Source of the DNA: Zhongshania aliphaticivorans
GTDB taxonomy: Bacteria > Pseudomonadota > Gammaproteobacteria > Pseudomonadales > Spongiibacteraceae
Assembly: GCF_001586255.1 (NCBI RefSeq)
Contig: NZ_CP014544.1
Location: forward strand, 186,001 to 250,000
DNA length: 64,000 nucleotides
Reading direction: 5' to 3'
Position numbers and translations under genes: made by a program. Below the pieces are notes generated by a model that ran no database searches, was not told the origin of the DNA, and saw only the letters and a program-made list of their open reading frames with translations. The first letter of the stretch is position 1. The number at the start of each line of letters is the position of its first letter. Below, piece after piece: positions 1-64,000 of this stretch.

Positions 1-591
1 GAAATCCGCTTACAACTTGCCTTAGAAAGCCTGGGCAGCATGGAAATTTTCAGTGCTGGTGGTGACGGTGGCCTCGGTGGTGCTGGTGGTGATGGCGCTG
101 ACCTTAATACTAAATGTGACGCCGAGGTTGCGGGTGAAGGCGGTAACGGTGGCGACGGCGGTGAAGGTGGTCGTGGCGGTGATGTTACCTTTTTGTATCA
201 AAGTGTTGCCAAAACTGAATCTGGCGACAGCATGGTGAGTCGCCTCAGTATTAATGCCGATGGCGGAGCAGGTGGTGAAGGTGGTGATGCGGGTTCTGGT
301 GGTGCTGGTGGCGGCGGTTATTATGCAACTAAAAAAACGCTAACAGGCAGTGGTCGGAAGTGGGTTGCCGGGGCAACAGGCGGGCTTGCAGGCAGCCCTG
401 GCGTAATGGGTTCAGCGGGTAAGCCAGGCCGCATTTTAGTCGATCAATTGATCACAAGTACGGTGAAAGCGGTGCCCTCAAGCAGTGAGGTGAGTCTCAA
501 AGCCTTGCAGCGTGAAATTGCGCGCTTGCGTCAACGTATTGAAAAATTAGAAGCTCAGCAGGGCGCGGAGCAGCCTGCTAAGTCAGACTAA
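1..591 (+). CDS. Glycine-rich protein with C-terminal coiled coil (partial, 5' end outside window)
   Basis: The reading frame is open from the first base, so the gene probably starts upstream; the first internal ATG is at position 40. The visible part is dominated by GG-x repeats (GGDGG, GGAGG, GGNGG types) in two blocks separated by an ordinary segment. It ends in a charged segment rich in Leu, Arg and Glu (roughly the last 35 residues, with REIARLRQRIEKLEAQ) that should form a coiled coil. No family is recognised. The Gly-rich part resembles low-complexity surface or structural proteins, but the function is unknown. A terminator follows directly, so this is the last gene of its transcript. 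Confidence 0.6.
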   Translation, partial: EIRLQLALESLGSMEIFSAGGDGGLGGAGGDGADLNTKCDAEVAGEGGNGGDGGEGGRGGDVTFLYQSVAKTESGDSMVSRLSINADGGAGGEGGDAGSGGAGGGGYYATKKTLTGSGRKWVAGATGGLAGSPGVMGSAGKPGRILVDQLITSTVKAVPSSSEVSLKALQREIARLRQRIEKLEAQQGAEQPAKSD

Positions 592-620
592 TTCTCGATT
601 ACGCTTTATCTTGTCCTAAA

Positions 621-645
621 AGGGTGCCTATGGCGCCCTTTTTTT
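621..645 (+). terminator. Rho-independent terminator
   Basis: The stem AGGGTGCC / GGCGCCCT (one G-T wobble, TAT loop) is followed by seven T. It lies 30 bp after the stop codon of the glycine-rich gene. Confidence 0.85.
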
Positions 646-683
646 ATTCAATAAAAAGCGATATCGCTGGCAAATAGTGCGCA

Positions 684-700
684 GGCACTCAAATAGTGCG
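684..700 (+). promoter_or_regulatory. NtrC-like enhancer site (distal)
   Basis: GGCACTCAAATAGTGCG has the GCAC-N7-GTGC geometry of NtrC (GlnG) sites (consensus TGCAC-N7-GTGCA). It lies about 300 bp upstream of the sigma-54-like promoter at 996-1012. Apart from these regulatory motifs I see no gene in 646-1072. Supported by pattern only. Confidence 0.45.
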
Positions 701-872
701 CAGCAAGTAGCGGTAGGTGAGGATGGTGAAGTCAAACCCTGCGGTCTCTAGTTAACTATTTGTTTTTGTTAGATTAAATTTCAATTTCCGACGGCATTTT
801 TAAGCTTGTTTAGCACTTAGTAATGGCTGTGTGCATATTTTTGAGGCGTTTTGTAAAGCATATTTTGCCCTA

Positions 873-889
873 TGCACTATGTTTGTGCG
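873..889 (+). promoter_or_regulatory. NtrC-like enhancer site (proximal)
   Basis: TGCACTATGTTTGTGCG matches the NtrC consensus TGCAC-N7-GTGCA at nine of ten defined bases with exact spacing. It is about 110 bp upstream of the sigma-54-like promoter, a typical distance for an enhancer that activates by DNA looping. Confidence 0.6.
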
Positions 890-995
890 TAAGCTCGTGG
901 TTTTGGATAGGCCTGCAAAGCCTGATTATTGTCCTGCTTTGTTTGTATGGAGTGACTTCTCTGTAACTTGTTGAATTTAAATAATAAAAATGTAG

Positions 996-1012
996 TTGGC
1001 ATCGAACATGCT
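996..1012 (+). promoter_or_regulatory. Sigma-54 (RpoN) promoter
   Basis: TTGGCATCGAACATGCT carries GG at 998-999 and GC at 1010-1011, exactly ten bases between them as in the -24/-12 promoter class. It differs from TGGCAC-N5-TTGCW at two bases. It would start transcription near 1022, about 50 bp before the porin start codon, and explains nitrogen-dependent expression of the porin-glnK-amtB cluster. Confidence 0.65.
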
Positions 1013-1072
1013 ATAGCTAAGACAAGATTGTGCTTGATCACTTTCTATATACCAAAATGCGGAGACTAAAAT

Positions 1073-1738
1073 ATGAAATCAATGAAAACTTTACTGGCTG
1101 CCGGTGTTGCAGCTGCTTCAATGACGATGATTGCTGCTCCAGCTTCTGCTGAAGTCGCCGCTAGTGTTGGTGTTGCTAGCACTTACTTGTGGCGTGGTTA
1201 TGACTTAGGCTCCGGTACGCCTGCCGTGTCCGGTGATCTAAGCTACAGCACTAGTGGTGCCTATATTGGCGCTTGGGCATCTTCTGGTGATACATCTGCT
1301 GGCACCGAGTACGACCTATACGCTGGCTACGGTATGGAAATTGGTGGCGGTGTAAGTTTCGACATCAGCGTTTGGAATTACAACTATCCTTCGGGCGCTG
1401 GCTACCTTGGCACTGAAGAAACGGATTTATTCGAGCATTCTGACCTAATCCTTACCGTTGGTCTTGGCCCAATTAGCGTCTCTTACTATGAGCCGATTGC
1501 TGGCCCATCTGGCTACACCTTATACAACTACTACACCGTTAGCGGCAGTGTAGGTGCATTCTCGTTAACTATTGGTATGGAAGATATCGATGGTGACGAA
1601 ACTATGCACGCCGACCTCTCTTATGCTTATAACGACAATCTGTCGTTTATTGTGAGCCAGCAGGATGGTGATGATGTTTTAGCTGTAGATACAGATCCAA
1701 AATTCATTGTTTCTTATAGCTTGCCAATTTCTATGTAA
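1073..1738 (+). CDS. TorF-family putative outer-membrane porin
   Basis: A 221-residue protein with a cleavable signal peptide (residues 1-26, cleavage after APASA). The mature part begins EVAASVGVASTYLWRGYDLG, typical of the family described as TIGR02001 or Gcw_chp. The mature chain alternates polar and aromatic residues in short strands and ends in a beta-signal-like segment, as expected for an outer-membrane barrel. GGAG lies nine bases upstream of the ATG. Genes of this family are often found beside glnK-amtB, as here, so uptake of a nitrogen compound across the outer membrane is a reasonable guess; the substrate is unknown. The sigma-54 promoter upstream supports nitrogen control. Confidence 0.8.
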   Translation: MKSMKTLLAAGVAAASMTMIAAPASAEVAASVGVASTYLWRGYDLGSGTPAVSGDLSYSTSGAYIGAWASSGDTSAGTEYDLYAGYGMEIGGGVSFDISVWNYNYPSGAGYLGTEETDLFEHSDLILTVGLGPISVSYYEPIAGPSGYTLYNYYTVSGSVGAFSLTIGMEDIDGDETMHADLSYAYNDNLSFIVSQQDGDDVLAVDTDPKFIVSYSLPISM

Positions 1739-1744
1739 TACCCC

Positions 1745-1777
1745 GACCGGTGACTTGTTGTTGCCGGTCATTTTTTT
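1745..1777 (+). terminator. Terminator between porin and glnK
   Basis: The stem GACCGG / CCGGTC with a 13-base loop is followed by A and seven T. It probably reduces rather than abolishes read-through, since no second sigma-54 motif is visible before glnK. Confidence 0.75.
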
Positions 1778-1797
1778 AACTTAGTCCTAGTGTGTGA

Positions 1798-2163
<366 letters not shown>

Positions 2164-2229
2164 TTTCGCATTACGGTTGTTATAAACATTAATTAAAAGA
2201 TTATTCTCTTTCCCTTTGGAGGGCATGTG

Positions 2230-3474
2230 ATGGAAGACATCATACAGGTCAAGTACGCCCTGGACACGTTCTACTTCCTCGTCTGTGGCGCGCTGGTTAT
2301 GTGGATGGCAGCAGGTTTTGCCATGCTCGAAGCCGGTCTGGTTCGTTCAAAAAATACGACTGAAATTTTAACCAAAAACATCGCACTGTACGCAATTGCC
2401 TGCACCATGTATTTGTTGTGCGGTTACACCATTATGTACGGTGGTTCGGAGGGTGGCATTCTGCCTGACTCATGGTTTGGCAATGGCATTTCTGATGCGT
2501 CAGTAGAAGAGGTCTTAGCCTCTAACGGCGACATCTACTACTCTGGTTCTTCAGACTTCTTCTTCCAAGTAGTGTTTGTTGCTACTGCTATGTCGATTGT
2601 TTCCGGTGCGGTTGCTGAGCGCATGAAACTATGGGCCTTCCTTGCTTTTGCAGTGGTAATGACCGGTGTTATTTACCCACTACAAGGTATGTGGAAATGG
2701 GGCGGCGGTTTCTTAGACGCAGCTGGCTTCTCTGACTTCGCGGGTTCTGGTGTGGTTCACATGTGTGGCGCTGCGGCAGCATTGGCTGGTGTATTGCTAC
2801 TGGGTGCACGTAAGGGCAAGTACGGTGCAAGTGGTCAAGTTAATGCGATCCCTGGCGCTAACCTGCCGTTGGCAACCCTCGGTACCTTCATTCTGTGGAT
2901 GGGCTGGTTCGGCTTCAACGGCGGCTCTGAGCTGATGGTTTCTAACATTGAAGAAGCCAACGCCACGGCACAAGTATTTGTTAACACCAACGCCGCTGCT
3001 TCAGGTGGTTTGATTGCTGCCCTGTTGGTTGCTCGCATTCTGTTCGGTAAAGCGGATTTGACCATGGCATTGAACGGCGCCTTGGCTGGTCTGGTTGCTA
3101 TTACTGCAGAACCACTGACACCTGGCCCAATGGCCGCAACCTTAATCGGTGCCGTTGGTGGTGTGATTGTTGTGTTCTCGATCTTGGCCTTGGACAAAAT
3201 CAAAATCGACGATCCAGTTGGTGCGATCTCTGTACACGGTGTTGTTGGTTTGTGGGGCCTGATGGCCGTGCCATTAACGAACACCGATGCCAGCTTTGGT
3301 GCTCAGATTTACGGCGCAGCGATCATCTTCGCTTGGGTATTTGGTGCAAGCCTGGTGGTTTGGAGCATACTCAAAGTGGTTATGGGCATACGTGTATCTG
3401 AAGAGGAAGAGTACGAAGGTGTCGACCTCTCTGAATGCGGTATGGAAGCTTATCCAGAATTCACCAACAAGTAA
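2230..3474 (+). CDS. amtB: Ammonium transporter AmtB
   Basis: A 414-residue Amt/Mep/Rh channel with about 11 membrane segments. The twin pore histidines are visible in the GVVHMCGAA and ISVHGVVGLWG segments. An N-terminal membrane segment begins right after a short polar start, with no separate cleavable signal peptide. I prefer the ATG at 2230, six bases after GGAGGG, over an in-frame GTG at 2227 that lies too close to the ribosome binding site. It conducts ammonium/ammonia across the inner membrane under nitrogen limitation and is gated by GlnK, encoded just upstream. A strong terminator follows. Confidence 0.96.
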   Translation: MEDIIQVKYALDTFYFLVCGALVMWMAAGFAMLEAGLVRSKNTTEILTKNIALYAIACTMYLLCGYTIMYGGSEGGILPDSWFGNGISDASVEEVLASNGDIYYSGSSDFFFQVVFVATAMSIVSGAVAERMKLWAFLAFAVVMTGVIYPLQGMWKWGGGFLDAAGFSDFAGSGVVHMCGAAAALAGVLLLGARKGKYGASGQVNAIPGANLPLATLGTFILWMGWFGFNGGSELMVSNIEEANATAQVFVNTNAAASGGLIAALLVARILFGKADLTMALNGALAGLVAITAEPLTPGPMAATLIGAVGGVIVVFSILALDKIKIDDPVGAISVHGVVGLWGLMAVPLTNTDASFGAQIYGAAIIFAWVFGASLVVWSILKVVMGIRVSEEEEYEGVDLSECGMEAYPEFTNK

Positions 3475-3498
3475 GACTCTCCCCGTTTGGTGATTTCA

Positions 3499-3525
3499 GG
3501 GCGCTCATTGAGCGCCCTTTTTTTT
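3499..3525 (+). terminator. Rho-independent terminator after amtB
   Basis: A perfect stem GGGCGCTC / GAGCGCCC with a short ATT loop is followed by eight T. It closes the porin-glnK-amtB unit. Confidence 0.92.
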
Positions 3526-3631
3526 GCTTTAGGTTTGACGGGAGACCGGAGACGCAAAAGCCGATCCGGCCACTTTCTCCCCCGCAAGCATCGGCCTAAA
3601 ATTCTTCTGCGGAGTGATGATTTCGAGTTTG

Positions 3632-4678
3632 AGTCATACCTGCGCAGGCAGTGATAGGTATCAACCAGAACGAGGTCATACCTGCGCAGGCAGGTATCCA
3701 CGTGAGCGCAGCGAATGCTTTTGCAAGCAGGGCTGATTTTTATACGACGTTGCTAAGATGAGCCCCTGCCTTCGCAGGGGCGACGCTCGAAAGTCGCATG
3801 AGCGATACGGTATGCTCCAGGGTGGCGTCATACCTGCGAAGGCAGTGATGGGTATCAACCAGAACGAGGTCATACCTGCGCAGGCAGGTATCCACGTGAG
3901 CGCAGCGAATGCTTTTGCAAGCAGGGCTAATTTTTATACGACGTTGCTGAGATGGACCCCCTGCCTCCGCAGGGGCGATGCTCGAACGTCGCATGAACGA
4001 TACGATATGCTCCAGCGTGGCGTCATACCTGCGAAGGTAGTGATGGGTATCAACCAGAACGAGGTCATACCTGCGCAGGCAGGTATCCACGTGAGCGCAG
4101 CGAATGCTTTTGCAAGCAGGGCTAATTTTTATACGGCGTTGCTGAGATGGGCCCCTGCCTTCGCAGGGGCGACGCTCGAACGTCGCATGAACGATACGTT
4201 ATGTTCCAGCGTGGCGTCATACCTGCGAAGGCAGTGATGGGTATCAACCAGAACGAGGTCATACCTGCGCAGGCAGGTATCCACGTGAGCGCAGCGAATG
4301 CTTTTGCAAGCAGGGCTGATTTTTATACGACGTTGCTGAGATGGGCCCCTGCCTTCGCAGGGGCGACGCTCGAACGTCGCATGAACGATACGTTATGTTT
4401 CAGCGTGGCGTCATACCTGCGAAGGCAGTGATGGGTATCAACCAGAACGAGGTCATACCTGCGCAGGCAGGTATCCACGTGAGCGCAGCGAATGCTTTTG
4501 CAAGCAGGGCTAATTTTTATACGACGTTGCTGAGATGGGCCCCTGCCTTCGCAGGGGCGACGCTCGAACGTCGCATGAACGATACGGTATGTTTCAGCGT
4601 GGCGTCATACCTGCGAAGGTAGTGATAGATATCAACAGAACGAGGTCATACCTGCGCAGGCAGGTATCCACATGAGCG
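3632..4678. repeat. Tandem array of about 194-bp units of the REP-like family
   Basis: The motif CGAGGTCATACCTGCG recurs at 3671, 3865, 4060, 4254, 4448 and 4641, giving a period of 193-195 bp. Each unit holds two palindromic hairpins, ATACCTGC/GCAGGTAT and CCCCTGC/GCAGGGG, separated by a conserved spacer with GTGAGCGCAGCGAATGC. The array is interrupted by an IS481 element at 4679 and resumes after it. Open frames here (for example 3758-4237 and 4147-4431) are repeat-derived and not credible genes. Confidence 0.93.
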
Positions 4679-5978
4679 GGTACAAACCGGTCACATAGGT
4701 TACAGATTAGCCCGACCACATAGGTAACACTTCTTATCCCACAACGATAAGGAGTTTGTCATGCCTTGGCACAAGACCGACCACGTAAGCGAGCGGGAGC
4801 ATTTCCTAAAAGCCTGGCTCACAGGCCGTCATTCGATGACGGCACTGTGCAGAGCTTTCGGGATCAGTCGCAAGACGGGCCACAAATGGGTCTATCGCCT
4901 TAAAATGGAAGGCATGACTGATTTGTCCGATCGGTCACGAGCACGACACCAGCAAACGCATCAAACGCCTGAATCGATTACCCAGACGCTCATAAACACT
5001 AAATTTGCGTTTCCCGATTGGGGGCCCCGTAAAGTCGTTGCGTATTTACGCAATACCCAGCCAGACTCATGCTGGCCTGCGCACAGCACGGTGAGTGAGA
5101 TTTTCGCTCGCCAAGGGCTTGTAAAGCACCGCGGGAATCGTCGCTATAAGTCACCGGCAAGGACGGCGCCGTTATCTCATGCAAGTGAGCCAAACCGTGT
5201 TTGGAGTGTGGATTTCAAAGGCGACTTTCTGCTGGGCAATCAAAAGCGCTGCTATCCCTTAACCGTATTTGATAATTACAGCCGCTACCTGCTGGACTGC
5301 AAGGGTCTCTACTCAACACACACAGCGCCCGTCATAGCGGCATTTGAGCGTCTGTTTTACGACTATGGCTTGCCGGACTACCTTCGCTCAGACAACGGCA
5401 GTCCGTTTGCGTCTACGCGTATCGGTGGGCTTAGCCAATTCAGCCTATGGTTATTAAAACGAGGAGTGATGCCTGAACGAATACGCCCTGGTCGGCCGCA
5501 AGAAAATGGCCGCCATGAACGCTTTCATCGAAGCTTAAAAGCCGCTGTTTGCAAGCCGCCAAAAGGCGATTTATCCGCGCAGCAGCGCGCCTTTAACCAC
5601 TACCAGTTTAGTTACAACAACTACCGGCCCCATGAGGCGCTCAACGATACGCCACCAGCGCAGCATTACACGCGGTCACCGCGAATTTATACCGGCGAGG
5701 AACAGGAGTTTCACTATCCCGATCACTACGTGATCAGAAAAGTGCGTTCCGATGGGAATATGAAATGGAAGCAGCTACCGATCTATGTCGCCAACTTGCT
5801 CGCGGGAGAATATATCGGCTTGGAGCCTATCGATGATGGCTGCTGGATGACCTATGTATCGACATTGAAATTAGGCATACTCGATGAGCGACAAAAGCGG
5901 ATTATTAGACCCGGACAATGAGTTTGAAGTGTAACCCATGTGCCCGGGCTAAAGTGTAACCCCTCTGACCGGTCGTAC
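4679..5978 (+). mobile_element. IS481-family insertion sequence
   Basis: The element is about 1300 bp. Its ends are imperfect inverted repeats of roughly 50 bp: ACCGGTCACATAGGTTACAG at 4686 matches ACCGGTCAGAGGGGTTACAC read inward from the right end. It is flanked by AGCG on both sides (4675-4678 and 5979-5982), consistent with a 4-bp target duplication. Joining the flanks restores an intact 194-bp repeat unit (TGAGCGCAGCGAATG). It encodes one intact transposase and looks recent. Confidence 0.88.
4761..5921 (+). CDS. IS481-family transposase
   Basis: A 386-residue DDE transposase. An N-terminal helix-turn-helix region (about residues 20-60, ALCRAFGISRKTGHKWV) binds the ends. It is followed by an integrase core with Asp151 (VWSVDFKG), Asp211 (LRSDNGSPF) and Glu248 (RPQENGRHERFHR), spaced as in the IS481/IS3 group. 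The C-terminal part (SYNNYRPHEALNDTPP) is typical of the family. The frame is intact and the gene fills most of the element, with an AAGGAG ribosome binding site upstream. Confidence 0.95.
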   Translation: MPWHKTDHVSEREHFLKAWLTGRHSMTALCRAFGISRKTGHKWVYRLKMEGMTDLSDRSRARHQQTHQTPESITQTLINTKFAFPDWGPRKVVAYLRNTQPDSCWPAHSTVSEIFARQGLVKHRGNRRYKSPARTAPLSHASEPNRVWSVDFKGDFLLGNQKRCYPLTVFDNYSRYLLDCKGLYSTHTAPVIAAFERLFYDYGLPDYLRSDNGSPFASTRIGGLSQFSLWLLKRGVMPERIRPGRPQENGRHERFHRSLKAAVCKPPKGDLSAQQRAFNHYQFSYNNYRPHEALNDTPPAQHYTRSPRIYTGEEQEFHYPDHYVIRKVRSDGNMKWKQLPIYVANLLAGEYIGLEPIDDGCWMTYVSTLKLGILDERQKRIIRPGQ

Positions 5979-6372
5979 AGCGCAGCGAATGCTTTTGCAA
6001 GCAGGGCTAATTTTTATACGACGTTGCTGAGATGGGCCCCTGCCTTCGCAGGGGCGACGCTCGAAAGTCGCATGAGCGATACGTTATGTTTCAGCGTGGC
6101 GTCATACCTGCGAAGGCAGTGATGGGTATCAACCAGAACGAGGTCATACCTGCGCAGGCAGGTATCCACGTGAGCGCAGCGAATGCTTTTGCAAGCAGCG
6201 CTAATTTTTATACGACGTTGCTGAGATGGGCCCCTGCCTCCGCAGGGGCGACGCTCGAACGTCGCATGAACGATACGGTATGCTCCAGGGTGGCGTCATA
6301 CCTACGTAGGCAGGGATAGGTATGGACCAGAACGAGGTCATACCTGCGCAGGCAGGTATCCATGTGAGCGAC
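5979..6372. repeat. Continuation of the 194-bp REP-like array
   Basis: The interrupted unit resumes at AGCGCAGCGAATGC. Further CGAGGTCATACCTGCG anchors at 6139 and 6333 keep the 194-bp period. From about 6373 to 6564 the sequence is non-repetitive and contains no gene or sigma-54 motif I can support. Confidence 0.9.
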
Positions 6373-6522
6373 AGCGAATAAAAAGCGTTTCCCGTCCCCC
6401 GTCAAGCGTAGCGCTAGTGCAGGCTTGGCGTTTCATGCGTCTTAACCCAACAGCTTTTTAGCACTTATTTACAGCAAAATACGTGATCACCTTGCCAAAC
6501 CCCCGCAGCCGAGGCTAAATAG

Positions 6523-6903
<381 letters not shown>

Positions 6904-6929
6904 ATCACGGTTTACATCAGCAAGTTATA

Positions 6930-6953
6930 GGCGGCTTTTTAGCCGCCTTTTTT
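6930..6953 (+). terminator. Rho-independent terminator
   Basis: GGCGGCT / AGCCGCC stem with a TTTT loop, followed by six T, 26 bp after the second PII gene. Confidence 0.9.
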
Positions 6954-7106
6954 GTGCCGATACAATTCTTTTCTTTAGCTCAAAATATATTAGTTGAACG
7001 CGCCGCTAAGAACAAAACAGCCTAATCTGATGCTTGTCAGCTAGGGGATGAAAACAGTATAAAGCGCAATATAAACGCGGGTTTCTTGTTTCCGGGAGGA
7101 GTTCGT

Positions 7107-7307
7107 ATGGGGTCGCGTAGTCGTAGTACAGATAGTCAAGTTTCAAACCCAAGCTTTGTGCCGAGCCAAACCGTGCATGATCGTATGCGGGATCAGCTGT
7201 CTAAAGATGTCCAAGATTTTTTGGCGCGCGGCGGCGAGATAAAACATCTCGAACCCCATATGCGCAGCAATCTTGCCGACATCGATTCAGACTCCGATAC
7301 GTTCTGA
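7107..7307 (+). CDS. Small SutA-like putative RNA-polymerase-associated protein
   Basis: A 66-residue protein starting at ATG 7107, six bases after a strong GGGAGGAG; an in-frame TTG at 7086 is upstream of that site and unlikely. The segment QDFLARGGEIKHLEPH resembles the conserved part of Pseudomonas SutA (FLSRGG-x-x-QEIEPN), a factor that binds RNA polymerase and helps slow-growing cells. Position supports this: in P. aeruginosa, as I recall it, sutA lies next to amtB-glnK and a few genes from the HAD-xerC-dapF block, as here. It lacks SutA's long acidic N-terminus and basic C-terminus and instead ends in the acidic DIDSDSDTF. Function is therefore inferred. Confidence 0.6.
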   Translation: MGSRSRSTDSQVSNPSFVPSQTVHDRMRDQLSKDVQDFLARGGEIKHLEPHMRSNLADIDSDSDTF

Positions 7308-7319
7308 CATCGACATTGG

Positions 7320-8030
7320 CTAGCGCGTGCTTGAATTCAGTTTTTGAATTAAGTGTGGTAAGTCGCGCCAGTCATCAAAGTGCAGGTCGGCCAGTGGATG
7401 TGGTTCCGGCGCGCGTTCTATAAGCCGCGCTTGAATAGCATGCATACCGACCGCCTTTGCCCCAGCGATATCGTCATTGATATTGTCACCTATATGAATA
7501 CTCTCGTGAGGCAGGCAATCGGCCTGTCTTAATGCTTCCAAAAAGAGTGGCGCTGCGGGTTTGGCGGCGCCAACTTGCTCGGCTCTATAATGGGAGTGAA
7601 AGTACTGGCTAATCGGCAGGCGGCTGAGATCGGCATTGCCATTGGTCAAACTAATGAGCAGGAATTCTTGGCTTAATTCGGCAAGTATCTTAGCGCAGTG
7701 TTCAAATAGCTGCACATTCTGGCGGGCTTGATAAAAAACATCAAAGGCCGCCGCTGCTAATTCTTGGCTTTGCTCACCATAGCCAGATTCAATTAATGCC
7801 TGGTTTAAGCTGTCGAGCCGCCATTGCGAAATATGGTGCTCTAGGCCAGGGTTGGCGCTTAAGTATTGCAGGCGGTGTTCACGCAATGCCTTGGCGCTGA
7901 ACATAGCGGTGAGCGCGGGCGCTGCGGTTTGCAGGTGTAAATAAAATGCCTGCTCGGCCTTAGCGATGGTGGGGGCGGTATGCCAAAGGGTGTCGTCTAG
8001 ATCAAAGCTCAGTAGTTTAATCCTGCTCAT
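7320..8030 (-). CDS. HAD-superfamily hydrolase (YigB-like)
   Basis: A 236-residue haloacid-dehalogenase-type phosphatase. Motif I is FDLDDTLWHT with Asp10 as nucleophile and Asp12 as acid/base. Motif II is SLTNGNAD, motif III includes the Lys of GAAKPAAPLF, and motif IV is HIGDNINDDIAGAKAVG. The helical cap between motifs I and II is that of subfamily IA. The gene overlaps the end of xerC by 14 bp on the same strand, matching the xerC-yigB pair of E. coli and Pseudomonas. In E. coli YigB dephosphorylates FMN and related compounds; the substrate here is not shown by the sequence. Confidence 0.88.
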   Translation of the reverse strand: MSRIKLLSFDLDDTLWHTAPTIAKAEQAFYLHLQTAAPALTAMFSAKALREHRLQYLSANPGLEHHISQWRLDSLNQALIESGYGEQSQELAAAAFDVFYQARQNVQLFEHCAKILAELSQEFLLISLTNGNADLSRLPISQYFHSHYRAEQVGAAKPAAPLFLEALRQADCLPHESIHIGDNINDDIAGAKAVGMHAIQARLIERAPEPHPLADLHFDDWRDLPHLIQKLNSSTR

Positions 8031-8922
8031 TATTCACCTTGCGTGTTGCTCGAGGGTGGGCTTTGTCATAGACCTGGGCTAAATGTTGGAAATCCAAATG
8101 AGTATAAACTTGGGTCGTCGACAGATTGGCGTGGCCGAGTAACTCTTGGACACCGCGCAAATCGCTGCTGGACTCCAATAAATGGCTGGCAAAGGAATGG
8201 CGCAGCATATGCGGGTGAACGTGGGCAGGTAAACCCTGCTGCGTGGCGCGAAAGCGCAGGCGCTGTTGTATTGCGCGGTGACCGAGGCGCTGACCGCGTT
8301 GGCCAAGAAACAACGCTTGGTCGGGAGTGAGACTGTCGCGGGCGTTGAGCCATTGCTTCAGGGCCGCAATCGCAATACGACCAATTGGCAGCGTTCGGGT
8401 TTTATTGCCTTTGCCGGTCACCGTGACTAAGGCGTCATTTAAATCTAAATCGCCTACATTGAGCGCAGCAAGTTCTGCAAGCCGTAGGCCCGAAGAATAA
8501 AACAACTCCATCATGGCGCGGTCGCGAATATCAATGGGCTCATCGCCATCAAACTCTAAGAGCTGCTTAATCATATCGACGTCAAGGGTCTTTGGCAGCC
8601 GTTGCGGTCGTTTGGGTGCGCTAATGCCGAGTGCCGGATTGTGAATCGCGCCGCGGTGGCGTATTCGATAGCGGTAGAGGCTGCGCAGCGCGGACAGCAG
8701 GCGTTGAATGCTCACTGCGGCAGCGCTGGCACTGCGCCGCTGACCAATAAAATGGCGAATATGGGCGCTGTCTGCGGTGTCGACTGAGGTCAAATTCTGC
8801 TGCTCACAGAACACGACGAAGTTCGCAAGGTCATTGCGATAGGCGCTAAGGGTATGCGGCGACAGCCGTCGGGCGGTGGCCAGATAGTCCAAGAAATCCT
8901 CGAGTTCGTGCTGAATATTCAT
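8017..8922 (-). CDS. xerC: Tyrosine recombinase XerC
   Basis: A 301-residue site-specific recombinase. The N-terminal SAM-like core-binding domain (residues about 1-90) is followed by the catalytic domain. That domain has Arg in YSSGLRLAEL, Lys in VTGKGNKTR, the HxxR box in HMLRHSFASHL, His in LLGHANLSTTQ and nucleophile Tyr273 (QVYTHLD). With XerD it resolves chromosome dimers at dif. In relatives it directly follows the DUF484 gene; here the two are about 2.75 kb apart, separated by an oppositely oriented hydrolase gene and a repeat array. Confidence 0.95.
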   Translation of the reverse strand: MNIQHELEDFLDYLATARRLSPHTLSAYRNDLANFVVFCEQQNLTSVDTADSAHIRHFIGQRRSASAAAVSIQRLLSALRSLYRYRIRHRGAIHNPALGISAPKRPQRLPKTLDVDMIKQLLEFDGDEPIDIRDRAMMELFYSSGLRLAELAALNVGDLDLNDALVTVTGKGNKTRTLPIGRIAIAALKQWLNARDSLTPDQALFLGQRGQRLGHRAIQQRLRFRATQQGLPAHVHPHMLRHSFASHLLESSSDLRGVQELLGHANLSTTQVYTHLDFQHLAQVYDKAHPRATRKVNNEQD

Positions 8923-9090
8923 GTCGGGCGCCGCAAAGTCAGAGTGCCCAGCTTAAGCACTGCCTCCAGTGGGAGCAAGCGTAGTCGTGCACTTCCTCGT
9001 GGCGGATTTATTTTTAGTCGGCACTACTGCTATTTAGGGCGGATATGTTACAACTAAGTTCTCGCTAAATATAAAAAGAGAACAATACGC

Positions 9091-10293
9091 ATGTCGCAAA
9101 CCCTTTTGCCGCCGGTTAAACAATCACCGCCGTGGTGGCTCACTCTGCCAGAAGATTTCTACTGTCAGTCTGACGGCACTGAGCTCGATGGTGAGTACCC
9201 ACTAAAGGTTTATGGCACGGCGATAATGGATCGCATGATGCGAACCGGATTAGGCGTAATGATTTCCGGTGCATTGCTACCTCAATTTTTGCTAGGCGGC
9301 GGCATGGCTCGCGAGCGGGCACGCATGAATTTTTATGCTGGTTTGGCGGAATCTCGTGAAATTGACGATGTGTTTATACCGCCGCCTAAGGTAAATGTTG
9401 AAGCCCATAAAATTGGCCGTTTTAGCTATAAGCCCAAAGACATTCCCGCAGTTGAATTGCGTTTTACTAGCCCGTTTACGCCGCTGAACCCCGAGCTCAC
9501 TGACAGCTATTTGAGCTATAAGCGTAACCGAACTGCCTGCGCGCAGTATTGGAGCCATCCAGACGGTCCGCGTCCGACCTTAATCTTTGTGCATGGTGTG
9601 GTCGAGAGCTCGTATGCCTTTAATAGCGTGTTCTTTTCGCTGAGCTCGTTTTACAACAATGGTTACGACATATTGCTAATGACCCAGCCGTTTCACGGCT
9701 CTCGCGCCGAGCCACGTCATCCTTTTAGTGGTTACGGCCTCTTTGCCGGGGGCTTTTCGCAGCTAAATGAAGGTATGCTCCAAGCCGTGTCTGATGCGCG
9801 GGTGTTTATAGACTACTTATTTGAGCGCGGCGCGCCCCACGTCGGGATTAGCGGTCTTAGTTTGGGTGGTTATTTGAGTTCAATAATGGCGGTTGTTGAG
9901 CCACGCTTAGCATTTTGTATACCGAACTCACCTTTAGTCTCTCCGGTCGATACCGTGCGCAGCTGGCAGCCAACGGGTGCCCTAATGGACTTGATTGGCA
10001 CGCGCACCGGTTTAACGCCAATGGATCTTCGTCGCGGCCTGGCAATACACAGCCCACTAAGTTACCAGCCCAAGCTTGACCCAGAACGGGTCATGATCAT
10101 CGGCGGCGCTGGCGACCGCTTTACCCCGCCGCGCTTTGTGCGCCTGCTCCACGCTCACTGGCCAGAATCCCATTTGCACTGGTTTCCGGGTAATCACCTT
10201 GTGCACTTAGGGCAGAGTGAGTACTTGAAGTTAATGCAGCTGTTTATGGATAGACATTGTCAGGCAGTGACGACGGATGCGGGAGGTGCTTGA
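9091..10293 (+). CDS. Alpha/beta hydrolase (ABHD18-like)
   Basis: A 400-residue serine hydrolase without a clear signal peptide. The fold begins near residue 160 with the oxyanion strand TLIFVHGVVES. The nucleophile elbow is GLSLG with Ser257; acid Asp342 (GGAGDRFTPP) and His369 (FPGNHLVHLG) complete a triad. The 150-residue N-terminal extension and the MTQPFHGSR segment recall uncharacterised ABHD18/DUF2048-type proteins. Substrate unknown; an ester or lipid is likely. It is transcribed against its neighbours and lies between xerC and DUF484, which are adjacent in relatives, so it is probably an acquired gene. Confidence 0.8.
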   Translation: MSQTLLPPVKQSPPWWLTLPEDFYCQSDGTELDGEYPLKVYGTAIMDRMMRTGLGVMISGALLPQFLLGGGMARERARMNFYAGLAESREIDDVFIPPPKVNVEAHKIGRFSYKPKDIPAVELRFTSPFTPLNPELTDSYLSYKRNRTACAQYWSHPDGPRPTLIFVHGVVESSYAFNSVFFSLSSFYNNGYDILLMTQPFHGSRAEPRHPFSGYGLFAGGFSQLNEGMLQAVSDARVFIDYLFERGAPHVGISGLSLGGYLSSIMAVVEPRLAFCIPNSPLVSPVDTVRSWQPTGALMDLIGTRTGLTPMDLRRGLAIHSPLSYQPKLDPERVMIIGGAGDRFTPPRFVRLLHAHWPESHLHWFPGNHLVHLGQSEYLKLMQLFMDRHCQAVTTDAGGA

Positions 10294-10344
10294 CCGGAGA
10301 CGGTGAACCCAAAGGCGCTATGCTCTGCAGTCTAGCTAGCGCTT

Positions 10345-11660
10345 CGTTGCCAAAGTGGACCTCCTGCCTTCGCAGGAGTGATGGCCAAGAGTAAGCGTCT
10401 GTCTCGCCACCGAGTCATACCTGCGTAGGCAGGTATCCAAATGAGCGCAGCGAATGCCTTATGGCGCCAACGTCTACGCCTAAACTTTGTTGTAAAGATG
10501 GACCCCTGCCTTCGCAGGGGCAGAGTCCGGCTTCGCAGGAGTGCCAGTTGGTTTAGCTTGATGGGTTTGTCGTTGTGCCTTCGCAGAAGCGACGGCCAAG
10601 AGTAAGCGTCTGCCTCGCCGTCGAGTCATCCCTGCGCAGGCAGGGATCCATGTGAGCGCAGCGAATGCCTTATGGCGCCATCGTCTACGCCCAAACTTTG
10701 TTGTAAAGATGGACCCCTGCCTTCGCAGGGGCGACGCCCGAACCTTCGCAGGGCCAGAGTCCGGCTTCGCAGGGGCAGAGTCCGGCTTCGCAGGAGTGCC
10801 AGTTGGTTTAGCTTGATGGGTTTGTCGTTATGCCTTCGCAGAAGCGACGGCCAAGAGTAAGCGTCTGCCTCGCCACCGAGTCATACCTGCGTAGACAGGT
10901 ATCCAAATGAGCGCAGCGAATGCCTTTTGGCGCCATCGTCTACGCCCAAACTTTGTTGTAAAGATGGACCCCTGCCTTCGCAGGGGCGACGCCCGAACCT
11001 TCGCAGGGGCAGAGTCCGGCTTCGCAGGAGTGCCAGTTGGTTTAGCTTGATGGGTTTGTCGTTATGCCTTCGCAGAAGCGACGGCCAAGAGTAAGCGTCT
11101 GCCTCGCCACCGAGTCATACCTGCGTAGGCAGGTATCCAAATGAGCGCAGCGAATGCCTTTTGGCGCCATCGTCTACGCCCAAACTTTGTTGTAAAGATG
11201 GACCCCTGCCTTCGCAGGGGCGACGCCCGAACCTTCGCAGGGCCAGAGTCCGGCTTCGCAGGGGCAGAGTCCGGCTTCGCAGGAGTGCCAGTTGGTTTAG
11301 CTTGATGGGTTTGTCGTTATGCCTTCGCAGAAGCGACGGCCAAGAGTAAGCGTCTGCCTCGCCACCGAGTCATACCTGCGTAGACAGGTATCCAAATGAG
11401 CGCAGCGAATGCCTTTTGGCGCCATCGTCTACGCCCAAACTTTGTTGTAAAGATGGACCCCTGCCTTCGCAGGGGCGACGCCTGAACCTTCGCAGGGGCA
11501 GAGTCCGGCTTCGCAGGAGTGCCAGTTGGTTTAGCTTGATGGGTTTGTCGTTATGCCTTCGCAGGAGTGATGGTCAAGAGTAAGCGTCTGTCTCGCCACC
11601 GAGTCATACCTGCGTAGGCAGGTATCCAAATGAGCGCAGCGAATGCCGTTTGGTTTTAGC
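10345..11660. repeat. Tandem array of 211-255 bp REP-like units
   Basis: The anchor CGTCTACGCC recurs at 10471, 10682, 10937, 11171 and 11426, giving periods of 211, 255, 234 and 255 bp. The 21-bp length alternation comes from one extra copy of a CAGAGTCCGGCTTCGCAGG block. Each unit contains hairpins such as CCCCTGC/GCAGGGG and ATACCTGC/GCAGGTAT and the spacer ATGAGCGCAGCGAATGCC. Two identical 62-residue frames (10672-10860 and 11161-11349) arise from the repeats and are not genes. Confidence 0.92.
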
Positions 11661-11676
11661 GTCTCCCATCTCCCCG

Positions 11677-12381
11677 CTAAAGAAACGGTCCCTTCATCAG
11701 CTTGGGCAGGCAGCGATTCACTACCTCGGCAATGTATTCTAGAAACAGCGTGCCCATGCTAGATTTAAAATGCTGGGGGTTTTTACTGGCAATCGCAATC
11801 ACGCCGTCGATATTGCCGGCCTGCACTGGCATTAAGGCGGCTGAGCCAATGTGGTCGGCATGTTGGCCAAACAAAAAGCTCAATTCTTCGGGGCGGAGTA
11901 CACCGCAAATTGCCTTTTTACCCCGCAGTAAGCTGCCAATTTGCTGCTGGGCCTGCTCGGGGCTAACGACGCGAAGTACACTGCTGCCAACTCGATTGGG
12001 GTCGGCAAATAAGATCAAGCTGGCGTAGTCGATGTCGTCGAAGTCGCTAACTAAGTTGCGGCAGAGGTTGTTGCTTAGCTCTTCGGCGCGCTTTGACTCT
12101 ATTAAGGTCAAAATAAGATTTTTACTGCGCTCAAATAACTGGTCGTTGCGGGTCGCATTGTCGAGCAATTTACTGAGACGGCTGCGCATGTCCATATTGC
12201 GTTCGCGCAGAATTTCAACCTGACGCTCGGCCAAGTTAACGACTTTACCGGTTTGGTGGGTCAGCTTTAATTCAGACAATATGTCTTCGTTGTTGAGAAA
12301 GAAGCCGGGGTGGTTGCGTAAATAACGGGCAACTTCACTCTCGCTGGGTAGACCATCTTTTTTGGGGGGTGCACTGTCCAC
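11677..12381 (-). CDS. DUF484 family protein (YigA-like)
   Basis: A 234-residue GAF-like protein. The conserved N-terminal VARYLRNHPGFFLNNEDIL is followed by a helix rich in Arg and Glu (about residues 45-90) that is likely to be a coiled coil, and then a GAF-type domain to the C-terminus. An in-frame ATG further upstream at 12465 would overlap dapF by 76 bp. The GTG at 12381 lies six bases after AGGA and just after the dapF stop, and gives the usual family length, so I chose it. It belongs to the lptM-lysA-dapF-DUF484 unit; the function of the family is not established. Confidence 0.88.
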   Translation of the reverse strand: MDSAPPKKDGLPSESEVARYLRNHPGFFLNNEDILSELKLTHQTGKVVNLAERQVEILRERNMDMRSRLSKLLDNATRNDQLFERSKNLILTLIESKRAEELSNNLCRNLVSDFDDIDYASLILFADPNRVGSSVLRVVSPEQAQQQIGSLLRGKKAICGVLRPEELSFLFGQHADHIGSAALMPVQAGNIDGVIAIASKNPQHFKSSMGTLFLEYIAEVVNRCLPKLMKGPFL

Positions 12382-12389
12382 AGGCGATC

Positions 12390-13220
12390 CTATATTTGTA
12401 TCTGGCCTTCGAAAACGGTCGTGGCGGGGCCTGTCATAATAACGGGCTGGCCCGCGCCTTGCCACTCTATACTCAAACTACCACCGGGCAGGTGCACGGT
12501 AACTTCCGGGTTTAGCTTGCCTTGCACAATACCGCTAACTACGGCGGCGCAGGCGCCGGTACCGCAGGCGAGGGTTTCACCCACGCCGCGTTCAAATACC
12601 CTCAGCTTAATGGTGTCGCGATTGACAATTTGCATAAAGCCGACGTTGACCCGCTGCGGGAAGCGCGAATGTTGCTCGGCAATAGGACCGACTTCGGCCA
12701 CCGGCGCGGTGTCAACATCATCAACGGGTAGAATGACGTGGGGATTGCCCATGGAAACTGCACCAACCCGCCATTCCACCCCATTTATTGCCAAGAGGTA
12801 GTCCGCCGCTTGGTTTTCTGCTGTAAAGGGTATGCGTTTGGGGTCGAGCACCGGGGCGCCCATATCAACGCGCACGTGACGGTTTTCGGTTATCTCAAGC
12901 TCGATGATTCCAGCGAGGGTCTCTACCTTAATTCGCTCTTTGCCGGTAAGGCGTTTGTCGCGGATATAGCGGGCAAAACAGCGCGCGCCATTGCCGCACT
13001 GCTCAACTTCACTGCCTTCGGCATTGTAGATACGATAGCGAAAATCGACGTCGGGCTGGGTGGGGATTTCCACCGCCAGAACTTGGTCGCAACCAATCCC
13101 AAAATGCCGGTCGGCAATTTTACGAATATGGTGCGGCTTAAGCTTAAAGCGCTGGGTGATGAGATCGATAACGACAAAATCATTACCCAGGCCATGCATT
13201 TTGGTAAAACGTAACTGCAT
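12390..13220 (-). CDS. dapF: Diaminopimelate epimerase
   Basis: A 276-residue enzyme converting LL- to meso-diaminopimelate, the precursor of lysine and peptidoglycan. Both catalytic cysteines are present: Cys75 in EQCGNGARC and Cys219 in ACGTGACAA. The N-terminal [15 protein letters not shown] is the family signature. It is followed closely by DUF484 on the same strand. Upstream lysA uses its product, so the pair encodes the last two steps of lysine synthesis. Confidence 0.97.
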
Positions 13221-13332
13221 CGCAAAACCCTGTGGTGCGCCTCACCGGTGGCGCGGTTAACGATGCGGGCGGGTTGCTAAGTAGAGGGTGCGGTCCAGTG
13301 CAGCCGCAGTGCGGCTATCGGATCTTGCGCCC

Positions 13333-14580
13333 TCAGGGCAACACAGCTTCACCACGCATCAGGTCGGTGACAGTTTCGCGGGCGCGAATAAGGTGACATT
13401 GATCGCCGTCTACCATCACTTCCGCCGCGCGTCCTCGGCTATTGTAATTGGAACTCATGGTAAATCCATAGGCACCGCTAGACGCCAGTGCGAGCAAGTC
13501 GCCCTCGGCAATGCGCAATTCGCGGTCTTTGGCAAGAAAGTCACCGGTTTCGCAGACTGGCCCAACAAAGTCGTATGTACGTAAAACGCCCTCATTGCGG
13601 GGTTTTACCGCCAATAACTCCATCCATGCTTCGTACAAAGAGGGCCGGATCATGTCATTCATGGCGGCGTCGATAATCGCGAAATTTTTATGCTCATTTA
13701 ACTTTAAATATTCAACCGTGGTCAGCAACACGCCCGCATTGGCGGTTATCGAACGCCCTGGTTCAAACATCAAGGTTACTTTGCGCTCGCCCAAACGAGC
13801 GCGTATCGCAGCGATATATTCGCCAGTAAGCGGTGCGACTTCATCGCGATAGCGAACCCCCAGGCCACCGCCTAAATCGAGGTGAGAAATGGTGATGTCC
13901 ATCGCCGCCAGGGTGTCGACCAGGCTGAGCACGCGGTCGAGGGCGTCAAGGAATGGGCTGGTATCGATCAGCTGTGAGCCAATATGGCAGTCCACCCCTT
14001 TGATGGTGATATTGCTCAGACTCGCGGCGCGGCGATAAACCTCGGGGGCCCGCGCGATATCGATGCCAAACTTATTGTCCTTCAGGCCGGTTGAAATATA
14101 GGGGTGGGTTTTGGCATCCACATCGGGGTTTACCCGAATGGAAATGGGGGCGCTAACGCCCATATCAGTGGCGACCTGATTAAGACGCTCTAGCTCAGCT
14201 TCTGATTCCACATTAAAGCAGTGAATACCCACTTCTAAGGCTCGGCGCATTTCCGCGGCGGTCTTGCCCACACCAGAAAAAACAATACGCTCGGCTTTAC
14301 CACCCGCCGCCAGCACTCGCTCTAACTCACCAACGGAGACAATATCAAAACCTGCGCCCAGACGCGCTAAGACATTGAGCACTGCAATATTGGAGTTGGC
14401 TTTAACCGCGTAACAAACCAAGTGATCTTGGCCTGCCAATGCCTCGGTGTATTCAGTAAAGCGTTGCTCTAAATACGCGCGGGAATACACATAGCAAGGG
14501 CTGCCGAACTGCTGAGCAATACTGCTGAGGGCAACGGACTCGGCGTGAAGCTCGCCGTTAATATACTGAAAAGGCGTCAT
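13333..14580 (-). CDS. lysA: Diaminopimelate decarboxylase
   Basis: A 415-residue PLP enzyme of fold type III that decarboxylates meso-diaminopimelate to lysine. Lys60 in CYAVKANSN holds the cofactor. HLDLGGGLGVRY and EPGRSI bind its phosphate, and VCETGDFLA carries the conserved Cys of the active site shared with the partner subunit. It starts at ATG shortly after lptM on the same strand; 112 bp separate it from dapF. The order lptM-lysA-dapF is that of Pseudomonas. Confidence 0.97.
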   Translation of the reverse strand: MTPFQYINGELHAESVALSSIAQQFGSPCYVYSRAYLEQRFTEYTEALAGQDHLVCYAVKANSNIAVLNVLARLGAGFDIVSVGELERVLAAGGKAERIVFSGVGKTAAEMRRALEVGIHCFNVESEAELERLNQVATDMGVSAPISIRVNPDVDAKTHPYISTGLKDNKFGIDIARAPEVYRRAASLSNITIKGVDCHIGSQLIDTSPFLDALDRVLSLVDTLAAMDITISHLDLGGGLGVRYRDEVAPLTGEYIAAIRARLGERKVTLMFEPGRSITANAGVLLTTVEYLKLNEHKNFAIIDAAMNDMIRPSLYEAWMELLAVKPRNEGVLRTYDFVGPVCETGDFLAKDRELRIAEGDLLALASSGAYGFTMSSNYNSRGRAAEVMVDGDQCHLIRARETVTDLMRGEAVLP

Positions 14581-14591
14581 GAAAGCGTTCT

Positions 14592-14717
14592 CTACTTAGA
14601 CTGCGCGCTGGCATTGGCTGGGGCGTCATTTTTTTCAGGTAGTACCAGCGGCCCTGTTTGCCCGCAGGCGGCAATTAAAAAGCCAAGGCAAAGCACTGCA
14701 ATACGAAAAGCGGCCAC
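14592..14717 (-). CDS. lptM: Small lipoprotein LptM (YifL family)
   Basis: A 41-residue lipoprotein. I take the GTG at 14717, which has GAGG eight bases upstream; longer in-frame starts give an unlikely N-terminus. A short hydrophobic signal (AAFRIAVLCLGFLIAAC) ends in a lipobox with Cys18 as the lipidated residue. It is followed by the family motif CGQTGPLVLPE and a short polar tail. In E. coli LptM assists maturation of the LptDE lipopolysaccharide translocon. It heads the lysA-dapF unit, the standard location. Confidence 0.88.
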   Translation of the reverse strand: MAAFRIAVLCLGFLIAACGQTGPLVLPEKNDAPANASAQSK

Positions 14718-14864
14718 GGTGTCATCCTCAAAATTGACTGAGGCGCGCATTATACCTAGGGTGTGAATGAATAACACACCAGCGAGCTGGTCGACTGTGG
14801 TCATAAGCTGGCCGGGCTTAGTATACTGCCGCCAACCAGCCGCGATCAGGAAGCCAAGCCCAAT

Positions 14865-15179
14865 ATGAATGAAGTAGAGTTTAACGACAATATCGACGAA
14901 CTGTATGTTGCTATCGAAGACGCCGTCGATGAACTAGAGGCTGACGTAGACTGCGAAATTAGCGGCGGTGTACTCACCCTAAAAGCACCGGATGGCAGCG
15001 CGATGATCTTTAGCCGCCAAAGCGCCAGCCGCGAATTGTGGCTAGCAGCACGGTCAGGTGGATTTCACTACAGCTGGGTTGACGGGCAGTGGTACTGCCA
15101 ACGCACCGAGCAAAGCTTGGCCCAGATGTTAGCGGAAATAGGCCTAGAGCAAATAGGCGAAGAATTGGTTTTGGGGTGA
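14865..15179 (+). CDS. cyaY: Frataxin-like iron donor CyaY
   Basis: A 104-residue frataxin homologue of normal length. The acidic N-terminal helix (EFNDNIDELYVAIEDAVDELEADVD) binds iron; the beta-sheet follows with LTLKAPDGSAMIFSRQ, the conserved SRELWLAARSGGFHY and WVDGQWYCQRTEQSL. It modulates iron-sulfur cluster assembly. It diverges from lptM across a 147-bp intergenic region that must hold both promoters. It faces cyaA as in relatives, but an IS110 element and repeats now separate the two. Confidence 0.95.
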   Translation: MNEVEFNDNIDELYVAIEDAVDELEADVDCEISGGVLTLKAPDGSAMIFSRQSASRELWLAARSGGFHYSWVDGQWYCQRTEQSLAQMLAEIGLEQIGEELVLG

Positions 15180-15189
15180 GTCGGACGTC

Positions 15190-15503
15190 AAAATCATTCG
15201 CTGCGCTCACATGGATCCCTGCCTGCGCAGGGATGACAAAATAGAATTATGAAGTTGAGCTTTCAGTCACTCCTGCGTAGGCAGGAGTCTATTGCTGCAA
15301 TGGAGTTGGGGCTTAGACGCTGCCTCAATAAGCATTCGCTGCGCTCATATGGATCCCTGCCTACGCAGGGAAGACGTATAGGGAGTCGAAGTATGACGGA
15401 ACCTGCGCCTGACTCAATTAATCGTCACTCCTGCGAAGGCAGGAGTCTATTTCTGTAGCAGCGTTCGGACTTAGGCGTTGAGCGATAAAGCATTCGCTGC
15501 GCT
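15190..15503. repeat. REP-like repeats upstream of the IS110 element
   Basis: Copies of CATTCGCTGCGCTCACATGG followed by the hairpin ATCCCTGC/GCAGGGAT, and of the CTCCTGCGWAGGCAGGAG hairpin, fill the stretch after cyaY. The last copy is cut at CGCTGCGCT (15495-15503) by the IS110 insertion. Confidence 0.9.
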
Positions 15504-15514
15504 TGTATGGTATT

Positions 15515-15695
15515 CCCAGCCTTGATTATGGATGATATCAAGGCGCCGGGGAGGTGGAGGCTGGTCGCTACGCATCCGCCACGAAAATCGTGTACGGCCC
15601 ACGTGAGAGTTTGCCCTGCCTCCCCACTCATCCAAAAGCGCCTATAAAGAATCCAGCCCCTGTACGGCCGATTTCCGCAAGCTAGCGCCAGTGAT
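15515..15695 (+). ncRNA. Predicted IS110 bridge RNA
   Basis: The left non-coding end folds into a perfect 8-bp hairpin GCCTTGAT/ATCAAGGC (15519-15526 with 15537-15544). A large loop follows, closed by GGGGAGG/CCTCCCC (15548-15554 with 15619-15625). Inside the loop TCGCTACGC (15565-15573) equals the top strand of the left target half, and CCACGTGAG (15599-15607) is complementary to the right half CTCACATGG at 8 of 9 bases. A small hairpin CACGA/TCGTG sits between them. This is the target-binding-loop layout known for IS621. A second, weaker loop (15638-15688) contains AGAATC, matching the right end at 16689-16694. RNA ends are estimates. Confidence 0.7.
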
Positions 15696-15734
15696 GAACC
15701 CCGACTATGTATAGATTAGACCGGAGGATCGCCC

Positions 15735-16670
15735 ATGACAATGCACGCTACATTAGAAGGTCTCGGAGTTGATGTCGCTAAAGAGTGGCTCGATATTTTC
15801 AACGGTTGTGTTGTTGTTCGAATCGATAATACGGCAAAGGCAATTCGGGCCTACCTAAAATCACTACCGAGTGACATGCCCATCGCCGTTGAGGCAACCA
15901 ACTCCTACCATGAAGAATTTGTACACTTGGCGCTTGCTACCGGCCATACCATTTACTTGGTTGATGCCTGCAAGGTCGCTCGTTATCGAGAAGCCGTTGG
16001 CGTGAGAATAAAAACGGATGGTGCGGATGCACAGCTTCTACTTCGTTATCTTAACGCTGAAATAGCTCATCTACGGCCTTATCAACTGCCGCCTAAAGCA
16101 GTTAAACGAATGATGACCTTACTCCGAGCACGAGCAAAGCTAACCCACTCAAAGGCGGCGCTAAAACTATCATTAGCGGGAATTGGCGAAATAGCACAAA
16201 CCCGCAACGCACTGTTCGCCCGCTTTGATCATGCTATCGCGGTGATAGACAAAAAACTTGTTGAGTGTGTCAAACAGTCAGGGTACATCGATGACTACAA
16301 CCGCTGCTTAACCATTAATGGCGTTGGCCCCCTCAATGCAGCTGCTCTGGTCGCCTTTTATCATCGCGGCGAGTTTAGTAAAGCTGATTCGTTTGTGTCA
16401 TTTATGGGGCTTGATGTGCGGGTAAAAGAATCGGGACGGTATAGGGGAAAGCGCAAGCTCACTAAGAAAGGGAATCCCGAGATTCGGCGATTGTTGTTTA
16501 ACGCGGCTAGAGTCGGTGCAAGAACGGAGCAATGGAAGCCTTACTATGATGCTTTACGTGAGCGAGGGCTTACGACAACTGCCGCTGCTGTCGCAGTCTC
16601 TCGCAAGATTGCTAAGTTGGCATTTGCTTTGATGAGAGATCAAACAGAATATCAGCCAAGAATGGCGTAA
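15735..16670 (+). CDS. IS110-family recombinase (transposase)
   Basis: A 311-residue DEDD recombinase. The N-terminal RuvC-like domain has Asp13 (GVDVAKEWLDI), Glu53 (AVEATNSYHE), and Asp95/Asp98 (TDGADAQLL). The C-terminal Transposase_20 domain has INGVGPLNAAAL and the conserved serine segment VKESGRYRGKRKLTKKGN (Ser233 is the likely nucleophile). The frame is intact, with CGGAGG upstream of the ATG. Related enzymes use a bridge RNA to pair a donor with a target; the candidate RNA lies immediately upstream. Confidence 0.95.
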   Translation: MTMHATLEGLGVDVAKEWLDIFNGCVVVRIDNTAKAIRAYLKSLPSDMPIAVEATNSYHEEFVHLALATGHTIYLVDACKVARYREAVGVRIKTDGADAQLLLRYLNAEIAHLRPYQLPPKAVKRMMTLLRARAKLTHSKAALKLSLAGIGEIAQTRNALFARFDHAIAVIDKKLVECVKQSGYIDDYNRCLTINGVGPLNAAALVAFYHRGEFSKADSFVSFMGLDVRVKESGRYRGKRKLTKKGNPEIRRLLFNAARVGARTEQWKPYYDALRERGLTTTAAAVAVSRKIAKLAFALMRDQTEYQPRMA

Positions 16671-16695
16671 AAGCTTGCCTCTGAACATAGAATCT

Positions 16696-16990
16696 CACAT
16701 GGATCCCTGCCTGCGCAGGGATGACAAAATAGAATTATGAAGTTGAGCTTTCAGTCACCCCTGCGGAGGCAGGGGTCCATCTCAGCAACGGAGCGCAAAG
16801 TTAACACTTCCACCACAGACATTCGCTGCGCTCACATGGATACCTTCCTGCGAAGGTATGACCAAATGTCCTAAACACAAACGTTCCGTCACTCCTGCGA
16901 AGCCGGACTCTGCCCCTGCGAAGGCAGGGGCATCTAGCTACGAAGCCGGTATTGCTCTAACCGCACATAAATTTGGCGTCTCCGGTCCAG
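16696..16990. repeat. REP-like repeats downstream of the IS110 element
   Basis: The interrupted unit resumes at CACATGGATCC. Further hairpins follow, including ATACCTTC/GAAGGTAT near 16840 and CCCCTGC/GCAGGGG. No gene is seen before the end of cyaA at 17020. Confidence 0.9.
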
Positions 16991-17019
16991 CATCTAGCCC
17001 CAGAATTTGAACCGTAAGC

Positions 17020-19791
17020 TCATTGCGACAATACCGAGGTGTTCAGTATCTCTTCAATATGTTGCTTGTAGCGTAAATAAACACAGGTTTGCTGTGGTGG
17101 CTGGCTGCTGAGGTTTATTGCGTCGAGTTGATAGTGGGTAGGGCGAGTTTCTTGCAGCAGTAATTGGCTGGCTAGCTGGTCAAATAAAGCGGGGCCCGCT
17201 TTGTCATAGCTGAAGTGCTGGTCTCGGTAGCGCATATCAAACACTAAGCGCCCCTTGCTGTCGGTTTTGGCGATGGCTTCAAGTTGCACGCGAGTATCTT
17301 CGGCTGGGCTTTTGGTTATTAATTCATTTAGGTCTAATGCTTGGCTGCGCCAGCGGTTGTCCTGCTGGTGGAGTTCAAATAGGCGAAACTGATGTTTGCC
17401 TGCTTGCTCAGTGCGGCAGCGCTGCAGAAATAAAACCAATGGGAGTAAAAGCTGGTTAACATTGCTAAACGCGGCGGTGGTGTAGTGCAGAGAGCCACGC
17501 TCATCGCGCACAAAGAGGTCGGCAAAGTCGTCCCGACGATGGAAAAACACATAGCAATCTGGGGTGGTGGCGGTATCTACTATGCTTGCTAGCGCGGAGT
17601 TTGGTGCACAGTATTGGTCCATTAACACAGGGCTGAAGCTGGTTTGCCCCCGTCCCAGGCACTGTATTAGCGTGGAATAGCTATGGGCGTGAATGCTGCG
17701 TAATTCATCGTTTTCAGTTTGTAATATATGGAAGCCATTACTTAGTTTAATAATGACTCGCTTATTTTTGGGTTGAGTATAAAACGCGCGATGTAATAGA
17801 CGCGGCAGGTGCCGGACGCGTTTGCGTAGTTTTTGTTCTGGGTCATTAAAGCACAGGGCGTCGATGATAGGTGCTGCACTGGCTTTAGAGGCCGCCAGCA
17901 TTAACTGTTGGTAAACCCGAAAGGCGTCGATAATGGCTTCTTGTCCGGCAAAGGCAAGCGACGAGACCTCCCCCCAGCTATTAATGACCACAATTTCAAT
18001 ATGGGTTATTGGGTAGCTGCTATTGTGTTTGGCGAGTCCGGCGGCGCCGAGTGAGCTGAGTGCGCCTTGACCTAAATTAATATACAGCAGCATTGCTTCT
18101 GGTACTTTGGGGCGATTAAACGCTTCGTGTTTATGCGGATCTGCTGCATAGGCCTTGCGGGGAAGGTGGCCGCTTAAGTGACGGGCCATTTCTCGTAGGT
18201 CATTTTCAGACACACCGTCCTGCCGGGCATTGAGTCGTAGCTGTGTGTAGTCGTTAATGAGGCCATTACAAAAACACCAACACAATAGCCCGCTAAGGTG
18301 CTCGTGTTCTTGCAGAATAGCGTCGTGCTCAAAATCGTGGCGGGCGCTGCTACTCACTGCCCAGCGTCGTTGCTCGCCGAAGCCTAAGGTGTGAAAGAAT
18401 AATTGCTCTTCGGATACGTCGGGCGCAATACCTGGGTTTAGCCACTCCACTTTATTGCGTTTGCGTTCAAAGGCCGCGTAGAGCTTGCGACCGAGCAGGG
18501 TCATTTCTTGCGATTTAATCAGGGCCGGACTATTACTCTGCTGGGCAAAATCCTGCAAAAAGCGGTAGCTATTGGTGAGCTCGGCAACTAAGAAACGATG
18601 TTCATCACGTACCCGGCGAATTTTCCAGCGACTGCGAGTATCTAGGTTCAGAAGTTGCTCTGGAGGCCACTGCCACTGCGCAATGAGTGTCTCGAGTAAT
18701 TTCCGCCGCCAAGGCGCTGCGCTGCCAGCGGTCTGTGAAAGTCGAATACCGACTTTAAAATAAAAAGCACGGCGAATTAGCTCAAGGCGATCAAATTCAT
18801 TGCGCGAGCTTAAATACTCGGCCAAGCGCCGGTACACCATGATATAGGGGTCAAAGTCGTCACTGCTGACCTCGCCGCGGTAAACAGCTTCTTTCAAATC
18901 AATACACAGCGGCACCACATTGGGGAAATTGCGGGCGTAGGCCTCGGTCAGCAATAGCTTTAGCACCGCCTTATAGGGCGAGCTAATGGCCTTGTAGAGC
19001 TGCCAAACCCCGGCGCCAATAAACTCGCCGGCAGGGATATCGGAAACCCCGCCAAAATCAATAGACTCGTCAGGTCCAACAAAGCCCTGGGCGTGCAGTA
19101 ACGCGGTGTATTCTTGGTAATTCACTTCTTCGCTCGGGGGCACCAACCACCATAGCGGGTAGCGACCAGCCACCAGCAAGGCGCTGCGATAAAACTCGTC
19201 TAACAATAAATAATGTTGGCTGGTGCCAGCGGATTCGGCGCTAATGCGGTCACGCTGGCCGCGACGAAACTGCTCACTGTCCATCAAGAAAAAGTGAATA
19301 TCTAAACCGAGGCTGCGGGCCCAGTCTGAAATGGCGGCGGCTTTATTGTACAAGCGCTGTAAGCCGAGTTCGTCAATGCTGTTGTGATGACAGAGCCATA
19401 CGTCAAGGTCGGAGTCTTCAGCCTGAGCGACCGTGCCGCATGAGCCCATTAAAAAAACACTGTGGATTAGCGGCGTTGCTTGTTCGTCGTGACGGTATTG
19501 CACACTGCGCGCAATATTACTGCGCACCCGCTCCAGGGTTAACTCGTCGGGCGTGTAGCCGTCGATACCACAGGGGGTGTTAGCGCTTTTATAGCCCGGC
19601 AGTATGGGGTGGTTGATATGAATCAGCAGCGGCAATAAGTCTAAGAATATTTGCTGACGGGGCAAGAGTGCCGTGCGGGTGCGCAGCAAACGCTCATGAT
19701 TGAGCTTGGTAAATCGTTCGCGCACCTGTTTTAAACCGGCGTGGCTAATGCCGCGGTCAAACAGAGGGTGGCTGATCGATTTTTCCGTCAT
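17020..19791 (-). CDS. cyaA: Class I adenylate cyclase
   Basis: A 923-residue enzyme making cAMP from ATP. The nucleotidyltransferase core is N-terminal, with GSCGT (residues 116-120) and DSDLDVW (126-132), whose aspartates bind the metal. The long C-terminal regulatory part is typical of the enterobacterial and Pseudomonas type. The class is confined to Gammaproteobacteria, which helps place the organism. It lies 64 bp downstream of the hydantoinase gene on the same strand and converges on cyaY. Confidence 0.96.
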   Translation of the reverse strand: MTEKSISHPLFDRGISHAGLKQVRERFTKLNHERLLRTRTALLPRQQIFLDLLPLLIHINHPILPGYKSANTPCGIDGYTPDELTLERVRSNIARSVQYRHDEQATPLIHSVFLMGSCGTVAQAEDSDLDVWLCHHNSIDELGLQRLYNKAAAISDWARSLGLDIHFFLMDSEQFRRGQRDRISAESAGTSQHYLLLDEFYRSALLVAGRYPLWWLVPPSEEVNYQEYTALLHAQGFVGPDESIDFGGVSDIPAGEFIGAGVWQLYKAISSPYKAVLKLLLTEAYARNFPNVVPLCIDLKEAVYRGEVSSDDFDPYIMVYRRLAEYLSSRNEFDRLELIRRAFYFKVGIRLSQTAGSAAPWRRKLLETLIAQWQWPPEQLLNLDTRSRWKIRRVRDEHRFLVAELTNSYRFLQDFAQQSNSPALIKSQEMTLLGRKLYAAFERKRNKVEWLNPGIAPDVSEEQLFFHTLGFGEQRRWAVSSSARHDFEHDAILQEHEHLSGLLCWCFCNGLINDYTQLRLNARQDGVSENDLREMARHLSGHLPRKAYAADPHKHEAFNRPKVPEAMLLYINLGQGALSSLGAAGLAKHNSSYPITHIEIVVINSWGEVSSLAFAGQEAIIDAFRVYQQLMLAASKASAAPIIDALCFNDPEQKLRKRVRHLPRLLHRAFYTQPKNKRVIIKLSNGFHILQTENDELRSIHAHSYSTLIQCLGRGQTSFSPVLMDQYCAPNSALASIVDTATTPDCYVFFHRRDDFADLFVRDERGSLHYTTAAFSNVNQLLLPLVLFLQRCRTEQAGKHQFRLFELHQQDNRWRSQALDLNELITKSPAEDTRVQLEAIAKTDSKGRLVFDMRYRDQHFSYDKAGPALFDQLASQLLLQETRPTHYQLDAINLSSQPPQQTCVYLRYKQHIEEILNTSVLSQ

Positions 19792-19855
19792 ACAGGGCCT
19801 GTTAGCGCAGGATTAAATTTAGTCCGCCTACTGTAGCCGCATTCGCCGCTTTCTG

Positions 19856-21886
19856 TCATGCCTTGGGCTGGCTAGCTGGTGATTGGCGATTAAGCTCACG
19901 AATCAGCAAATGTCCTTGCGCATTCACTGTCGCCTGCCAACCTTCGGCGAGCCAGGTGGTGGCCACGGTTTCGCTAATGAGCGCGGGGCCTAAAATCCTT
20001 TGCCCGCTGGCCAGCTCATCACGCACAAAGCGCGGGGTGGCGTGGTAGGCCTTGGCGAAAAAAACAGAGCCTTGGTCTATTGGCTGACAAGGTGGGCGCG
20101 GCGCTAAATTCGGCAGGGGCGGGATCGACGTGGCGGCGCGCAGGGCTTGGCGAATATTAACGAGCTGCACCGGCAGCGTCAGCCTATGCCCGTAACGTTG
20201 TTCGTGGGCTTGGTGAAAGGCCTTCTCTAGATCGGCCAGCGAAGTCTGCCAAGGGATATTTAAGGTATAGGACTGCCCGCTGTAACACAGATCGACACTG
20301 GGGTGCTCGGTGATCTCGGCGTCGTCAACGCCTTCGTTTTGCAATTGCGCGCGGCCAGTGAGCGCCAAATTATGTAAATGCCCCAACACTGCTTCACTAC
20401 TAACCGACGCAAGCTTGGCATTGAGCGTGCGAGATAATTGCCGCTCTTTAGGCGCCAGCAACATGCCTAAGGCAGAAAATACCCCGCCGTAATTGGGCAC
20501 AATAATCTCGGTGCAGCCCAAGGCTTCGGCGAGTGCGCACACGTGTAAACCTCCGGCGCCGCCAAAACAGCAGAGACTAAACTCGGCAGGGTCGTAGCCG
20601 CGCTGCACAGAGATCACCCGCAGTGCGCGGATCATATGCTCGTTGGCAATGGCGATAATTCCTGCGGCAGCCTCTTCAATACTCAAGTGTAACTGCTGCG
20701 CGAGCGCACCGACGGCGCTGCGGGCGGCGTTGATATCAAGCGGCATCGCGCCGCCGAGCTTGGCACTCGCGGGCAGGCGGCCCAGCACCATATTGGCATC
20801 GGTGACCGTGGCCTTTCGTCCGCCTTTGTTATAACAGGCGGGGCCGGGGTCGGCGCCCGCCGACTCCGGGCCCACCCTCAGCATGCCGCCCTCATCAACA
20901 TAGGCAATGGAGCCACCGCCAGCGCCTATGGTATGCATATCCACCATGGGAACCGCGACAGGGTAAGGGCCAATTTTGCCTTCGTTAGTGAGTTTTATCT
21001 CGCCATGGATCAAGGCTACATCGCTGGACGTGCCACCCATGTCAAAGCTCATCAAGTGAGGGCGCGGCAAACTATCGGCAAGATGCTTTACCGCCGCCAA
21101 GCCCCCAGCAGGGCCTGATAAAAGCAAATTTACCGCCCGTTGACCGGCGTTGGCGGCGTCAGTAGTGCCGCCGGAAGACTGCATAATTGACAGTGGCGTG
21201 GTCTTTAACTCGGCCTGCAAACGACCAAGATAGCTGGCCACTTTGGGGCCAAGCCAGGCATTTAACCACGTCGCCATGCCTCGCTCATACTCCTTGTATT
21301 CAGGCAAAACCTGCGAAGAGCGCGACACAAACACAGCCTCCGGCATGGCCTCGGCAATGGCCTTTTCAAAGCGATCATCTATAAACGAGAATAATAAATT
21401 GATCGCTACTGCTTCAGGCTTGAGTGTTCGAATCTGCTCTTGCAACGCGGCGATGTCATTTGCGGTGAGGTCGTCGATAAGCTTACCGTCGGCACCAATA
21501 CGCCCACCGGTTTCTAAACACAAGTTCGCGGGTACCGGTTCGGGTTTTGGTGCCGGACGTAAATCATATAGGGCCGAACGGGTTTGCCGACCAATGGTGA
21601 GCATATCGCCAAAACCGCGATTTGTAATAAACGCCGTGCGCACCCCCTTGCCTTCCAACGCGGCATTGGTGGCAACGGTTGAACCGTGCACCACAACTAA
21701 ATGGCCAGCGGCAATGAGCTCCGTCAGGCCCAACGCGCGAATTCCCGTTAAAATGGCCTGCTCGGGGTGATCTGGGGTAGACAGACACTTATAACTGCGA
21801 ACTTGCTGCTCATAAAACAACACAAAATCGGTAAACGTACCGCCAGTGTCCACACCAAGATAAGCAATGTGAGGGGCTAGTGACAT
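19856..21886 (-). CDS. Hydantoinase/5-oxoprolinase family protein (HyuA-like)
   Basis: A 676-residue ATP-dependent amidohydrolase-type protein. The N-terminal phosphate-binding motif GVDTGGTFTDFVL is followed by the actin-like ATPase region (SFDMGGTSSDVALI, TIGAGGGSIAYVD, GPESAGADPGPACY) and FGGAGGLHVCALAEALG near the C-terminus. The open frame continues upstream to 22264, but that part is translated repeat sequence, so I start at ATG 21886 (MSLAPHIAYLG). No partner HyuB gene is present. Members act on hydantoins, 5-oxoproline or acetone/acetophenone; the substrate here cannot be told. Confidence 0.85.
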   Translation of the reverse strand: MSLAPHIAYLGVDTGGTFTDFVLFYEQQVRSYKCLSTPDHPEQAILTGIRALGLTELIAAGHLVVVHGSTVATNAALEGKGVRTAFITNRGFGDMLTIGRQTRSALYDLRPAPKPEPVPANLCLETGGRIGADGKLIDDLTANDIAALQEQIRTLKPEAVAINLLFSFIDDRFEKAIAEAMPEAVFVSRSSQVLPEYKEYERGMATWLNAWLGPKVASYLGRLQAELKTTPLSIMQSSGGTTDAANAGQRAVNLLLSGPAGGLAAVKHLADSLPRPHLMSFDMGGTSSDVALIHGEIKLTNEGKIGPYPVAVPMVDMHTIGAGGGSIAYVDEGGMLRVGPESAGADPGPACYNKGGRKATVTDANMVLGRLPASAKLGGAMPLDINAARSAVGALAQQLHLSIEEAAAGIIAIANEHMIRALRVISVQRGYDPAEFSLCCFGGAGGLHVCALAEALGCTEIIVPNYGGVFSALGMLLAPKERQLSRTLNAKLASVSSEAVLGHLHNLALTGRAQLQNEGVDDAEITEHPSVDLCYSGQSYTLNIPWQTSLADLEKAFHQAHEQRYGHRLTLPVQLVNIRQALRAATSIPPLPNLAPRPPCQPIDQGSVFFAKAYHATPRFVRDELASGQRILGPALISETVATTWLAEGWQATVNAQGHLLIRELNRQSPASQPKA

Positions 21887-21949
21887 ACGTGCGCGCCATA
21901 AAGAATTTGGCGTATTGTCGCCAGTAATACCGGGGATGTCATGTTGTTT

Positions 21950-22290
21950 AAAGCATTCGCTGCGCTCATATGGATCCCTGCCTTCGCAGGGATGACGGCA
22001 AATACGCCATACTTTTCCAATCGTCACTCCTGCGAAGGGATGGTGCAAAATATGCGTAGCTAATCCGATCGTCACTCCTGCGAAGGCGGACTCTGCCCCT
22101 GCGAAGGCAGGGGGTCCATCCCAGCAACGGAGTTCGGGCTTAGGCGTTAGCGCGACAAGGCATTCGCTGTGCTCATATGGATACCAGCCTGCGCTGGTAT
22201 GACGGCAATACGCCACACTCTTCCACGCGTCACTCCTGCGAAGAGATGGCTGCAAATATGCCAAGCTAATTCACTCGTCACTCCAACGGC
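21950..22290. repeat. REP-like repeat cluster
   Basis: Several hairpins of the family occur between the hydantoinase gene and mutM, including ATCCCTGC/GCAGGGAT and ATACCAGC/GCTGGTAT (near 22180). The last shows both arms changed together. The cluster extends the reading frame of the neighbouring gene artificially. Confidence 0.9.
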
Positions 22291-22370
22291 CGCAGTCGTG
22301 GTGCCTACTAGGTTGCGTAAGTTACAATTCAACTCAGGCTTTACAACTCACATTGAGGTTCAAAACCCCC

Positions 22371-23189
22371 GTGCCCGAACTCCCCGAAGTCGAAACCGTC
22401 AAGCGCGGCATAGCCCCCCATTTGATTGGTCGCGTGTTCAGCGACGTTATTATTCGCGACCATCGTTTACGCTGGCCGGTCGACCTCGAACTTGCCAACC
22501 ACTTGTGCGGTCAAGAGGTTCTATCTGTCGAGCGCCGAGCCAAATATCTATTAATCCGCCTACCCACCGGTTACCTGGTTATCCACTTGGGTATGTCGGG
22601 TCGCTTGTATTTTGTTGATACTAATACCCCTGTGGCAAAACACGATCACTTGGATTGGCGCTTGGACGACGGCAAAATTCTGCGCTATACCGACCCCCGC
22701 CGATTTGGCGCCGTTGTTTGGGTTGAGGGCGAGAATGTAGCGAGTCATAAATTATTGGCCAAACTTGGTCCTGAGCCACTGAGCGACGATTTTAATCCGG
22801 CTTATGTATTTAAGCGCTCCCGCAAACGCATGGTGCCGATAAAAAGTTTTCTAATGGATGCCCATGTTGTTGTGGGGGTTGGCAATATCTATGCAAATGA
22901 AGCGCTCTACATGGCCGGCATTAGTCCCACAAGAGAGGCCGGCAGTATCAGCCTAGCCCGCTATACTCGCCTGGTAGACGAGGTTAAAAGCGTGCTCGAC
23001 AAAGCCATAACCCAAGGCGGCACAACGCTTAAAGACTTTGTTGGCGGGGATGGTAAACCTGGCTACTTCAAGCAAGAACTGCAAGTCTATGGTCGCGGCG
23101 GCCAACCCTGCTGGGGCTGTATGAAGGAATTGAGCGAGATCCGCATAGCCCAACGCACAACCGTGTTCTGTCGACGCTGTCAGAAGTAA
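22371..23189 (+). CDS. mutM: Formamidopyrimidine-DNA glycosylase
   Basis: A 272-residue base-excision repair enzyme removing 8-oxoguanine and Fapy lesions. The correct start is the GTG at 22371, because the next codons give PELPEVET, in which the N-terminal proline is the catalytic nucleophile and Glu3 its partner. Lys58 (RRAKYLL) is conserved. The helix-two-turn-helix has VGVGNIYANEALY, and the C-terminal zinc finger has CWGC and CRRC. A longer frame from 22353 would bury the catalytic proline. Confidence 0.96.
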   Translation: MPELPEVETVKRGIAPHLIGRVFSDVIIRDHRLRWPVDLELANHLCGQEVLSVERRAKYLLIRLPTGYLVIHLGMSGRLYFVDTNTPVAKHDHLDWRLDDGKILRYTDPRRFGAVVWVEGENVASHKLLAKLGPEPLSDDFNPAYVFKRSRKRMVPIKSFLMDAHVVVGVGNIYANEALYMAGISPTREAGSISLARYTRLVDEVKSVLDKAITQGGTTLKDFVGGDGKPGYFKQELQVYGRGGQPCWGCMKELSEIRIAQRTTVFCRRCQK

Positions 23190-24010
23190 GCTAAAGCAAT
23201 CGTCGCTCCTGCACAGGGATGACGATTAGGGAATTGCGGTACATACCTGAGTAATTATGACGGCAACTAGACCAAGCTAAATCAGCCGTCACTCCTGCGG
23301 AGGCAGGAGTCCATACCAGCAACGGAGTTCGGGCTTAAACGTTAGCGCGATAAGGCATTCGCTACGCTCACATGGATCCCTGCCTGCGCAGGGATGACTT
23401 AAATTTAAATCGTCGTTGCGGTGAAGGATGAACGTCAACAGAGAATTAAACTGGCGTCACTTCCAAGAAAGCATAGCGCCAACTACACCAACTGTCACTC
23501 CTGCGAAGTCGGACTCTGCCCCTGCGAAGGCAGGGGGTCCATCCCAGCAACGGAGTTCGGGCTTAGGCGTTAGCGCGACAAGGCATTCACTGCGCTCACA
23601 TGGATCCCTGCCTGCGCAGGGATGACAAAATAAATTCAGCTCGCCACCCCACGCAAGCATGACGGTATAACACGCCACACTAAATCAACTGTCACTCCTG
23701 CGAAAGGCAGGCGTTAATAGAGAATTAAACTGCTGTCACTCCTGCGAAGTCGGACTCTGCCCCTGCGAAGGCAGGGGGGCCATCCCAGCAACGGAGTTCG
23801 GGCTTAGGCGTTAGCGCGACAAGGCATTCACTGCGCTCACATGGATCCCTGCCTGCGCAGGGATGACTTAAATTTACATCGTCGTTGCGGTGAAGGCTGA
23901 ACGTCAAGAGAGAATTAAACTGCTGTCACCCGCACGAAGACCTAGCGCCAACCACACCAGCCAACTGTCACTCCTGCGAAGGCAGGAGTCCACCCCAGCA
24001 ACGGAGTCGA
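23190..24010. repeat. REP-like repeat cluster
   Basis: About 800 bp without a gene. At least four complete units (hairpin CTCCTGCGAAGGCAGGAG type, spacer with CAGCAACGGAGTTCGGGCTTA, CATTCGCT-CATGG motif, hairpin ATCCCTGC/GCAGGGAT) recur near 23290-23400, 23490-23625, 23735-23865 and 23965-24010. Linkers between them also repeat. Confidence 0.9.
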
Positions 24011-24030
24011 TACTATATTAGCTGGGAATA

Positions 24031-25770
24031 CTAATACCCCAGCGCTTGCCCCTCGCGCCGAGGGTCCGCCGCACCTTCCAGCCCTGATTCTTTAATCAGA
24101 ATACCGTGTAGCCCACTGGTTTGATCGCTCTCTTTAACCGGATGCCCGCGCTTTTGTAATTGTTTAATAACATCACGATCAAACCGGCCAGCCTCTAGCT
24201 CGACAAGGTCTCCCATCGCAATGATATGCCCGCTGGCAATGGCGGTATCAATAGCTTCACCTTGGCCAAGCACGCGGTAAAGGCTGCCCGCAACATAGTC
24301 AATAATGCGCGCGCCACCTGGCGAGCCTATTGCCAGAACGGGGCTGCCATCTTTAAACACAATAATGGGTGACATTGACGAACGCGGCCGCTTTCCGGCT
24401 TGAATACGATTCGCAATTTTGCTGCCGTCTTTCTCAGCCGGGCTAAAAGAGAAGTCGCTGAGTTGGTTATTCAGCAAAAAGCCACCCACAAACACCCGCG
24501 AACCAAAGGCGGTTTCTATGCTCGTGGTCATGCTTAAAACATTGCCGTCGGCGTCGACAATACTGAAATGGCTGGTGGAGGGTAACTCTGGTGAGGAACT
24601 GTCAACAACCGCTGGGGCGCCGACGGGCTTACCGGCTACGACGGTAGCCAAGCGGCGATTTGGCTTAATAAGCGCTGCACGAGATTTTAAATAGTGGCGC
24701 TCGACCAGTCCCGCGGTCGGCACCGTCACAAAATCGGGATCGGCAATATAGCGATTGCGATCAGCAAAGGCGAGTCGAGAGGCCTCAATAAAGGTGTGAA
24801 TAAAATCGACTCCCCGCAAGGCGCCGCGCTGGCGCTCAATGGCCTCGATCATGCCTAAAATGGCCAGTACTGTCGTTCCTCCCGATGAGGGTGGGGGGGC
24901 ACCGCAAACTTGGTATTCTCGATAAGGCGCGCACACTGCAGGTCGTTGAATAGCATGGTAATTAGCTAAATCGCTGAGACTAAGGCTACCTGCGCGGTTG
25001 GGATCATTCGCCACTGCGGCGACCATATTCTTAGCAATATCACCGTGGTAAAAAGCTTTGCCGCCATCCTGCGCGAGCTTTCTTAGCGTCGCCGCGTAAG
25101 CCGGGTTTTGTAAAAGGTCGCCAACGGCCTTTGGCTTTCCAGCGGCATTAAAAAAGTAGCTACTGATTGCTGGATTCACCGCGACCTTTGGCATCTCTTT
25201 CAATAAGGTGTGAAGGCGGGGAGAGATAACAAAACCGGTTTCGGCCAATTCAATAGCGGGTGTAAATAACGTTGACCACGGCAGCTCACCAAATTGGCGA
25301 TGTGCGGCATCCAACATTGCCACCACCCCTGGAACGCCAACCGAATGACCGCCAATAACCGCCTCAAAGAAACCCATCGCACTGCCGTCAGTATGCAGAA
25401 AATGGCGTTCGTTTATTGCCTGGGGGGCGGTTTCCCTGCCATCCCAACTACTGAGCTGTTTGCGTTGCGCATCCCAAAACAGCATAAACGCACCACCGCC
25501 AATGCCCGACGATTGCGGCTCTACCAAGCCCAATACCAACTGCGCGGCAATTCCCGCGTCTACAGCTGAGCCGCCTTGGGCAAGTATCTTTTGCGCTGCC
25601 TTAGTGGCGTAAGGATTTGCTGTTACTGCCATCGCCGATTTGGCCGTAACAGCAGGGCTTTTATTAAAACCACTGGCCGCCTCAGGCACAATTGTTGGGT
25701 CACTTGCGTAGCTCGCATAACTGATCAAAAGCAAAATTGAAAAACGGAGCAACTGCTGGGTAGTAAACAT
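24031..25770 (-). CDS. ggt: Gamma-glutamyltransferase
   Basis: A 579-residue periplasmic enzyme of the Ntn-hydrolase type that hydrolyses glutathione and related gamma-glutamyl compounds. I start at ATG 25770, giving a signal peptide (MFTTQQLLRFSILLLISYAS); the open frame extends 20 codons further upstream. The precursor should cleave itself before Thr399 in STSHFSIVDADG, leaving a 181-residue small subunit with SMSPIIVFKDG and the glycine-rich GSPGGARIIDY. The large subunit has SSGIGGGAFML and GGHSVGVPG. The gene stands alone between repeat clusters. Confidence 0.95.
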   Translation of the reverse strand: MFTTQQLLRFSILLLISYASYASDPTIVPEAASGFNKSPAVTAKSAMAVTANPYATKAAQKILAQGGSAVDAGIAAQLVLGLVEPQSSGIGGGAFMLFWDAQRKQLSSWDGRETAPQAINERHFLHTDGSAMGFFEAVIGGHSVGVPGVVAMLDAAHRQFGELPWSTLFTPAIELAETGFVISPRLHTLLKEMPKVAVNPAISSYFFNAAGKPKAVGDLLQNPAYAATLRKLAQDGGKAFYHGDIAKNMVAAVANDPNRAGSLSLSDLANYHAIQRPAVCAPYREYQVCGAPPPSSGGTTVLAILGMIEAIERQRGALRGVDFIHTFIEASRLAFADRNRYIADPDFVTVPTAGLVERHYLKSRAALIKPNRRLATVVAGKPVGAPAVVDSSSPELPSTSHFSIVDADGNVLSMTTSIETAFGSRVFVGGFLLNNQLSDFSFSPAEKDGSKIANRIQAGKRPRSSMSPIIVFKDGSPVLAIGSPGGARIIDYVAGSLYRVLGQGEAIDTAIASGHIIAMGDLVELEAGRFDRDVIKQLQKRGHPVKESDQTSGLHGILIKESGLEGAADPRREGQALGY

Positions 25771-25839
25771 AAACGTAATCACGTAGTAAAAGCGGTAAAT
25801 TAGCTTGCCACGTGGCGCGATGAATCGCAAAGCCTCGCT

Positions 25840-26425
25840 AAAGCAATCGCTACGCTCATATGGATCCCTGCCTGCGCAGGGATGACTTAAATATAAATCG
25901 TTGTTGCGGTGAAGGCTGAACGTAAACAGGGAGTTAAGCTTCGGTCCTCCGGCAAAGACTTGAACATCAAAGGAGAATTAAACTGCTGTCACTCCTGCGA
26001 AGGCAGGAGTCCATCTTTGCAACGAAGTTTGGGCTTAGACGTTGGCGCCATAAGGCATTCGCTACGCTCACATGGATGGATGACAAAATAAAATTATGAA
26101 GTTGAGCTTTCAGTCACCCCTGCGAAGGCAGGGGTCCATCTCAGCAACGGAGCGCAAAGTTAACACTTCCGCCACAGACATTCGCTGCGCTCAAATGGAT
26201 ACCTTCCTGCGAAGGTATGACGAAATGCCCTAAACACGAACTTTCCGTTACTCCTGCGAAGCCGGACTCTGCCCCTGTGAATGCAGGAGTCCATCTCTGC
26301 CGCGAAGTTTGGGTATAGACGTTGGCGCCATAAGGCATTCGCTACGCTCACATGGATCCCTGCCTGCGCAGGGATGACAAAATAATTATGAAGTTGAGCT
26401 TTCAGTCACCCCTGCGTAGTCCGGC
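25840..26425. repeat. REP-like repeat cluster
   Basis: Several units of the family fill the gap between ggt and the GIY-YIG gene, among them ATCCCTGC/GCAGGGAT, ATACCTTC/GAAGGTAT (near 26200) and CCCCTGCGAAGGCAGGGG. One unit near 26075 lacks most of its terminal hairpin (CATGGATGGATGAC), apparently a deletion. Confidence 0.88.
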
Positions 26426-26438
26426 TCATCACACCGCC

Positions 26439-26726
26439 TCAAAACAGCTCAGGGTAAAGGTCTTGCCATTGGGGATTTTTTTCTTCAATGAGGCGAATTT
26501 TCCATTCACGTTTCCACCGTTTAAGCTGCTTTTCGCGAGTAATGGCAGCATACATTTCTTGGTGCAATTCAATGTAGACCAAGCGGTGAACTGAGTAGCG
26601 TTGACTAAAGCCCGTGACCAAGTCTGCCTTGTGCTGGCAAATTCGAGCGACAATATTGCTTGTTACGCCGATATAGAGGGTGCCGTGCGGCTTACTGGCG
26701 AGTATGTATACACAGGGTTGTTTCAT
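26439..26726 (-). CDS. GIY-YIG nuclease-domain protein (YhbQ-like)
   Basis: A 95-residue single-domain protein. The GIY-YIG motif is visible as CVYILASKPHGTLYIGVT, followed by the conserved Arg in NIVARICQHK and the Glu-containing YAAITREKQLKRWKREWK. It is close to the UPF0213/YhbQ group, whose cellular role is uncertain. It lies upstream of repeats and downstream of the ferredoxin gene on the same strand. Such small proteins are common and need not be tied to mobile DNA. Confidence 0.85.
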   Translation of the reverse strand: MKQPCVYILASKPHGTLYIGVTSNIVARICQHKADLVTGFSQRYSVHRLVYIELHQEMYAAITREKQLKRWKREWKIRLIEEKNPQWQDLYPELF

Positions 26727-26761
26727 TGGCGGCCGTCCTTGGCTGCAGATTGTGCTTTATT

Positions 26762-27506
<745 letters not shown>

Positions 27507-27629
27507 AGCTCACCGAATATGCGTGCGGCAGATAGTTCGGGCAATTGGCTTTTAAACTCACATTGCACCGAAGGCGTAGCGGAATTTTAACGCAATACAC
27601 CGGCGGTTCATAACCCCATGAGTAGTTGG

Positions 27630-27708
27630 GGCTATAAGGCATTCGCTACGCTCACATGGATCCCTGCCTGCGCAGGGATGGCGGAAAACACACCAAACCA
27701 AATCAATC
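27630..27708. repeat. REP-like unit next to the IS66 element
   Basis: One half unit, CATTCGCTACGCTCACATGG plus the hairpin ATCCCTGC/GCAGGGAT, is followed by the linker ending ACCAAATCAATC. The final eight bases are the IS66 target duplication. The rest of the gap after coaD (27507-27630) shows no feature. Confidence 0.88.
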
Positions 27709-27734
27709 GTAAGCGTCCGGCAAACCCACATTGC

Positions 27735-29297
27735 CTACGGCTGCCAATTATGCGGCAGTAATTCGCTGATCTTTGACGCCCGCTGAGTCGGCAATCTTTC
27801 CATTACATCTTTTAGGTAGGCCTGTGGGTTTAAACCATTAATCTTCGCGGACTGGATTAAGGTCATTACGTTAGCCGCGCGCTGACCGCTGCGCAGCGAC
27901 CCCGCAAACAGCCAGTTCGAACGGCCAAGCGCCCAAGGTCTAATTTGATTCTCAACCCAGTTATTGTCGATGGGCACAGCGCCGTCATCCAAGTAACGCG
28001 TGAGCGCATCCCAGCGTTTCAAGCTGTATTGGATTGCTTTGGCTGTCGCGCTGCCATCGGGTACCTGCTGCCGCTTTCCGATCAGCCAATGCTGTAACTG
28101 ATCGATAATCGGTTTGGCTTGTTCTTGTCGTTGTTGCCTTCGCTGCTCAGGACTTAGTTCAACAAGTTCCCGCTCGATGAGATAGAGCTGTTTAATATAG
28201 TCCAGCGCCTGCTCAGTAATCTGGCTTTTGTTGGCCACGTGCAGGTCGTGGAATTTACGCCGAGCGTGGGCCCAGCAGCCAATTTCGATCATGCCATTGG
28301 CGAAGCCCGCTTTGTAACCGCTGTAATCATCGCAAACTAACTTCCCTCGCCAATCTGCGAGGAAGTCTCTCGATTCTTTGCCTGAGCGGCTGGGCCTGAA
28401 GTCGTAGACCACACCTTGTACCGGGGAGTAGCGCGTTGCCGCATAGGCCCAGACATAGGCTTTATGAGTACGCTGCTTACCCGGCGCCAACATCGCAACA
28501 GGTGTTTCATCGGCATGTAGTACTGCTTGTTCTAATAGTTGCTCGCGCAGAGCATCCACTAAAGACTGTAGCTCTACGCCACAACGACCCACCCAATCCG
28601 CTAATGTTGAGCGGGGAATTATGACGCCGCTACGGGCAAACTGTTGTTCTTGGCGGTACGGCGGTAGATGATCGGCATATTTGCTAATGAGTACTTGGGC
28701 CAACAAGCCGGTGGTGGGAATGCCTTTATCAATAATGTGCGCTGCGACAGGAGCTTGTACCAAACTGTCGCAATCACGGCAGCACCATTTGCCGCGGATA
28801 TGACGCTCAACACTAAAGGTGCCGGGCTGGTAGTCGAGCTTCTCGCTAACGTCTTCACCGATCCGAGTGAGTGCACAGCCGCAAGCACAGTTTGTGTTCT
28901 CGGGTTCATGGTGAATCTCGGTGCGGGGCAAGTCTTGGGGAAGTGGCTGGCGTTTGGGCTTTTTGCGCTCGCGCTGTTCTGGCGTAACCGAGACTCTCTC
29001 CAGTTCAACCTCAATTGCGGCGATGTCTTCGTCGACCAGCGCGTCCAATAAAGCGAGCTGGTGCTTATCGATCCCTTCACTGCGCTTACCAAAGCGGTGG
29101 CGACGCAACAGCGCTAACTCATGGGTCAGCTTGTCTTTATGGGTTTGTAGTTGTTCGAGCGAGGCTTCGCGTTGAGCAATGCACTGATCGCGTTCGGCGA
29201 TCTTGTGCGTTTGGGCAGTCACCGTCTCCTGCAACTGCATGACCAGCTTGCGAAGCTGGTCGGGAGATAAGTTTTGGAGGTCGGCTGGCTGAGTCAT
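27735..29297 (-). CDS. tnpC: IS66 transposase TnpC
   Basis: A 520-residue transposase starting at ATG 29297 (MTQPADLQNLSPDQLRK); the frame extends further upstream but without a better start. An N-terminal coiled coil is followed by the helix-turn-helix-like region with RRHRFGKRSEG, then a zinc-binding segment with CACGC and CCRDC. The catalytic core includes HADETPVAML and CDDYSGYKAGF, with PIDNNWVENQIRPWALGRSNWLFAGS near the end. The frame is intact. Confidence 0.95.
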   Translation of the reverse strand: MTQPADLQNLSPDQLRKLVMQLQETVTAQTHKIAERDQCIAQREASLEQLQTHKDKLTHELALLRRHRFGKRSEGIDKHQLALLDALVDEDIAAIEVELERVSVTPEQRERKKPKRQPLPQDLPRTEIHHEPENTNCACGCALTRIGEDVSEKLDYQPGTFSVERHIRGKWCCRDCDSLVQAPVAAHIIDKGIPTTGLLAQVLISKYADHLPPYRQEQQFARSGVIIPRSTLADWVGRCGVELQSLVDALREQLLEQAVLHADETPVAMLAPGKQRTHKAYVWAYAATRYSPVQGVVYDFRPSRSGKESRDFLADWRGKLVCDDYSGYKAGFANGMIEIGCWAHARRKFHDLHVANKSQITEQALDYIKQLYLIERELVELSPEQRRQQRQEQAKPIIDQLQHWLIGKRQQVPDGSATAKAIQYSLKRWDALTRYLDDGAVPIDNNWVENQIRPWALGRSNWLFAGSLRSGQRAANVMTLIQSAKINGLNPQAYLKDVMERLPTQRASKISELLPHNWQP

Positions 29298-29407
29298 CAC
29301 CTTACTTTGCCAGAACTTGGCGCCGCGTTCGATGACGATTTTGTAAATGGACGAGGCGCGGCAACTGTGCTCGTCAGCGCGCAATTAAGACGCAAATTTG
29401 GCCGTGA

Positions 29408-29743
29408 TTACAACACCGAGATGGTGGCTGCGCCACCCGCTTGCCGCCACGGCAAACCAAGCACCAGTGCCTGTAATTGTTCTTCATCCAGGACAATGGC
29501 TTGCCCTTCACGCAGCGCGCACCAACTGAATTTACCCTTATGTAATCGTCGAGCAGCTAGCCATAAGCCGAAACCATCATGCACTAAAACCTTCATGCGA
29601 TTGGCGCGTTTGTTGGCAAAAAGGTAGGCGCAATGAGGGCGTGCTTCGCCGAAGCTTTGCACCACGCGCGCCAAAGTGGTATCTGGGCCAGCGCGCATAT
29701 CCAGCGGTTCACGCGCCAACCAAATCTCGTCGATACGAATCAT
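29408..29743 (-). CDS. tnpB: IS66 accessory protein TnpB
   Basis: A 111-residue protein of the IS66 Orf2 family, needed for transposition together with TnpA and TnpC. Conserved parts are MIRIDEIWLAREPLDMRAG, the segment AYLFANKRANRMKVLVHDGFG and FSWCALREG. I start at ATG 29743, whose codon overlaps the tnpA stop as ATGA, suggesting coupled translation. An in-frame ATG at 29761 is the alternative. Confidence 0.92.
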   Translation of the reverse strand: MIRIDEIWLAREPLDMRAGPDTTLARVVQSFGEARPHCAYLFANKRANRMKVLVHDGFGLWLAARRLHKGKFSWCALREGQAIVLDEEQLQALVLGLPWRQAGGAATISVL

Positions 29744-30102
29744 GATTGGGACTTCAGCCATGAAGCTAAATCGGCAAGACCGGACATTGGCCAGTGGATC
29801 GTGACGGGACCAAGGGGGCTGCTTAGTTCGACTTTTAGCGTGGTATCAGGGCATGAGGCGTCCATTGCCTTGACGGGAATTCGCGGTGCAACTTTAATAA
29901 AGTCATCACGCCCAGCCGCCTTCGCTTCAAACTGGCGCCGCCATTTATGCACGAGATTGGCATTGATTTTAAACTGCTGCGCTACGCTTGCCACCGATGT
30001 ATTCGAAGCATAGCTCGCCGCCACAACTTGCTCCTTAAACTGAAGCGAATGTTTGCGGCGAGGTGGTGTGGCTGGTGCGGGAAGTAATCCTTGAGTATCC
30101 AT
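29740..30102 (-). CDS. tnpA: IS66 accessory protein TnpA
   Basis: A 120-residue protein with a helix-turn-helix of the transposase-8/IS3 type (FKEQVVAASYASNTSVASVAQ-type segment followed by NANLVHKWRRQF), which probably binds the element ends. It is the first gene of the element, 83 bp from the right end, and its stop overlaps the start of tnpB. Confidence 0.92.
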   Translation of the reverse strand: MDTQGLLPAPATPPRRKHSLQFKEQVVAASYASNTSVASVAQQFKINANLVHKWRRQFEAKAAGRDDFIKVAPRIPVKAMDASCPDTTLKVELSSPLGPVTIHWPMSGLADLASWLKSQS

Positions 30103-30185
30103 TGTTGGTGTCCACTTAGTATGAGGTGGACACCAAGACTACTATCTTACAGTAAGATGGGAAGGTGAGTTGCCCGGACGCTTAC

Positions 30186-31440
30186 AATCAATCGTCACTC
30201 CTGCGAAGGCAGGAGTCCATCCCAGCAACGAAGTTTGGGCTTAGACGTTGGGCTAATAAGGCATTCGCTGCGCTCATATGGATCCCTGCCTGCGCAGGGA
30301 TGACTTGATGGGTGCTGCGAATCTAATGCATGGCCCGTCTTGGCCTGCGTAAGTATTGCAGCAAACACCCCACGCTAAACCAATCGTCGCTCCAGCGAAG
30401 GCTTAACGGCAACGACACCAAACCAAATCAATCGTCACTCCTGCGAAGGCAGGGGGTCCATCCCAGCAACGAAGTTTGGGCTTAAACGTTGGCGCAATAA
30501 GCATTCGCTACGCTCACATGGATCCGTGCCTGCGCAGGGATGACTTGACGGGTGCTGCGAATCTAATGCATGGCCCGTCTTGGCCTGCGTAAGTATTGCA
30601 GCAAACACCCCACGCTAAACCAATCGTCGTTCCAGCGAAGGCTTAACGGCAACGACACCAAACCAAATTAATCGTCACTCCTGCGAAGGCAGGAGTCCAT
30701 CCCAGCAACGAAGTTCGGGCTTAGACGTTGGCCTAATAAGGCATTCGCTGCGCTCAAATGGATACCTTCCTGCGAAGGTATGACGAAACGCCCTAAACAC
30801 AAACGTTCCGTCACTCCTGCGAAGCCGGACTCTGCCCCTGCGAAGGCAGGGGTCCATCCCAGCAACGAAGTTCGGGCTTAGACGTTGGCCTAATAAGGCA
30901 TTCGCTGCGCTCAAATGGATACCTTCCTGCGAAGGTATGACGAAACGCCCTAAACACAAACGTTCCGTCACTCCTGCGAAGCCGGACTCTGCCCCTGCGA
31001 AGGCAGGGGTCCATCCCAGCAACGAAGTTTGGGCTTAGACGTTGGGGTAATAAGGCATTTGCTACGCTCACATGGATCCCTGCCTGCGCAGGGATGACTT
31101 GATGGGTGCTGCGAATCTAATGCATGGCCCGTTTTGGCCTGCGTAAGTATTGCAGCAAACACCCCACGCTAAACCAATCGTCGCTCCAGCGAAGGCTTAA
31201 CGGCAACGACACCAAACCAAATCAATCGTCACTCCTGCGAAGGCAGGAGTCCATCCCAGCAACGAAGTTTGGGCTTAGACGTTGGGGTAATAAGGCATTT
31301 GCTACGCTGACATGGATCCCTGCCTGCGCAGGGATGACCAAATAAGATTATGACGTTGGGCTTTCAGTCACCCCTGCGAAGGCAGGGGGTCCATCTCTGC
31401 AACGAATTAGGTGTTAAGTACCGGCGCCCAAGCCCGCAGC
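30186..31440. repeat. Long composite REP-like array
   Basis: About 1.25 kb with no gene. Units of about 113 bp (GTCACTCCTGCG... to ...GCAGGGATGAC) alternate with a conserved 120-125 bp linker beginning TTGATGGGTGCTGCGAAT and ending ACACCAAACCAAATCAATC. Near 30720-31000 a different 140-bp unit with hairpin ATACCTTC/GAAGGTAT is tandemly duplicated almost exactly. Short open frames in this stretch are repeat-derived. Confidence 0.92.
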
Positions 31441-31464
31441 GGAGCTTGGGCTAAACCGCGAGCG

Positions 31465-33717
31465 CTAGCTCTCCGCCTTATCCGATTTATATTCGTATTG
31501 GTAGTAGCCGTAACCATAACCGTAGCCATAGCCTGAAGCTTTGCGTTCTACCGCATTGAGTACAACGCCTTTAACCGTAATACCATTTTGTTCAAAGCGC
31601 TGCTTGGTGACTTCCAGCTCTTTAACAGGGTTTAAGCCAAAGCGGGTTACTAGCATGGTGACGCCGCACTGGCGGCCGATAATCGCCGCATCGGTTACGG
31701 CCATAATGGGTGGCGTATCAACAATAATAAGGTCGTAGTCGGCGCTGACGGCTTCGAGCAGCTGCGTTAGGCCTTTGCTCATAAGCAGTTCAGACGGGTT
31801 GGGGGGTATTGCGCCTCTAGGCAGTATAAAAAGCTCAGCAATTTTGGTTGGCTGTATTGCGTCCTGCAATTGCACACGCTTACTTAAAACATCCGACACG
31901 CCATTCTCAGGCCCTACATCAAACATTTTGTGCATATAGCCTTTACGCAAATCCATGTCGATTAGCAGTACGCGCTGGCCCGCTTGGGCGATTACTGCCG
32001 CCAAGTTACCCGACACAAAAGACTTACCAACATTGGGGCTGGGGCCAGATATCATCATAATATTGTTGCTGGCTTCCAGCATGGCAAAGTGCAAGCTGGT
32101 ACGCAGGCTGCGCAAGGCCTCTATGGTGATGTCGGTGGGGTTGCGTTGTGCGAGCAACGCCGTTGGATGCTGATTGCGTATTTTGCGCAACTGCCGAGCC
32201 GAGCGACGGCTGCCAAAATCCAATTTACGTTGTTCATCCGACAAAGGAATAGACGCATACACCGGCAGGCCAATGGCTTCTATGTCGTCGGGGTTTTCAA
32301 TACCGCGATTCAGCGCCGCCCGCACCAGTACTAATGCCACGCCCAAGAAACCGCCGAGCAAGGTCGCAATAACAACAATAAGCGCCTTCTTGGGTTTAAC
32401 CGGCTCTTCAATATTTACCGCAGCGTCGTCAATAATGCGCACATTGCCCACGGTGCCCGCGCGAACAATATCCAACTCTTGAATATTGTTGAGCATTTGG
32501 GTGTAAATCTCGGTACCCACTTCTAGGTCGCGCTTTAGCCCCAATAGCTCTTGCTGGGTTTCTGGCAGGCCTTTAATACGGCTGTTAAATTCCGTTTTAC
32601 GAGCCATTTGCTCGGCCATTTGTTCCCGCCAAGCTTGGTAAGCGGGGTGGTCGCGGGTGTATTTACGGTCTAGCTCAGCTTGCTGCAATTGCAATTCAGC
32701 AATGCCAGATTCAATGTCCACCACTTGGTCTAACAGCGCTTCGGCTTCGGCGCTAATGTTCACCGAGCCCACTTTAACCTGATAGGCATTAAACTTGCGC
32801 TCGGCCTCTTCAAGGTCTTTTTTAATGTTAGGCAACTGCTCCCGCAAAAAATCCAAGCTCTTAGCGGCTTCTGCCGACTGGCGCTCCACGTTTTGCCGCA
32901 GATAGGTACTGGCAATAACATTCAAAATCTCTTCGGCACGGTCGGGCTTGGTGTCTTCTATAGACAGCGCCAAAATGCCCGAATCTTTACCGCGTTCAGA
33001 TACGCCCATGCTTCCTTGAAGAGTGATAATTGCGCTTAAGCGGCGCAGGCGACTGAGGGTGAATTGGGTGCCAGGACGGGCGTGCAGCGTGGGTATATAA
33101 AGCTCGTAGCCCTCGGCGCGTATTAACTTACCCGCTTCGCCACTGAGTAGCGCCTCGCCATCAGGCGATAACAGCGTAAAACCACTTTCTTCAGCGACCA
33201 GAGTATGCGCTTCATTAAATTGTGTGGCGGGCACCTCAAAGCGGCTAACTTTAATGCGCTCGCCGCCCCAGGCGTAGGAGCCAAAGCCGAGTATGGGCGA
33301 ATTAAGCTCGTTAGCTTCACCGGCAAAACGCCGGGCTATGGCGCGACCAAGCACGGGAAAATAGCGGGGTTCTACTTGAATATCTAAATCGAGATTATCT
33401 ACCGCCGTGCCAATCACCTTGCGGCTTTTAATAAGCTCAATTTCGGTAATGGCCTCAGATTCGCCACCAAACATCTCGGTAACGTCACTCATGCCGGGCA
33501 AGCCGGGCGACTTCTCCTCTACCTGTATAATGGCATTTGCCCTATACACGGGTGACGCCAGTAAGGCGTAGGCAATGCCAATTACCATAAACACGGCGGT
33601 AATGGCTGCAATAAGCCATTTTTGATCCCATAAAGTCGCAAATAAGGCCAGTAAATCGATTTCGTCGTCTTGGGCTTGTTGTCGCGGGGCGGGGCTGCTG
33701 CTTGTAGTAGCGGTCAT
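31465..33717 (-). CDS. wzc: Wzc-type polysaccharide co-polymerase / BY-kinase (copy 1)
   Basis: A 750-residue inner-membrane protein controlling export and chain length of the exopolysaccharide. I start at ATG 33717 (MTATTSSSPAPRQQ). A cytoplasmic N-terminal stretch is followed by a first membrane helix (WLIAAITAVFMVIGIAYALL). The periplasmic Wzz domain has long coiled coils and the PETQQELLGLKRD motif. A second helix (ALIVVIATLLGGFLGVALVL) leads to the tyrosine kinase with Walker A GPSPNVGKSF, Walker A' VLLIDMDLRKG and Walker B LIIVDTPPIMAV. The tail GYGYGYGYYQYEYKS is the autophosphorylated tyrosine cluster. It is transcribed after wza; no Wzb phosphatase is in the window. Confidence 0.93.
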   Translation of the reverse strand: MTATTSSSPAPRQQAQDDEIDLLALFATLWDQKWLIAAITAVFMVIGIAYALLASPVYRANAIIQVEEKSPGLPGMSDVTEMFGGESEAITEIELIKSRKVIGTAVDNLDLDIQVEPRYFPVLGRAIARRFAGEANELNSPILGFGSYAWGGERIKVSRFEVPATQFNEAHTLVAEESGFTLLSPDGEALLSGEAGKLIRAEGYELYIPTLHARPGTQFTLSRLRRLSAIITLQGSMGVSERGKDSGILALSIEDTKPDRAEEILNVIASTYLRQNVERQSAEAAKSLDFLREQLPNIKKDLEEAERKFNAYQVKVGSVNISAEAEALLDQVVDIESGIAELQLQQAELDRKYTRDHPAYQAWREQMAEQMARKTEFNSRIKGLPETQQELLGLKRDLEVGTEIYTQMLNNIQELDIVRAGTVGNVRIIDDAAVNIEEPVKPKKALIVVIATLLGGFLGVALVLVRAALNRGIENPDDIEAIGLPVYASIPLSDEQRKLDFGSRRSARQLRKIRNQHPTALLAQRNPTDITIEALRSLRTSLHFAMLEASNNIMMISGPSPNVGKSFVSGNLAAVIAQAGQRVLLIDMDLRKGYMHKMFDVGPENGVSDVLSKRVQLQDAIQPTKIAELFILPRGAIPPNPSELLMSKGLTQLLEAVSADYDLIIVDTPPIMAVTDAAIIGRQCGVTMLVTRFGLNPVKELEVTKQRFEQNGITVKGVVLNAVERKASGYGYGYGYGYYQYEYKSDKAES

Positions 33718-33752
33718 AGAATTGAATACCAAAAATAAAAATTTGGGTGTGC

Positions 33753-33776
33753 TGCCTGCACGCGAGTGTGCAGGCA
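33753..33776 (-). other. Hairpin between wza and wzc
   Basis: A perfect 9-bp inverted repeat, TGCCTGCAC / GTGCAGGCA, with a six-base loop lies in the 97-bp gap between wza and wzc. In the direction of transcription it is not followed by a U-tract, so it is more likely an RNA processing or attenuation element than a terminator. Confidence 0.5.
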
Positions 33777-33814
33777 AAAATTATTCTGTGTTGCTGAGCT
33801 GTGCAAAATTAAGC

Positions 33815-34954
33815 TTACCTAGCTTCTATGTCGCCGATTCTGTCGGTAGCGAGAATAGACGGTAACAGTTGGCTCAAAAAACGGTTCCAGCGTGTAATGG
33901 GCGCTGGCGATACATATACAACGTCTCGTGGTTCAAGCGGAAATGAGTCTGCAAACATAAAGCCTACTGCAGAGGCTGCGTTTAAATGGTAAACCGTAGC
34001 CGAATATACGGGTTGGCCGTTGGCGGGATCTCTTTTAACGCCAGTATTGCGCAATACATATATGCCGCGACCGTCTGCTCTGCTTTCATTTATACCATTA
34101 GCTTCCGCTAAGGCTTCGGCAAGGCTGGTGCCATTGCGCGACATGTTCAAGCTCTGCGGGCGGTTTACCTCACCCAATACAAAGACTTTTTCTGCGTCAT
34201 TGCGGGGAATATGAACTAAATCGCCATCTTGCAATAACAGGTTTTGACTCCACTGACCTTCTTCGTAAAGGCTGCGAAGGGTGATGTGGCGAGTGCTGCC
34301 TTGGCGGTTAAGGATGATATCACCCCAGGTGGCCGTGTCGGTGAGGCCGCCAAGCTGCTCTATAGCATCCACCAAGGTGAGCGGCGTATTCGTAATTGGC
34401 ACCACGCCAGGCTTCATTACAGATCCGCTAACATAGACCTTTTGGCTGCGAAAAGCGGCAACCCGCACATCAATCTGAGGGCGTTTAATAACAGAGCCTA
34501 GTTTGTTTTGTAATAAGGTTTGTACCTCGCCAGTGGTCAGGCCAGACACTGGCAGCTCGCCGGCGTAGGGGTAAAATACCGTGCCATCGGCTTTTACAAC
34601 ATTGCCGCCTTCTTCGGCGCTACGGAATGAACCAGAGGGAATGGTCAGCTCTGGGTGTTCCCACACCGTAATAGTGAGTACATCACCTGGCGCAATTCGG
34701 TAATTGTAATTGACTACAGCGCTGCGCAATTCGTCGTTTGTGCTTGGCGCCGCAGGTGCTGCGCTGCCAAGATGGCTCAATACAGTGGCATCAATGGGAA
34801 TATAATTAATATCGGTGGTGGCGGGTGAGTATTCCTCTGGGGTGTCGTTGTACCAAAAAGAATTCATTCTGCCCATGTTTGAACCGGGAACCACAGTACA
34901 GGCTGTGGTGCTACAAACAAGCGCCGTTAATAAAGAAGCTCTTAATCCATTCAT
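33815..34954 (-). CDS. wza: Wza-type outer-membrane polysaccharide export lipoprotein
   Basis: A 379-residue lipoprotein forming the export channel in the outer membrane. The signal peptide ends in a lipobox (STTAC) with Cys19 as the lipidated residue. The Poly_export domain begins NYRIAPGDVLTITVWEHPEL. Two SLBB-type segments follow, VYVSGSVMKPGVVPI and VFVLGEVNRPQSLNM. The C-terminal helix (ITRWNRFLSQLLPSILA) should cross the outer membrane as in E. coli Wza. It heads a leftward unit with wzc and diverges from the wcaJ block. Confidence 0.93.
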   Translation of the reverse strand: MNGLRASLLTALVCSTTACTVVPGSNMGRMNSFWYNDTPEEYSPATTDINYIPIDATVLSHLGSAAPAAPSTNDELRSAVVNYNYRIAPGDVLTITVWEHPELTIPSGSFRSAEEGGNVVKADGTVFYPYAGELPVSGLTTGEVQTLLQNKLGSVIKRPQIDVRVAAFRSQKVYVSGSVMKPGVVPITNTPLTLVDAIEQLGGLTDTATWGDIILNRQGSTRHITLRSLYEEGQWSQNLLLQDGDLVHIPRNDAEKVFVLGEVNRPQSLNMSRNGTSLAEALAEANGINESRADGRGIYVLRNTGVKRDPANGQPVYSATVYHLNAASAVGFMFADSFPLEPRDVVYVSPAPITRWNRFLSQLLPSILATDRIGDIEAR

Positions 34955-35489
34955 GCAGTAAAGTCCTTGGCTGCGTAAGTTTTGGCCTTTGTTAAAATTA
35001 AAGGACTGTAAGTAAATTTAGTAAACGATTGGGCTATATACAAAATGTATGCCGTTTACACAGAATTGCGACATCCGCCCTTCCTGTCGCGAATGTCGAT
35101 CCTTAGTCTTAACTACCGTAAAGCGGCCAATGATACCTAGCTTGCAGGGAGGGTACCAGCCCCGCTGTGCCAGAGTTGCCTAGCAACTAATAAGTTGTGA
35201 ACAAATTGACAGTCAGCGTAATTAGAATCTGCAAGAAATCCGCACATTAACAAATCTGTAGTAATTAGCTGCCAGAATTCGCGCAGCTAAGCGAGCTTGG
35301 TCGCAATAGCAAAGATTCAGAAGGGAAAAGCACCAGCAGGAGCAGCTAAGTGTTTTCTGTGGGAGTTTGGTCGTCGCTTGAAGGGCCTAGTAATTAGCAT
35401 AGAAAGTGTATAAGTGGCCCCTTGGGGGCATTCGTGGCCATTCTGGGGTGTTTTAAGGGTTATTGAGAAAGCTTACATCGCCATGAGCG

Positions 35490-35518
35490 ACATAAGCAGT
35501 CTCCGTGGCTGCTTATGT
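35490..35518. promoter_or_regulatory. Perfect 10-bp inverted repeat
   Basis: ACATAAGCAG and CTGCTTATGT are perfect inverted repeats separated by nine bases, immediately before the 23-24 bp tandem repeat. It may be an operator or a transcript hairpin; no T-run follows. Confidence 0.5.
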
Positions 35519-35785
35519 AGTTGCTCTAGAGTATTTAATAAGTAGTCGCCCTTGATGTGCTTAAGTAGTTAACAGGTGCTCATGTAGTCAGGCTTGGGTG
35601 CTTGAGTTGCCGGTCTCGGGTACTTACGCAGGCATCTTTAAGGTGCTTAAGCAGTCGTTCTAGAGGTACTGAATGTCGTCATCCTTAAGGTACTTAATGT
35701 AGTTATTCTTGTGGTACTTAAGCTGTCATCCTTGAGGTACTTAATGTAGTTATTCTTGAGGTGCTTAAGCTGTCATCCTTGCGAA
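35507..35785. repeat. Degenerate 23-24 bp tandem repeat
   Basis: About twelve copies of GGTRCTTAAG-like units. The GG of successive units falls at 35575, 35597, 35619, 35642, 35665, 35689, 35713, 35736 and 35760, a spacing of 22-24 bp; earlier copies are more degenerate. The unit looks like GGTACTTAAGYWGTCATCCTT, and the last copy runs straight into a REP-like hairpin ATCCTTGC-GAAGGCAAGGAT. Confidence 0.75.
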
Positions 35786-36194
35786 GGCAAGGATCCAAGC
35801 TCGCAAATGCAAGACTGGCAGCCGTAAACCACGCACCACCACAATGGCCCACTAATTGCATTTGAGTAAAATGGTAAGGCTAAGTCAGTACAGCGCTGTG
35901 GCTTATAAGCGAGGGAATGCAGCAAACGGGCCTAAAGCGGAGTAATTACCTATATTGGGGCTTGGTTTTTGCACTGTATTGGCTCAGAATTACGCGCTTG
36001 CTTAGGGCGTGCGTATTTTTTGGTGCAAAGCGCCTAGGAGCAGCTAAACTTTAACCTCCGTATTGCAGTGTATAGCCATATAGACGCTATGCATTGAGTA
36101 AGAAGTAGCATCTGTAGAGCCTTGCCAAAGGAATGCCCGCGCTCCAGATGAAATAAAACGTGTAAAAGATGAATTCCTAAGCGAGGGAATTGCT

Positions 36195-37634
36195 GTGAAT
36201 ACTGAAAGAGTGAATTTGACCACCAACCTGCCGCAATCAGGTTTTATTCGTCAGCATCACTCCATGTTAATGGCGGTGCATCAACTAACAGATGTGCTGT
36301 TAATTTGGGGTATATTGGCGTTGCTTGTTAGCGTTGCCGATTATGGTTGGGCGGTGTGTTATCAAATTGCTGCCTTTTTAAGTTCAATTTGTTACCACAT
36401 ATTTGCCCATAAAAACGGCCTGTATTTTTCATGGCGCGGGCAATCACTGTTTACCGAAGTAAAAACCGTGATTGCCACGTGGCTGGTGGTGCTGGGTGCA
36501 TTGTTAACGGTTGTTTTTGTATTTGAATTAAGCGAATCCTATGGCGGCGGTGTAATGATTGCCTGGGCGCTGGCCGTGCCGGTAGCAATCAGCTTTTATC
36601 GTGTGTCTGCCCGCATTGTGCTTAGAGAAATACGCCGCACTGGTGTTAACACTCGCCGAGTTGCCATAGTTGGTGCAAAAGAACCCGGCCTAACTCTGGC
36701 AAGAAGCATTTTGCAAAGTGCATGGATGGGCTTAGATGTTGCCGGATTTTTTGATAACCGCGTAATTGTGGGTGCTAAACCGCTAGATGGCGAAAACCTG
36801 CAGGTACTTGGCGACATCGAGTTTTTAAAAGCTCAGGCCCGCGCAGGCGAGTTCGACGACATCTACATCGCCCTGCCAATGCGCGAAGAAGAAACCATAA
36901 AAGACTTGGTAGAATACCTCGCTAACAGCTCTTGCTGTGTTCACATAGTGCCAGACGTGTTTACCTTTAAAATGCTTAATGCCCGCAGCCGCGAAATTGG
37001 TGGCCTGCCGGTAGTCAGTGTTTACGACACCCCCTTTGATTCATTCGATGCAATCGTAAAGCGTTTAGAAGACGTCACGCTCGCCTCAATAATCTTGTGC
37101 CTTATTGCCATTCCAATGCTCTTTATAGCTGCTGCGGTTAAGTTCACCTCTAAAGGCCCTGTTATATTTAAGCAGCGGCGCTACGGTATTAATGGCGAAG
37201 AGATAATGGTGTGGAAGTTCCGCTCAATGACCACCTGTGACAATGGCGATGTGGTTGTGCAGGCCACCAAAAATGATGCGCGAATTACCAAACTGGGCGC
37301 CTTCCTGCGTAAAACATCCTTGGATGAATTGCCGCAATTCATTAATGTGCTCCAGGGGCAAATGAGCATAGTTGGGCCACGGCCCCACGCTGTGGCGCAC
37401 AATGAGCTTTACCGAGACAAAATCAGTGGTTATATGCAGCGTCATTTAGTCAAGCCTGGCATTACCGGTTGGGCGCAGGTGAATGGCTGGCGAGGTGAGA
37501 CGGATACGCTGGAGAAGATGCAGAAACGGGTGGAGTTTGATTTGTTTTATATTCGGAATTGGTCGGTTTGGATGGATATTACCATTGTTCTAAAAACAGT
37601 TTTTAAAGGATTTGTCAGCAAAAGCGCTTATTAA
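36195..37634 (+). CDS. Undecaprenyl-phosphate glycosylphosphotransferase (WcaJ-like)
   Basis: A 479-residue polyprenyl phosphotransferase that starts repeat-unit assembly by placing a sugar phosphate, probably glucose-1-phosphate, on undecaprenyl phosphate. About four membrane helices in the first 120 residues are followed by a Rossmann-like domain (RRVAIVGAKEPGL), a further membrane helix near residue 300 (IILCLIAIPMLFIAAAV) and the catalytic bacterial-sugar-transferase domain with VWKFRSMTT, RKTSLDELPQFINVLQG, MSIVGPRPHA and KPGITGWAQVNGWRGET. The start is GTG with GAGGG upstream. It is the first gene of the rightward block. Confidence 0.93.
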   Translation: MNTERVNLTTNLPQSGFIRQHHSMLMAVHQLTDVLLIWGILALLVSVADYGWAVCYQIAAFLSSICYHIFAHKNGLYFSWRGQSLFTEVKTVIATWLVVLGALLTVVFVFELSESYGGGVMIAWALAVPVAISFYRVSARIVLREIRRTGVNTRRVAIVGAKEPGLTLARSILQSAWMGLDVAGFFDNRVIVGAKPLDGENLQVLGDIEFLKAQARAGEFDDIYIALPMREEETIKDLVEYLANSSCCVHIVPDVFTFKMLNARSREIGGLPVVSVYDTPFDSFDAIVKRLEDVTLASIILCLIAIPMLFIAAAVKFTSKGPVIFKQRRYGINGEEIMVWKFRSMTTCDNGDVVVQATKNDARITKLGAFLRKTSLDELPQFINVLQGQMSIVGPRPHAVAHNELYRDKISGYMQRHLVKPGITGWAQVNGWRGETDTLEKMQKRVEFDLFYIRNWSVWMDITIVLKTVFKGFVSKSAY

Positions 37635-37683
37635 ATATGGGCTATTTTTTCTAGTGGCAGTGGAATAGTATTGAGGAGGGGGG

Positions 37684-38346
37684 GTGCTGGGTCGATTTTT
37701 TCAAGGTTTATTAAGTCCTGAGCAAATAATTAACCTAAAAAAGAAGAGGGCAATATTGGAATGCCCTCGTCGGTGTCACGTAGCTACTAAATCAATCTTT
37801 GTTCATGTGCCTAAGGCAGCAGGAATTTCTGTAGTGAATTCGATATATGGTGTTGATGAATCGACGCATGATTCATGGAGGGAGCATCGGCTGCGTAGTA
37901 AATATTTATGGAATAAAGCTTTTAAATTCTCATTCGTTCGTGATCCAGTTGATCGAATGATTTCTGCCTATTATTACTTGATGGCGGGAGGTCGTACCTA
38001 TTCTGATAAATATTGGAAGGCTAATTATTTAGCAGAATTTGATGATTTGAATCATTTTGTTCTCGGGGGGGGCTTGGAGCGAGCAGTAAACTATGCAGAA
38101 CATTTTTATCCACAGAGTTATTTTTTGTGTAATAAAAACAATGAGATAATGGTCGATTTTGTTGGGAGATATGAGAATTTAGAGGCGGACTTTAAGTATG
38201 TGGCAGATAGGATATTTGGAGGTGATCTGCAGCTATCATTTAAAAATGTTAATGCCTCTAATAAAACTGACGGCTTAAGTGAAGAGGCTGAGAAAATGGT
38301 TCGAAGCATATATTGCAATGATTTTATGGTGTTTGACTACAAGTGA
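37684..38346 (+). CDS. Sulfotransferase family 2 protein
   Basis: A 220-residue PAPS-dependent sulfotransferase. The 5'-phosphosulfate loop is IFVHVPKAAGISV and the 3'-phosphate motif is FSFVRDPVDRMISAYYY, both typical of the Sulfotransfer_2 family, which modifies carbohydrates. It starts at GTG after GAGGAGG. In this locus it probably adds sulfate to the repeat unit or the growing polymer. The DNA from here to about 42690 is visibly AT-rich compared with wcaJ and rfbB, suggesting separate acquisition. Confidence 0.85.
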   Translation: MLGRFFQGLLSPEQIINLKKKRAILECPRRCHVATKSIFVHVPKAAGISVVNSIYGVDESTHDSWREHRLRSKYLWNKAFKFSFVRDPVDRMISAYYYLMAGGRTYSDKYWKANYLAEFDDLNHFVLGGGLERAVNYAEHFYPQSYFLCNKNNEIMVDFVGRYENLEADFKYVADRIFGGDLQLSFKNVNASNKTDGLSEEAEKMVRSIYCNDFMVFDYK

Positions 38347-39632
38347 TATTTTTAATTGAGCTGGTATTTTTGTTTTTGCTGGCAATAAATTTGTATTTTA
38401 TATCTAGGCGAAAGTATTCTTTTACGCTCTTCTGTGTGCCACTGTACTTAGTTTTTTCAGACTACCTTCTTTTTTTTTCCGGGTATGGACTGGGGGAGGT
38501 TAGTGTTGCCAAAATTTTTGTTGAGTTAGTGTTTGTTCAGGTTTTCTTGTGTTATTTGTTTCGTCGTGGCGGTAGGTTGACGGGGCAGGGTTTTGTTTTG
38601 TTTCTCTTTGTAGCTTCCGCTTTGCTGTTGGTGTGGGGGGCGGGGCAAAATGGATTTGTCTCAGCAGTTAATGGGTGGAGAAGCATATTCCTGTATATTT
38701 TTTTGGCAGAGATGATTGTCCATGATGCTGGGGATAAGCTTTCTTTGAATGCATTTGTAAATGGAATAATCTTTGTTTGTGTCGCAAATGGGCTAATAGC
38801 GATTTATCAATATTATTCCTATGATGGGAATATTGAAAGCACTTGGCGCTACGAACTGATACAAGCATCTTGGGAGTATAGTCAAATAGAATGGCACGAG
38901 AGGTTTATGTCGTACCAGCTAGAACGTGATGAAAAGCTGAGAGCTTCTGGTTTAATGAATTCCGCTTTGCTCTTTGGGTTTGTTGCTAGTTTGGCATTTG
39001 TTCTGTGCGTAAGGGGTTTTCTTGTTTTTAAGAGTAAGGGAGCAAGATTTGCTTTTATTTTAGCCGGGGGCGTGTTGATCTTGTCTGTGCATGTAAGTCA
39101 AGTTCGTACCGCAATTTTTGTTATAGTATTTTCAGCCTTATACGCCTCGTATTTCGATAGGATAAAAAGCAAGGCGGTGTTTGGAGTTGCAGCTTTCCTT
39201 CTCGCGCCAATTTTTATCTTGTTTGTCGGCTATTTCTTTTCCGCACTGTTAGATTCATCTGCCCAAGGTCGAGTGCTGCAATACTATGATGCAATTTCTT
39301 CAGTTTCGCTAATGGGAGAGGGATTGGGTAAATATGTTGGTCGATTTGATTCATTTTATGTTTACTCGTTTCGGGAGCTGGGTGTTTTTTCGATCTTGCC
39401 AATTTGGTATTTGGTAAGGGCGATCAGTAGGGTAAATTACGATGTGCATCGCCAAATGAAAAAAAACGATAAGCGGGCATTTTCGTTGATGATGGCGTTG
39501 ATTTTGTCTCTTTCTTCGGTAATGGCGGTGCAGCATACGGCAGGGTCTGTTTTTTATTTCTGCATAGTATTTCTTCTTTGTGTGAGTGGGTCAAATGAAT
39601 TACCGAATCGCGTTCATCGTAGTGCTATATAA
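38343..39632 (+). CDS. Putative polysaccharide polymerase (Wzy-like membrane protein)
   Basis: A 429-residue integral membrane protein with about ten to twelve hydrophobic segments and a large loop between about residues 160 and 200 (rich in Trp, Tyr and Glu). A late Arg-containing segment (SQVRTAIFVIVFS) and GEGLGKYVGRFDS resemble O-antigen polymerases and ligases. The GTG start overlaps the preceding stop by four bases (GTGA), indicating translational coupling. Wzy proteins are poorly conserved, so the call rests on topology and on position between a sulfotransferase and glycosyltransferases. Confidence 0.65.
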   Translation: MIFLIELVFLFLLAINLYFISRRKYSFTLFCVPLYLVFSDYLLFFSGYGLGEVSVAKIFVELVFVQVFLCYLFRRGGRLTGQGFVLFLFVASALLLVWGAGQNGFVSAVNGWRSIFLYIFLAEMIVHDAGDKLSLNAFVNGIIFVCVANGLIAIYQYYSYDGNIESTWRYELIQASWEYSQIEWHERFMSYQLERDEKLRASGLMNSALLFGFVASLAFVLCVRGFLVFKSKGARFAFILAGGVLILSVHVSQVRTAIFVIVFSALYASYFDRIKSKAVFGVAAFLLAPIFILFVGYFFSALLDSSAQGRVLQYYDAISSVSLMGEGLGKYVGRFDSFYVYSFRELGVFSILPIWYLVRAISRVNYDVHRQMKKNDKRAFSLMMALILSLSSVMAVQHTAGSVFYFCIVFLLCVSGSNELPNRVHRSAI

Positions 39633-40437
39633 AATTGACCCTATTGACAGTGAAACTTTGAAATCGATTGAGTCTTGGAACGGAAGCGAGAACGATGTTC
39701 TGCTTGTATGGGATAATAGTAAGAGAGGGTTCGATCTTGATAAATGTGACGTTGGTATAGAGTGTCGAGTTTTTCATACAGGTGAAAATCGGCCGCTATC
39801 AAGCATTTATAATACCCTTGTTACATCTGTCGAGTCCGACTTTTACGTTATTCTCGATGATGATTCAACTTTAAATAATGAGTATTTTTTAGCGCTTAAA
39901 GAATTTTGCAGTAGAGGCGATGCCCGCGTGGGATTACCAATAATAGAATTTAATAACGAGGTAATCTCTCCCGGTGTAGTGCTTGGGGTAAAGGGTCGGA
40001 AGATTAAAAAGGCTGAATTGCTAAGTGGGCCGAAAAATGGTTCCTTGGTTGGAATGATGAGTGGTACGGTGATATCGGAGGACGTATTTAATACGGGTGT
40101 TCGATTTGATGAAAGGCTGACATTTTACGGTGTAGATACAAAGTTTTTTGTTGATGTTTCCAAAAGAAATATTCCAGTTTCCATCTTGGATGTGACGATT
40201 AAGCATGATTCAGCTTTGAGGGGGAATATGGCGGCGAATTCAGAGTACTTGAATAGATTGAGATCGTTAGTGGGAGCTTGGAAATTTGTATTCGAAGGTG
40301 CTAGTTTTCTTAAAATTCGTCTTGTGTTCAGAATTACTTATTTTTCACTTAAATGGTGTGTGTTATTGAAAAGTAGTGCGCCATTATCCCTGTTGAGTGA
40401 GATTCGTGAGCTATTTAAGCGGGGGCAAACGGGGTGA
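39595..40437 (+). CDS. Glycosyltransferase family 2 protein
   Basis: A 280-residue GT-A glycosyltransferase starting at ATG 39595, inside the end of the preceding gene. It begins YRIAFIVVLYKIDP, has the metal-binding ILDDDST motif near residue 90 and a later FDERLTFYGVDTKFFVD segment in the acceptor region. Hydrophobic residues near the C-terminus may attach it to the membrane. Sugar donor and linkage are unknown; rhamnose is plausible given rfbABCD nearby. Confidence 0.82.
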   Translation: MNYRIAFIVVLYKIDPIDSETLKSIESWNGSENDVLLVWDNSKRGFDLDKCDVGIECRVFHTGENRPLSSIYNTLVTSVESDFYVILDDDSTLNNEYFLALKEFCSRGDARVGLPIIEFNNEVISPGVVLGVKGRKIKKAELLSGPKNGSLVGMMSGTVISEDVFNTGVRFDERLTFYGVDTKFFVDVSKRNIPVSILDVTIKHDSALRGNMAANSEYLNRLRSLVGAWKFVFEGASFLKIRLVFRITYFSLKWCVLLKSSAPLSLLSEIRELFKRGQTG

Positions 40438-41609
40438 TTTTGATAGTCCATCAGTCGCTAGAGCTGTATGGCTCGGACAAAAGCATTATTGATATGGCGA
40501 ATTTTTTGCTGTCAAAAACAGATTCGGGAGTGATCTTTTTTCTTCCTGAAGGAAATGGATTGGGATTGGATTATTTGAGGCAGATGCAAAGTCGATATGG
40601 ACATAGGTTGAGAATTTATCAGCTTGATGTATGCAAAGTGGATCGTTCAGCATTTGGTTTGTTGGGTGTGGCTAAATTATTGCGATCGATCTTCTTCATG
40701 CTCTTCTTTGTACTAAGAAATCGCAAAGAATTTGCAGAGGTAAAATTTGTACATACTAATACTGTTGCGGTATTTGGGGGAGTGGTGGTTGCAAGTGTTT
40801 TGAATGTCCCTCATGTGTGGAATGTAAGGGAGATTATTGAAAGGCCAAAACTGGCATCAGTTTTTCTTCGGCTTATGGTGAGGTGTTTTTCTAGGCTTGT
40901 TATTTCTAATTCAGAGGCAACAGGAAGCTGGGTGAGAATTTTTGGAGGGGGGGGGAAATATTTCGTCGTGAATAATGGCGTAAGACCACCGGAAGTAAGT
41001 AGCGGTTCGTTTAATAGATATCGCGATAATTCAAAAGTCATGTTAGGTCTCGTCGGTAGAATAAGTGAATGGAAGGGGCACATGTTTTTGTTGGATATTG
41101 TGTCGGAATTGGTTTCTAGAGGATATAAAGATTTCAAGGTAGTTGTGGTAGGAGATGCCCATTCTGGGAATTTAGAGTTTTTACGGAACTTTAAAGATAA
41201 AATTCAAAGCTTGTCTTTGGTTGAGTTTGTTGAATTAATCCCCTTTGTGGATTCCGTTGGAGATGTATATAAGTCTATCGATATTTTACTTGTTCCTTCT
41301 CTACAACCAGAGCCGTTTGGGCGAGTCGCGGTAGAGGCAATGTCGCTTGGCGTCCCGGTAGTGGCATCGGATGCCGGTGGATTACAGGATATTGTTAAGC
41401 ATGGTGAGTCAGGGTATTTGGTAGAGCCTGCAGATGTTGAGAAATTTGTTGTCGCAATTGGGATTTTAATGGCGGATAGAAGCCTTCGGAGTTCAATGGG
41501 TGAAATGGGAAGTAGGCGTTACCTCGATCGATTTACTGATGAGCAATGCTTTCTACGCTATTTAGAGATATTCGGTGAAATAAATGAATTTAATTATATT
41601 AGGGATTAG
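40434..41609 (+). CDS. Glycosyltransferase family 4 protein
   Basis: A 391-residue GT-B enzyme. The N-terminal domain includes HQSLELYGSDKS; the C-terminal domain has LVGRISEWKGHMFLLDI and the donor-binding segment EPFGRVAVEAMSLGVPVVASDAGG, which holds the conserved E-x7-E pattern. The GTG start overlaps the previous stop (GTGA). It transfers one sugar during repeat-unit synthesis on the cytoplasmic side; the sugar is not evident. Confidence 0.88.
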   Translation: MILIVHQSLELYGSDKSIIDMANFLLSKTDSGVIFFLPEGNGLGLDYLRQMQSRYGHRLRIYQLDVCKVDRSAFGLLGVAKLLRSIFFMLFFVLRNRKEFAEVKFVHTNTVAVFGGVVVASVLNVPHVWNVREIIERPKLASVFLRLMVRCFSRLVISNSEATGSWVRIFGGGGKYFVVNNGVRPPEVSSGSFNRYRDNSKVMLGLVGRISEWKGHMFLLDIVSELVSRGYKDFKVVVVGDAHSGNLEFLRNFKDKIQSLSLVEFVELIPFVDSVGDVYKSIDILLVPSLQPEPFGRVAVEAMSLGVPVVASDAGGLQDIVKHGESGYLVEPADVEKFVVAIGILMADRSLRSSMGEMGSRRYLDRFTDEQCFLRYLEIFGEINEFNYIRD

Positions 41610-42690
41610 AGGTGTTCCCGCTAGCCATGGAGGTTTCGAAACCTTTGCAGAATATCTATGCGGATTTCTGCAGGATCGTGGATGGAATATAATTGTTTAT
41701 TGTCAAGAAGATGGTGTCGGCCCTATTTATGAAAGCGACTGGAATGGCGTTAAGCGCATTCATATCCCAGTAAACAATAGTGGTGCATTAGGTACGGTCA
41801 TTTTTGATTTAAAGTCAGTTATTCACTCTTTACGCCACAACGGCGTGTTTTTAACACTCGGTTATAACACGGCTATTTTTAATCTCTTGCATAGGGTATT
41901 CGGCAAGAAGAACGTTATAAATATGGATGGCATTGAATGGCGTCGCCAGAAATGGAGTGTTGTTGCTAAGTGCTGGTTTTGGGTGAATGAACGCTTAGGT
42001 TGTTGGTTTGGTAATCATCTGGTAGCTGATCACCCTCGTATCGAAGATCATTTAGCGACAAGGGTAAGTTGCGAAAAAATCTCAATGATTCCCTATGGGG
42101 GTCTTGAAGTTTCTTGTGCTGACGAAAATATACTTGCTGAGTTTGACCTTGTAAAAAATGAATACGCTATTGTGATAGCTAGGCCTGAGCCTGAGAATTC
42201 AATTCTTGAGATTGTTAGTGGTTTTTCAAAAAAGAAGAGAGGTAAAAAGCTAGTCGTTCTTGGTAATTACGATAAAGAAAATGCTTATCATCGAGCAGTA
42301 TTAAATGCGGTTTCTGATGAGGTTGTATTCTTGGGTGCTATCTACGATGTCGAGAAGGTAAGCGCCCTTCGGTTCTATAGCACCGCTTATATTCATGGTC
42401 ATCAAGTCGGAGGAACAAATCCTTCTTTAGTTGAGTCAATCGGTGCCGGTAATGCGATAATTGCGCACGACAATCCGTTTAATCGCTGGGTTGCTAAAGA
42501 AGGTGCTATTTACTTTTCTGGTGACTCACAAGCGTCTGATGCGTTTGAGAAGATTTTTCAAAATAAAGAGTTAGTAGAGAAACTTGAAATAAATACGCGT
42601 GAAAATTTTAGGGAAAATTTTCAGTGGGATGATATTTTGGCTCAGTACGAAAAGCTACTATCTAACTACATTGATAAGGACGTTAAATGA
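41584..42690 (+). CDS. DUF1972-type glycosyltransferase (GT4-like)
   Basis: A 368-residue glycosyltransferase. The N-terminal [20 protein letters not shown] is the signature of the DUF1972 group, which includes rhamnosyltransferases of bacterial surface polysaccharides. The donor domain has [16 protein letters not shown] and [19 protein letters not shown]. It overlaps the previous gene by 26 bp and rfbB by four bases (ATGA). Adjacency to the rhamnose genes fits a rhamnosyltransferase role, which is inference. Confidence 0.88.
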
Positions 42691-43760
42691 AGGTTTTAGT
42701 TACTGGCGGTGCAGGCTTTATCGGCAGTGCCGTTGTTCGCCATATTCTGGCAGATACTGATGCCTCGGTAGTCAATGTCGACGCCCTGACCTATGCGGGC
42801 AATCTGGAATCCATTCCCAATGCGCAAGCGTCAGCGCGTTACGCCTTTGCGCAGGTAGATATTTGCGATTTTGCTGCCTTGAGTGCGGTGTTTGCAGAGC
42901 ATCGGCCTGATCTGGTAATGCATCTTGCGGCCGAGAGTCATGTGGATCGTTCCATCGACGGCCCCGGCGCTTTTATCCAGACCAATGTGGTGGGCACCTA
43001 CAATATGCTGGAGGCCGCCCGTCATTATTGGCAGGGTTTAGCGGGTGATAAAAAAGCCGCCTTCCGTTTTCATCATATCTCCACTGATGAAGTCTATGGC
43101 GACCTTCACGGCAGCGATGACCTATTCACCGAAACGACCTCGTATGAACCGAGTTCCCCCTATTCCGCGAGCAAGGCAGGATCTGATCATTTGGTTCGAG
43201 CCTGGGGGCGCACCTTTGGTTTACCCGTTGTGGTTACCAATTGCTCAAACAACTACGGTCCCTACCATTTTCCGGAAAAGCTCGTTCCCCATATTATTTT
43301 GAATGCACTGCACGGCAAGCCCCTGCCGGTGTATGGCGACGGCAGTCAAATCCGCGACTGGCTCTATGTAGAAGACCACGCTCGCGCGCTGTTCAAAGTG
43401 GTAAGCGAAGGGAAGCTGGGCGAAACCTACAATATTGGTGGGCACAACGAGAAGCGCAATATTGAGGTGGTTCACACTATCTGCGACTTGCTGGAAGAGC
43501 TGGCACCAGAAAATGAAAACTCCCGCGCCAGCGGCAAAGGCTTTAAAGACTTAATCACCTTTGTTAAAGACCGCCCTGGCCACGATGCTCGCTACGCCAT
43601 TGACGCCAGCAAAATTCAGCGGGAACTGGGCTGGGTACCTGAAGAGACCTTTGAGTCGGGTATTCGCAAAACCGTGCAGTGGTATTTGGATCATCCCCAG
43701 TGGTGGCAGCGGGTCTTGTCGGGGGATTATAAATTGGATCGGATTGGCGATGGCGGCTGA
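42687..43760 (+). CDS. rfbB: dTDP-glucose 4,6-dehydratase
   Basis: A 357-residue short-chain dehydrogenase, second step of dTDP-L-rhamnose synthesis. The NAD-binding motif is [13 protein letters not shown]; catalytic Tyr and Lys lie in [25 protein letters not shown] is the conserved active-site segment with Thr-Asp-Glu. Base composition returns to the higher GC of the genome core here. The next pathway gene, rfbA, is 632 bp away behind a repeat cluster. Confidence 0.97.
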
Positions 43761-43794
43761 GGGCTTGATTGGCGCTCAATGCTGGATGGGAGAC

Positions 43795-44310
43795 GGGAGA
43801 CGCAAAAGTGAGACCCCTGCCTCCGCAGGGGTGACGGTTTTACGCTTTGAATGTTGTCGAGTCATACCTGCGCGTCATCCCTGCGAAGGCAGGGACAGGT
43901 ATCCAAGTGAGCGGAGTGAATGCTTTTTTGGGTTTGGTGTTAGCGTTTAGTTTGAACGCTGCTGCTGAGATGGGCCCCCTGCCTTCGCAGGGGCGGAGTC
44001 CGACCTTCGCAGGAGCGACGAGGTGCTTCGTCATCCCTGAGAAGGTAGGGGCAGGTAGCCATGTACAAAAATACTTCGCCATACCTGCGCAGGCAGGTAT
44101 CCAAGTGAGCGGAGTGAATGCTTTTGGGGTTTGGTGCTACGTTTAGTTTGAACGTTGTTGCTGGGATGGACCCCCTGCCTTCGCAGGGGCGGGGCCCGAC
44201 CTCCGCAGGGGTGACGGGGTGCTTCGTCATACCTGCGCGTCATCCCTGCGAAGGCAGGGACAGGTATCCATGTGAACGGAGTGAATGCTTTTTGGGGTTT
44301 GATACCCGGA
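43795..44310. repeat. REP-like repeat cluster between rfbB and rfbA
   Basis: Hairpins of the family (CCCCTGCCTCCGCAGGGG, ATACCTGCGCAGGCAGGTAT and others) recur with the spacer TGAGCGGAGTGAATGCTTTT, a variant of the GAGCGCAGCGAATGC spacer. In two places (near 43870 and 44230) one hairpin is nested inside another, reading CCTGCGCGTCATCCCTGCG. This cluster lies inside what is normally a continuous rfb operon. Confidence 0.9.
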
Positions 44311-44392
44311 TGACGAGATTAAGGCGTGGCGATGTTCCGCGCACTAAATTTAAATGACGGCTTGATCCATCAGGCCAGTAAAAGGGCGCAGT

Positions 44393-45277
44393 ATGAGCAA
44401 GAAATACAAAGGCATTATTCTCGCGGGAGGCTCCGGTACCCGCTTACACCCGATTACCATAGGTATCTCCAAGCAGTTGCTGCCAATCTACGACAAACCG
44501 ATGATTTACTACCCCTTGTCGGTGCTGATGCTGTCAGGGATTAAAGATATTCTGGTCATCTCCACCCCCACAGATTTACCCGGTTTCCAGCGCTTATTGG
44601 GTGACGGCAGTCAATTTGGCACCAATATCAGCTACGCTGAACAGCCCAGCCCCGACGGCTTGGCCCAGGCCTTCACCATAGGCGCTGATTTCATCGGCAA
44701 TGACAATGTCAGCTTGGTCTTGGGAGACAATATCTTTTACGGTCAGCATTTCTCCGACAATCTGAAAAGCGCCATGGCCAAAGACACCGGCGCCACGGTA
44801 TTTGGCTACCACGTTTCCGACCCGGAGCGCTTTGGCGTGGTGGAGTTTGACGAGGCAGGCAAGGCGATCAGCATTGAAGAGAAGCCTGTCAAAGCCAAGT
44901 CGCCCTATGCGGTGACGGGGCTGTATTTCTACGACAACGACGTGGTTGAGATCGCCCGTAATATCAAGCCCTCTGCGCGGGGCGAGCTGGAAATCACCGA
45001 TATTAATCTCGCCTACCTTGAGCGTGGGGATTTAAATGTGGAAGTGCTGGGGCGCGGCTTTGCCTGGCTGGATACCGGCACTCACGACTCCTTGATTGAT
45101 GCGGGTCAGTTTGTGCAAACCGTAGAGCATCGGCAAGGATTGAAAGTGGCTTGCCTGGAAGAGATAGCATACCACCAGAATTGGATTAATCAGGAAGCCT
45201 TGATGCAGCAGGCAGATGCATTGAAAAAAACTGGTTATGGTCATTACTTAATGAAAGTTGCCCAAGGTTATAGCTAA
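44393..45277 (+). CDS. rfbA: Glucose-1-phosphate thymidylyltransferase
   Basis: A 294-residue nucleotidyltransferase making dTDP-glucose, first step of the rhamnose pathway. The signature [11 protein letters not shown] is at the N-terminus; LGDNIFYG and [23 protein letters not shown] are conserved. Length is normal and the ATG follows a repeat-free stretch of about 80 bp. Confidence 0.97.
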
Positions 45278-45357
45278 CAAGAGCTAGGCAGTGGTGCTAA
45301 GTGCTACGTTTGAGTAAATGGTGACTATATCTAATTTAAGCATGGGGCTAAAGGTTT

Positions 45358-46383
45358 GTGAATAAAAATATTAGTATTCTTACGGGGTTAAGAGGCCTTG
45401 CTGCGTTAATTGTTTTTGTCTCACATATGGCAAATCAAGGAATGCTTCCGGCCTTTCTCGGAAATGGTTTTGGGCAGTTGGGTGTAATGATATTCTTTGT
45501 GCTGAGTGGATTCTTGATGGGGTATTTGTATCTTTTCAAAGAGTTTTCCAGTCAGGGGGTAGCTGCATTTGCTTTTTCGCGAATTGGTCGCGTTTTTCCT
45601 CTTTATATTGCAATAGTTATATTGTCATTTTTAATTTCTACGTACATAGACCCAAATTTTCACTATGAAATAAACGATGGATATTCGTTCGCATTAGCGA
45701 CATTGTTTTTGATGGCACCACAAGAATTGTGGACTATACCTGTCGAAGTGCAGTTCTACACATATTTTTGCTTTGTTTGGCTGTTTTTTTGGGTTTTTAA
45801 ATCAAGAAATATTTTGCTAATTATGGCTGTACTTTCTATCGTTCCTAGCCTTGTCACCTATATATTATTGCAAAAATTGTATCCGGTTTTTTCGACGTAT
45901 TCGTTAATGTTTTTTATTGGCATTGGTTTTTCATTTTTTTATAAGAATAGAATAGGTTTTAGGGATCTTTCGGATACATCTAAGTTCGTTTTGGGCATGT
46001 TGAGTGTTTGTCTATTGGTTTTCTCATTACCTTGCCTTCGTCTGAGATTTGGGTTGGTTTTTTCGGATGATTTCTATTTGAGAACTTGGGGTGATCCCGT
46101 AAATTGGATGATAGTCAGTCTGCTTTTTTATTCGTCACTTATTGATTCGCCGAGTTTGAAATTTTTAAATGGAAGGTTTTTTGAGTATTTGGGAAGAATT
46201 TCATATGGGTTTTATCTTCTTCATTACCCTATCATTACGTTTGTAGGGGGGCTGGAAATATATCAAATACTTAAACTTCCAATTGCTTTTTTTGCTGTGA
46301 TGGTTATAGCTAGCTTGTCTTATCGTTTTTTTGAATTGCCAGCTAGCAACTATGTTAAATCATTGAGTTCATCAGGTCAGTAG
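45358..46383 (+). CDS. Acyltransferase 3 family membrane protein
   Basis: A 341-residue integral membrane acyltransferase with about ten membrane helices. It starts ILTGLRGLAALIVFVSHM, with the conserved Arg and His of the family, followed by GVMIFFVLSGFLMGYL. WTIPVEVQFYTYF matches the second conserved region. It probably adds acetyl or another acyl group to the polysaccharide. The start is GTG. The DNA is strongly AT-rich, unlike rfbA and ugd on either side, which suggests later insertion of this gene. Confidence 0.88.
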   Translation: MNKNISILTGLRGLAALIVFVSHMANQGMLPAFLGNGFGQLGVMIFFVLSGFLMGYLYLFKEFSSQGVAAFAFSRIGRVFPLYIAIVILSFLISTYIDPNFHYEINDGYSFALATLFLMAPQELWTIPVEVQFYTYFCFVWLFFWVFKSRNILLIMAVLSIVPSLVTYILLQKLYPVFSTYSLMFFIGIGFSFFYKNRIGFRDLSDTSKFVLGMLSVCLLVFSLPCLRLRFGLVFSDDFYLRTWGDPVNWMIVSLLFYSSLIDSPSLKFLNGRFFEYLGRISYGFYLLHYPIITFVGGLEIYQILKLPIAFFAVMVIASLSYRFFELPASNYVKSLSSSGQ

Positions 46384-46441
46384 TAGATGACTTTGTTGTA
46401 TTACTCTGTTAGTGGGTATGGGTGTAAGGCTGGGGAGTTAT

Positions 46442-47779
46442 ATGAAAGTTACGATATTCGGTATTGGTTATGTTGGCTTGGTTCAGGCTGCGGTATTGGC
46501 AGGTGTTGGCCACAATGTGATGTGTGTGGATGTGAATGCCGAGCGGATAGAAAACCTGAAAAAAGGCATTATTCCCATCTACGAACCGAGTTTGAAGCCC
46601 CTTTTACAGGCCAATGTCGAAGCCGGACGGTTGCAGTTCACCACAGATGCCGAGACAGGTGTTAAGCATGGCAAGATGCAGTTTATCGCGGTGGGTACAC
46701 CGCCGGGCGAAGATGGCTCAGCAGACTTGCAATATGTGCTGACGGTTGCCAAGACTATTGCTCAATATATGTCAGAGCATCGTATCATTATTGATAAATC
46801 TACGGTGCCGGTCGGTACGGCCGACAAGGTTAAAGCGGCGGTGACCGAGGTGCTTGCTGAGCGCGGGGCTGATATTCCCTTTGACGTGGTCTCTAATCCT
46901 GAGTTCTTGAAAGAAGGTGCTGCGGTGGCGGATTGCCAACGTCCAGACCGGATTGTTATCGGCACTGACAACCCAAATGTTGAAGATCGCATGCGTGAGC
47001 TGTATGCGCCTTTTAACCGCAATCACGAGCGGATCATCGTGATGGATGTCCGTTCTGCCGAGCTGACCAAATACGCCGCCAACTGTATGCTGGCGACCAA
47101 AATCAGCTTTATGAATGAAATGGCGAACTTGGCTGAACGCCTAGGCGCAGATATTGAGAAAGTACGCCAAGGCATTGGTTCTGATCCACGCATTGGCTAT
47201 TCTTTTATCTACCCTGGCTGCGGGTATGGTGGGTCGTGTTTCCCTAAGGATGTACAAGCCTTGGTACGTACCGCAGAAAAAGAAGGCTATGTGCCTGAAT
47301 TATTGCGTTCGGTAGAGGCGGTAAACCTGCGTCAGAAAACCAAACTGTTTGGGCATTTGAATAGCTATTTTGGTGGCGAATTGGCTGGTAAGAGAATCGC
47401 GGTTTGGGGGCTGTCGTTCAAACCCAATACCGACGATATGCGGGATGCCTCCAGTCGGGTGTTGATGGAGGCTCTTTGGCTGGCGGGTGCCAGTGTACAA
47501 GCCTACGATCCAGAGGGCATGCATGAAACCCAGCGTATTTACGGCAACCGTGCAGACCTCACATTGATGGGTACCAAGGAAGCCGCGCTGAATGGCGCCG
47601 ACGCCCTAGTGGTATGCACTGAGTGGAACGTGTTTAAAGCGCCTGATTTTGATTTGATCAAAGACAGCCTTCGCCACCCTGTTATTATAGATGGCCGCAA
47701 CCAATACGAGCCCGAATTGGTTGAGGGCTACGGGATAGCGTACTACGGAATTGGGCGTGGGCGTTCTATAAGGGTTTGA
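46442..47779 (+). CDS. ugd: UDP-glucose 6-dehydrogenase (copy 1)
   Basis: A 445-residue enzyme oxidising UDP-glucose to UDP-glucuronate. I start at ATG 46442, preceded by GGGGAG, giving [19 protein letters not shown] with the NAD-binding motif. Catalytic Cys is in [18 protein letters not shown], and [14 protein letters not shown] is conserved. A second, very similar copy lies at 61264-62604. It supplies the acidic sugar for the polymer. Confidence 0.96.
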
Positions 47780-47871
47780 AGAATAGGTTTTCGTTGGCTT
47801 TCACAAAATTATCGATGGTGGCGACGCAATAGTATGGGTAGCCATCATTCTCTGTATTGGAATTACAAAAA

Positions 47872-48429
47872 ATGAACGTTATCCAAACCAAACTCAAAGA
47901 CTGCGTGATTATTGAACCCAAGGTCTTTGGTGACCACCGGGGGTTCTTCTTAGAAACCTTTCAGGCGGATCGCTACCGGGATATGGCGGGCATCCAACTC
48001 CCCTTTGTGCAAGACAACCACTCCCGCTCGGCTAAAGGGGTGTTGCGGGGCCTGCACTTTCAAAAGACCAAGCCCCAGGGCAAATTGGTGCGGGTGGTCA
48101 GCGGTGAAGTCTATGATGTGGCGGTGGACATTCGCCAAGACTCCCCGAGCTTTGGTCTGTGGGAAGGGGTGATCCTCTCTGAAGAGAATAAGCGCCAGTT
48201 CTGGGTGCCGCCGGGCTTTGCCCACGGCTTTGTGGTGCTCAGTGATACCGCCGACTTTGAATACAAGTGCACCGACTATTACGACCCCTCAGATGAAGGG
48301 GCGCTGGTTTATAACGATCCCGATCTGGCTATTACTTGGCCCGAGGCCGAAAGGCTGGAGTTTAAACTCTCCGAGAAAGACGCCGCCGCGCCGAGTTTTG
48401 CCCAGTTGCGCAAGGAGCTGGGTCGATGA
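47872..48429 (+). CDS. rfbC: dTDP-4-dehydrorhamnose 3,5-epimerase
   Basis: A 185-residue epimerase of normal length. I start at ATG 47872 (MNVIQTKLKDCVIIEP). The conserved active-site parts are FVQDNHSRSAKGVLRGLHFQ (His of the LHFQ motif), VVSGEVYDVAVDIR and WVPPGFAHGFVVLSD. Its stop overlaps the start of rfbD (ATGA). Confidence 0.96.
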   Translation: MNVIQTKLKDCVIIEPKVFGDHRGFFLETFQADRYRDMAGIQLPFVQDNHSRSAKGVLRGLHFQKTKPQGKLVRVVSGEVYDVAVDIRQDSPSFGLWEGVILSEENKRQFWVPPGFAHGFVVLSDTADFEYKCTDYYDPSDEGALVYNDPDLAITWPEAERLEFKLSEKDAAAPSFAQLRKELGR

Positions 48430-49310
48430 AACTGCTGATTACCGGCGCCAATGGCCAGTTGGGCCGTTGCTTACAAGATGTACTGGCCAACACCGAGCAC
48501 GAAGTCATCGCCCTTGACCGCAGTGGGCTGGATATCGGCGATGCCGAGGCGGTGAACCGGATTGTCGATCAGCACCAGCCCCAGACCATTATCAATGCGG
48601 CGGCCTATACCGCCGTGGACAAGGCGGAATCCGAGCCGGAGCTGGCCGCCAGAATTAATACCACTGGCCCAGAAAACCTCGCCAAGGCAGCGGAGCGTCA
48701 CAGCGCCCTGTTGATTCATATCTCCACTGACTACGTCTTTGATGGCAGTAAAACCACCCCTTACACCGAAGAGGATGCTACCAATCCCCAAGGCGTCTAC
48801 GGCCAAACTAAACTCAATGGCGAAATAGCCGTGCAGCAGCACTGCAGTCGTCATGTGATCCTACGCACGGCTTGGGTATTCAGCGAATACGGCAATAATT
48901 TTGTTAAAACCATGCTGCGCCTGGGCAAAGAGCGGGATGAGTTGGGGGTGGTGGCGGATCAGATTGGCTGCCCGACCTATGCGGGGGCGATAGCAGGCGC
49001 AGCGTGCTCAGTCCTTCAGGCCTTTAGCGAGGATCGCGCGCAGTATGGCGTGTACCATTATTGTGGCGATGAGTCCGTAAGTTGGTATGAGTTTGCCCGT
49101 TGTGTTTTTGAAGTCGCTGAACGCCGTGGTGAGCTTCCCAAGCCGCCGCAGGTAAACCCAATTACTACGAAAGACTACCCCACTCCCGCAACGCGGCCCG
49201 CGTACTCGGTGCTGTCTAGTGATAAACTCAATACTAGCTTTGGTGTGCGAGCCGATGATTGGCGCATATCTCTGGAAGCTGTTCTGAGTCGTCTGCCTCA
49301 CCAAGAGTAG
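48426..49310 (+). CDS. rfbD: dTDP-4-dehydrorhamnose reductase
   Basis: A 294-residue NADPH-dependent reductase completing dTDP-L-rhamnose. The N-terminal LLITGANGQLGRCLQ binds the cofactor; ISTDYVFDGSK and the catalytic Tyr/Lys of GVYGQTKLNGE are present. It overlaps rfbC by four bases. With rfbA, rfbB and rfbC all four pathway genes are present, though split into two groups. Confidence 0.96.
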   Translation: MKLLITGANGQLGRCLQDVLANTEHEVIALDRSGLDIGDAEAVNRIVDQHQPQTIINAAAYTAVDKAESEPELAARINTTGPENLAKAAERHSALLIHISTDYVFDGSKTTPYTEEDATNPQGVYGQTKLNGEIAVQQHCSRHVILRTAWVFSEYGNNFVKTMLRLGKERDELGVVADQIGCPTYAGAIAGAACSVLQAFSEDRAQYGVYHYCGDESVSWYEFARCVFEVAERRGELPKPPQVNPITTKDYPTPATRPAYSVLSSDKLNTSFGVRADDWRISLEAVLSRLPHQE

Positions 49311-49316
49311 CCATGA

Positions 49317-50594
49317 ATGAAATTGTCGCCGCGATCATCGCAACACAAGGACGTTATTCGCTCGTCGGCAATTGCCTTTGCGATAAGGGCCTTGGGTGCG
49401 GTAGCGGGTTTTATCACCACAGCTCTGATTGCTCGCGAGTTGGGGGCTGAAGAGTCCGGCTATTATTTCTTGGCTTTTACTACGGTGACTATTCTGGCTG
49501 CGGTGTCACGGGTTGGTATGGATAATTCCATAATTCGCTTTGTGGGGCGCGCGCCCGAACAGGCGATGTCTGTTTTCTATAAATCGATTTGTTTAGTAGT
49601 TGGCGCTAGTATCTTTGTTGCGGTGTGCCTCTATACACTGGCGGGGCCTCTCTCTGAGTACTTCTTTCAAAAGCCTCGAATGGCCCCGGTGCTTGAGGGC
49701 GTGTCGCTTGCGGTAATTGGTGTTGCGCTGTTTACGCTTGCAGCTAATGCCCTGCAAGGTCTGCACAAAGTTCTATACTCCATCTTTATTTTAAATATCG
49801 CCGCTAATACCTTGTTGATCGCTGGTATTTTCCTGTTCAACATCAGCGATGCGGCAATTCTCGCGCGGTTTTTCGCAGGCTCAGCCTTGATCGCCGCTGT
49901 GAGTGGTTATTTTCTGTTGCTTCGAATGAAACCAGAGCAACAAGGGTCGAGCGTCTCTTGGGAAATGCTCTTTAAAAGTTGCTTGCCGTTGTGGTCGGTA
50001 GTGATTATGGGGCAAATGGTGCAATGGTCAGGGCAGTTTATTGCCGGTGTTTATATGGCGCCGGAGGTTGTCGCCCAATTGGCGGTAGCGCAACGAACTG
50101 CAATGCTCGCCAGTTTTGTTTTGATTGCGGTCAATCTGGTTGTCGCACCCCGCTTTGCAGCGATGCACCGCAATGGCGATATGGAGGGCTTGCAGAGTCT
50201 GGCAAAAACCTCTGTTAAGTTGATTGGCCTTTTGGCAACGCCGGTCATTGCGGTAATGCTGGTCTTTCCTGAGTTTCTTATGGGCCTGTTCGGTAGCGGG
50301 TTTACCGAAGGCGCTAGCTTGTTACAAATACTTGCTCTAGGGCAGTTCGTGAATGCGATTACCGGTTCAGTGGGTTTTTTGCTGATGATGTGTGGTTACG
50401 AAAAGGATATGCGTAATATTACATTGCTCTCCGGCTCGTTGGCCTTAACGCTCACCTGGTGGCTAACGGCGGCTTATGGCGCATATGGCAATGCAACTGG
50501 CACAGCGATTGCTGTAGCTACCCAGAACCTGCTGGCGGTTTACTTTGTTAAGCGTCGACTTGGGTTTAATACTTTGGCCATATGGCGGCGTTGA
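49317..50594 (+). CDS. Oligosaccharide flippase (Wzx-like)
   Basis: A 425-residue polysaccharide-transport protein of the MATE/MVF superfamily with about twelve membrane helices. It opens with SSAIAFAIRALGAVAGFITT and has the typical RELGAEESGYYFLAFTTV after the first helix. It should move the lipid-linked repeat unit across the inner membrane. The start is ATG 49317, seven bases after rfbD; an overlapping ATG at 49313 is in another frame and short. Confidence 0.88.
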   Translation: MKLSPRSSQHKDVIRSSAIAFAIRALGAVAGFITTALIARELGAEESGYYFLAFTTVTILAAVSRVGMDNSIIRFVGRAPEQAMSVFYKSICLVVGASIFVAVCLYTLAGPLSEYFFQKPRMAPVLEGVSLAVIGVALFTLAANALQGLHKVLYSIFILNIAANTLLIAGIFLFNISDAAILARFFAGSALIAAVSGYFLLLRMKPEQQGSSVSWEMLFKSCLPLWSVVIMGQMVQWSGQFIAGVYMAPEVVAQLAVAQRTAMLASFVLIAVNLVVAPRFAAMHRNGDMEGLQSLAKTSVKLIGLLATPVIAVMLVFPEFLMGLFGSGFTEGASLLQILALGQFVNAITGSVGFLLMMCGYEKDMRNITLLSGSLALTLTWWLTAAYGAYGNATGTAIAVATQNLLAVYFVKRRLGFNTLAIWRR

Positions 50595-50776
50595 TCAGCT
50601 AAGAGGCATAATTGTCGCTGCTGTATACGAGTGCTAGCTACAAAAGATTACTTTAGGTATAGCGTTTTTCTTCACGTTATAAATCTGTTTGTAGATAATG
50701 TATAGGGCCGTGTTGGATTTCGGCTGCACACAAGAAGTTCTTCCTTCCCTCCAACTAAGGGTGAAAGTGGCGAGAC

Positions 50777-51544
50777 ATGGATGTTGTTGCGGGCAAAAAC
50801 TACCCAAAGTTAGTTAAGCGAGCGCTCAGGCGTACTAAGCATGTTGTTTTGGCTTGGGCATACCGGGGTAGCGAGCGTTACTGCCCTCTCTGTGAAAATT
50901 CTGCAAGCAAATTTCTGGAATATGGCGCCACTAAGCGCAAGGATGCGGAGTGCATATATTGTGGGTCTTTGGAGCGGCACCGTCTTTTATGGATATTTCT
51001 CACACACAAAACTGACCTTATGCGGCCTGCTTCTCGGCGGCTGTTACATATTGCGCCAGAGCAATGTCTTGGCTCAAAACTTAAGCACATGTATGGCAGG
51101 AATTACTTGTCGGCAGACATCGAGCCTGGTGTGGCGATGGCGTGTATGGATATTACCGAAATACAGTTCGGCGACAATAGTTTCGATATAATATTCTGCA
51201 GCCATGTATTGGAGCATGTTCCCGAGGACAAAAAGGCATTGTCGGAATTGTATCGAGTACTGAAGCCCGGTGGGTGGGCGATAATTCTCGTACCAATAGA
51301 GGGTGAACGCACAATTGAAGATCCGGCTATTTCTACCCCAGAAGATAGAATAAAAGCCTATGGGCAAGCTGATCATGTTCGGCAGTATGGGCGTAGGGAC
51401 TATATGCAAATGTTAAACCAGCAAGGTCTTGCGGTGATTGCGATTAGCCCGGACGATATGAGCAGCCCCGCCGAGGTTATTCGCTTTGGAATGAGCAGCA
51501 ACGCGGGGGAAATATTTTATTGTGAAAAAAAGGCAGCTCTATAA
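50777..51544 (+). CDS. Methyltransferase with N-terminal zinc-ribbon-like motif
   Basis: A 255-residue protein. Two cysteine pairs near the N-terminus (YCPLC and CIYC) suggest a small zinc-binding module. The methyltransferase domain follows, with LHIAPEQCLGSKLK, ADIEPGVAMACMDIT and the SAM-binding post-region FDIIFCSHVLEHVPEDKKAL, then LYRVLKPGGWAIILVP. It may O-methylate a sugar of the polymer; this is inference from context. A 182-bp gap without visible features precedes it. Confidence 0.82.
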   Translation: MDVVAGKNYPKLVKRALRRTKHVVLAWAYRGSERYCPLCENSASKFLEYGATKRKDAECIYCGSLERHRLLWIFLTHKTDLMRPASRRLLHIAPEQCLGSKLKHMYGRNYLSADIEPGVAMACMDITEIQFGDNSFDIIFCSHVLEHVPEDKKALSELYRVLKPGGWAIILVPIEGERTIEDPAISTPEDRIKAYGQADHVRQYGRRDYMQMLNQQGLAVIAISPDDMSSPAEVIRFGMSSNAGEIFYCEKKAAL

Positions 51545-51587
51545 TTGTTTGTTGTTTAAAGTCTAATTTACTGAGTAAATCACTTTT

Positions 51588-52421
51588 ATGGAAAAAAAGT
51601 ATATTTTTATTGTAGGGATGCCCCGTTCTGGTACTACTTTGCTAAGTGCTACACTAACACGAAGTGGCGAGGCTATAGGGGGCGCGGAGACGCAATTCTT
51701 CAATAAATGCTATCGAATGAAGCGGACTCTTTGCTTATTGGATCCCTTTTGGCCTCGGCTCGCAGTCGCGACGTTGAAAGGGATTACTTTGTCGGAGCAG
51801 AAGGTGTTGGAACTCTATGGTGTTAGTAGAGAAAGCCTTTACAGACAGCTTTCCAAAAGTGATCGATCTACAAAATCAATGTTCGACGCACTTATGGGGT
51901 TAGACGGTAGTACACAAGAAAAAATAGTGGTCGAAAAAACCCCCAATCATTTATTACATGTTGATGAGATAAGAAAAGAAATACGTGGTTGCAAGTTTCT
52001 TCGCATCGTAAGAGACCCAAGAGGTTCAGCGGTTTCAATGAAAAAGCTGCCTTGGGCCTCAGCTGACCCTGTGGAAAATGCTAAATTGATCAGTATATGG
52101 CACCGTCAAAGTCGAAAATTCTTTTCCGAATCCCACAGGGACTTTTATACAGTTCGTTACGAGAACTGGATGAAAGAACCCCAGTTTAATATTGAAAACA
52201 TATGCGAATTCTCTGGCATTACATTTGACCAAAAAATGTTAAGCCCTTCGGATAGTGATCGCAGGGTTATGTCAATGAATGAGCCGTGGAAAAATCAGGT
52301 GAACGCGGCCTATGATATTTCACTGGCCGACAATTGGCGTGAGCAGCTAAACGATAATCAGTCCAAGAAAATTATGCGTATTTGTAGTGCGTTTGCTGAG
52401 GAATTTGGGTATGCCGAATAA
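51588..52421 (+). CDS. Sulfotransferase (Sulfotransfer_3 type)
   Basis: A 277-residue PAPS-dependent sulfotransferase. The 5'-phosphosulfate loop IFIVGMPRSGTTLLSATL is at the N-terminus. The 3'-phosphate motif LRIVRDPRGSAVSMKK is near residue 145, and YTVRYENWMKEP is a conserved C-terminal segment. It is a different family from the sulfotransferase at 37684, so two sulfation events are likely. The next gene starts inside its last codons. Confidence 0.85.
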   Translation: MEKKYIFIVGMPRSGTTLLSATLTRSGEAIGGAETQFFNKCYRMKRTLCLLDPFWPRLAVATLKGITLSEQKVLELYGVSRESLYRQLSKSDRSTKSMFDALMGLDGSTQEKIVVEKTPNHLLHVDEIRKEIRGCKFLRIVRDPRGSAVSMKKLPWASADPVENAKLISIWHRQSRKFFSESHRDFYTVRYENWMKEPQFNIENICEFSGITFDQKMLSPSDSDRRVMSMNEPWKNQVNAAYDISLADNWREQLNDNQSKKIMRICSAFAEEFGYAE

Positions 52422-53490
52422 TGTCGGCCAAGGCGCGAATTCGAATCTGGGTGACCGGGCCGACTGGATAGACTACGCGAAAGGCCTAGGCATCATCCTT
52501 GTTGTGTACAGCCACGTTTCCCGTGGTGTAATTAACGCGGGTGTACAGGTGCCGCTGCCCGAGTTAATGCTGCTCGATAGTGTGTTATATACCTTTCATA
52601 TGCCTTTATTTTTTTTACTTTCGGGGCTGCTTTTTCAGTCTTCTTTTGAAAAAAGGGGAGCGAGAAGCCTTGTGTTTAGCAAGATAGATTCCATCGTATA
52701 CCCTTATATACTGTGGTCTCTGCTGCAAGGGTTTGCGGAGTCCACCCTGTCAGACTTCACCAACGGTAAAGTTAAAATAAGCGATGTATTAGTCTTGTTG
52801 TGGCAGCCTCGATCTCAATTCTGGTTTCTGTATACGCTGTTTCTTGCGTTTTCTTTGAGTGCTGTTCTCGAAAAGTTTGTATATAAACGTTATCGAAGTG
52901 TTGTGCTGTTGATTGCAGTACTACTTTACTTGGTCGATGCTCCTCTGGGGAATATTCGCGTTTTTGAAGATTTCTCCTATCATTTTGTTTACTTTTACCT
53001 TGGTGTCTTCCTCGCGAGTGAGCGCCACAGAATCGATAGCGTAGGGGTATGGGTCTTGCCAACTGTTACATTTATTTTTGGTTTAGCCCAGTGGTTTTTT
53101 CATGTTAAAACAGGTAATACTTACGAAGACCGTGGGGTGTTGTCTTTGCTCCTCGCATTAATTTCCATTATTCAAATGTGTATTTTCTCAAAATTTTTAT
53201 CTGATAGAAAATGGACTCTTTTTCGTGTTTTGGGGATGTCGTCTATGGCAATTTACCTCATGCATATTCTTGTGGGGGCTGGGACACGCATTCTGCTATC
53301 AGAAACTCTGGGGGTTGAGCATTGGTTTATTACGACAAGCATCTGTGTCTTAGTGGGGATATGTCTTCCTGTGCTTTTGATGAAATCAGTAGAAAAATAC
53401 AGAATGCGCTATATTTTTTCCGCACCGCTCAGTCGGTGGATGGTCTCTTTTGGTGCTTGGGTGCGAAAAAGCGTGCTTAAGCCAGCGTAA
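52411..53490 (+). CDS. Acyltransferase 3 family membrane protein
   Basis: A 359-residue membrane acyltransferase. I start at ATG 52411, which overlaps the sulfotransferase end by 11 bp. It begins DWIDYAKGLGIILVVYSHVSRG, with the family's conserved His, followed by FHMPLFFLLSGLLF and SQFWFLYTLF. About ten membrane helices are visible. It probably acylates the polysaccharide, as a second enzyme besides that at 45358. It ends the rightward block and converges on the leftward genes 19 bp away. Confidence 0.86.
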   Translation: MPNNVGQGANSNLGDRADWIDYAKGLGIILVVYSHVSRGVINAGVQVPLPELMLLDSVLYTFHMPLFFLLSGLLFQSSFEKRGARSLVFSKIDSIVYPYILWSLLQGFAESTLSDFTNGKVKISDVLVLLWQPRSQFWFLYTLFLAFSLSAVLEKFVYKRYRSVVLLIAVLLYLVDAPLGNIRVFEDFSYHFVYFYLGVFLASERHRIDSVGVWVLPTVTFIFGLAQWFFHVKTGNTYEDRGVLSLLLALISIIQMCIFSKFLSDRKWTLFRVLGMSSMAIYLMHILVGAGTRILLSETLGVEHWFITTSICVLVGICLPVLLMKSVEKYRMRYIFSAPLSRWMVSFGAWVRKSVLKPA

Positions 53491-53509
53491 TGAAAAATTG
53501 ATTAAAGAT

Positions 53510-54658
53510 TTAGACGGAGCTTAGTAGTTGCTGAAAGTCTTGGCACATTTTATCTGAAGAAAATAACTCTTCTGCTCTACGCTTGGCGGAGCGCTGCATG
53601 GTCTGACGCGACGGATTTGCTAAAGCGACTTTGATTTTTCTGGCGAGTTCTTCTGCATCACCCGGTGGGTATAGGTATCCTGATTCTTCATCTTTAACGA
53701 TTTCGGTTGCGCCACCCGCTGCGGTAGCGATGACTATTTTTTCCATTAGCATTGCCTCTACGATCACGCGACCGAAAGGTTCGGGTAGTACCGAGCAATG
53801 TACTATCGTGTCACATATATCAATGTAATCGAAGATGTTAGCGCGATGTCCAACAAACTTGATTTGATTAGAGAGTTTAAGCTGTGCAGCACGTTCAGCT
53901 AAACTGCTTGCATAGCTGTCATCTTCAAAATGCGTGCCGCCAACAACGATTGCTTTATGATTTGGTAGTTTGCTGAGTGCTTCTATAAATACGTGCTGGC
54001 CCTTCCAGTGGGTAATTCGCCCAAACATACCAATAAGAGGGGCGTTGCCTTGCCATTCTTTGATTTTATCAATGTCGCTAGTATCCTCCGAGGGTTTAGG
54101 TCGTGTGGTGTTCACTCCTGAATAAATCACGACTTCCCTTTTACTGTGCATTCCTGCTGCCTGCCACTCGTGCAGGGAGGATTTGGAATTTAAGACTACT
54201 GTATCAGCGAATACTCGGGCGAGTGATTTTATAACGGTTCTTGAAAAACCACTGAAATGCTCGCTACTAACAATATCATTCATAAACCACACAATTTTTT
54301 TTCTGTGTATAACTTTGGATAAAGCAAAAACTACGAATGACTTTTGGGACATGCAGACAATAATTTCGTAATTGCGTGCATGACGAATGGCCGACACAGA
54401 GGCTTTAAAGAGCGATGGAATAACTTTGAGCGCAGATAGTGTGCTGCCTTCGCGCTTATACTGGCGGAACCCTTTATTCAAATCTTCAACTATAACTGGT
54501 ACGCCTTTAGCCTTTATAGTGTCGAAAAGTGATCCCTTCTCAAAAAGTAAGACTTCTCGCTGCTCAACAGCATTTAGAAGCTCTAGCATTTTAATTTCTG
54601 CGCCGCCGGGACTGCCAACATGGGTAGTGAAGAGCACTTTCTGGTTGAGCGCACTCAT
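53510..54658 (-). CDS. Glycosyltransferase family 4 protein
   Basis: A 382-residue GT-B glycosyltransferase. It starts KVLFTTHVGSPGGAEIKML, typical of GT4 enzymes, and has GMFGRITHWKGQHVFIEAL and the donor-binding PEPFGRVIVEAMLMEKIVIATAAGG. Its start overlaps the stop of the upstream glycosyltransferase by four bases, so the pair is translated together. Sugar specificity unknown. Confidence 0.88.
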   Translation of the reverse strand: MSALNQKVLFTTHVGSPGGAEIKMLELLNAVEQREVLLFEKGSLFDTIKAKGVPVIVEDLNKGFRQYKREGSTLSALKVIPSLFKASVSAIRHARNYEIIVCMSQKSFVVFALSKVIHRKKIVWFMNDIVSSEHFSGFSRTVIKSLARVFADTVVLNSKSSLHEWQAAGMHSKREVVIYSGVNTTRPKPSEDTSDIDKIKEWQGNAPLIGMFGRITHWKGQHVFIEALSKLPNHKAIVVGGTHFEDDSYASSLAERAAQLKLSNQIKFVGHRANIFDYIDICDTIVHCSVLPEPFGRVIVEAMLMEKIVIATAAGGATEIVKDEESGYLYPPGDAEELARKIKVALANPSRQTMQRSAKRRAEELFSSDKMCQDFQQLLSSV

Positions 54659-55797
54659 GCAGGTTCGCCTTCGGTAACAGCTATTTCTTTTTCCTTACTA
54701 ACGCTTAAGAATTGATTGAATTTAGTGACGAAATTCTCCTTTGAAAACCTTTCTGCACTTTCCTTGATTTCGCTAGGTGAGTATTCTATGCCTTCGCGTT
54801 CAAATAAGGATATAGCTTCAATGATTGCTTCAGCACGCTGGCTATGGAAGTGAATTCCAGTTTTGCCGTGTTCGACAATTTCGGAAGCACCGCCTCTGCT
54901 ATAAGCGATGACGGGCGCTCCTGATGCCAATGCCTCCACGAGAACAATGCCGAAATCTTCTTCTGCTGCGTAAACAAAGGCTTTGGACCTTGCTAGGTGT
55001 TCCTTTAGCTGCGAGAACGCTAAGCGCCCTGCAACAGTGATGTTGCTTTTAGCCATTGCTGTTATCTTTTGTAATTCAGGGCCCCCGCCAATCACTATTA
55101 ATTTTTTATCGGGCATTCTGTTAAAGGCTTCCACGATCAAATCTACGCGCTTATACGGAACTAGCCTACAGCAGACGACGTAGTAGTCTGATTTCTCGGG
55201 CGCTAGGCTAAACGAATGGGTATCAACCGGCGGGTGTATTACCGCGCTCTCTCTGCGATAGCATTTGTTGATTCGATGTGCAATAAAATGTGAATTAGCG
55301 ACAAATTTATCGACACCAAACGAGGAGCGAACATCCCATGTACGTGCCATTGCCAAGAAGAATCGAGCGAGCAGTGATGTGAGGCCTTTTTCAAGACCTG
55401 AATCTCTAAGATACTGGCCTTGCATGTCCCACGCATAGCGCATTGGAGAGTGGCAGTAGCATATATGTAGGTTGTCAGGTGAAGTTATTACGCCTTTCGC
55501 CACACTTGAGCTGCTGCTGATAATAAGATCGTACTTGGATAGGTCAAATTGCTCTACGGCAAAAGGCATAAGCGGGAAATACGTTCTGTAATAGCGCTTC
55601 GCTAAGGGTAGTTTTTGAATAAAAGATGTATTAACGGGTTTACCGTAACCTAGCTCGGCGAGCTGGGTGTCGTTCATATAACATACTGTTGTATACAGAT
55701 CGGCATCTGGGAAAATATCCAAAAATGCAGCTACTACTTTTTCGGCGCCGCCGCTGTCTACTAACCAGTCGTGTATTATGGCCACATTGCTGAACAT
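54655..55797 (-). CDS. Glycosyltransferase family 4 protein (WbaZ/mannosyltransferase-like)
   Basis: A 380-residue GT-B enzyme. The N-terminus VAIIHDWLVDSGGAEKVVAA and the segment HICYCHSPMRYAWDM are typical of a GT4 group that includes mannosyltransferases of surface polysaccharides. The donor site has EEDFGIVLVEALASGAPVIAYSRGG. The presence of manC at the window end fits GDP-mannose as donor, which is inference. The 45-bp gap to the polymerase-like gene upstream is featureless. Confidence 0.88.
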   Translation of the reverse strand: MFSNVAIIHDWLVDSGGAEKVVAAFLDIFPDADLYTTVCYMNDTQLAELGYGKPVNTSFIQKLPLAKRYYRTYFPLMPFAVEQFDLSKYDLIISSSSSVAKGVITSPDNLHICYCHSPMRYAWDMQGQYLRDSGLEKGLTSLLARFFLAMARTWDVRSSFGVDKFVANSHFIAHRINKCYRRESAVIHPPVDTHSFSLAPEKSDYYVVCCRLVPYKRVDLIVEAFNRMPDKKLIVIGGGPELQKITAMAKSNITVAGRLAFSQLKEHLARSKAFVYAAEEDFGIVLVEALASGAPVIAYSRGGASEIVEHGKTGIHFHSQRAEAIIEAISLFEREGIEYSPSEIKESAERFSKENFVTKFNQFLSVSKEKEIAVTEGEPA

Positions 55798-55842
55798 CCA
55801 GTCACTCCTTAACTTCGATGATTCTATTGATCTTGCTTTTCG

Positions 55843-57213
55843 CTACAATCTGTAGCGGGCTTTCTTTGTTTGCCAGTAATTAACGTGCTGTGCGTAAATA
55901 TTTTTCGATGGCAGTTTGGCTATATTTTGGTAAGCGCTACTTACCTTTGCTTTCCGAGCGAATACCATTCCGACATAGAGCCAAACAGGTGGTTGTGTGT
56001 AGTAAAAATTTGCCCAAGTAAACCAGAACATTAAACTGGCAATGTAGTACCAGAATAAAATCCATCGTATTTCGCCTCGGTAGGCATAGCTCCAGTCTTT
56101 TTGTCTAATTCCGGAATAGAGAACTGCGAGATTGAAGATGATGAAAAGAAAAACGCCGAGGTAGCCTCGTTTTAAATATTCCCAATAGAAGCCGACGTGC
56201 ACATTGTGGTTGCCGAATATAACTCCGGTAGTTAGGTGGGCGTCGTATCTTGCGGCGCCGCCAAAACCCATTAGGAGGTTTTCGCCACTGCCCTCTTTCG
56301 CGAATTTGCGTTTTACGCCTTCAATTTCGTGAATTCGGTCTGATATAGAAACACTTTGGGAGGTGGTTCCGGTACGAGCGATGGATACGAGTTGATTTAA
56401 GCGCGCAACAGATCGGCTTTCACTTTTTTGAATTTTGTAGTCTTGTATTGCTACGGCAGAGATAAATACTAGTGATATGGCGCTAACTATCGCAGCAAGA
56501 AGTATAAGCTTGTTGCGGTAGGATGTTTGAAAGAGTGTGGCAGTGAGGAAAATTAGTAGCCAGGCAATTAGCGTTCTGTTTAAGTTGGATATGATGGGGG
56601 CTAGGTAAACAACTATAGCAGCACAGGCGATGACACGTAGTAATAGCGATTTGTTAAATGTTGAGCTAAATAAAAGCAGAGCACTCAGGGCGACGAAGCC
56701 GGGATCTGCTCCGGGTTGTAGTCCGTTTGCAATGGCTATGATTAAGTGTAGAAAAATTAGTGTAAAAAATAAGCTGGAGCTTTTTGCGGTGCTGGTTTGA
56801 GGTGGTATAAAGCGGCCATAAAGGTAGAAAAACAGCATGCAAATGAAGAAGAACACCTGTTTTAGAAATATAATATCTATTTGTCCGCCGAGAAAGCTAA
56901 GAAGCATTGAGTATAGGTTTAGAAAGGCGTATGCAATAAATAACACATCCAGAATATTAATGAGTTTTGGGATGCGGGGCGGAATTTTGACTAGCATGTA
57001 GGCGGCTGCGAGTATTATCGCAAAACTGGCATAAAGACTGCGCTCTGAGGTGAGAAAGTAGAGGCTTCTGCCTTGTATCAGTACGTAAAGTACAATCACT
57101 GCTTCCATCGCAAAAAATGGTAATACTAACGACATAAATGCTGCGTGGCTTTTGCTGGCGCTTGGCCGTTCGTTTAGACGGCCTTTTGCGGCTAACATAG
57201 ATAAGAGTCCCAA
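55843..57213 (-). CDS. Putative polysaccharide polymerase / O-antigen ligase-like membrane protein
   Basis: A 456-residue membrane protein with about eleven helices and a long periplasmic loop around residues 260-340 containing SISDRIHEIEGVKRKF and GFGGAARYDAH, followed by GNHNVHVGFYWEYLKRGYLGV, a pattern seen in Wzy/WaaL proteins (His in the last loop). It overlaps the upstream glycosyltransferase by 22 bp. It is the second polymerase candidate of the locus, the other being at 38343. Confidence 0.65.
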   Translation of the reverse strand: MGLLSMLAAKGRLNERPSASKSHAAFMSLVLPFFAMEAVIVLYVLIQGRSLYFLTSERSLYASFAIILAAAYMLVKIPPRIPKLINILDVLFIAYAFLNLYSMLLSFLGGQIDIIFLKQVFFFICMLFFYLYGRFIPPQTSTAKSSSLFFTLIFLHLIIAIANGLQPGADPGFVALSALLLFSSTFNKSLLLRVIACAAIVVYLAPIISNLNRTLIAWLLIFLTATLFQTSYRNKLILLAAIVSAISLVFISAVAIQDYKIQKSESRSVARLNQLVSIARTGTTSQSVSISDRIHEIEGVKRKFAKEGSGENLLMGFGGAARYDAHLTTGVIFGNHNVHVGFYWEYLKRGYLGVFLFIIFNLAVLYSGIRQKDWSYAYRGEIRWILFWYYIASLMFWFTWANFYYTQPPVWLYVGMVFARKAKVSSAYQNIAKLPSKNIYAQHVNYWQTKKARYRL

Positions 57214-58175
57214 AATTCAGCTACCCGCTTTTGGCCATAATGGAGTTCGGCGGCGTTAAAAACCTCCCTACGACTACAACGGGTAGTGCGGTTATCGGCT
57301 ATAGAATGCACCATATAGCTGAGTTCCCGGAGTTCTTGAAAGACATAGTCTCCTTTGCAGTTGGCGGGACCGTGTGCTCTCCGAGAAAGAGTCAGGCAGC
57401 CCGCAGTTTTGGCAAGATAATAGGTACCTGAAACGATTGCTGACTGACCATCGTGGGCGACAACCACTACCTCGGAGTCGGATAGCAGTGTGATCATTTC
57501 TGGGTCTGAAAGCCGTCTAAGAATAAATTTTACGTTGAGCTGTTTGGCACTTACTATTGCCTCTAATTGTTGGTGGTATTCGCTGGAGCTGGGTTTTCCT
57601 GCGATGACAAGTTCGATATTCGGCGGCCAGTTTTGGAGAATTTCGTCTATTTTTTTGTAAGGATCGACAGACCCGACAATAGAAAACCGGCAGCGGGTTT
57701 GGTGGTCATCCTCGCTATATGGCGCGGTTTGATAGAGGGGGTGAGGTAGGAACTTGTAGCCTTCCCCACTTTTCTCAGGAAAGTGGCTTAATTTTACGTA
57801 TGCTAGTTTTTCCTGCAAGCGCACTATAAGTTTTGCAAGCCGAAGTGCGAGGCCGCGAGCACCGTGCGGTGTATGGTTGTGTCGCACGTATATCAGTCGT
57901 GATCGAGATACGATGATAAAAAGCAGCATAGCCGCGATTTTCAAGGTGTTTTTCCATATCACACCACCGCTGTTATTGACGCAGTGGGATTCTAGCCAGT
58001 TAGCGATGACATAGTGTTTGGTCAGTAGCTTGCTTCGCGGGAGTTTGTAGATATCCACGACTTGAAAGCCAAGGGAGCTTATTAGCTCTCGGTTGATTTC
58101 GTTGTAGGCGTTATCCCTGTTGTCAAAGGGGAAGTAGATTACCTGCTTCGACCAGCGCTTGGATGAATTGCTCAT
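57192..58175 (-). CDS. Putative glycosyltransferase (GT-B fold)
   Basis: A 327-residue protein of GT-B type. It opens QVIYFPFDNRDNAYNEIN, has a hydrophobic segment near residues 80-95 that may dip into the membrane and YVRHNHTPHGARG. The second domain has FSIVGSVDPYKKIDEIL and ELVIAGKPSSSEYHQQL, as in GT4-like enzymes, but the usual E-x7-E donor motif is replaced by VVAHDGQSAIVSGTYYLA. It is the first gene of the leftward unit. Function beyond glycosyl transfer is not evident. Confidence 0.68.
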   Translation of the reverse strand: MSNSSKRWSKQVIYFPFDNRDNAYNEINRELISSLGFQVVDIYKLPRSKLLTKHYVIANWLESHCVNNSGGVIWKNTLKIAAMLLFIIVSRSRLIYVRHNHTPHGARGLALRLAKLIVRLQEKLAYVKLSHFPEKSGEGYKFLPHPLYQTAPYSEDDHQTRCRFSIVGSVDPYKKIDEILQNWPPNIELVIAGKPSSSEYHQQLEAIVSAKQLNVKFILRRLSDPEMITLLSDSEVVVVAHDGQSAIVSGTYYLAKTAGCLTLSRRAHGPANCKGDYVFQELRELSYMVHSIADNRTTRCSRREVFNAAELHYGQKRVAEFWDSYLC

Positions 58176-58904
58176 TAACTTATATACAGATGACTGAAAA
58201 GAAGGAGGCTGATGGACGGATTACAGCAGTTTCTCTCCGCAGCGCTGTATTCACCGAGCGCTAAAGATAGTGGCGTTAAAACATATTGAGGGAATATTCA
58301 TGGTGCATTATACATCCTTGTTTAGTGGCTGATAATTGATGTAACGTTATCTACTCTTGCAATCCCTGCGCCAAGTAAAAGTAGGAATTTCGACGCCTTG
58401 TTTGATGCCCGGCGCTGCTTCCCAGCTTGTGATTTTCCTGATGGCCTTATTGGTGACGTCAATATTGAGAATGAACGCATTCTATCTTAGATCTATTTTA
58501 TTGCAAGCTTGTGACTCTTTGTGGTGCGAGGGGGCCAATCTTGTGCGCATTGCTATGTGGAATGTCGCAACTTATTCCTTTATTATTGCCGAGCTTCAAC
58601 TTGCCGTTACATAAAGTCATTTAGGCTGGCGAATTGTATTTATAGTATGGCTAGAAATATTTTTGATTTCTGTTGTTCGTTGGCGGCTTTTTAGTTGGTA
58701 TTTAAGTTGCTAGATCAACTGGGTTGATCGAAGTGGGTCGCGTAGGTTTCAAGGATGATTTATGGCGTGTCAAATCTTGCCGGATATATAATCAAATTCT
58801 GTCTTTTATATCGCCGCGTGTTTCTGACGTTTTCGCGTTTGTCCTATATATGATTCCCTAGAAAACTCTGGGGTGGATTGTGGTGCGTTTAAATTGGTGA
58901 ATTG
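58176..58904. promoter_or_regulatory. Divergent intergenic region between the leftward unit and wzc copy 2
   Basis: About 730 bp with no repeat of the REP-like family. It should hold promoters for both directions. An 85-residue frame at 58357-58614 has a hydrophobic stretch but no clear ribosome binding site or family, and I do not call it a gene. Confidence 0.45.
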
Positions 58905-61145
58905 ATGAATTCTTATAGTGTAGATAACGGTACTGCTCAGGGAGTCGAGCAAAGTGAGATTGATATGAGCTCCTTGATTGAAAAGCTCGCTCATTATCGC
59001 GTAATGCTTGTGTTATCGATTATTGCTGCACTTGGTGTTGGTGTGTTTTATCTGTGGGTGACTCCTCCAGTTTATCAGGCAAACGTCATTATTCAGGTTG
59101 AAAGCAAGAAAAGCCTTATTCCCGGTATGGATGAAGTGACTAAGGCCTTGGTCGCGTCATCTGAAACGTCTACAGAAATTGAAATTATGCGTAGTCGCAC
59201 GATAGTTGAAGAGGCTATTGAGCGACTGTCTCTCGACTTGAGGGCGGTGCCGAAGTATTTCCCAGTCGTTGGTGAAGCCTTAGCGAGAGGCTATCCTAGT
59301 AGCTCCAGTGTAAGCCAAGCCCCGTTGGGGTTGGTGAGCTATGGTTGGGGGGGCGAGCTAATTGACTTTAATGTTTTTCGTGTACCGGAGTTCCGAAAAG
59401 GGCGTGAGCATATCCTTCGGTATCTCGGTGAGGGGAGGTATGAACTCTATGATTCTGATGATCAGTTGGTGTTAACCGGAAGCATTGACGAGCAGAAAAA
59501 TATAGCAGGGTATAGTGTTCATGTTAACAGTATTCGTGCTCGTGCAGGAACTGAGTTTTTGGTTAGTCGGCAACATCGATTGGATGCAATTCTCTACTAT
59601 CAATCATTGCTTAATGCGACAGAGGTTGGGCTTGATACTGGAATTATTGAGTTAACCACTGAGCACCAAGATCCCAATGTTGCATTACAGTTTCTTGATA
59701 TAGTCGCTAAGAGTTTTATAAGAAGAAATGTCGATCGCCATTCTGAGGAGGCGTCTAAAAGTTTAGCCTTTCTAAAAAGCCAATTGCCTCAGATCACGGC
59801 AGAGCTAGAAAAATATGAAGCGGCTTTTAATCTTTACAAAGTTGAGGTCGGGTCGGTTGATATTAGTCTGGAGACCGGAGCCCTGCTTGATCAAATCGTT
59901 GGGATTGAGTCTGAGTTAGCCAAACTGCGGATTGAGAAAATCGAGTTAGAGCGTAAGTTTAATCACGGTCACCCCAGTTTCGATACGCTGCAGCAGAAAA
60001 TCAATGCACTTCAAAGCAATAAGGCGGAATTAAACTCTAAGGTGGCCAGTCTTCCCGAGACTCAGCAGGAGTTGTTCAGCCTGAGACGAAATCTTGATGT
60101 TAGCACCGAAATTTACACCCAGATGCTTAACAATATTCAAGAACTGGATATTGTTAGGGCGGGAACCGTGGGGAACGTTAGGGTTATTGATCCGCCGATA
60201 GTAAATAGTAAAGCGCCAGTTAAGCCTAAAAAAGTCCTCGTGCTATTGGTGGCTGGCTGTGTGGGTATGGTCTTAGGTCTTGCGTTGATTGTGGTGCGGG
60301 AAAGCTTGCGCCGAGGGGTGATGACAGTAGCTGATCTTGAGGAAGTTGGTTTGCCGGTCTACGCATCCATTCCGTTGTCTGATCAACAAGAAAAACTAAA
60401 TATTGTCGGTAAGTCTCGGAGGGGAGCAGCTCGTAAGGAGAAAGAGTACGGTCTTTTGTTGGCGGCGGCTAACCCCGCTGATATTGCAATTGAGTCGTTA
60501 AGAAGTTTGCGCACTAGTTTGCATTTCGCCATGTTGGAAGCGGATAACAATATCATTATGATTTCTGGCCCGAGTCCAGGTGTCGGTAAGTCTTTTGTTT
60601 CTGGTAACTTGGCTGCGGTTATTGCGCAGACAGGTAGAAAAGTGCTGGTTGTCGATGCCGATATGCGTCGCGGCCACATGCACAAAATGCTTGGTGTCCA
60701 GTTGGAGTCAGGTTTATCTGAGGTATTGTCGGGCCAAATGGAATTAAACGCTGCAATTAAACCGACGATAGTGGATGGCTTGTATGTGCTCACACGTGGC
60801 ACCGCGCCGCCAAATCCCTCTGAGTTGCTGATGAGCAAAGGGGGGGAGGATTTGTTTAGCACGATCGGAGCCGATTTCGATCTGGTGATTGTCGATACTC
60901 CGCCAGTAATGGCGGTAACAGATGCAACGATTGTTGGGCAGTATTGCGGGGCAACAATGTTGGTAACCAGATTCTGCGTCAGTTTGCAGAAGGAGGTTGA
61001 GGTGACCCATAAGCGTTTACTGCAAAACGGCATTGCGGTTAAAGGTGTGGTGCTGAACGCTGTTGAGCGGCCTGCGACGAGCTATGCTTATGGTTACGGC
61101 TATAGTCACTACAACTACAATTATTATGGTAAGCGTGAATCGTGA
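58905..61145 (+). CDS. wzc: Wzc-type polysaccharide co-polymerase / BY-kinase (copy 2)
   Basis: A 746-residue paralogue of the Wzc at 31465. The start is ATG 58905 (a TTG precedes it directly). Membrane helices lie near residues 30-50 and about 445; the periplasmic Wzz part has PGMDEVTKALVASSETSTE and PETQQELFSLRRN. The kinase has Walker A GPSPGVGKSF, Walker A' VLVVDADMRRG and Walker B LVIVDTPPVMAV. The tail SYAYGYGYSHYNYNYYGKRE is the tyrosine cluster. It has no wza partner inside the window and may be the start of a second export unit continuing past its end. Confidence 0.94.
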   Translation: MNSYSVDNGTAQGVEQSEIDMSSLIEKLAHYRVMLVLSIIAALGVGVFYLWVTPPVYQANVIIQVESKKSLIPGMDEVTKALVASSETSTEIEIMRSRTIVEEAIERLSLDLRAVPKYFPVVGEALARGYPSSSSVSQAPLGLVSYGWGGELIDFNVFRVPEFRKGREHILRYLGEGRYELYDSDDQLVLTGSIDEQKNIAGYSVHVNSIRARAGTEFLVSRQHRLDAILYYQSLLNATEVGLDTGIIELTTEHQDPNVALQFLDIVAKSFIRRNVDRHSEEASKSLAFLKSQLPQITAELEKYEAAFNLYKVEVGSVDISLETGALLDQIVGIESELAKLRIEKIELERKFNHGHPSFDTLQQKINALQSNKAELNSKVASLPETQQELFSLRRNLDVSTEIYTQMLNNIQELDIVRAGTVGNVRVIDPPIVNSKAPVKPKKVLVLLVAGCVGMVLGLALIVVRESLRRGVMTVADLEEVGLPVYASIPLSDQQEKLNIVGKSRRGAARKEKEYGLLLAAANPADIAIESLRSLRTSLHFAMLEADNNIIMISGPSPGVGKSFVSGNLAAVIAQTGRKVLVVDADMRRGHMHKMLGVQLESGLSEVLSGQMELNAAIKPTIVDGLYVLTRGTAPPNPSELLMSKGGEDLFSTIGADFDLVIVDTPPVMAVTDATIVGQYCGATMLVTRFCVSLQKEVEVTHKRLLQNGIAVKGVVLNAVERPATSYAYGYGYSHYNYNYYGKRES

Positions 61146-61263
61146 GACAATGGGTTTCGCTCCTTAGCGGGATTTTTGCTAAGTTAGCGGTTTTTGGGTG
61201 CAAGGTTTGCGGTGCAGCTGTGGTTGCATCGCCCAGCTAATTCTTTTTAATAAGGCATTTTCC

Positions 61264-62604
61264 ATGAGGGTTACAGTCTTCGGTATTGGTTATGTGGGCC
61301 TTGTGCAGGCCGCTGTTTTGGCTGAGGTTGGCCACGATGTGGTGTGTGTAGATATTAATGCCGAGCGGGTCGAGAACCTTAAAAAGGGCATTATCCCTAT
61401 TTATGAACCCGGTTTAACACCCTTGGTGCAGCGTAATTACGAGGCGGGTCGTTTGCAGTTCACTACCGATGCTGCGATGGGCGTTGAGCATGGCCGTATA
61501 CAGTTTATTGCAGTGGGCACCCCACCCGATGAAGATGGCTCTGCCGATTTACAGTATGTGTTGGCAGTGGCAAAGACCATTGCGACGTATATGGAATCGC
61601 CCAAAATTATTGTGGATAAATCCACTGTGCCGGTGGGTACCGCCGATAAGGTGAGCGCCTGTGTGGCGGCGGTGTTGGCCGAGCGTGGTGTTGATCTGGT
61701 TTTTGACGTGGTGTCTAACCCCGAGTTTTTGAAAGAAGGCGCGGCGGTGGCCGATTGCCAGCGGCCAGACCGGATTGTGATTGGTACGGATAGCCCCGCT
61801 GTAGAAGAAAAAATGCGCGAGTTGTATGCGCCGTTTAACCGCAATCACGAGCGCATGATTGTGATGGATGTGCGCTCAGCGGAGCTAACCAAATACGCCG
61901 CCAATTGCATGTTGGCGACGAAAATCAGCTTTATGAATGAAATGGCAAACCTAGCGGAATTGTTAGGTGCCGATATTGAAAAGGTGCGCCAGGGCATTGG
62001 TTCTGACCCGCGTATTGGTTACCACTTTATTTATCCCGGTTGTGGTTACGGCGGGTCTTGCTTCCCCAAAGACGTGCAAGCCTTGGTTAAAACGGCGGAG
62101 AAGGTCGGTTATGTGCCCGCTTTGTTGAAGTCGGTAGAGCAAGTGAACTACCGCCAAAAAGATAAATTGTTTGCGCATGTGAACGCCTATTTTGACGGTG
62201 ATTTGGCGGGTAAGCGCATTGCCTTGTGGGGTTTGTCGTTTAAGCCAAACACCGACGATATGCGCGATGCGCCAAGCCGCGTGCTAATGGAGAAGTTGTG
62301 GGCGGCTGGTGCGGTGGTGCAGGCCTTTGACCCCGAGGCAATGAATGAGGCACAGCGCATTTATGGCACTCGGGCTGATTTAAGTTTAATGGGCACCAAA
62401 GAAGCCGCCCTGCGTGGCGCTGATGCCTTAGTGGTGTGTACCGAATGGAACGCCTTTAAAGCACCGGATTTTGAGGTTGTTAAAGAGCATTTGAAACACC
62501 CCGTTATTATTGATGGTCGCAATTTGTATGACCCAGATATGCTTGAGGCTTATGGGATAGCTTATTACGGGATTGGCCGTGGGCGGAGTGTGGCGACCTC
62601 ATAA
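61264..62604 (+). CDS. ugd: UDP-glucose 6-dehydrogenase (copy 2)
   Basis: A 446-residue enzyme nearly collinear with copy 1, starting at ATG 61264 ([19 protein letters not shown]); the open frame further upstream is not conserved. NAD motif, catalytic [18 protein letters not shown] and [16 protein letters not shown] are all present. The two copies differ by scattered substitutions, so this is not a very recent exact duplication. It lies between wzc copy 2 and manC. Confidence 0.96.
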
Positions 62605-62735
62605 TCAAACTAAAGGACGGTAATTTACTGTGCTTGTTTCTATATTTACTGCATCTATAGTCGTCGTGATTCCACAAGTACCTATGCTGCGTAATATTAA
62701 GGAATGTCTGCTTTAAATTTTATAGAGGTTGTACT

Positions 62736-64000
62736 ATGCACGTAGTTATTATGGCCGGTGGTAGCGGAAGTCGTTTATGGCCTTCTAGTCGTAGTTTGTT
62801 CCCCAAGCAGTTTCTATCTGTAGTGGGAAAAGACACCATGCTGCAAGCCACGCTTGCGCGGGTTGACGGTTTGAGTGCTGGCAGTACGTCGGTTATTTGC
62901 AATGAAGAGCACCGCTTTGTGGTGGCACAGCAGGCGCAGGAGTTCGGTGCCGAGTTAAGTTCTATTATTTTAGAGCCTGTTGGTCGTAATACGGCACCGG
63001 CAATTGCGTTAGCTGCATTTGATGCCCTTGAGTCTGCAGGGGATAAAGCGCCGTTGTTGCTGATTATGGCGGCAGATCACGTGATTAATGATGTGGCGGC
63101 GTTTCACGCGGCGGTTAACGTTGCGCAGGTGCAGGCTGAGGCGGGAAGTTTAGTGACCTTTGGGATTGTTCCCGAGTCTGCGCATACTGGCTATGGTTAT
63201 ATTCAGCGCGGCGCTGAGGTAGTTGGTCAGGGCGGGGCGTTTGGGGTTTCTCGTTTTGTTGAGAAGCCGGATGCTGCTACAGCACAGAGCTATATGGATG
63301 CGGGTGGCTATTACTGGAATAGCGGTATGTTCTTGTTTGCCGCCGATGTGTATTTGAATGAGCTAAAGACCTTTAGGCCCGATATTTACACTGCCTGCGA
63401 AAAGGCCTTTGCGAATCGTCAGCGCGATAAAGACTTTTTACGTATAGATGCCGATGCCTTTATGGCCTGCCCAGATGAATCTATTGACTATGCGGTGATG
63501 GAAAAAACCGACAAAGCGGTGGTGGTGCCGCTCTCTGCGGGTTGGAGCGATGTTGGGGCGTGGTCGTCGCTATGGGAAATTGGCGACCAAGACGCATCTG
63601 GCAATGTGAGCAGTGGTGATGTGCTGAGCCACAATACCGTTAACTCGTATATTCGCGCAGAGCACCGTTTGGTGGCCACGGTGGGTTTAGACAATGTGGT
63701 GGTGGTTGAAACTAACGATGCGGTGTTGGTTGCCGCTAAAGACCAGGTGCAAGATGTTAAAAAGATTGTTGAGGCTTTAAAGGCGCAGAATCGCAGTGAG
63801 GTTTCGCAGCACCGTCATGTTTATCGGCCGTGGGGTGTTTACGACTCTATCGACAATGGCGAGCGCTATCAGGTTAAGCGGATTACCGTAAAGCCGGGGG
63901 CGAAGCTGTCGGTGCAAATGCATCACCACCGCGCCGAGCATTGGATTGTGGTGTCGGGTACCGCCAAAGTAACCAATGGTGATAAAGAGATAATGCTGAC
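62736..64000 (+). CDS. manC: Mannose-1-phosphate guanylyltransferase / mannose-6-phosphate isomerase (partial, 3' end outside window)
   Basis: The frame starts at ATG 62736 after AGAGG and is still open at the last base (421 complete codons visible). [21 protein letters not shown] is the nucleotide-binding signature; FVEKPD and [10 protein letters not shown] are conserved in the transferase. The C-terminal cupin part begins [19 protein letters not shown] and reaches [17 protein letters not shown], so only a short tail is missing. It makes GDP-mannose, a further sugar donor for the polysaccharide. Confidence 0.95.

Follow-up and report, generated by a model that had tools for sequence, protein, structure and literature searches.

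A single-copy IS110-group element of Zhongshania aliphaticivorans with a probable bridge RNA whose target guides spell a dispersed repeat of its host

The E. coli insertion sequence IS621 encodes a bridge RNA in its left end, consisting of a 5' hairpin, a target loop and a donor loop. Its guides address opposite strands, its core is CT, a promoter forms at the junction of the joined ends, and its targets are REP sequences (PMC11208160, PMC11208158). According to the same source, most insertions of IS621 are at a sequence that differs from its guide at one position (PMC11208160). Likewise, the seekRNAs of IS110/IS1111 elements such as ISEc21 and ISEc11 come from a non-coding region and match both target strands, and natural redirection by a change of guide has been reported for these elements (PMC11187229). 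Specific insertion into REP sequences is described for ISPpu9, ISPpu10, ISPa11, ISPsy8 and others (PMC1525189); for the ISPpu9 group this description dates from 2006, before guide RNAs of the IS110 family were reported.

We examined a stretch of 64,000 nucleotides of the Z. aliphaticivorans genome (the window; coordinates are window positions on the + strand unless stated otherwise) that carries an element of this kind. The predicted bridge RNA layout, opposite-strand guides, CT core, junction promoter and REP-like target all resemble those described for IS621. The element differs from IS621 in its distant recombinase (61.7 bits over 298 residues) and in its host repeat. Furthermore, the right guide of its clade appears to follow about 5 non-core bases, compared with 2 in the 11-base IS621 target ATCAGGCCTAC. 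With ISPpu9, ISPpu10, ISPa11 and ISPsy8, described as REP-specific, it shares insertion into a REP-like repeat, a likeness by published description. With ISEc21 and ISEc11 it shares a predicted RNA from a non-coding region that matches both target strands, whereas the targets of those elements are others and, as described, the IS1111 RNA region lies downstream with the guide order reversed. IS1000 of Thermus, among the nearest annotated elements in plasmid records, has an IS110-group recombinase with ~28-29% identity over 94% of the query.

The element is complete, 1,192 bp long (15504-16695), and present as a single copy in the 4.2-Mb host genome. It is inserted at a CT core within a copy of the host's dispersed palindromic repeat, with the layout TTCGCTGCG-CT / TGTATGG...CATAGAAT-CT / CACATGGATCCC; in short form, the occupied site reads TCGCTGCG-CT / element / CT-CACATGG. 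The left half of the target repeat, TCGCTGCG plus the left core CT (15502-15503), lies at 15494..15503 and follows a pattern found 43 times in the host genome; the right half, CACATGG, lies at 16696..16702. The left non-coding end (LE, 15504..15734), the putative source of the bridge RNA, starts with TGTATGGT, kept in relatives as CTTGTATG followed by G or T. The right end, CATAGAATCT with the right core CT at 16694-16695 (16686..16695), is also conserved in relatives. The LE spans 231 bp upstream of the recombinase gene, and 25 bp separate the stop codon from the right end. None of the seven inverted repeat pairs that we found joins the two ends, and the element thus shows the IS110-group trait of a long non-coding region upstream of the recombinase together with a lack of terminal inverted repeats. 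When one repeat copy was folded, it formed a hairpin of 8 bp, 7 bases away from the core, indicating that the element enters beside the palindrome and not inside it.

The recombinase (15735..16670, 311 aa) has an intact reading frame and carries the DEDD_Tnp_IS110 and Transposase_20 domains. It scores 151.3 bits against the NCBIfam equivalog 'IS110 family RNA-guided transposase' (cut-off 140). Among proteins of solved structure it comes closest to IS621 and ISCro4 (profile E 6.1e-34 and 4.6e-34). Residues D13, E53, D95, D98 and S233 are invariant in our protein alignment (A1); by alignment to IS621 they are probably the catalytic residues. This domain content, a DEDD RuvC-like N-terminal domain with a Transposase_20 domain that holds the conserved serine, points to IS110-group membership. 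We searched 96 genomes as relatives, the own genome among them; 30 of these have a match at E <= 0.001, the nearest outside the own genome being 32% identical. Other public sources list a protein of 95% identity and nine more of 72-77%, all on contigs no longer than 6.1 kb; the nearest protein relatives (P0001-P0012) span 69-95%. Its single copy, the 32% identity of the nearest match in another genome and the 95% identical protein elsewhere suggest that the element is a fairly recent arrival.

Relatives for comparison were species representatives and bins, sampled unevenly. A scan of genome contigs with the single protein confirmed no relatives. The scan with the alignment yielded 55 related loci (gammaproteobacteria, betaproteobacteria, Nitrospirota and others, by title), and found none among viral contigs. 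Eleven of the 55 were left unused, their gene being truncated at a contig end, and 10 loci from other searches were added. Of the window and 54 loci so examined, 36 with a readable left end were aligned; L010, L047 and L089, in which the left-end motif is present, were left out by hand. Dropping the same-genome loci L065, L068 and L069 gave 33 elements, window included, of which 29 or 30 had enough right flank for the right-side tests.

The fold of the left end was assessed with a covariance model built from 28 of the 33 elements. The window was kept out of it to avoid circularity, as were L085, L040, L044 and L046. The model matches 15520..15696 over all 168 model positions with 87.5 bits (E 2.7e-20 for the whole host genome); the next-best match in that genome is a weak fragment of 11.1 bits (E 5). 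For 11 of the 18 pairs predicted, the 28-sequence alignment has one or more sequences in which both partners have changed and still pair. The model therefore bears out the conserved fold, for which the preliminary description had asked such a check, and it predicts a bridge RNA architecture of three parts. These are a 5' stem-loop (15519..15544; GCCTTGAT at 15519-15526 with ATCAAGGC at 15537-15544), a target-binding loop (15548..15625) closed by GGGGAGG (15548-15554) and CCTCCCC (15619-15625), and a donor-binding loop (15637..15689; AGCGCC...GCTAGCGCC) whose outer helix has compensatory changes in relatives. The 5' hairpin and the GGGGAGG/CCTCCCC loop had already been proposed; their strings lie where that proposal put them, and the predicted single-sequence fold includes both stems. 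By energy, this single-sequence fold does not stand out (z -1.23, equalled by 24 of 200 shuffles), so we relied on the family model instead. The RNAalifold consensus of the RNA alignment (A2) lacks the target-loop stem, probably through misalignment of its G-rich arm, although the stem is present in the single-sequence fold. Rfam gave no match at gathering score in the window.

Within the target loop, two strings match the insertion site. The left target guide would be CGCTACG plus the core-facing CA (15566..15574), which matches 6 of 7 non-core positions with a mismatch at -3; the right would be ACGTG plus the core AG (15601..15607), matching 4 of 5 with a mismatch at +4. Together they match 12 of 14 effective positions at the occupied site. 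Neither mismatch is a G-U wobble: in one A faces C, in the other C faces A. Opposite the second core position the left guide carries A instead of T, a feature shared with 12 others of the 33 elements. The preliminary description had drawn both guides as 9-mers: TCGCTACGC at 15565-15573 (that is, TCGCTACG plus C) as identical to the left half of the repeat target, and CCACGTGAG at 15599-15607 (CCACGTG plus AG) as the reverse complement of the right half. Each matches the occupied site at 8 of 9 positions, as it had said, and the chance of such a match or better at one fixed place is 1.1e-4 per guide. The exact copies it had pointed to also exist: the left half as TCGCTACGCTCACATGG at 23359, and the right half in the first array, where six copies (3698 to 6166, minus strand) read TCGCTGCGCTCACGTGG. 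The place and the match of the 9-mers thus stand, but their outer bases are probably not guide, since only about 7 left and 5 right non-core positions follow the target in relatives.

The repeat is abundant in the host. The pattern TCGCTNCGCTCACNTGG, which is the 17-mer target outside two variable positions, has 43 sites genome-wide, and its reversed control none. The exact guide-encoded 17-mer TCGCTACGCTCACGTGG occurs in 4 copies; its version at the occupied site is TCGCTGCGCTCACATGG. In the window, 34 uninterrupted sites lie within 4 mismatches of the guide-encoded 17-mer, typically reading ...CATTCGCTRCGCTCACRTGGAT..., compared with 1.4 in a shuffled window preserving base composition only. 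A REP sequence in the strict sense would be linked to a RAYT gene of the host. The repeat has the 8-bp hairpin beside the core and is abundant. One Y1_Tnp (RAYT-like) match is found in the host genome (G000:C1:4143266-4143595, a 157-aa open frame), and by eye we noticed no repeat copy in the 1.1 kb around it.

Across the 33 elements, guides change together with flanks. At fixed anchors, the left guides give 173 identities with their own flanks (shuffled mean 81.4; 33 elements) and the right guides 158 (shuffled mean 87.2; 29 elements). When the anchor was allowed to slip by up to 3 bases and shuffles were given equal freedom, the left guides reached 196 of 231 identities (shuffled mean 118.8, maximum 144; 33 elements) and the right guides 139 of 150 (shuffled mean 92.8, maximum 112; 30 elements). 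In none of the four comparisons did any of 20,000 shuffles reach the observed value. With the slipping anchor, no other target matched better than the element's own for 29 of 33 left and 26 of 30 right guides. These statistics ignore relatedness of the elements, which comparisons of near-sisters correct partly. The left guides of L079, L080 and L081 (CGCTCCG, CGCTTCG and CGCTGCG) are identical to their own flanks, as are those of L084 and L087 (CGACAAG and CGACAGG). In L049 the left core is TT and the left guide likewise has TT. Weak left guides (below 5/7) are found in 3 of 33 elements, L054, L046 and, as anchored, L085, whose left flank matches 9/10 at a nearby place outside the anchor (LE+63). 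Among 29 right guides, those of L084 (2/5) and L087 (3/5) are weak. An alignment of relatives with their insertion flanks was the comparison that the preliminary description had called for, and unchanged guides at unrelated sites, which it had named as speaking against guidance, are not what the relatives present. Together, these data indicate that the left guide corresponds to the top strand of the left target and the right guide to the reverse complement of the right target, both reaching the core and covarying with the site.

The same alignments delimit the target. The position profile takes in 30 of 33 guides on the left (5/7 or better) and 27 of 29 on the right (4/5 or better). Identity on the left is 24-29 of 30 at -7 to -1 and 17 of 30 at -8; on the right it is 25-27 of 27 at +1 to +5 and 10 of 27 at +6. 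These proportions are somewhat inflated, since only better-matching guides entered, each at its best anchor within 3 bases. The drop beyond -7 and +5 suggests an effective target in the clade of about 7 + CT + 5, or about 14 bases. The most mismatched left positions are -3 and -7.

The donor side behaves likewise. The putative left donor guide AAAGAATC (15646..15653) matches the right end of the element, ATAGAATC, and in the right donor guide GCAAG (15677..15681) CAAG can pair with CTTG of the left end. (A/G)GAATC on the left and GCAAG on the right are common to most relatives, as are the matching ends, and deviant ends have guides that follow them: CATAGGATCT with AAAGGATC (L061) and AAGGGATC (L046), CATAGAACCT with AAGGAACC (L088), and CTTATATGG (CTTAT) with the guide ATAAG (L060). 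In L085 donor guide and end also change together. The donor guides thus appear to be read against the element's own ends. The earlier remark that the donor loop is the weaker part was right, yet the match is better than it had supposed, AAAGAATC and GCAAG lying at the conserved donor-guide places of the family.

A candidate promoter spans the junction of right and left ends in a circular form. A -35-like TTGCCT in the right end (16675..16680; 4/6 to TTGACA) and a -10-like TATGGT (15506..15511) face each other only when the ends are joined, as TTGCCT-17-TATGGT with a 17-bp spacer; on the + strand of the integrated element the promoter scan found no promoter-like site. Relatives have a -35-like hexamer 17 bp before TATG(G/T)T. 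At this spacing, 30 of 30 readable junctions match TTGACA at 3 or more of 6 positions and 21 of 30 at 4 or more (mean 4.27), compared with means of 0.37 to 2.83 for the other 15 spacers tried between 10 and 25.

From the ends, core, guides and fold, the target and donor covariation and the abundance of the repeat, all of them features of sequence, we put the probability at roughly 95% that this left-end feature represents the bridge RNA of an insertion sequence of the IS110 group, similar to IS621, with target guides that spell the host's dispersed palindromic repeat. The preliminary description had proposed guidance by RNA to abundant REP-like repeats, and covariation, the conserved fold and repeat abundance in the genomes of host and relatives uphold it. 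By analogy with IS621, transcription, binding, strand exchange and mobility of this copy may be pictured as follows. The element would be excised as a circle; joining its right end to its left end would restore a sigma-70-like promoter, from which the left-end RNA would be transcribed. In the donor loop, AAAGAATC would pair with the right end of the element and CAAG with the left end, and the RuvC-like/serine recombinase would then join element and target at the CT core. Since the target guides spell the dispersed repeat, its many copies are possible landing sites.

Several points count against the bridge RNA reading: the weak MFE z-score, the single copy with no match above 32% identity in the other genomes searched, the one mismatch per guide at the occupied site, the -35 box of only 4/6, the missing promoter-like site on the + strand of the integrated element, the weak guides of a few relatives and the single guided site in two relatives' genomes. 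In an unlikely alternative, which the single copy, the guide mismatches and the -35 box would also fit, the element has a real bridge RNA but is itself a relic, its target guides having drifted out of use. The host has four exact copies of the 17-mer that the guides encode, however, an outcome hardly expected from drift alone, and position -3 is mismatched in 6 of 30 elements, of which the window is one and five are others. The intact reading frame and the 95% identical protein elsewhere also argue against a relic.

Far less probable is that the left end serves only as a structured 5' leader regulating translation of the recombinase, with the protein choosing the target. The ISPpu9 5'-UTR is reported to be structured and regulated by small RNAs (PMC8450116), and some relatives of our element show a second pairing, between the RNA 3' tail and the 5' strand. 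Covariation with target and donor is nevertheless unexpected of a mere leader, and RNA guidance is established for IS621 (PMC11208160). A leader role alongside the guide role could coexist. It is barely credible that the left end captured pieces of host repeat DNA and that these only look like guides. The strings do resemble the host repeat, but they lie apart and on opposite strands, in positions that the RNA alignment fixes, and the same two places mostly hold matching strings in 33 elements with quite different flanks.

Guided sites that are host repeats occur among relatives too. For nine hand-chosen hosts of the 32 relatives, plus our own host, we searched the genome with patterns written from occupied sites and guides, most with 1-3 ambiguous bases. 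Two Nitrotoga and a Piscinibacter genome hold 9, 12 and 39 matches, and two Alcanivorax genomes and a Pseudomonadales bin 40, 30 and 7. Ectothiorhodospiraceae WFHF3C12, whose pattern has no ambiguous base, holds 73 further matches, and two Nitrospirota bins have the guided site in 1 copy each; all reversed controls gave 0. The guided site is therefore a host repeat in 8 of the 10 genomes (7-73 matches), or 7 of the 9 relatives, and the repeats differ between host groups. WFHF3C12 carries nine contig-end loci of a relative (L064-L072; at least 5 copies), with longer readable flank at four left and five right ends. Its left guide GACGCCG is exact in 3 of the 4 readable left flanks and matches 5/7 in the fourth, and all 9 right flanks read CCCAC after the core, matched by the right guide.

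Counted by eye among the variants each pattern allows, the left guide matches the commoner repeat variant in G828 (7/9), G829 (7/12), G830 (23/39), G832 (22/30) and G833 (6/7); G831 is tied at 20/40, with 15 of the other 20 in one array. At position -3, our own host has G in 24 of its 43 sites, A, the base of the guide, in 14 and T in 5. A rule by which guides always match the commonest variant therefore fails, the guide variant there accounting for 14/43. The overall tally, 5 of 7 hosts with one tie and the own host against, is suggestive only. It is conceivable, with the odds somewhat against it, that this compact (~310 aa) IS110 clade continually rewrites both guides to the dispersed repeat of its current host, so that a host switch is a guide switch.

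REP targeting by a bridge RNA is published for IS621, so the idea of the preliminary description was right but not new; the element is clearly a new example of a known mechanism, an outcome well supported and largely expected. A search by titles and abstract openings, with most subscription journals outside its range, found no paper devoted to guides following host repeats. The element is a clear-cut, easily read example of a probably RNA-guided transposon with guides that encode its host's own repeat, and its 32 relatives let guide and target be read side by side. The effective target of about 14 bases (7 + CT + 5) would be longer than the 11 described for IS621. The clade offers compact candidate recombinases for testing, and how guides follow the repeats of a new host becomes accessible to direct study.

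The 3' tail of the bridge RNA, CCCCGACAAG, can pair with the strand of the 5' hairpin and the target-loop base. Both motifs occur in 22 of 33 elements, with 211 pairs (G-U allowed) compared with a shuffled mean of 191.6 (0 of 20,000 shuffles). The pairing is complete, 11/11, in L057 (1279-1488) and L059 (1245-1454), a possible alternative fold near the recombinase start. At the outer five positions it is weaker, 6 of 20,000 shuffles reaching the observed 82/110, and the window pairs at 6/11 only; we therefore do not claim that pairing of the tail (CCCCGRC..) with the strand before the target loop acts as a switch.

The first repeat array also contains an IS481-type transposase gene (rve + LZ_Tnp_IS481, 4761-5921). 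By eye, the ends of this element lie near 4676 and 5980, abutting CACATGAGCG and GCGCAGCGAATGC, within a few bases of the repeat point used by the IS110 element. Furthermore, one half of the target is TCGCTNCGCT-like in L079, L080, L081, L049 and the element of the window, which live in distant hosts; a Nitrospirota bin, for example, has CTCGCTTCGCT and a gammaproteobacterial bin TTCACTGCGTT. This may point to a repeat motif that several phyla share.
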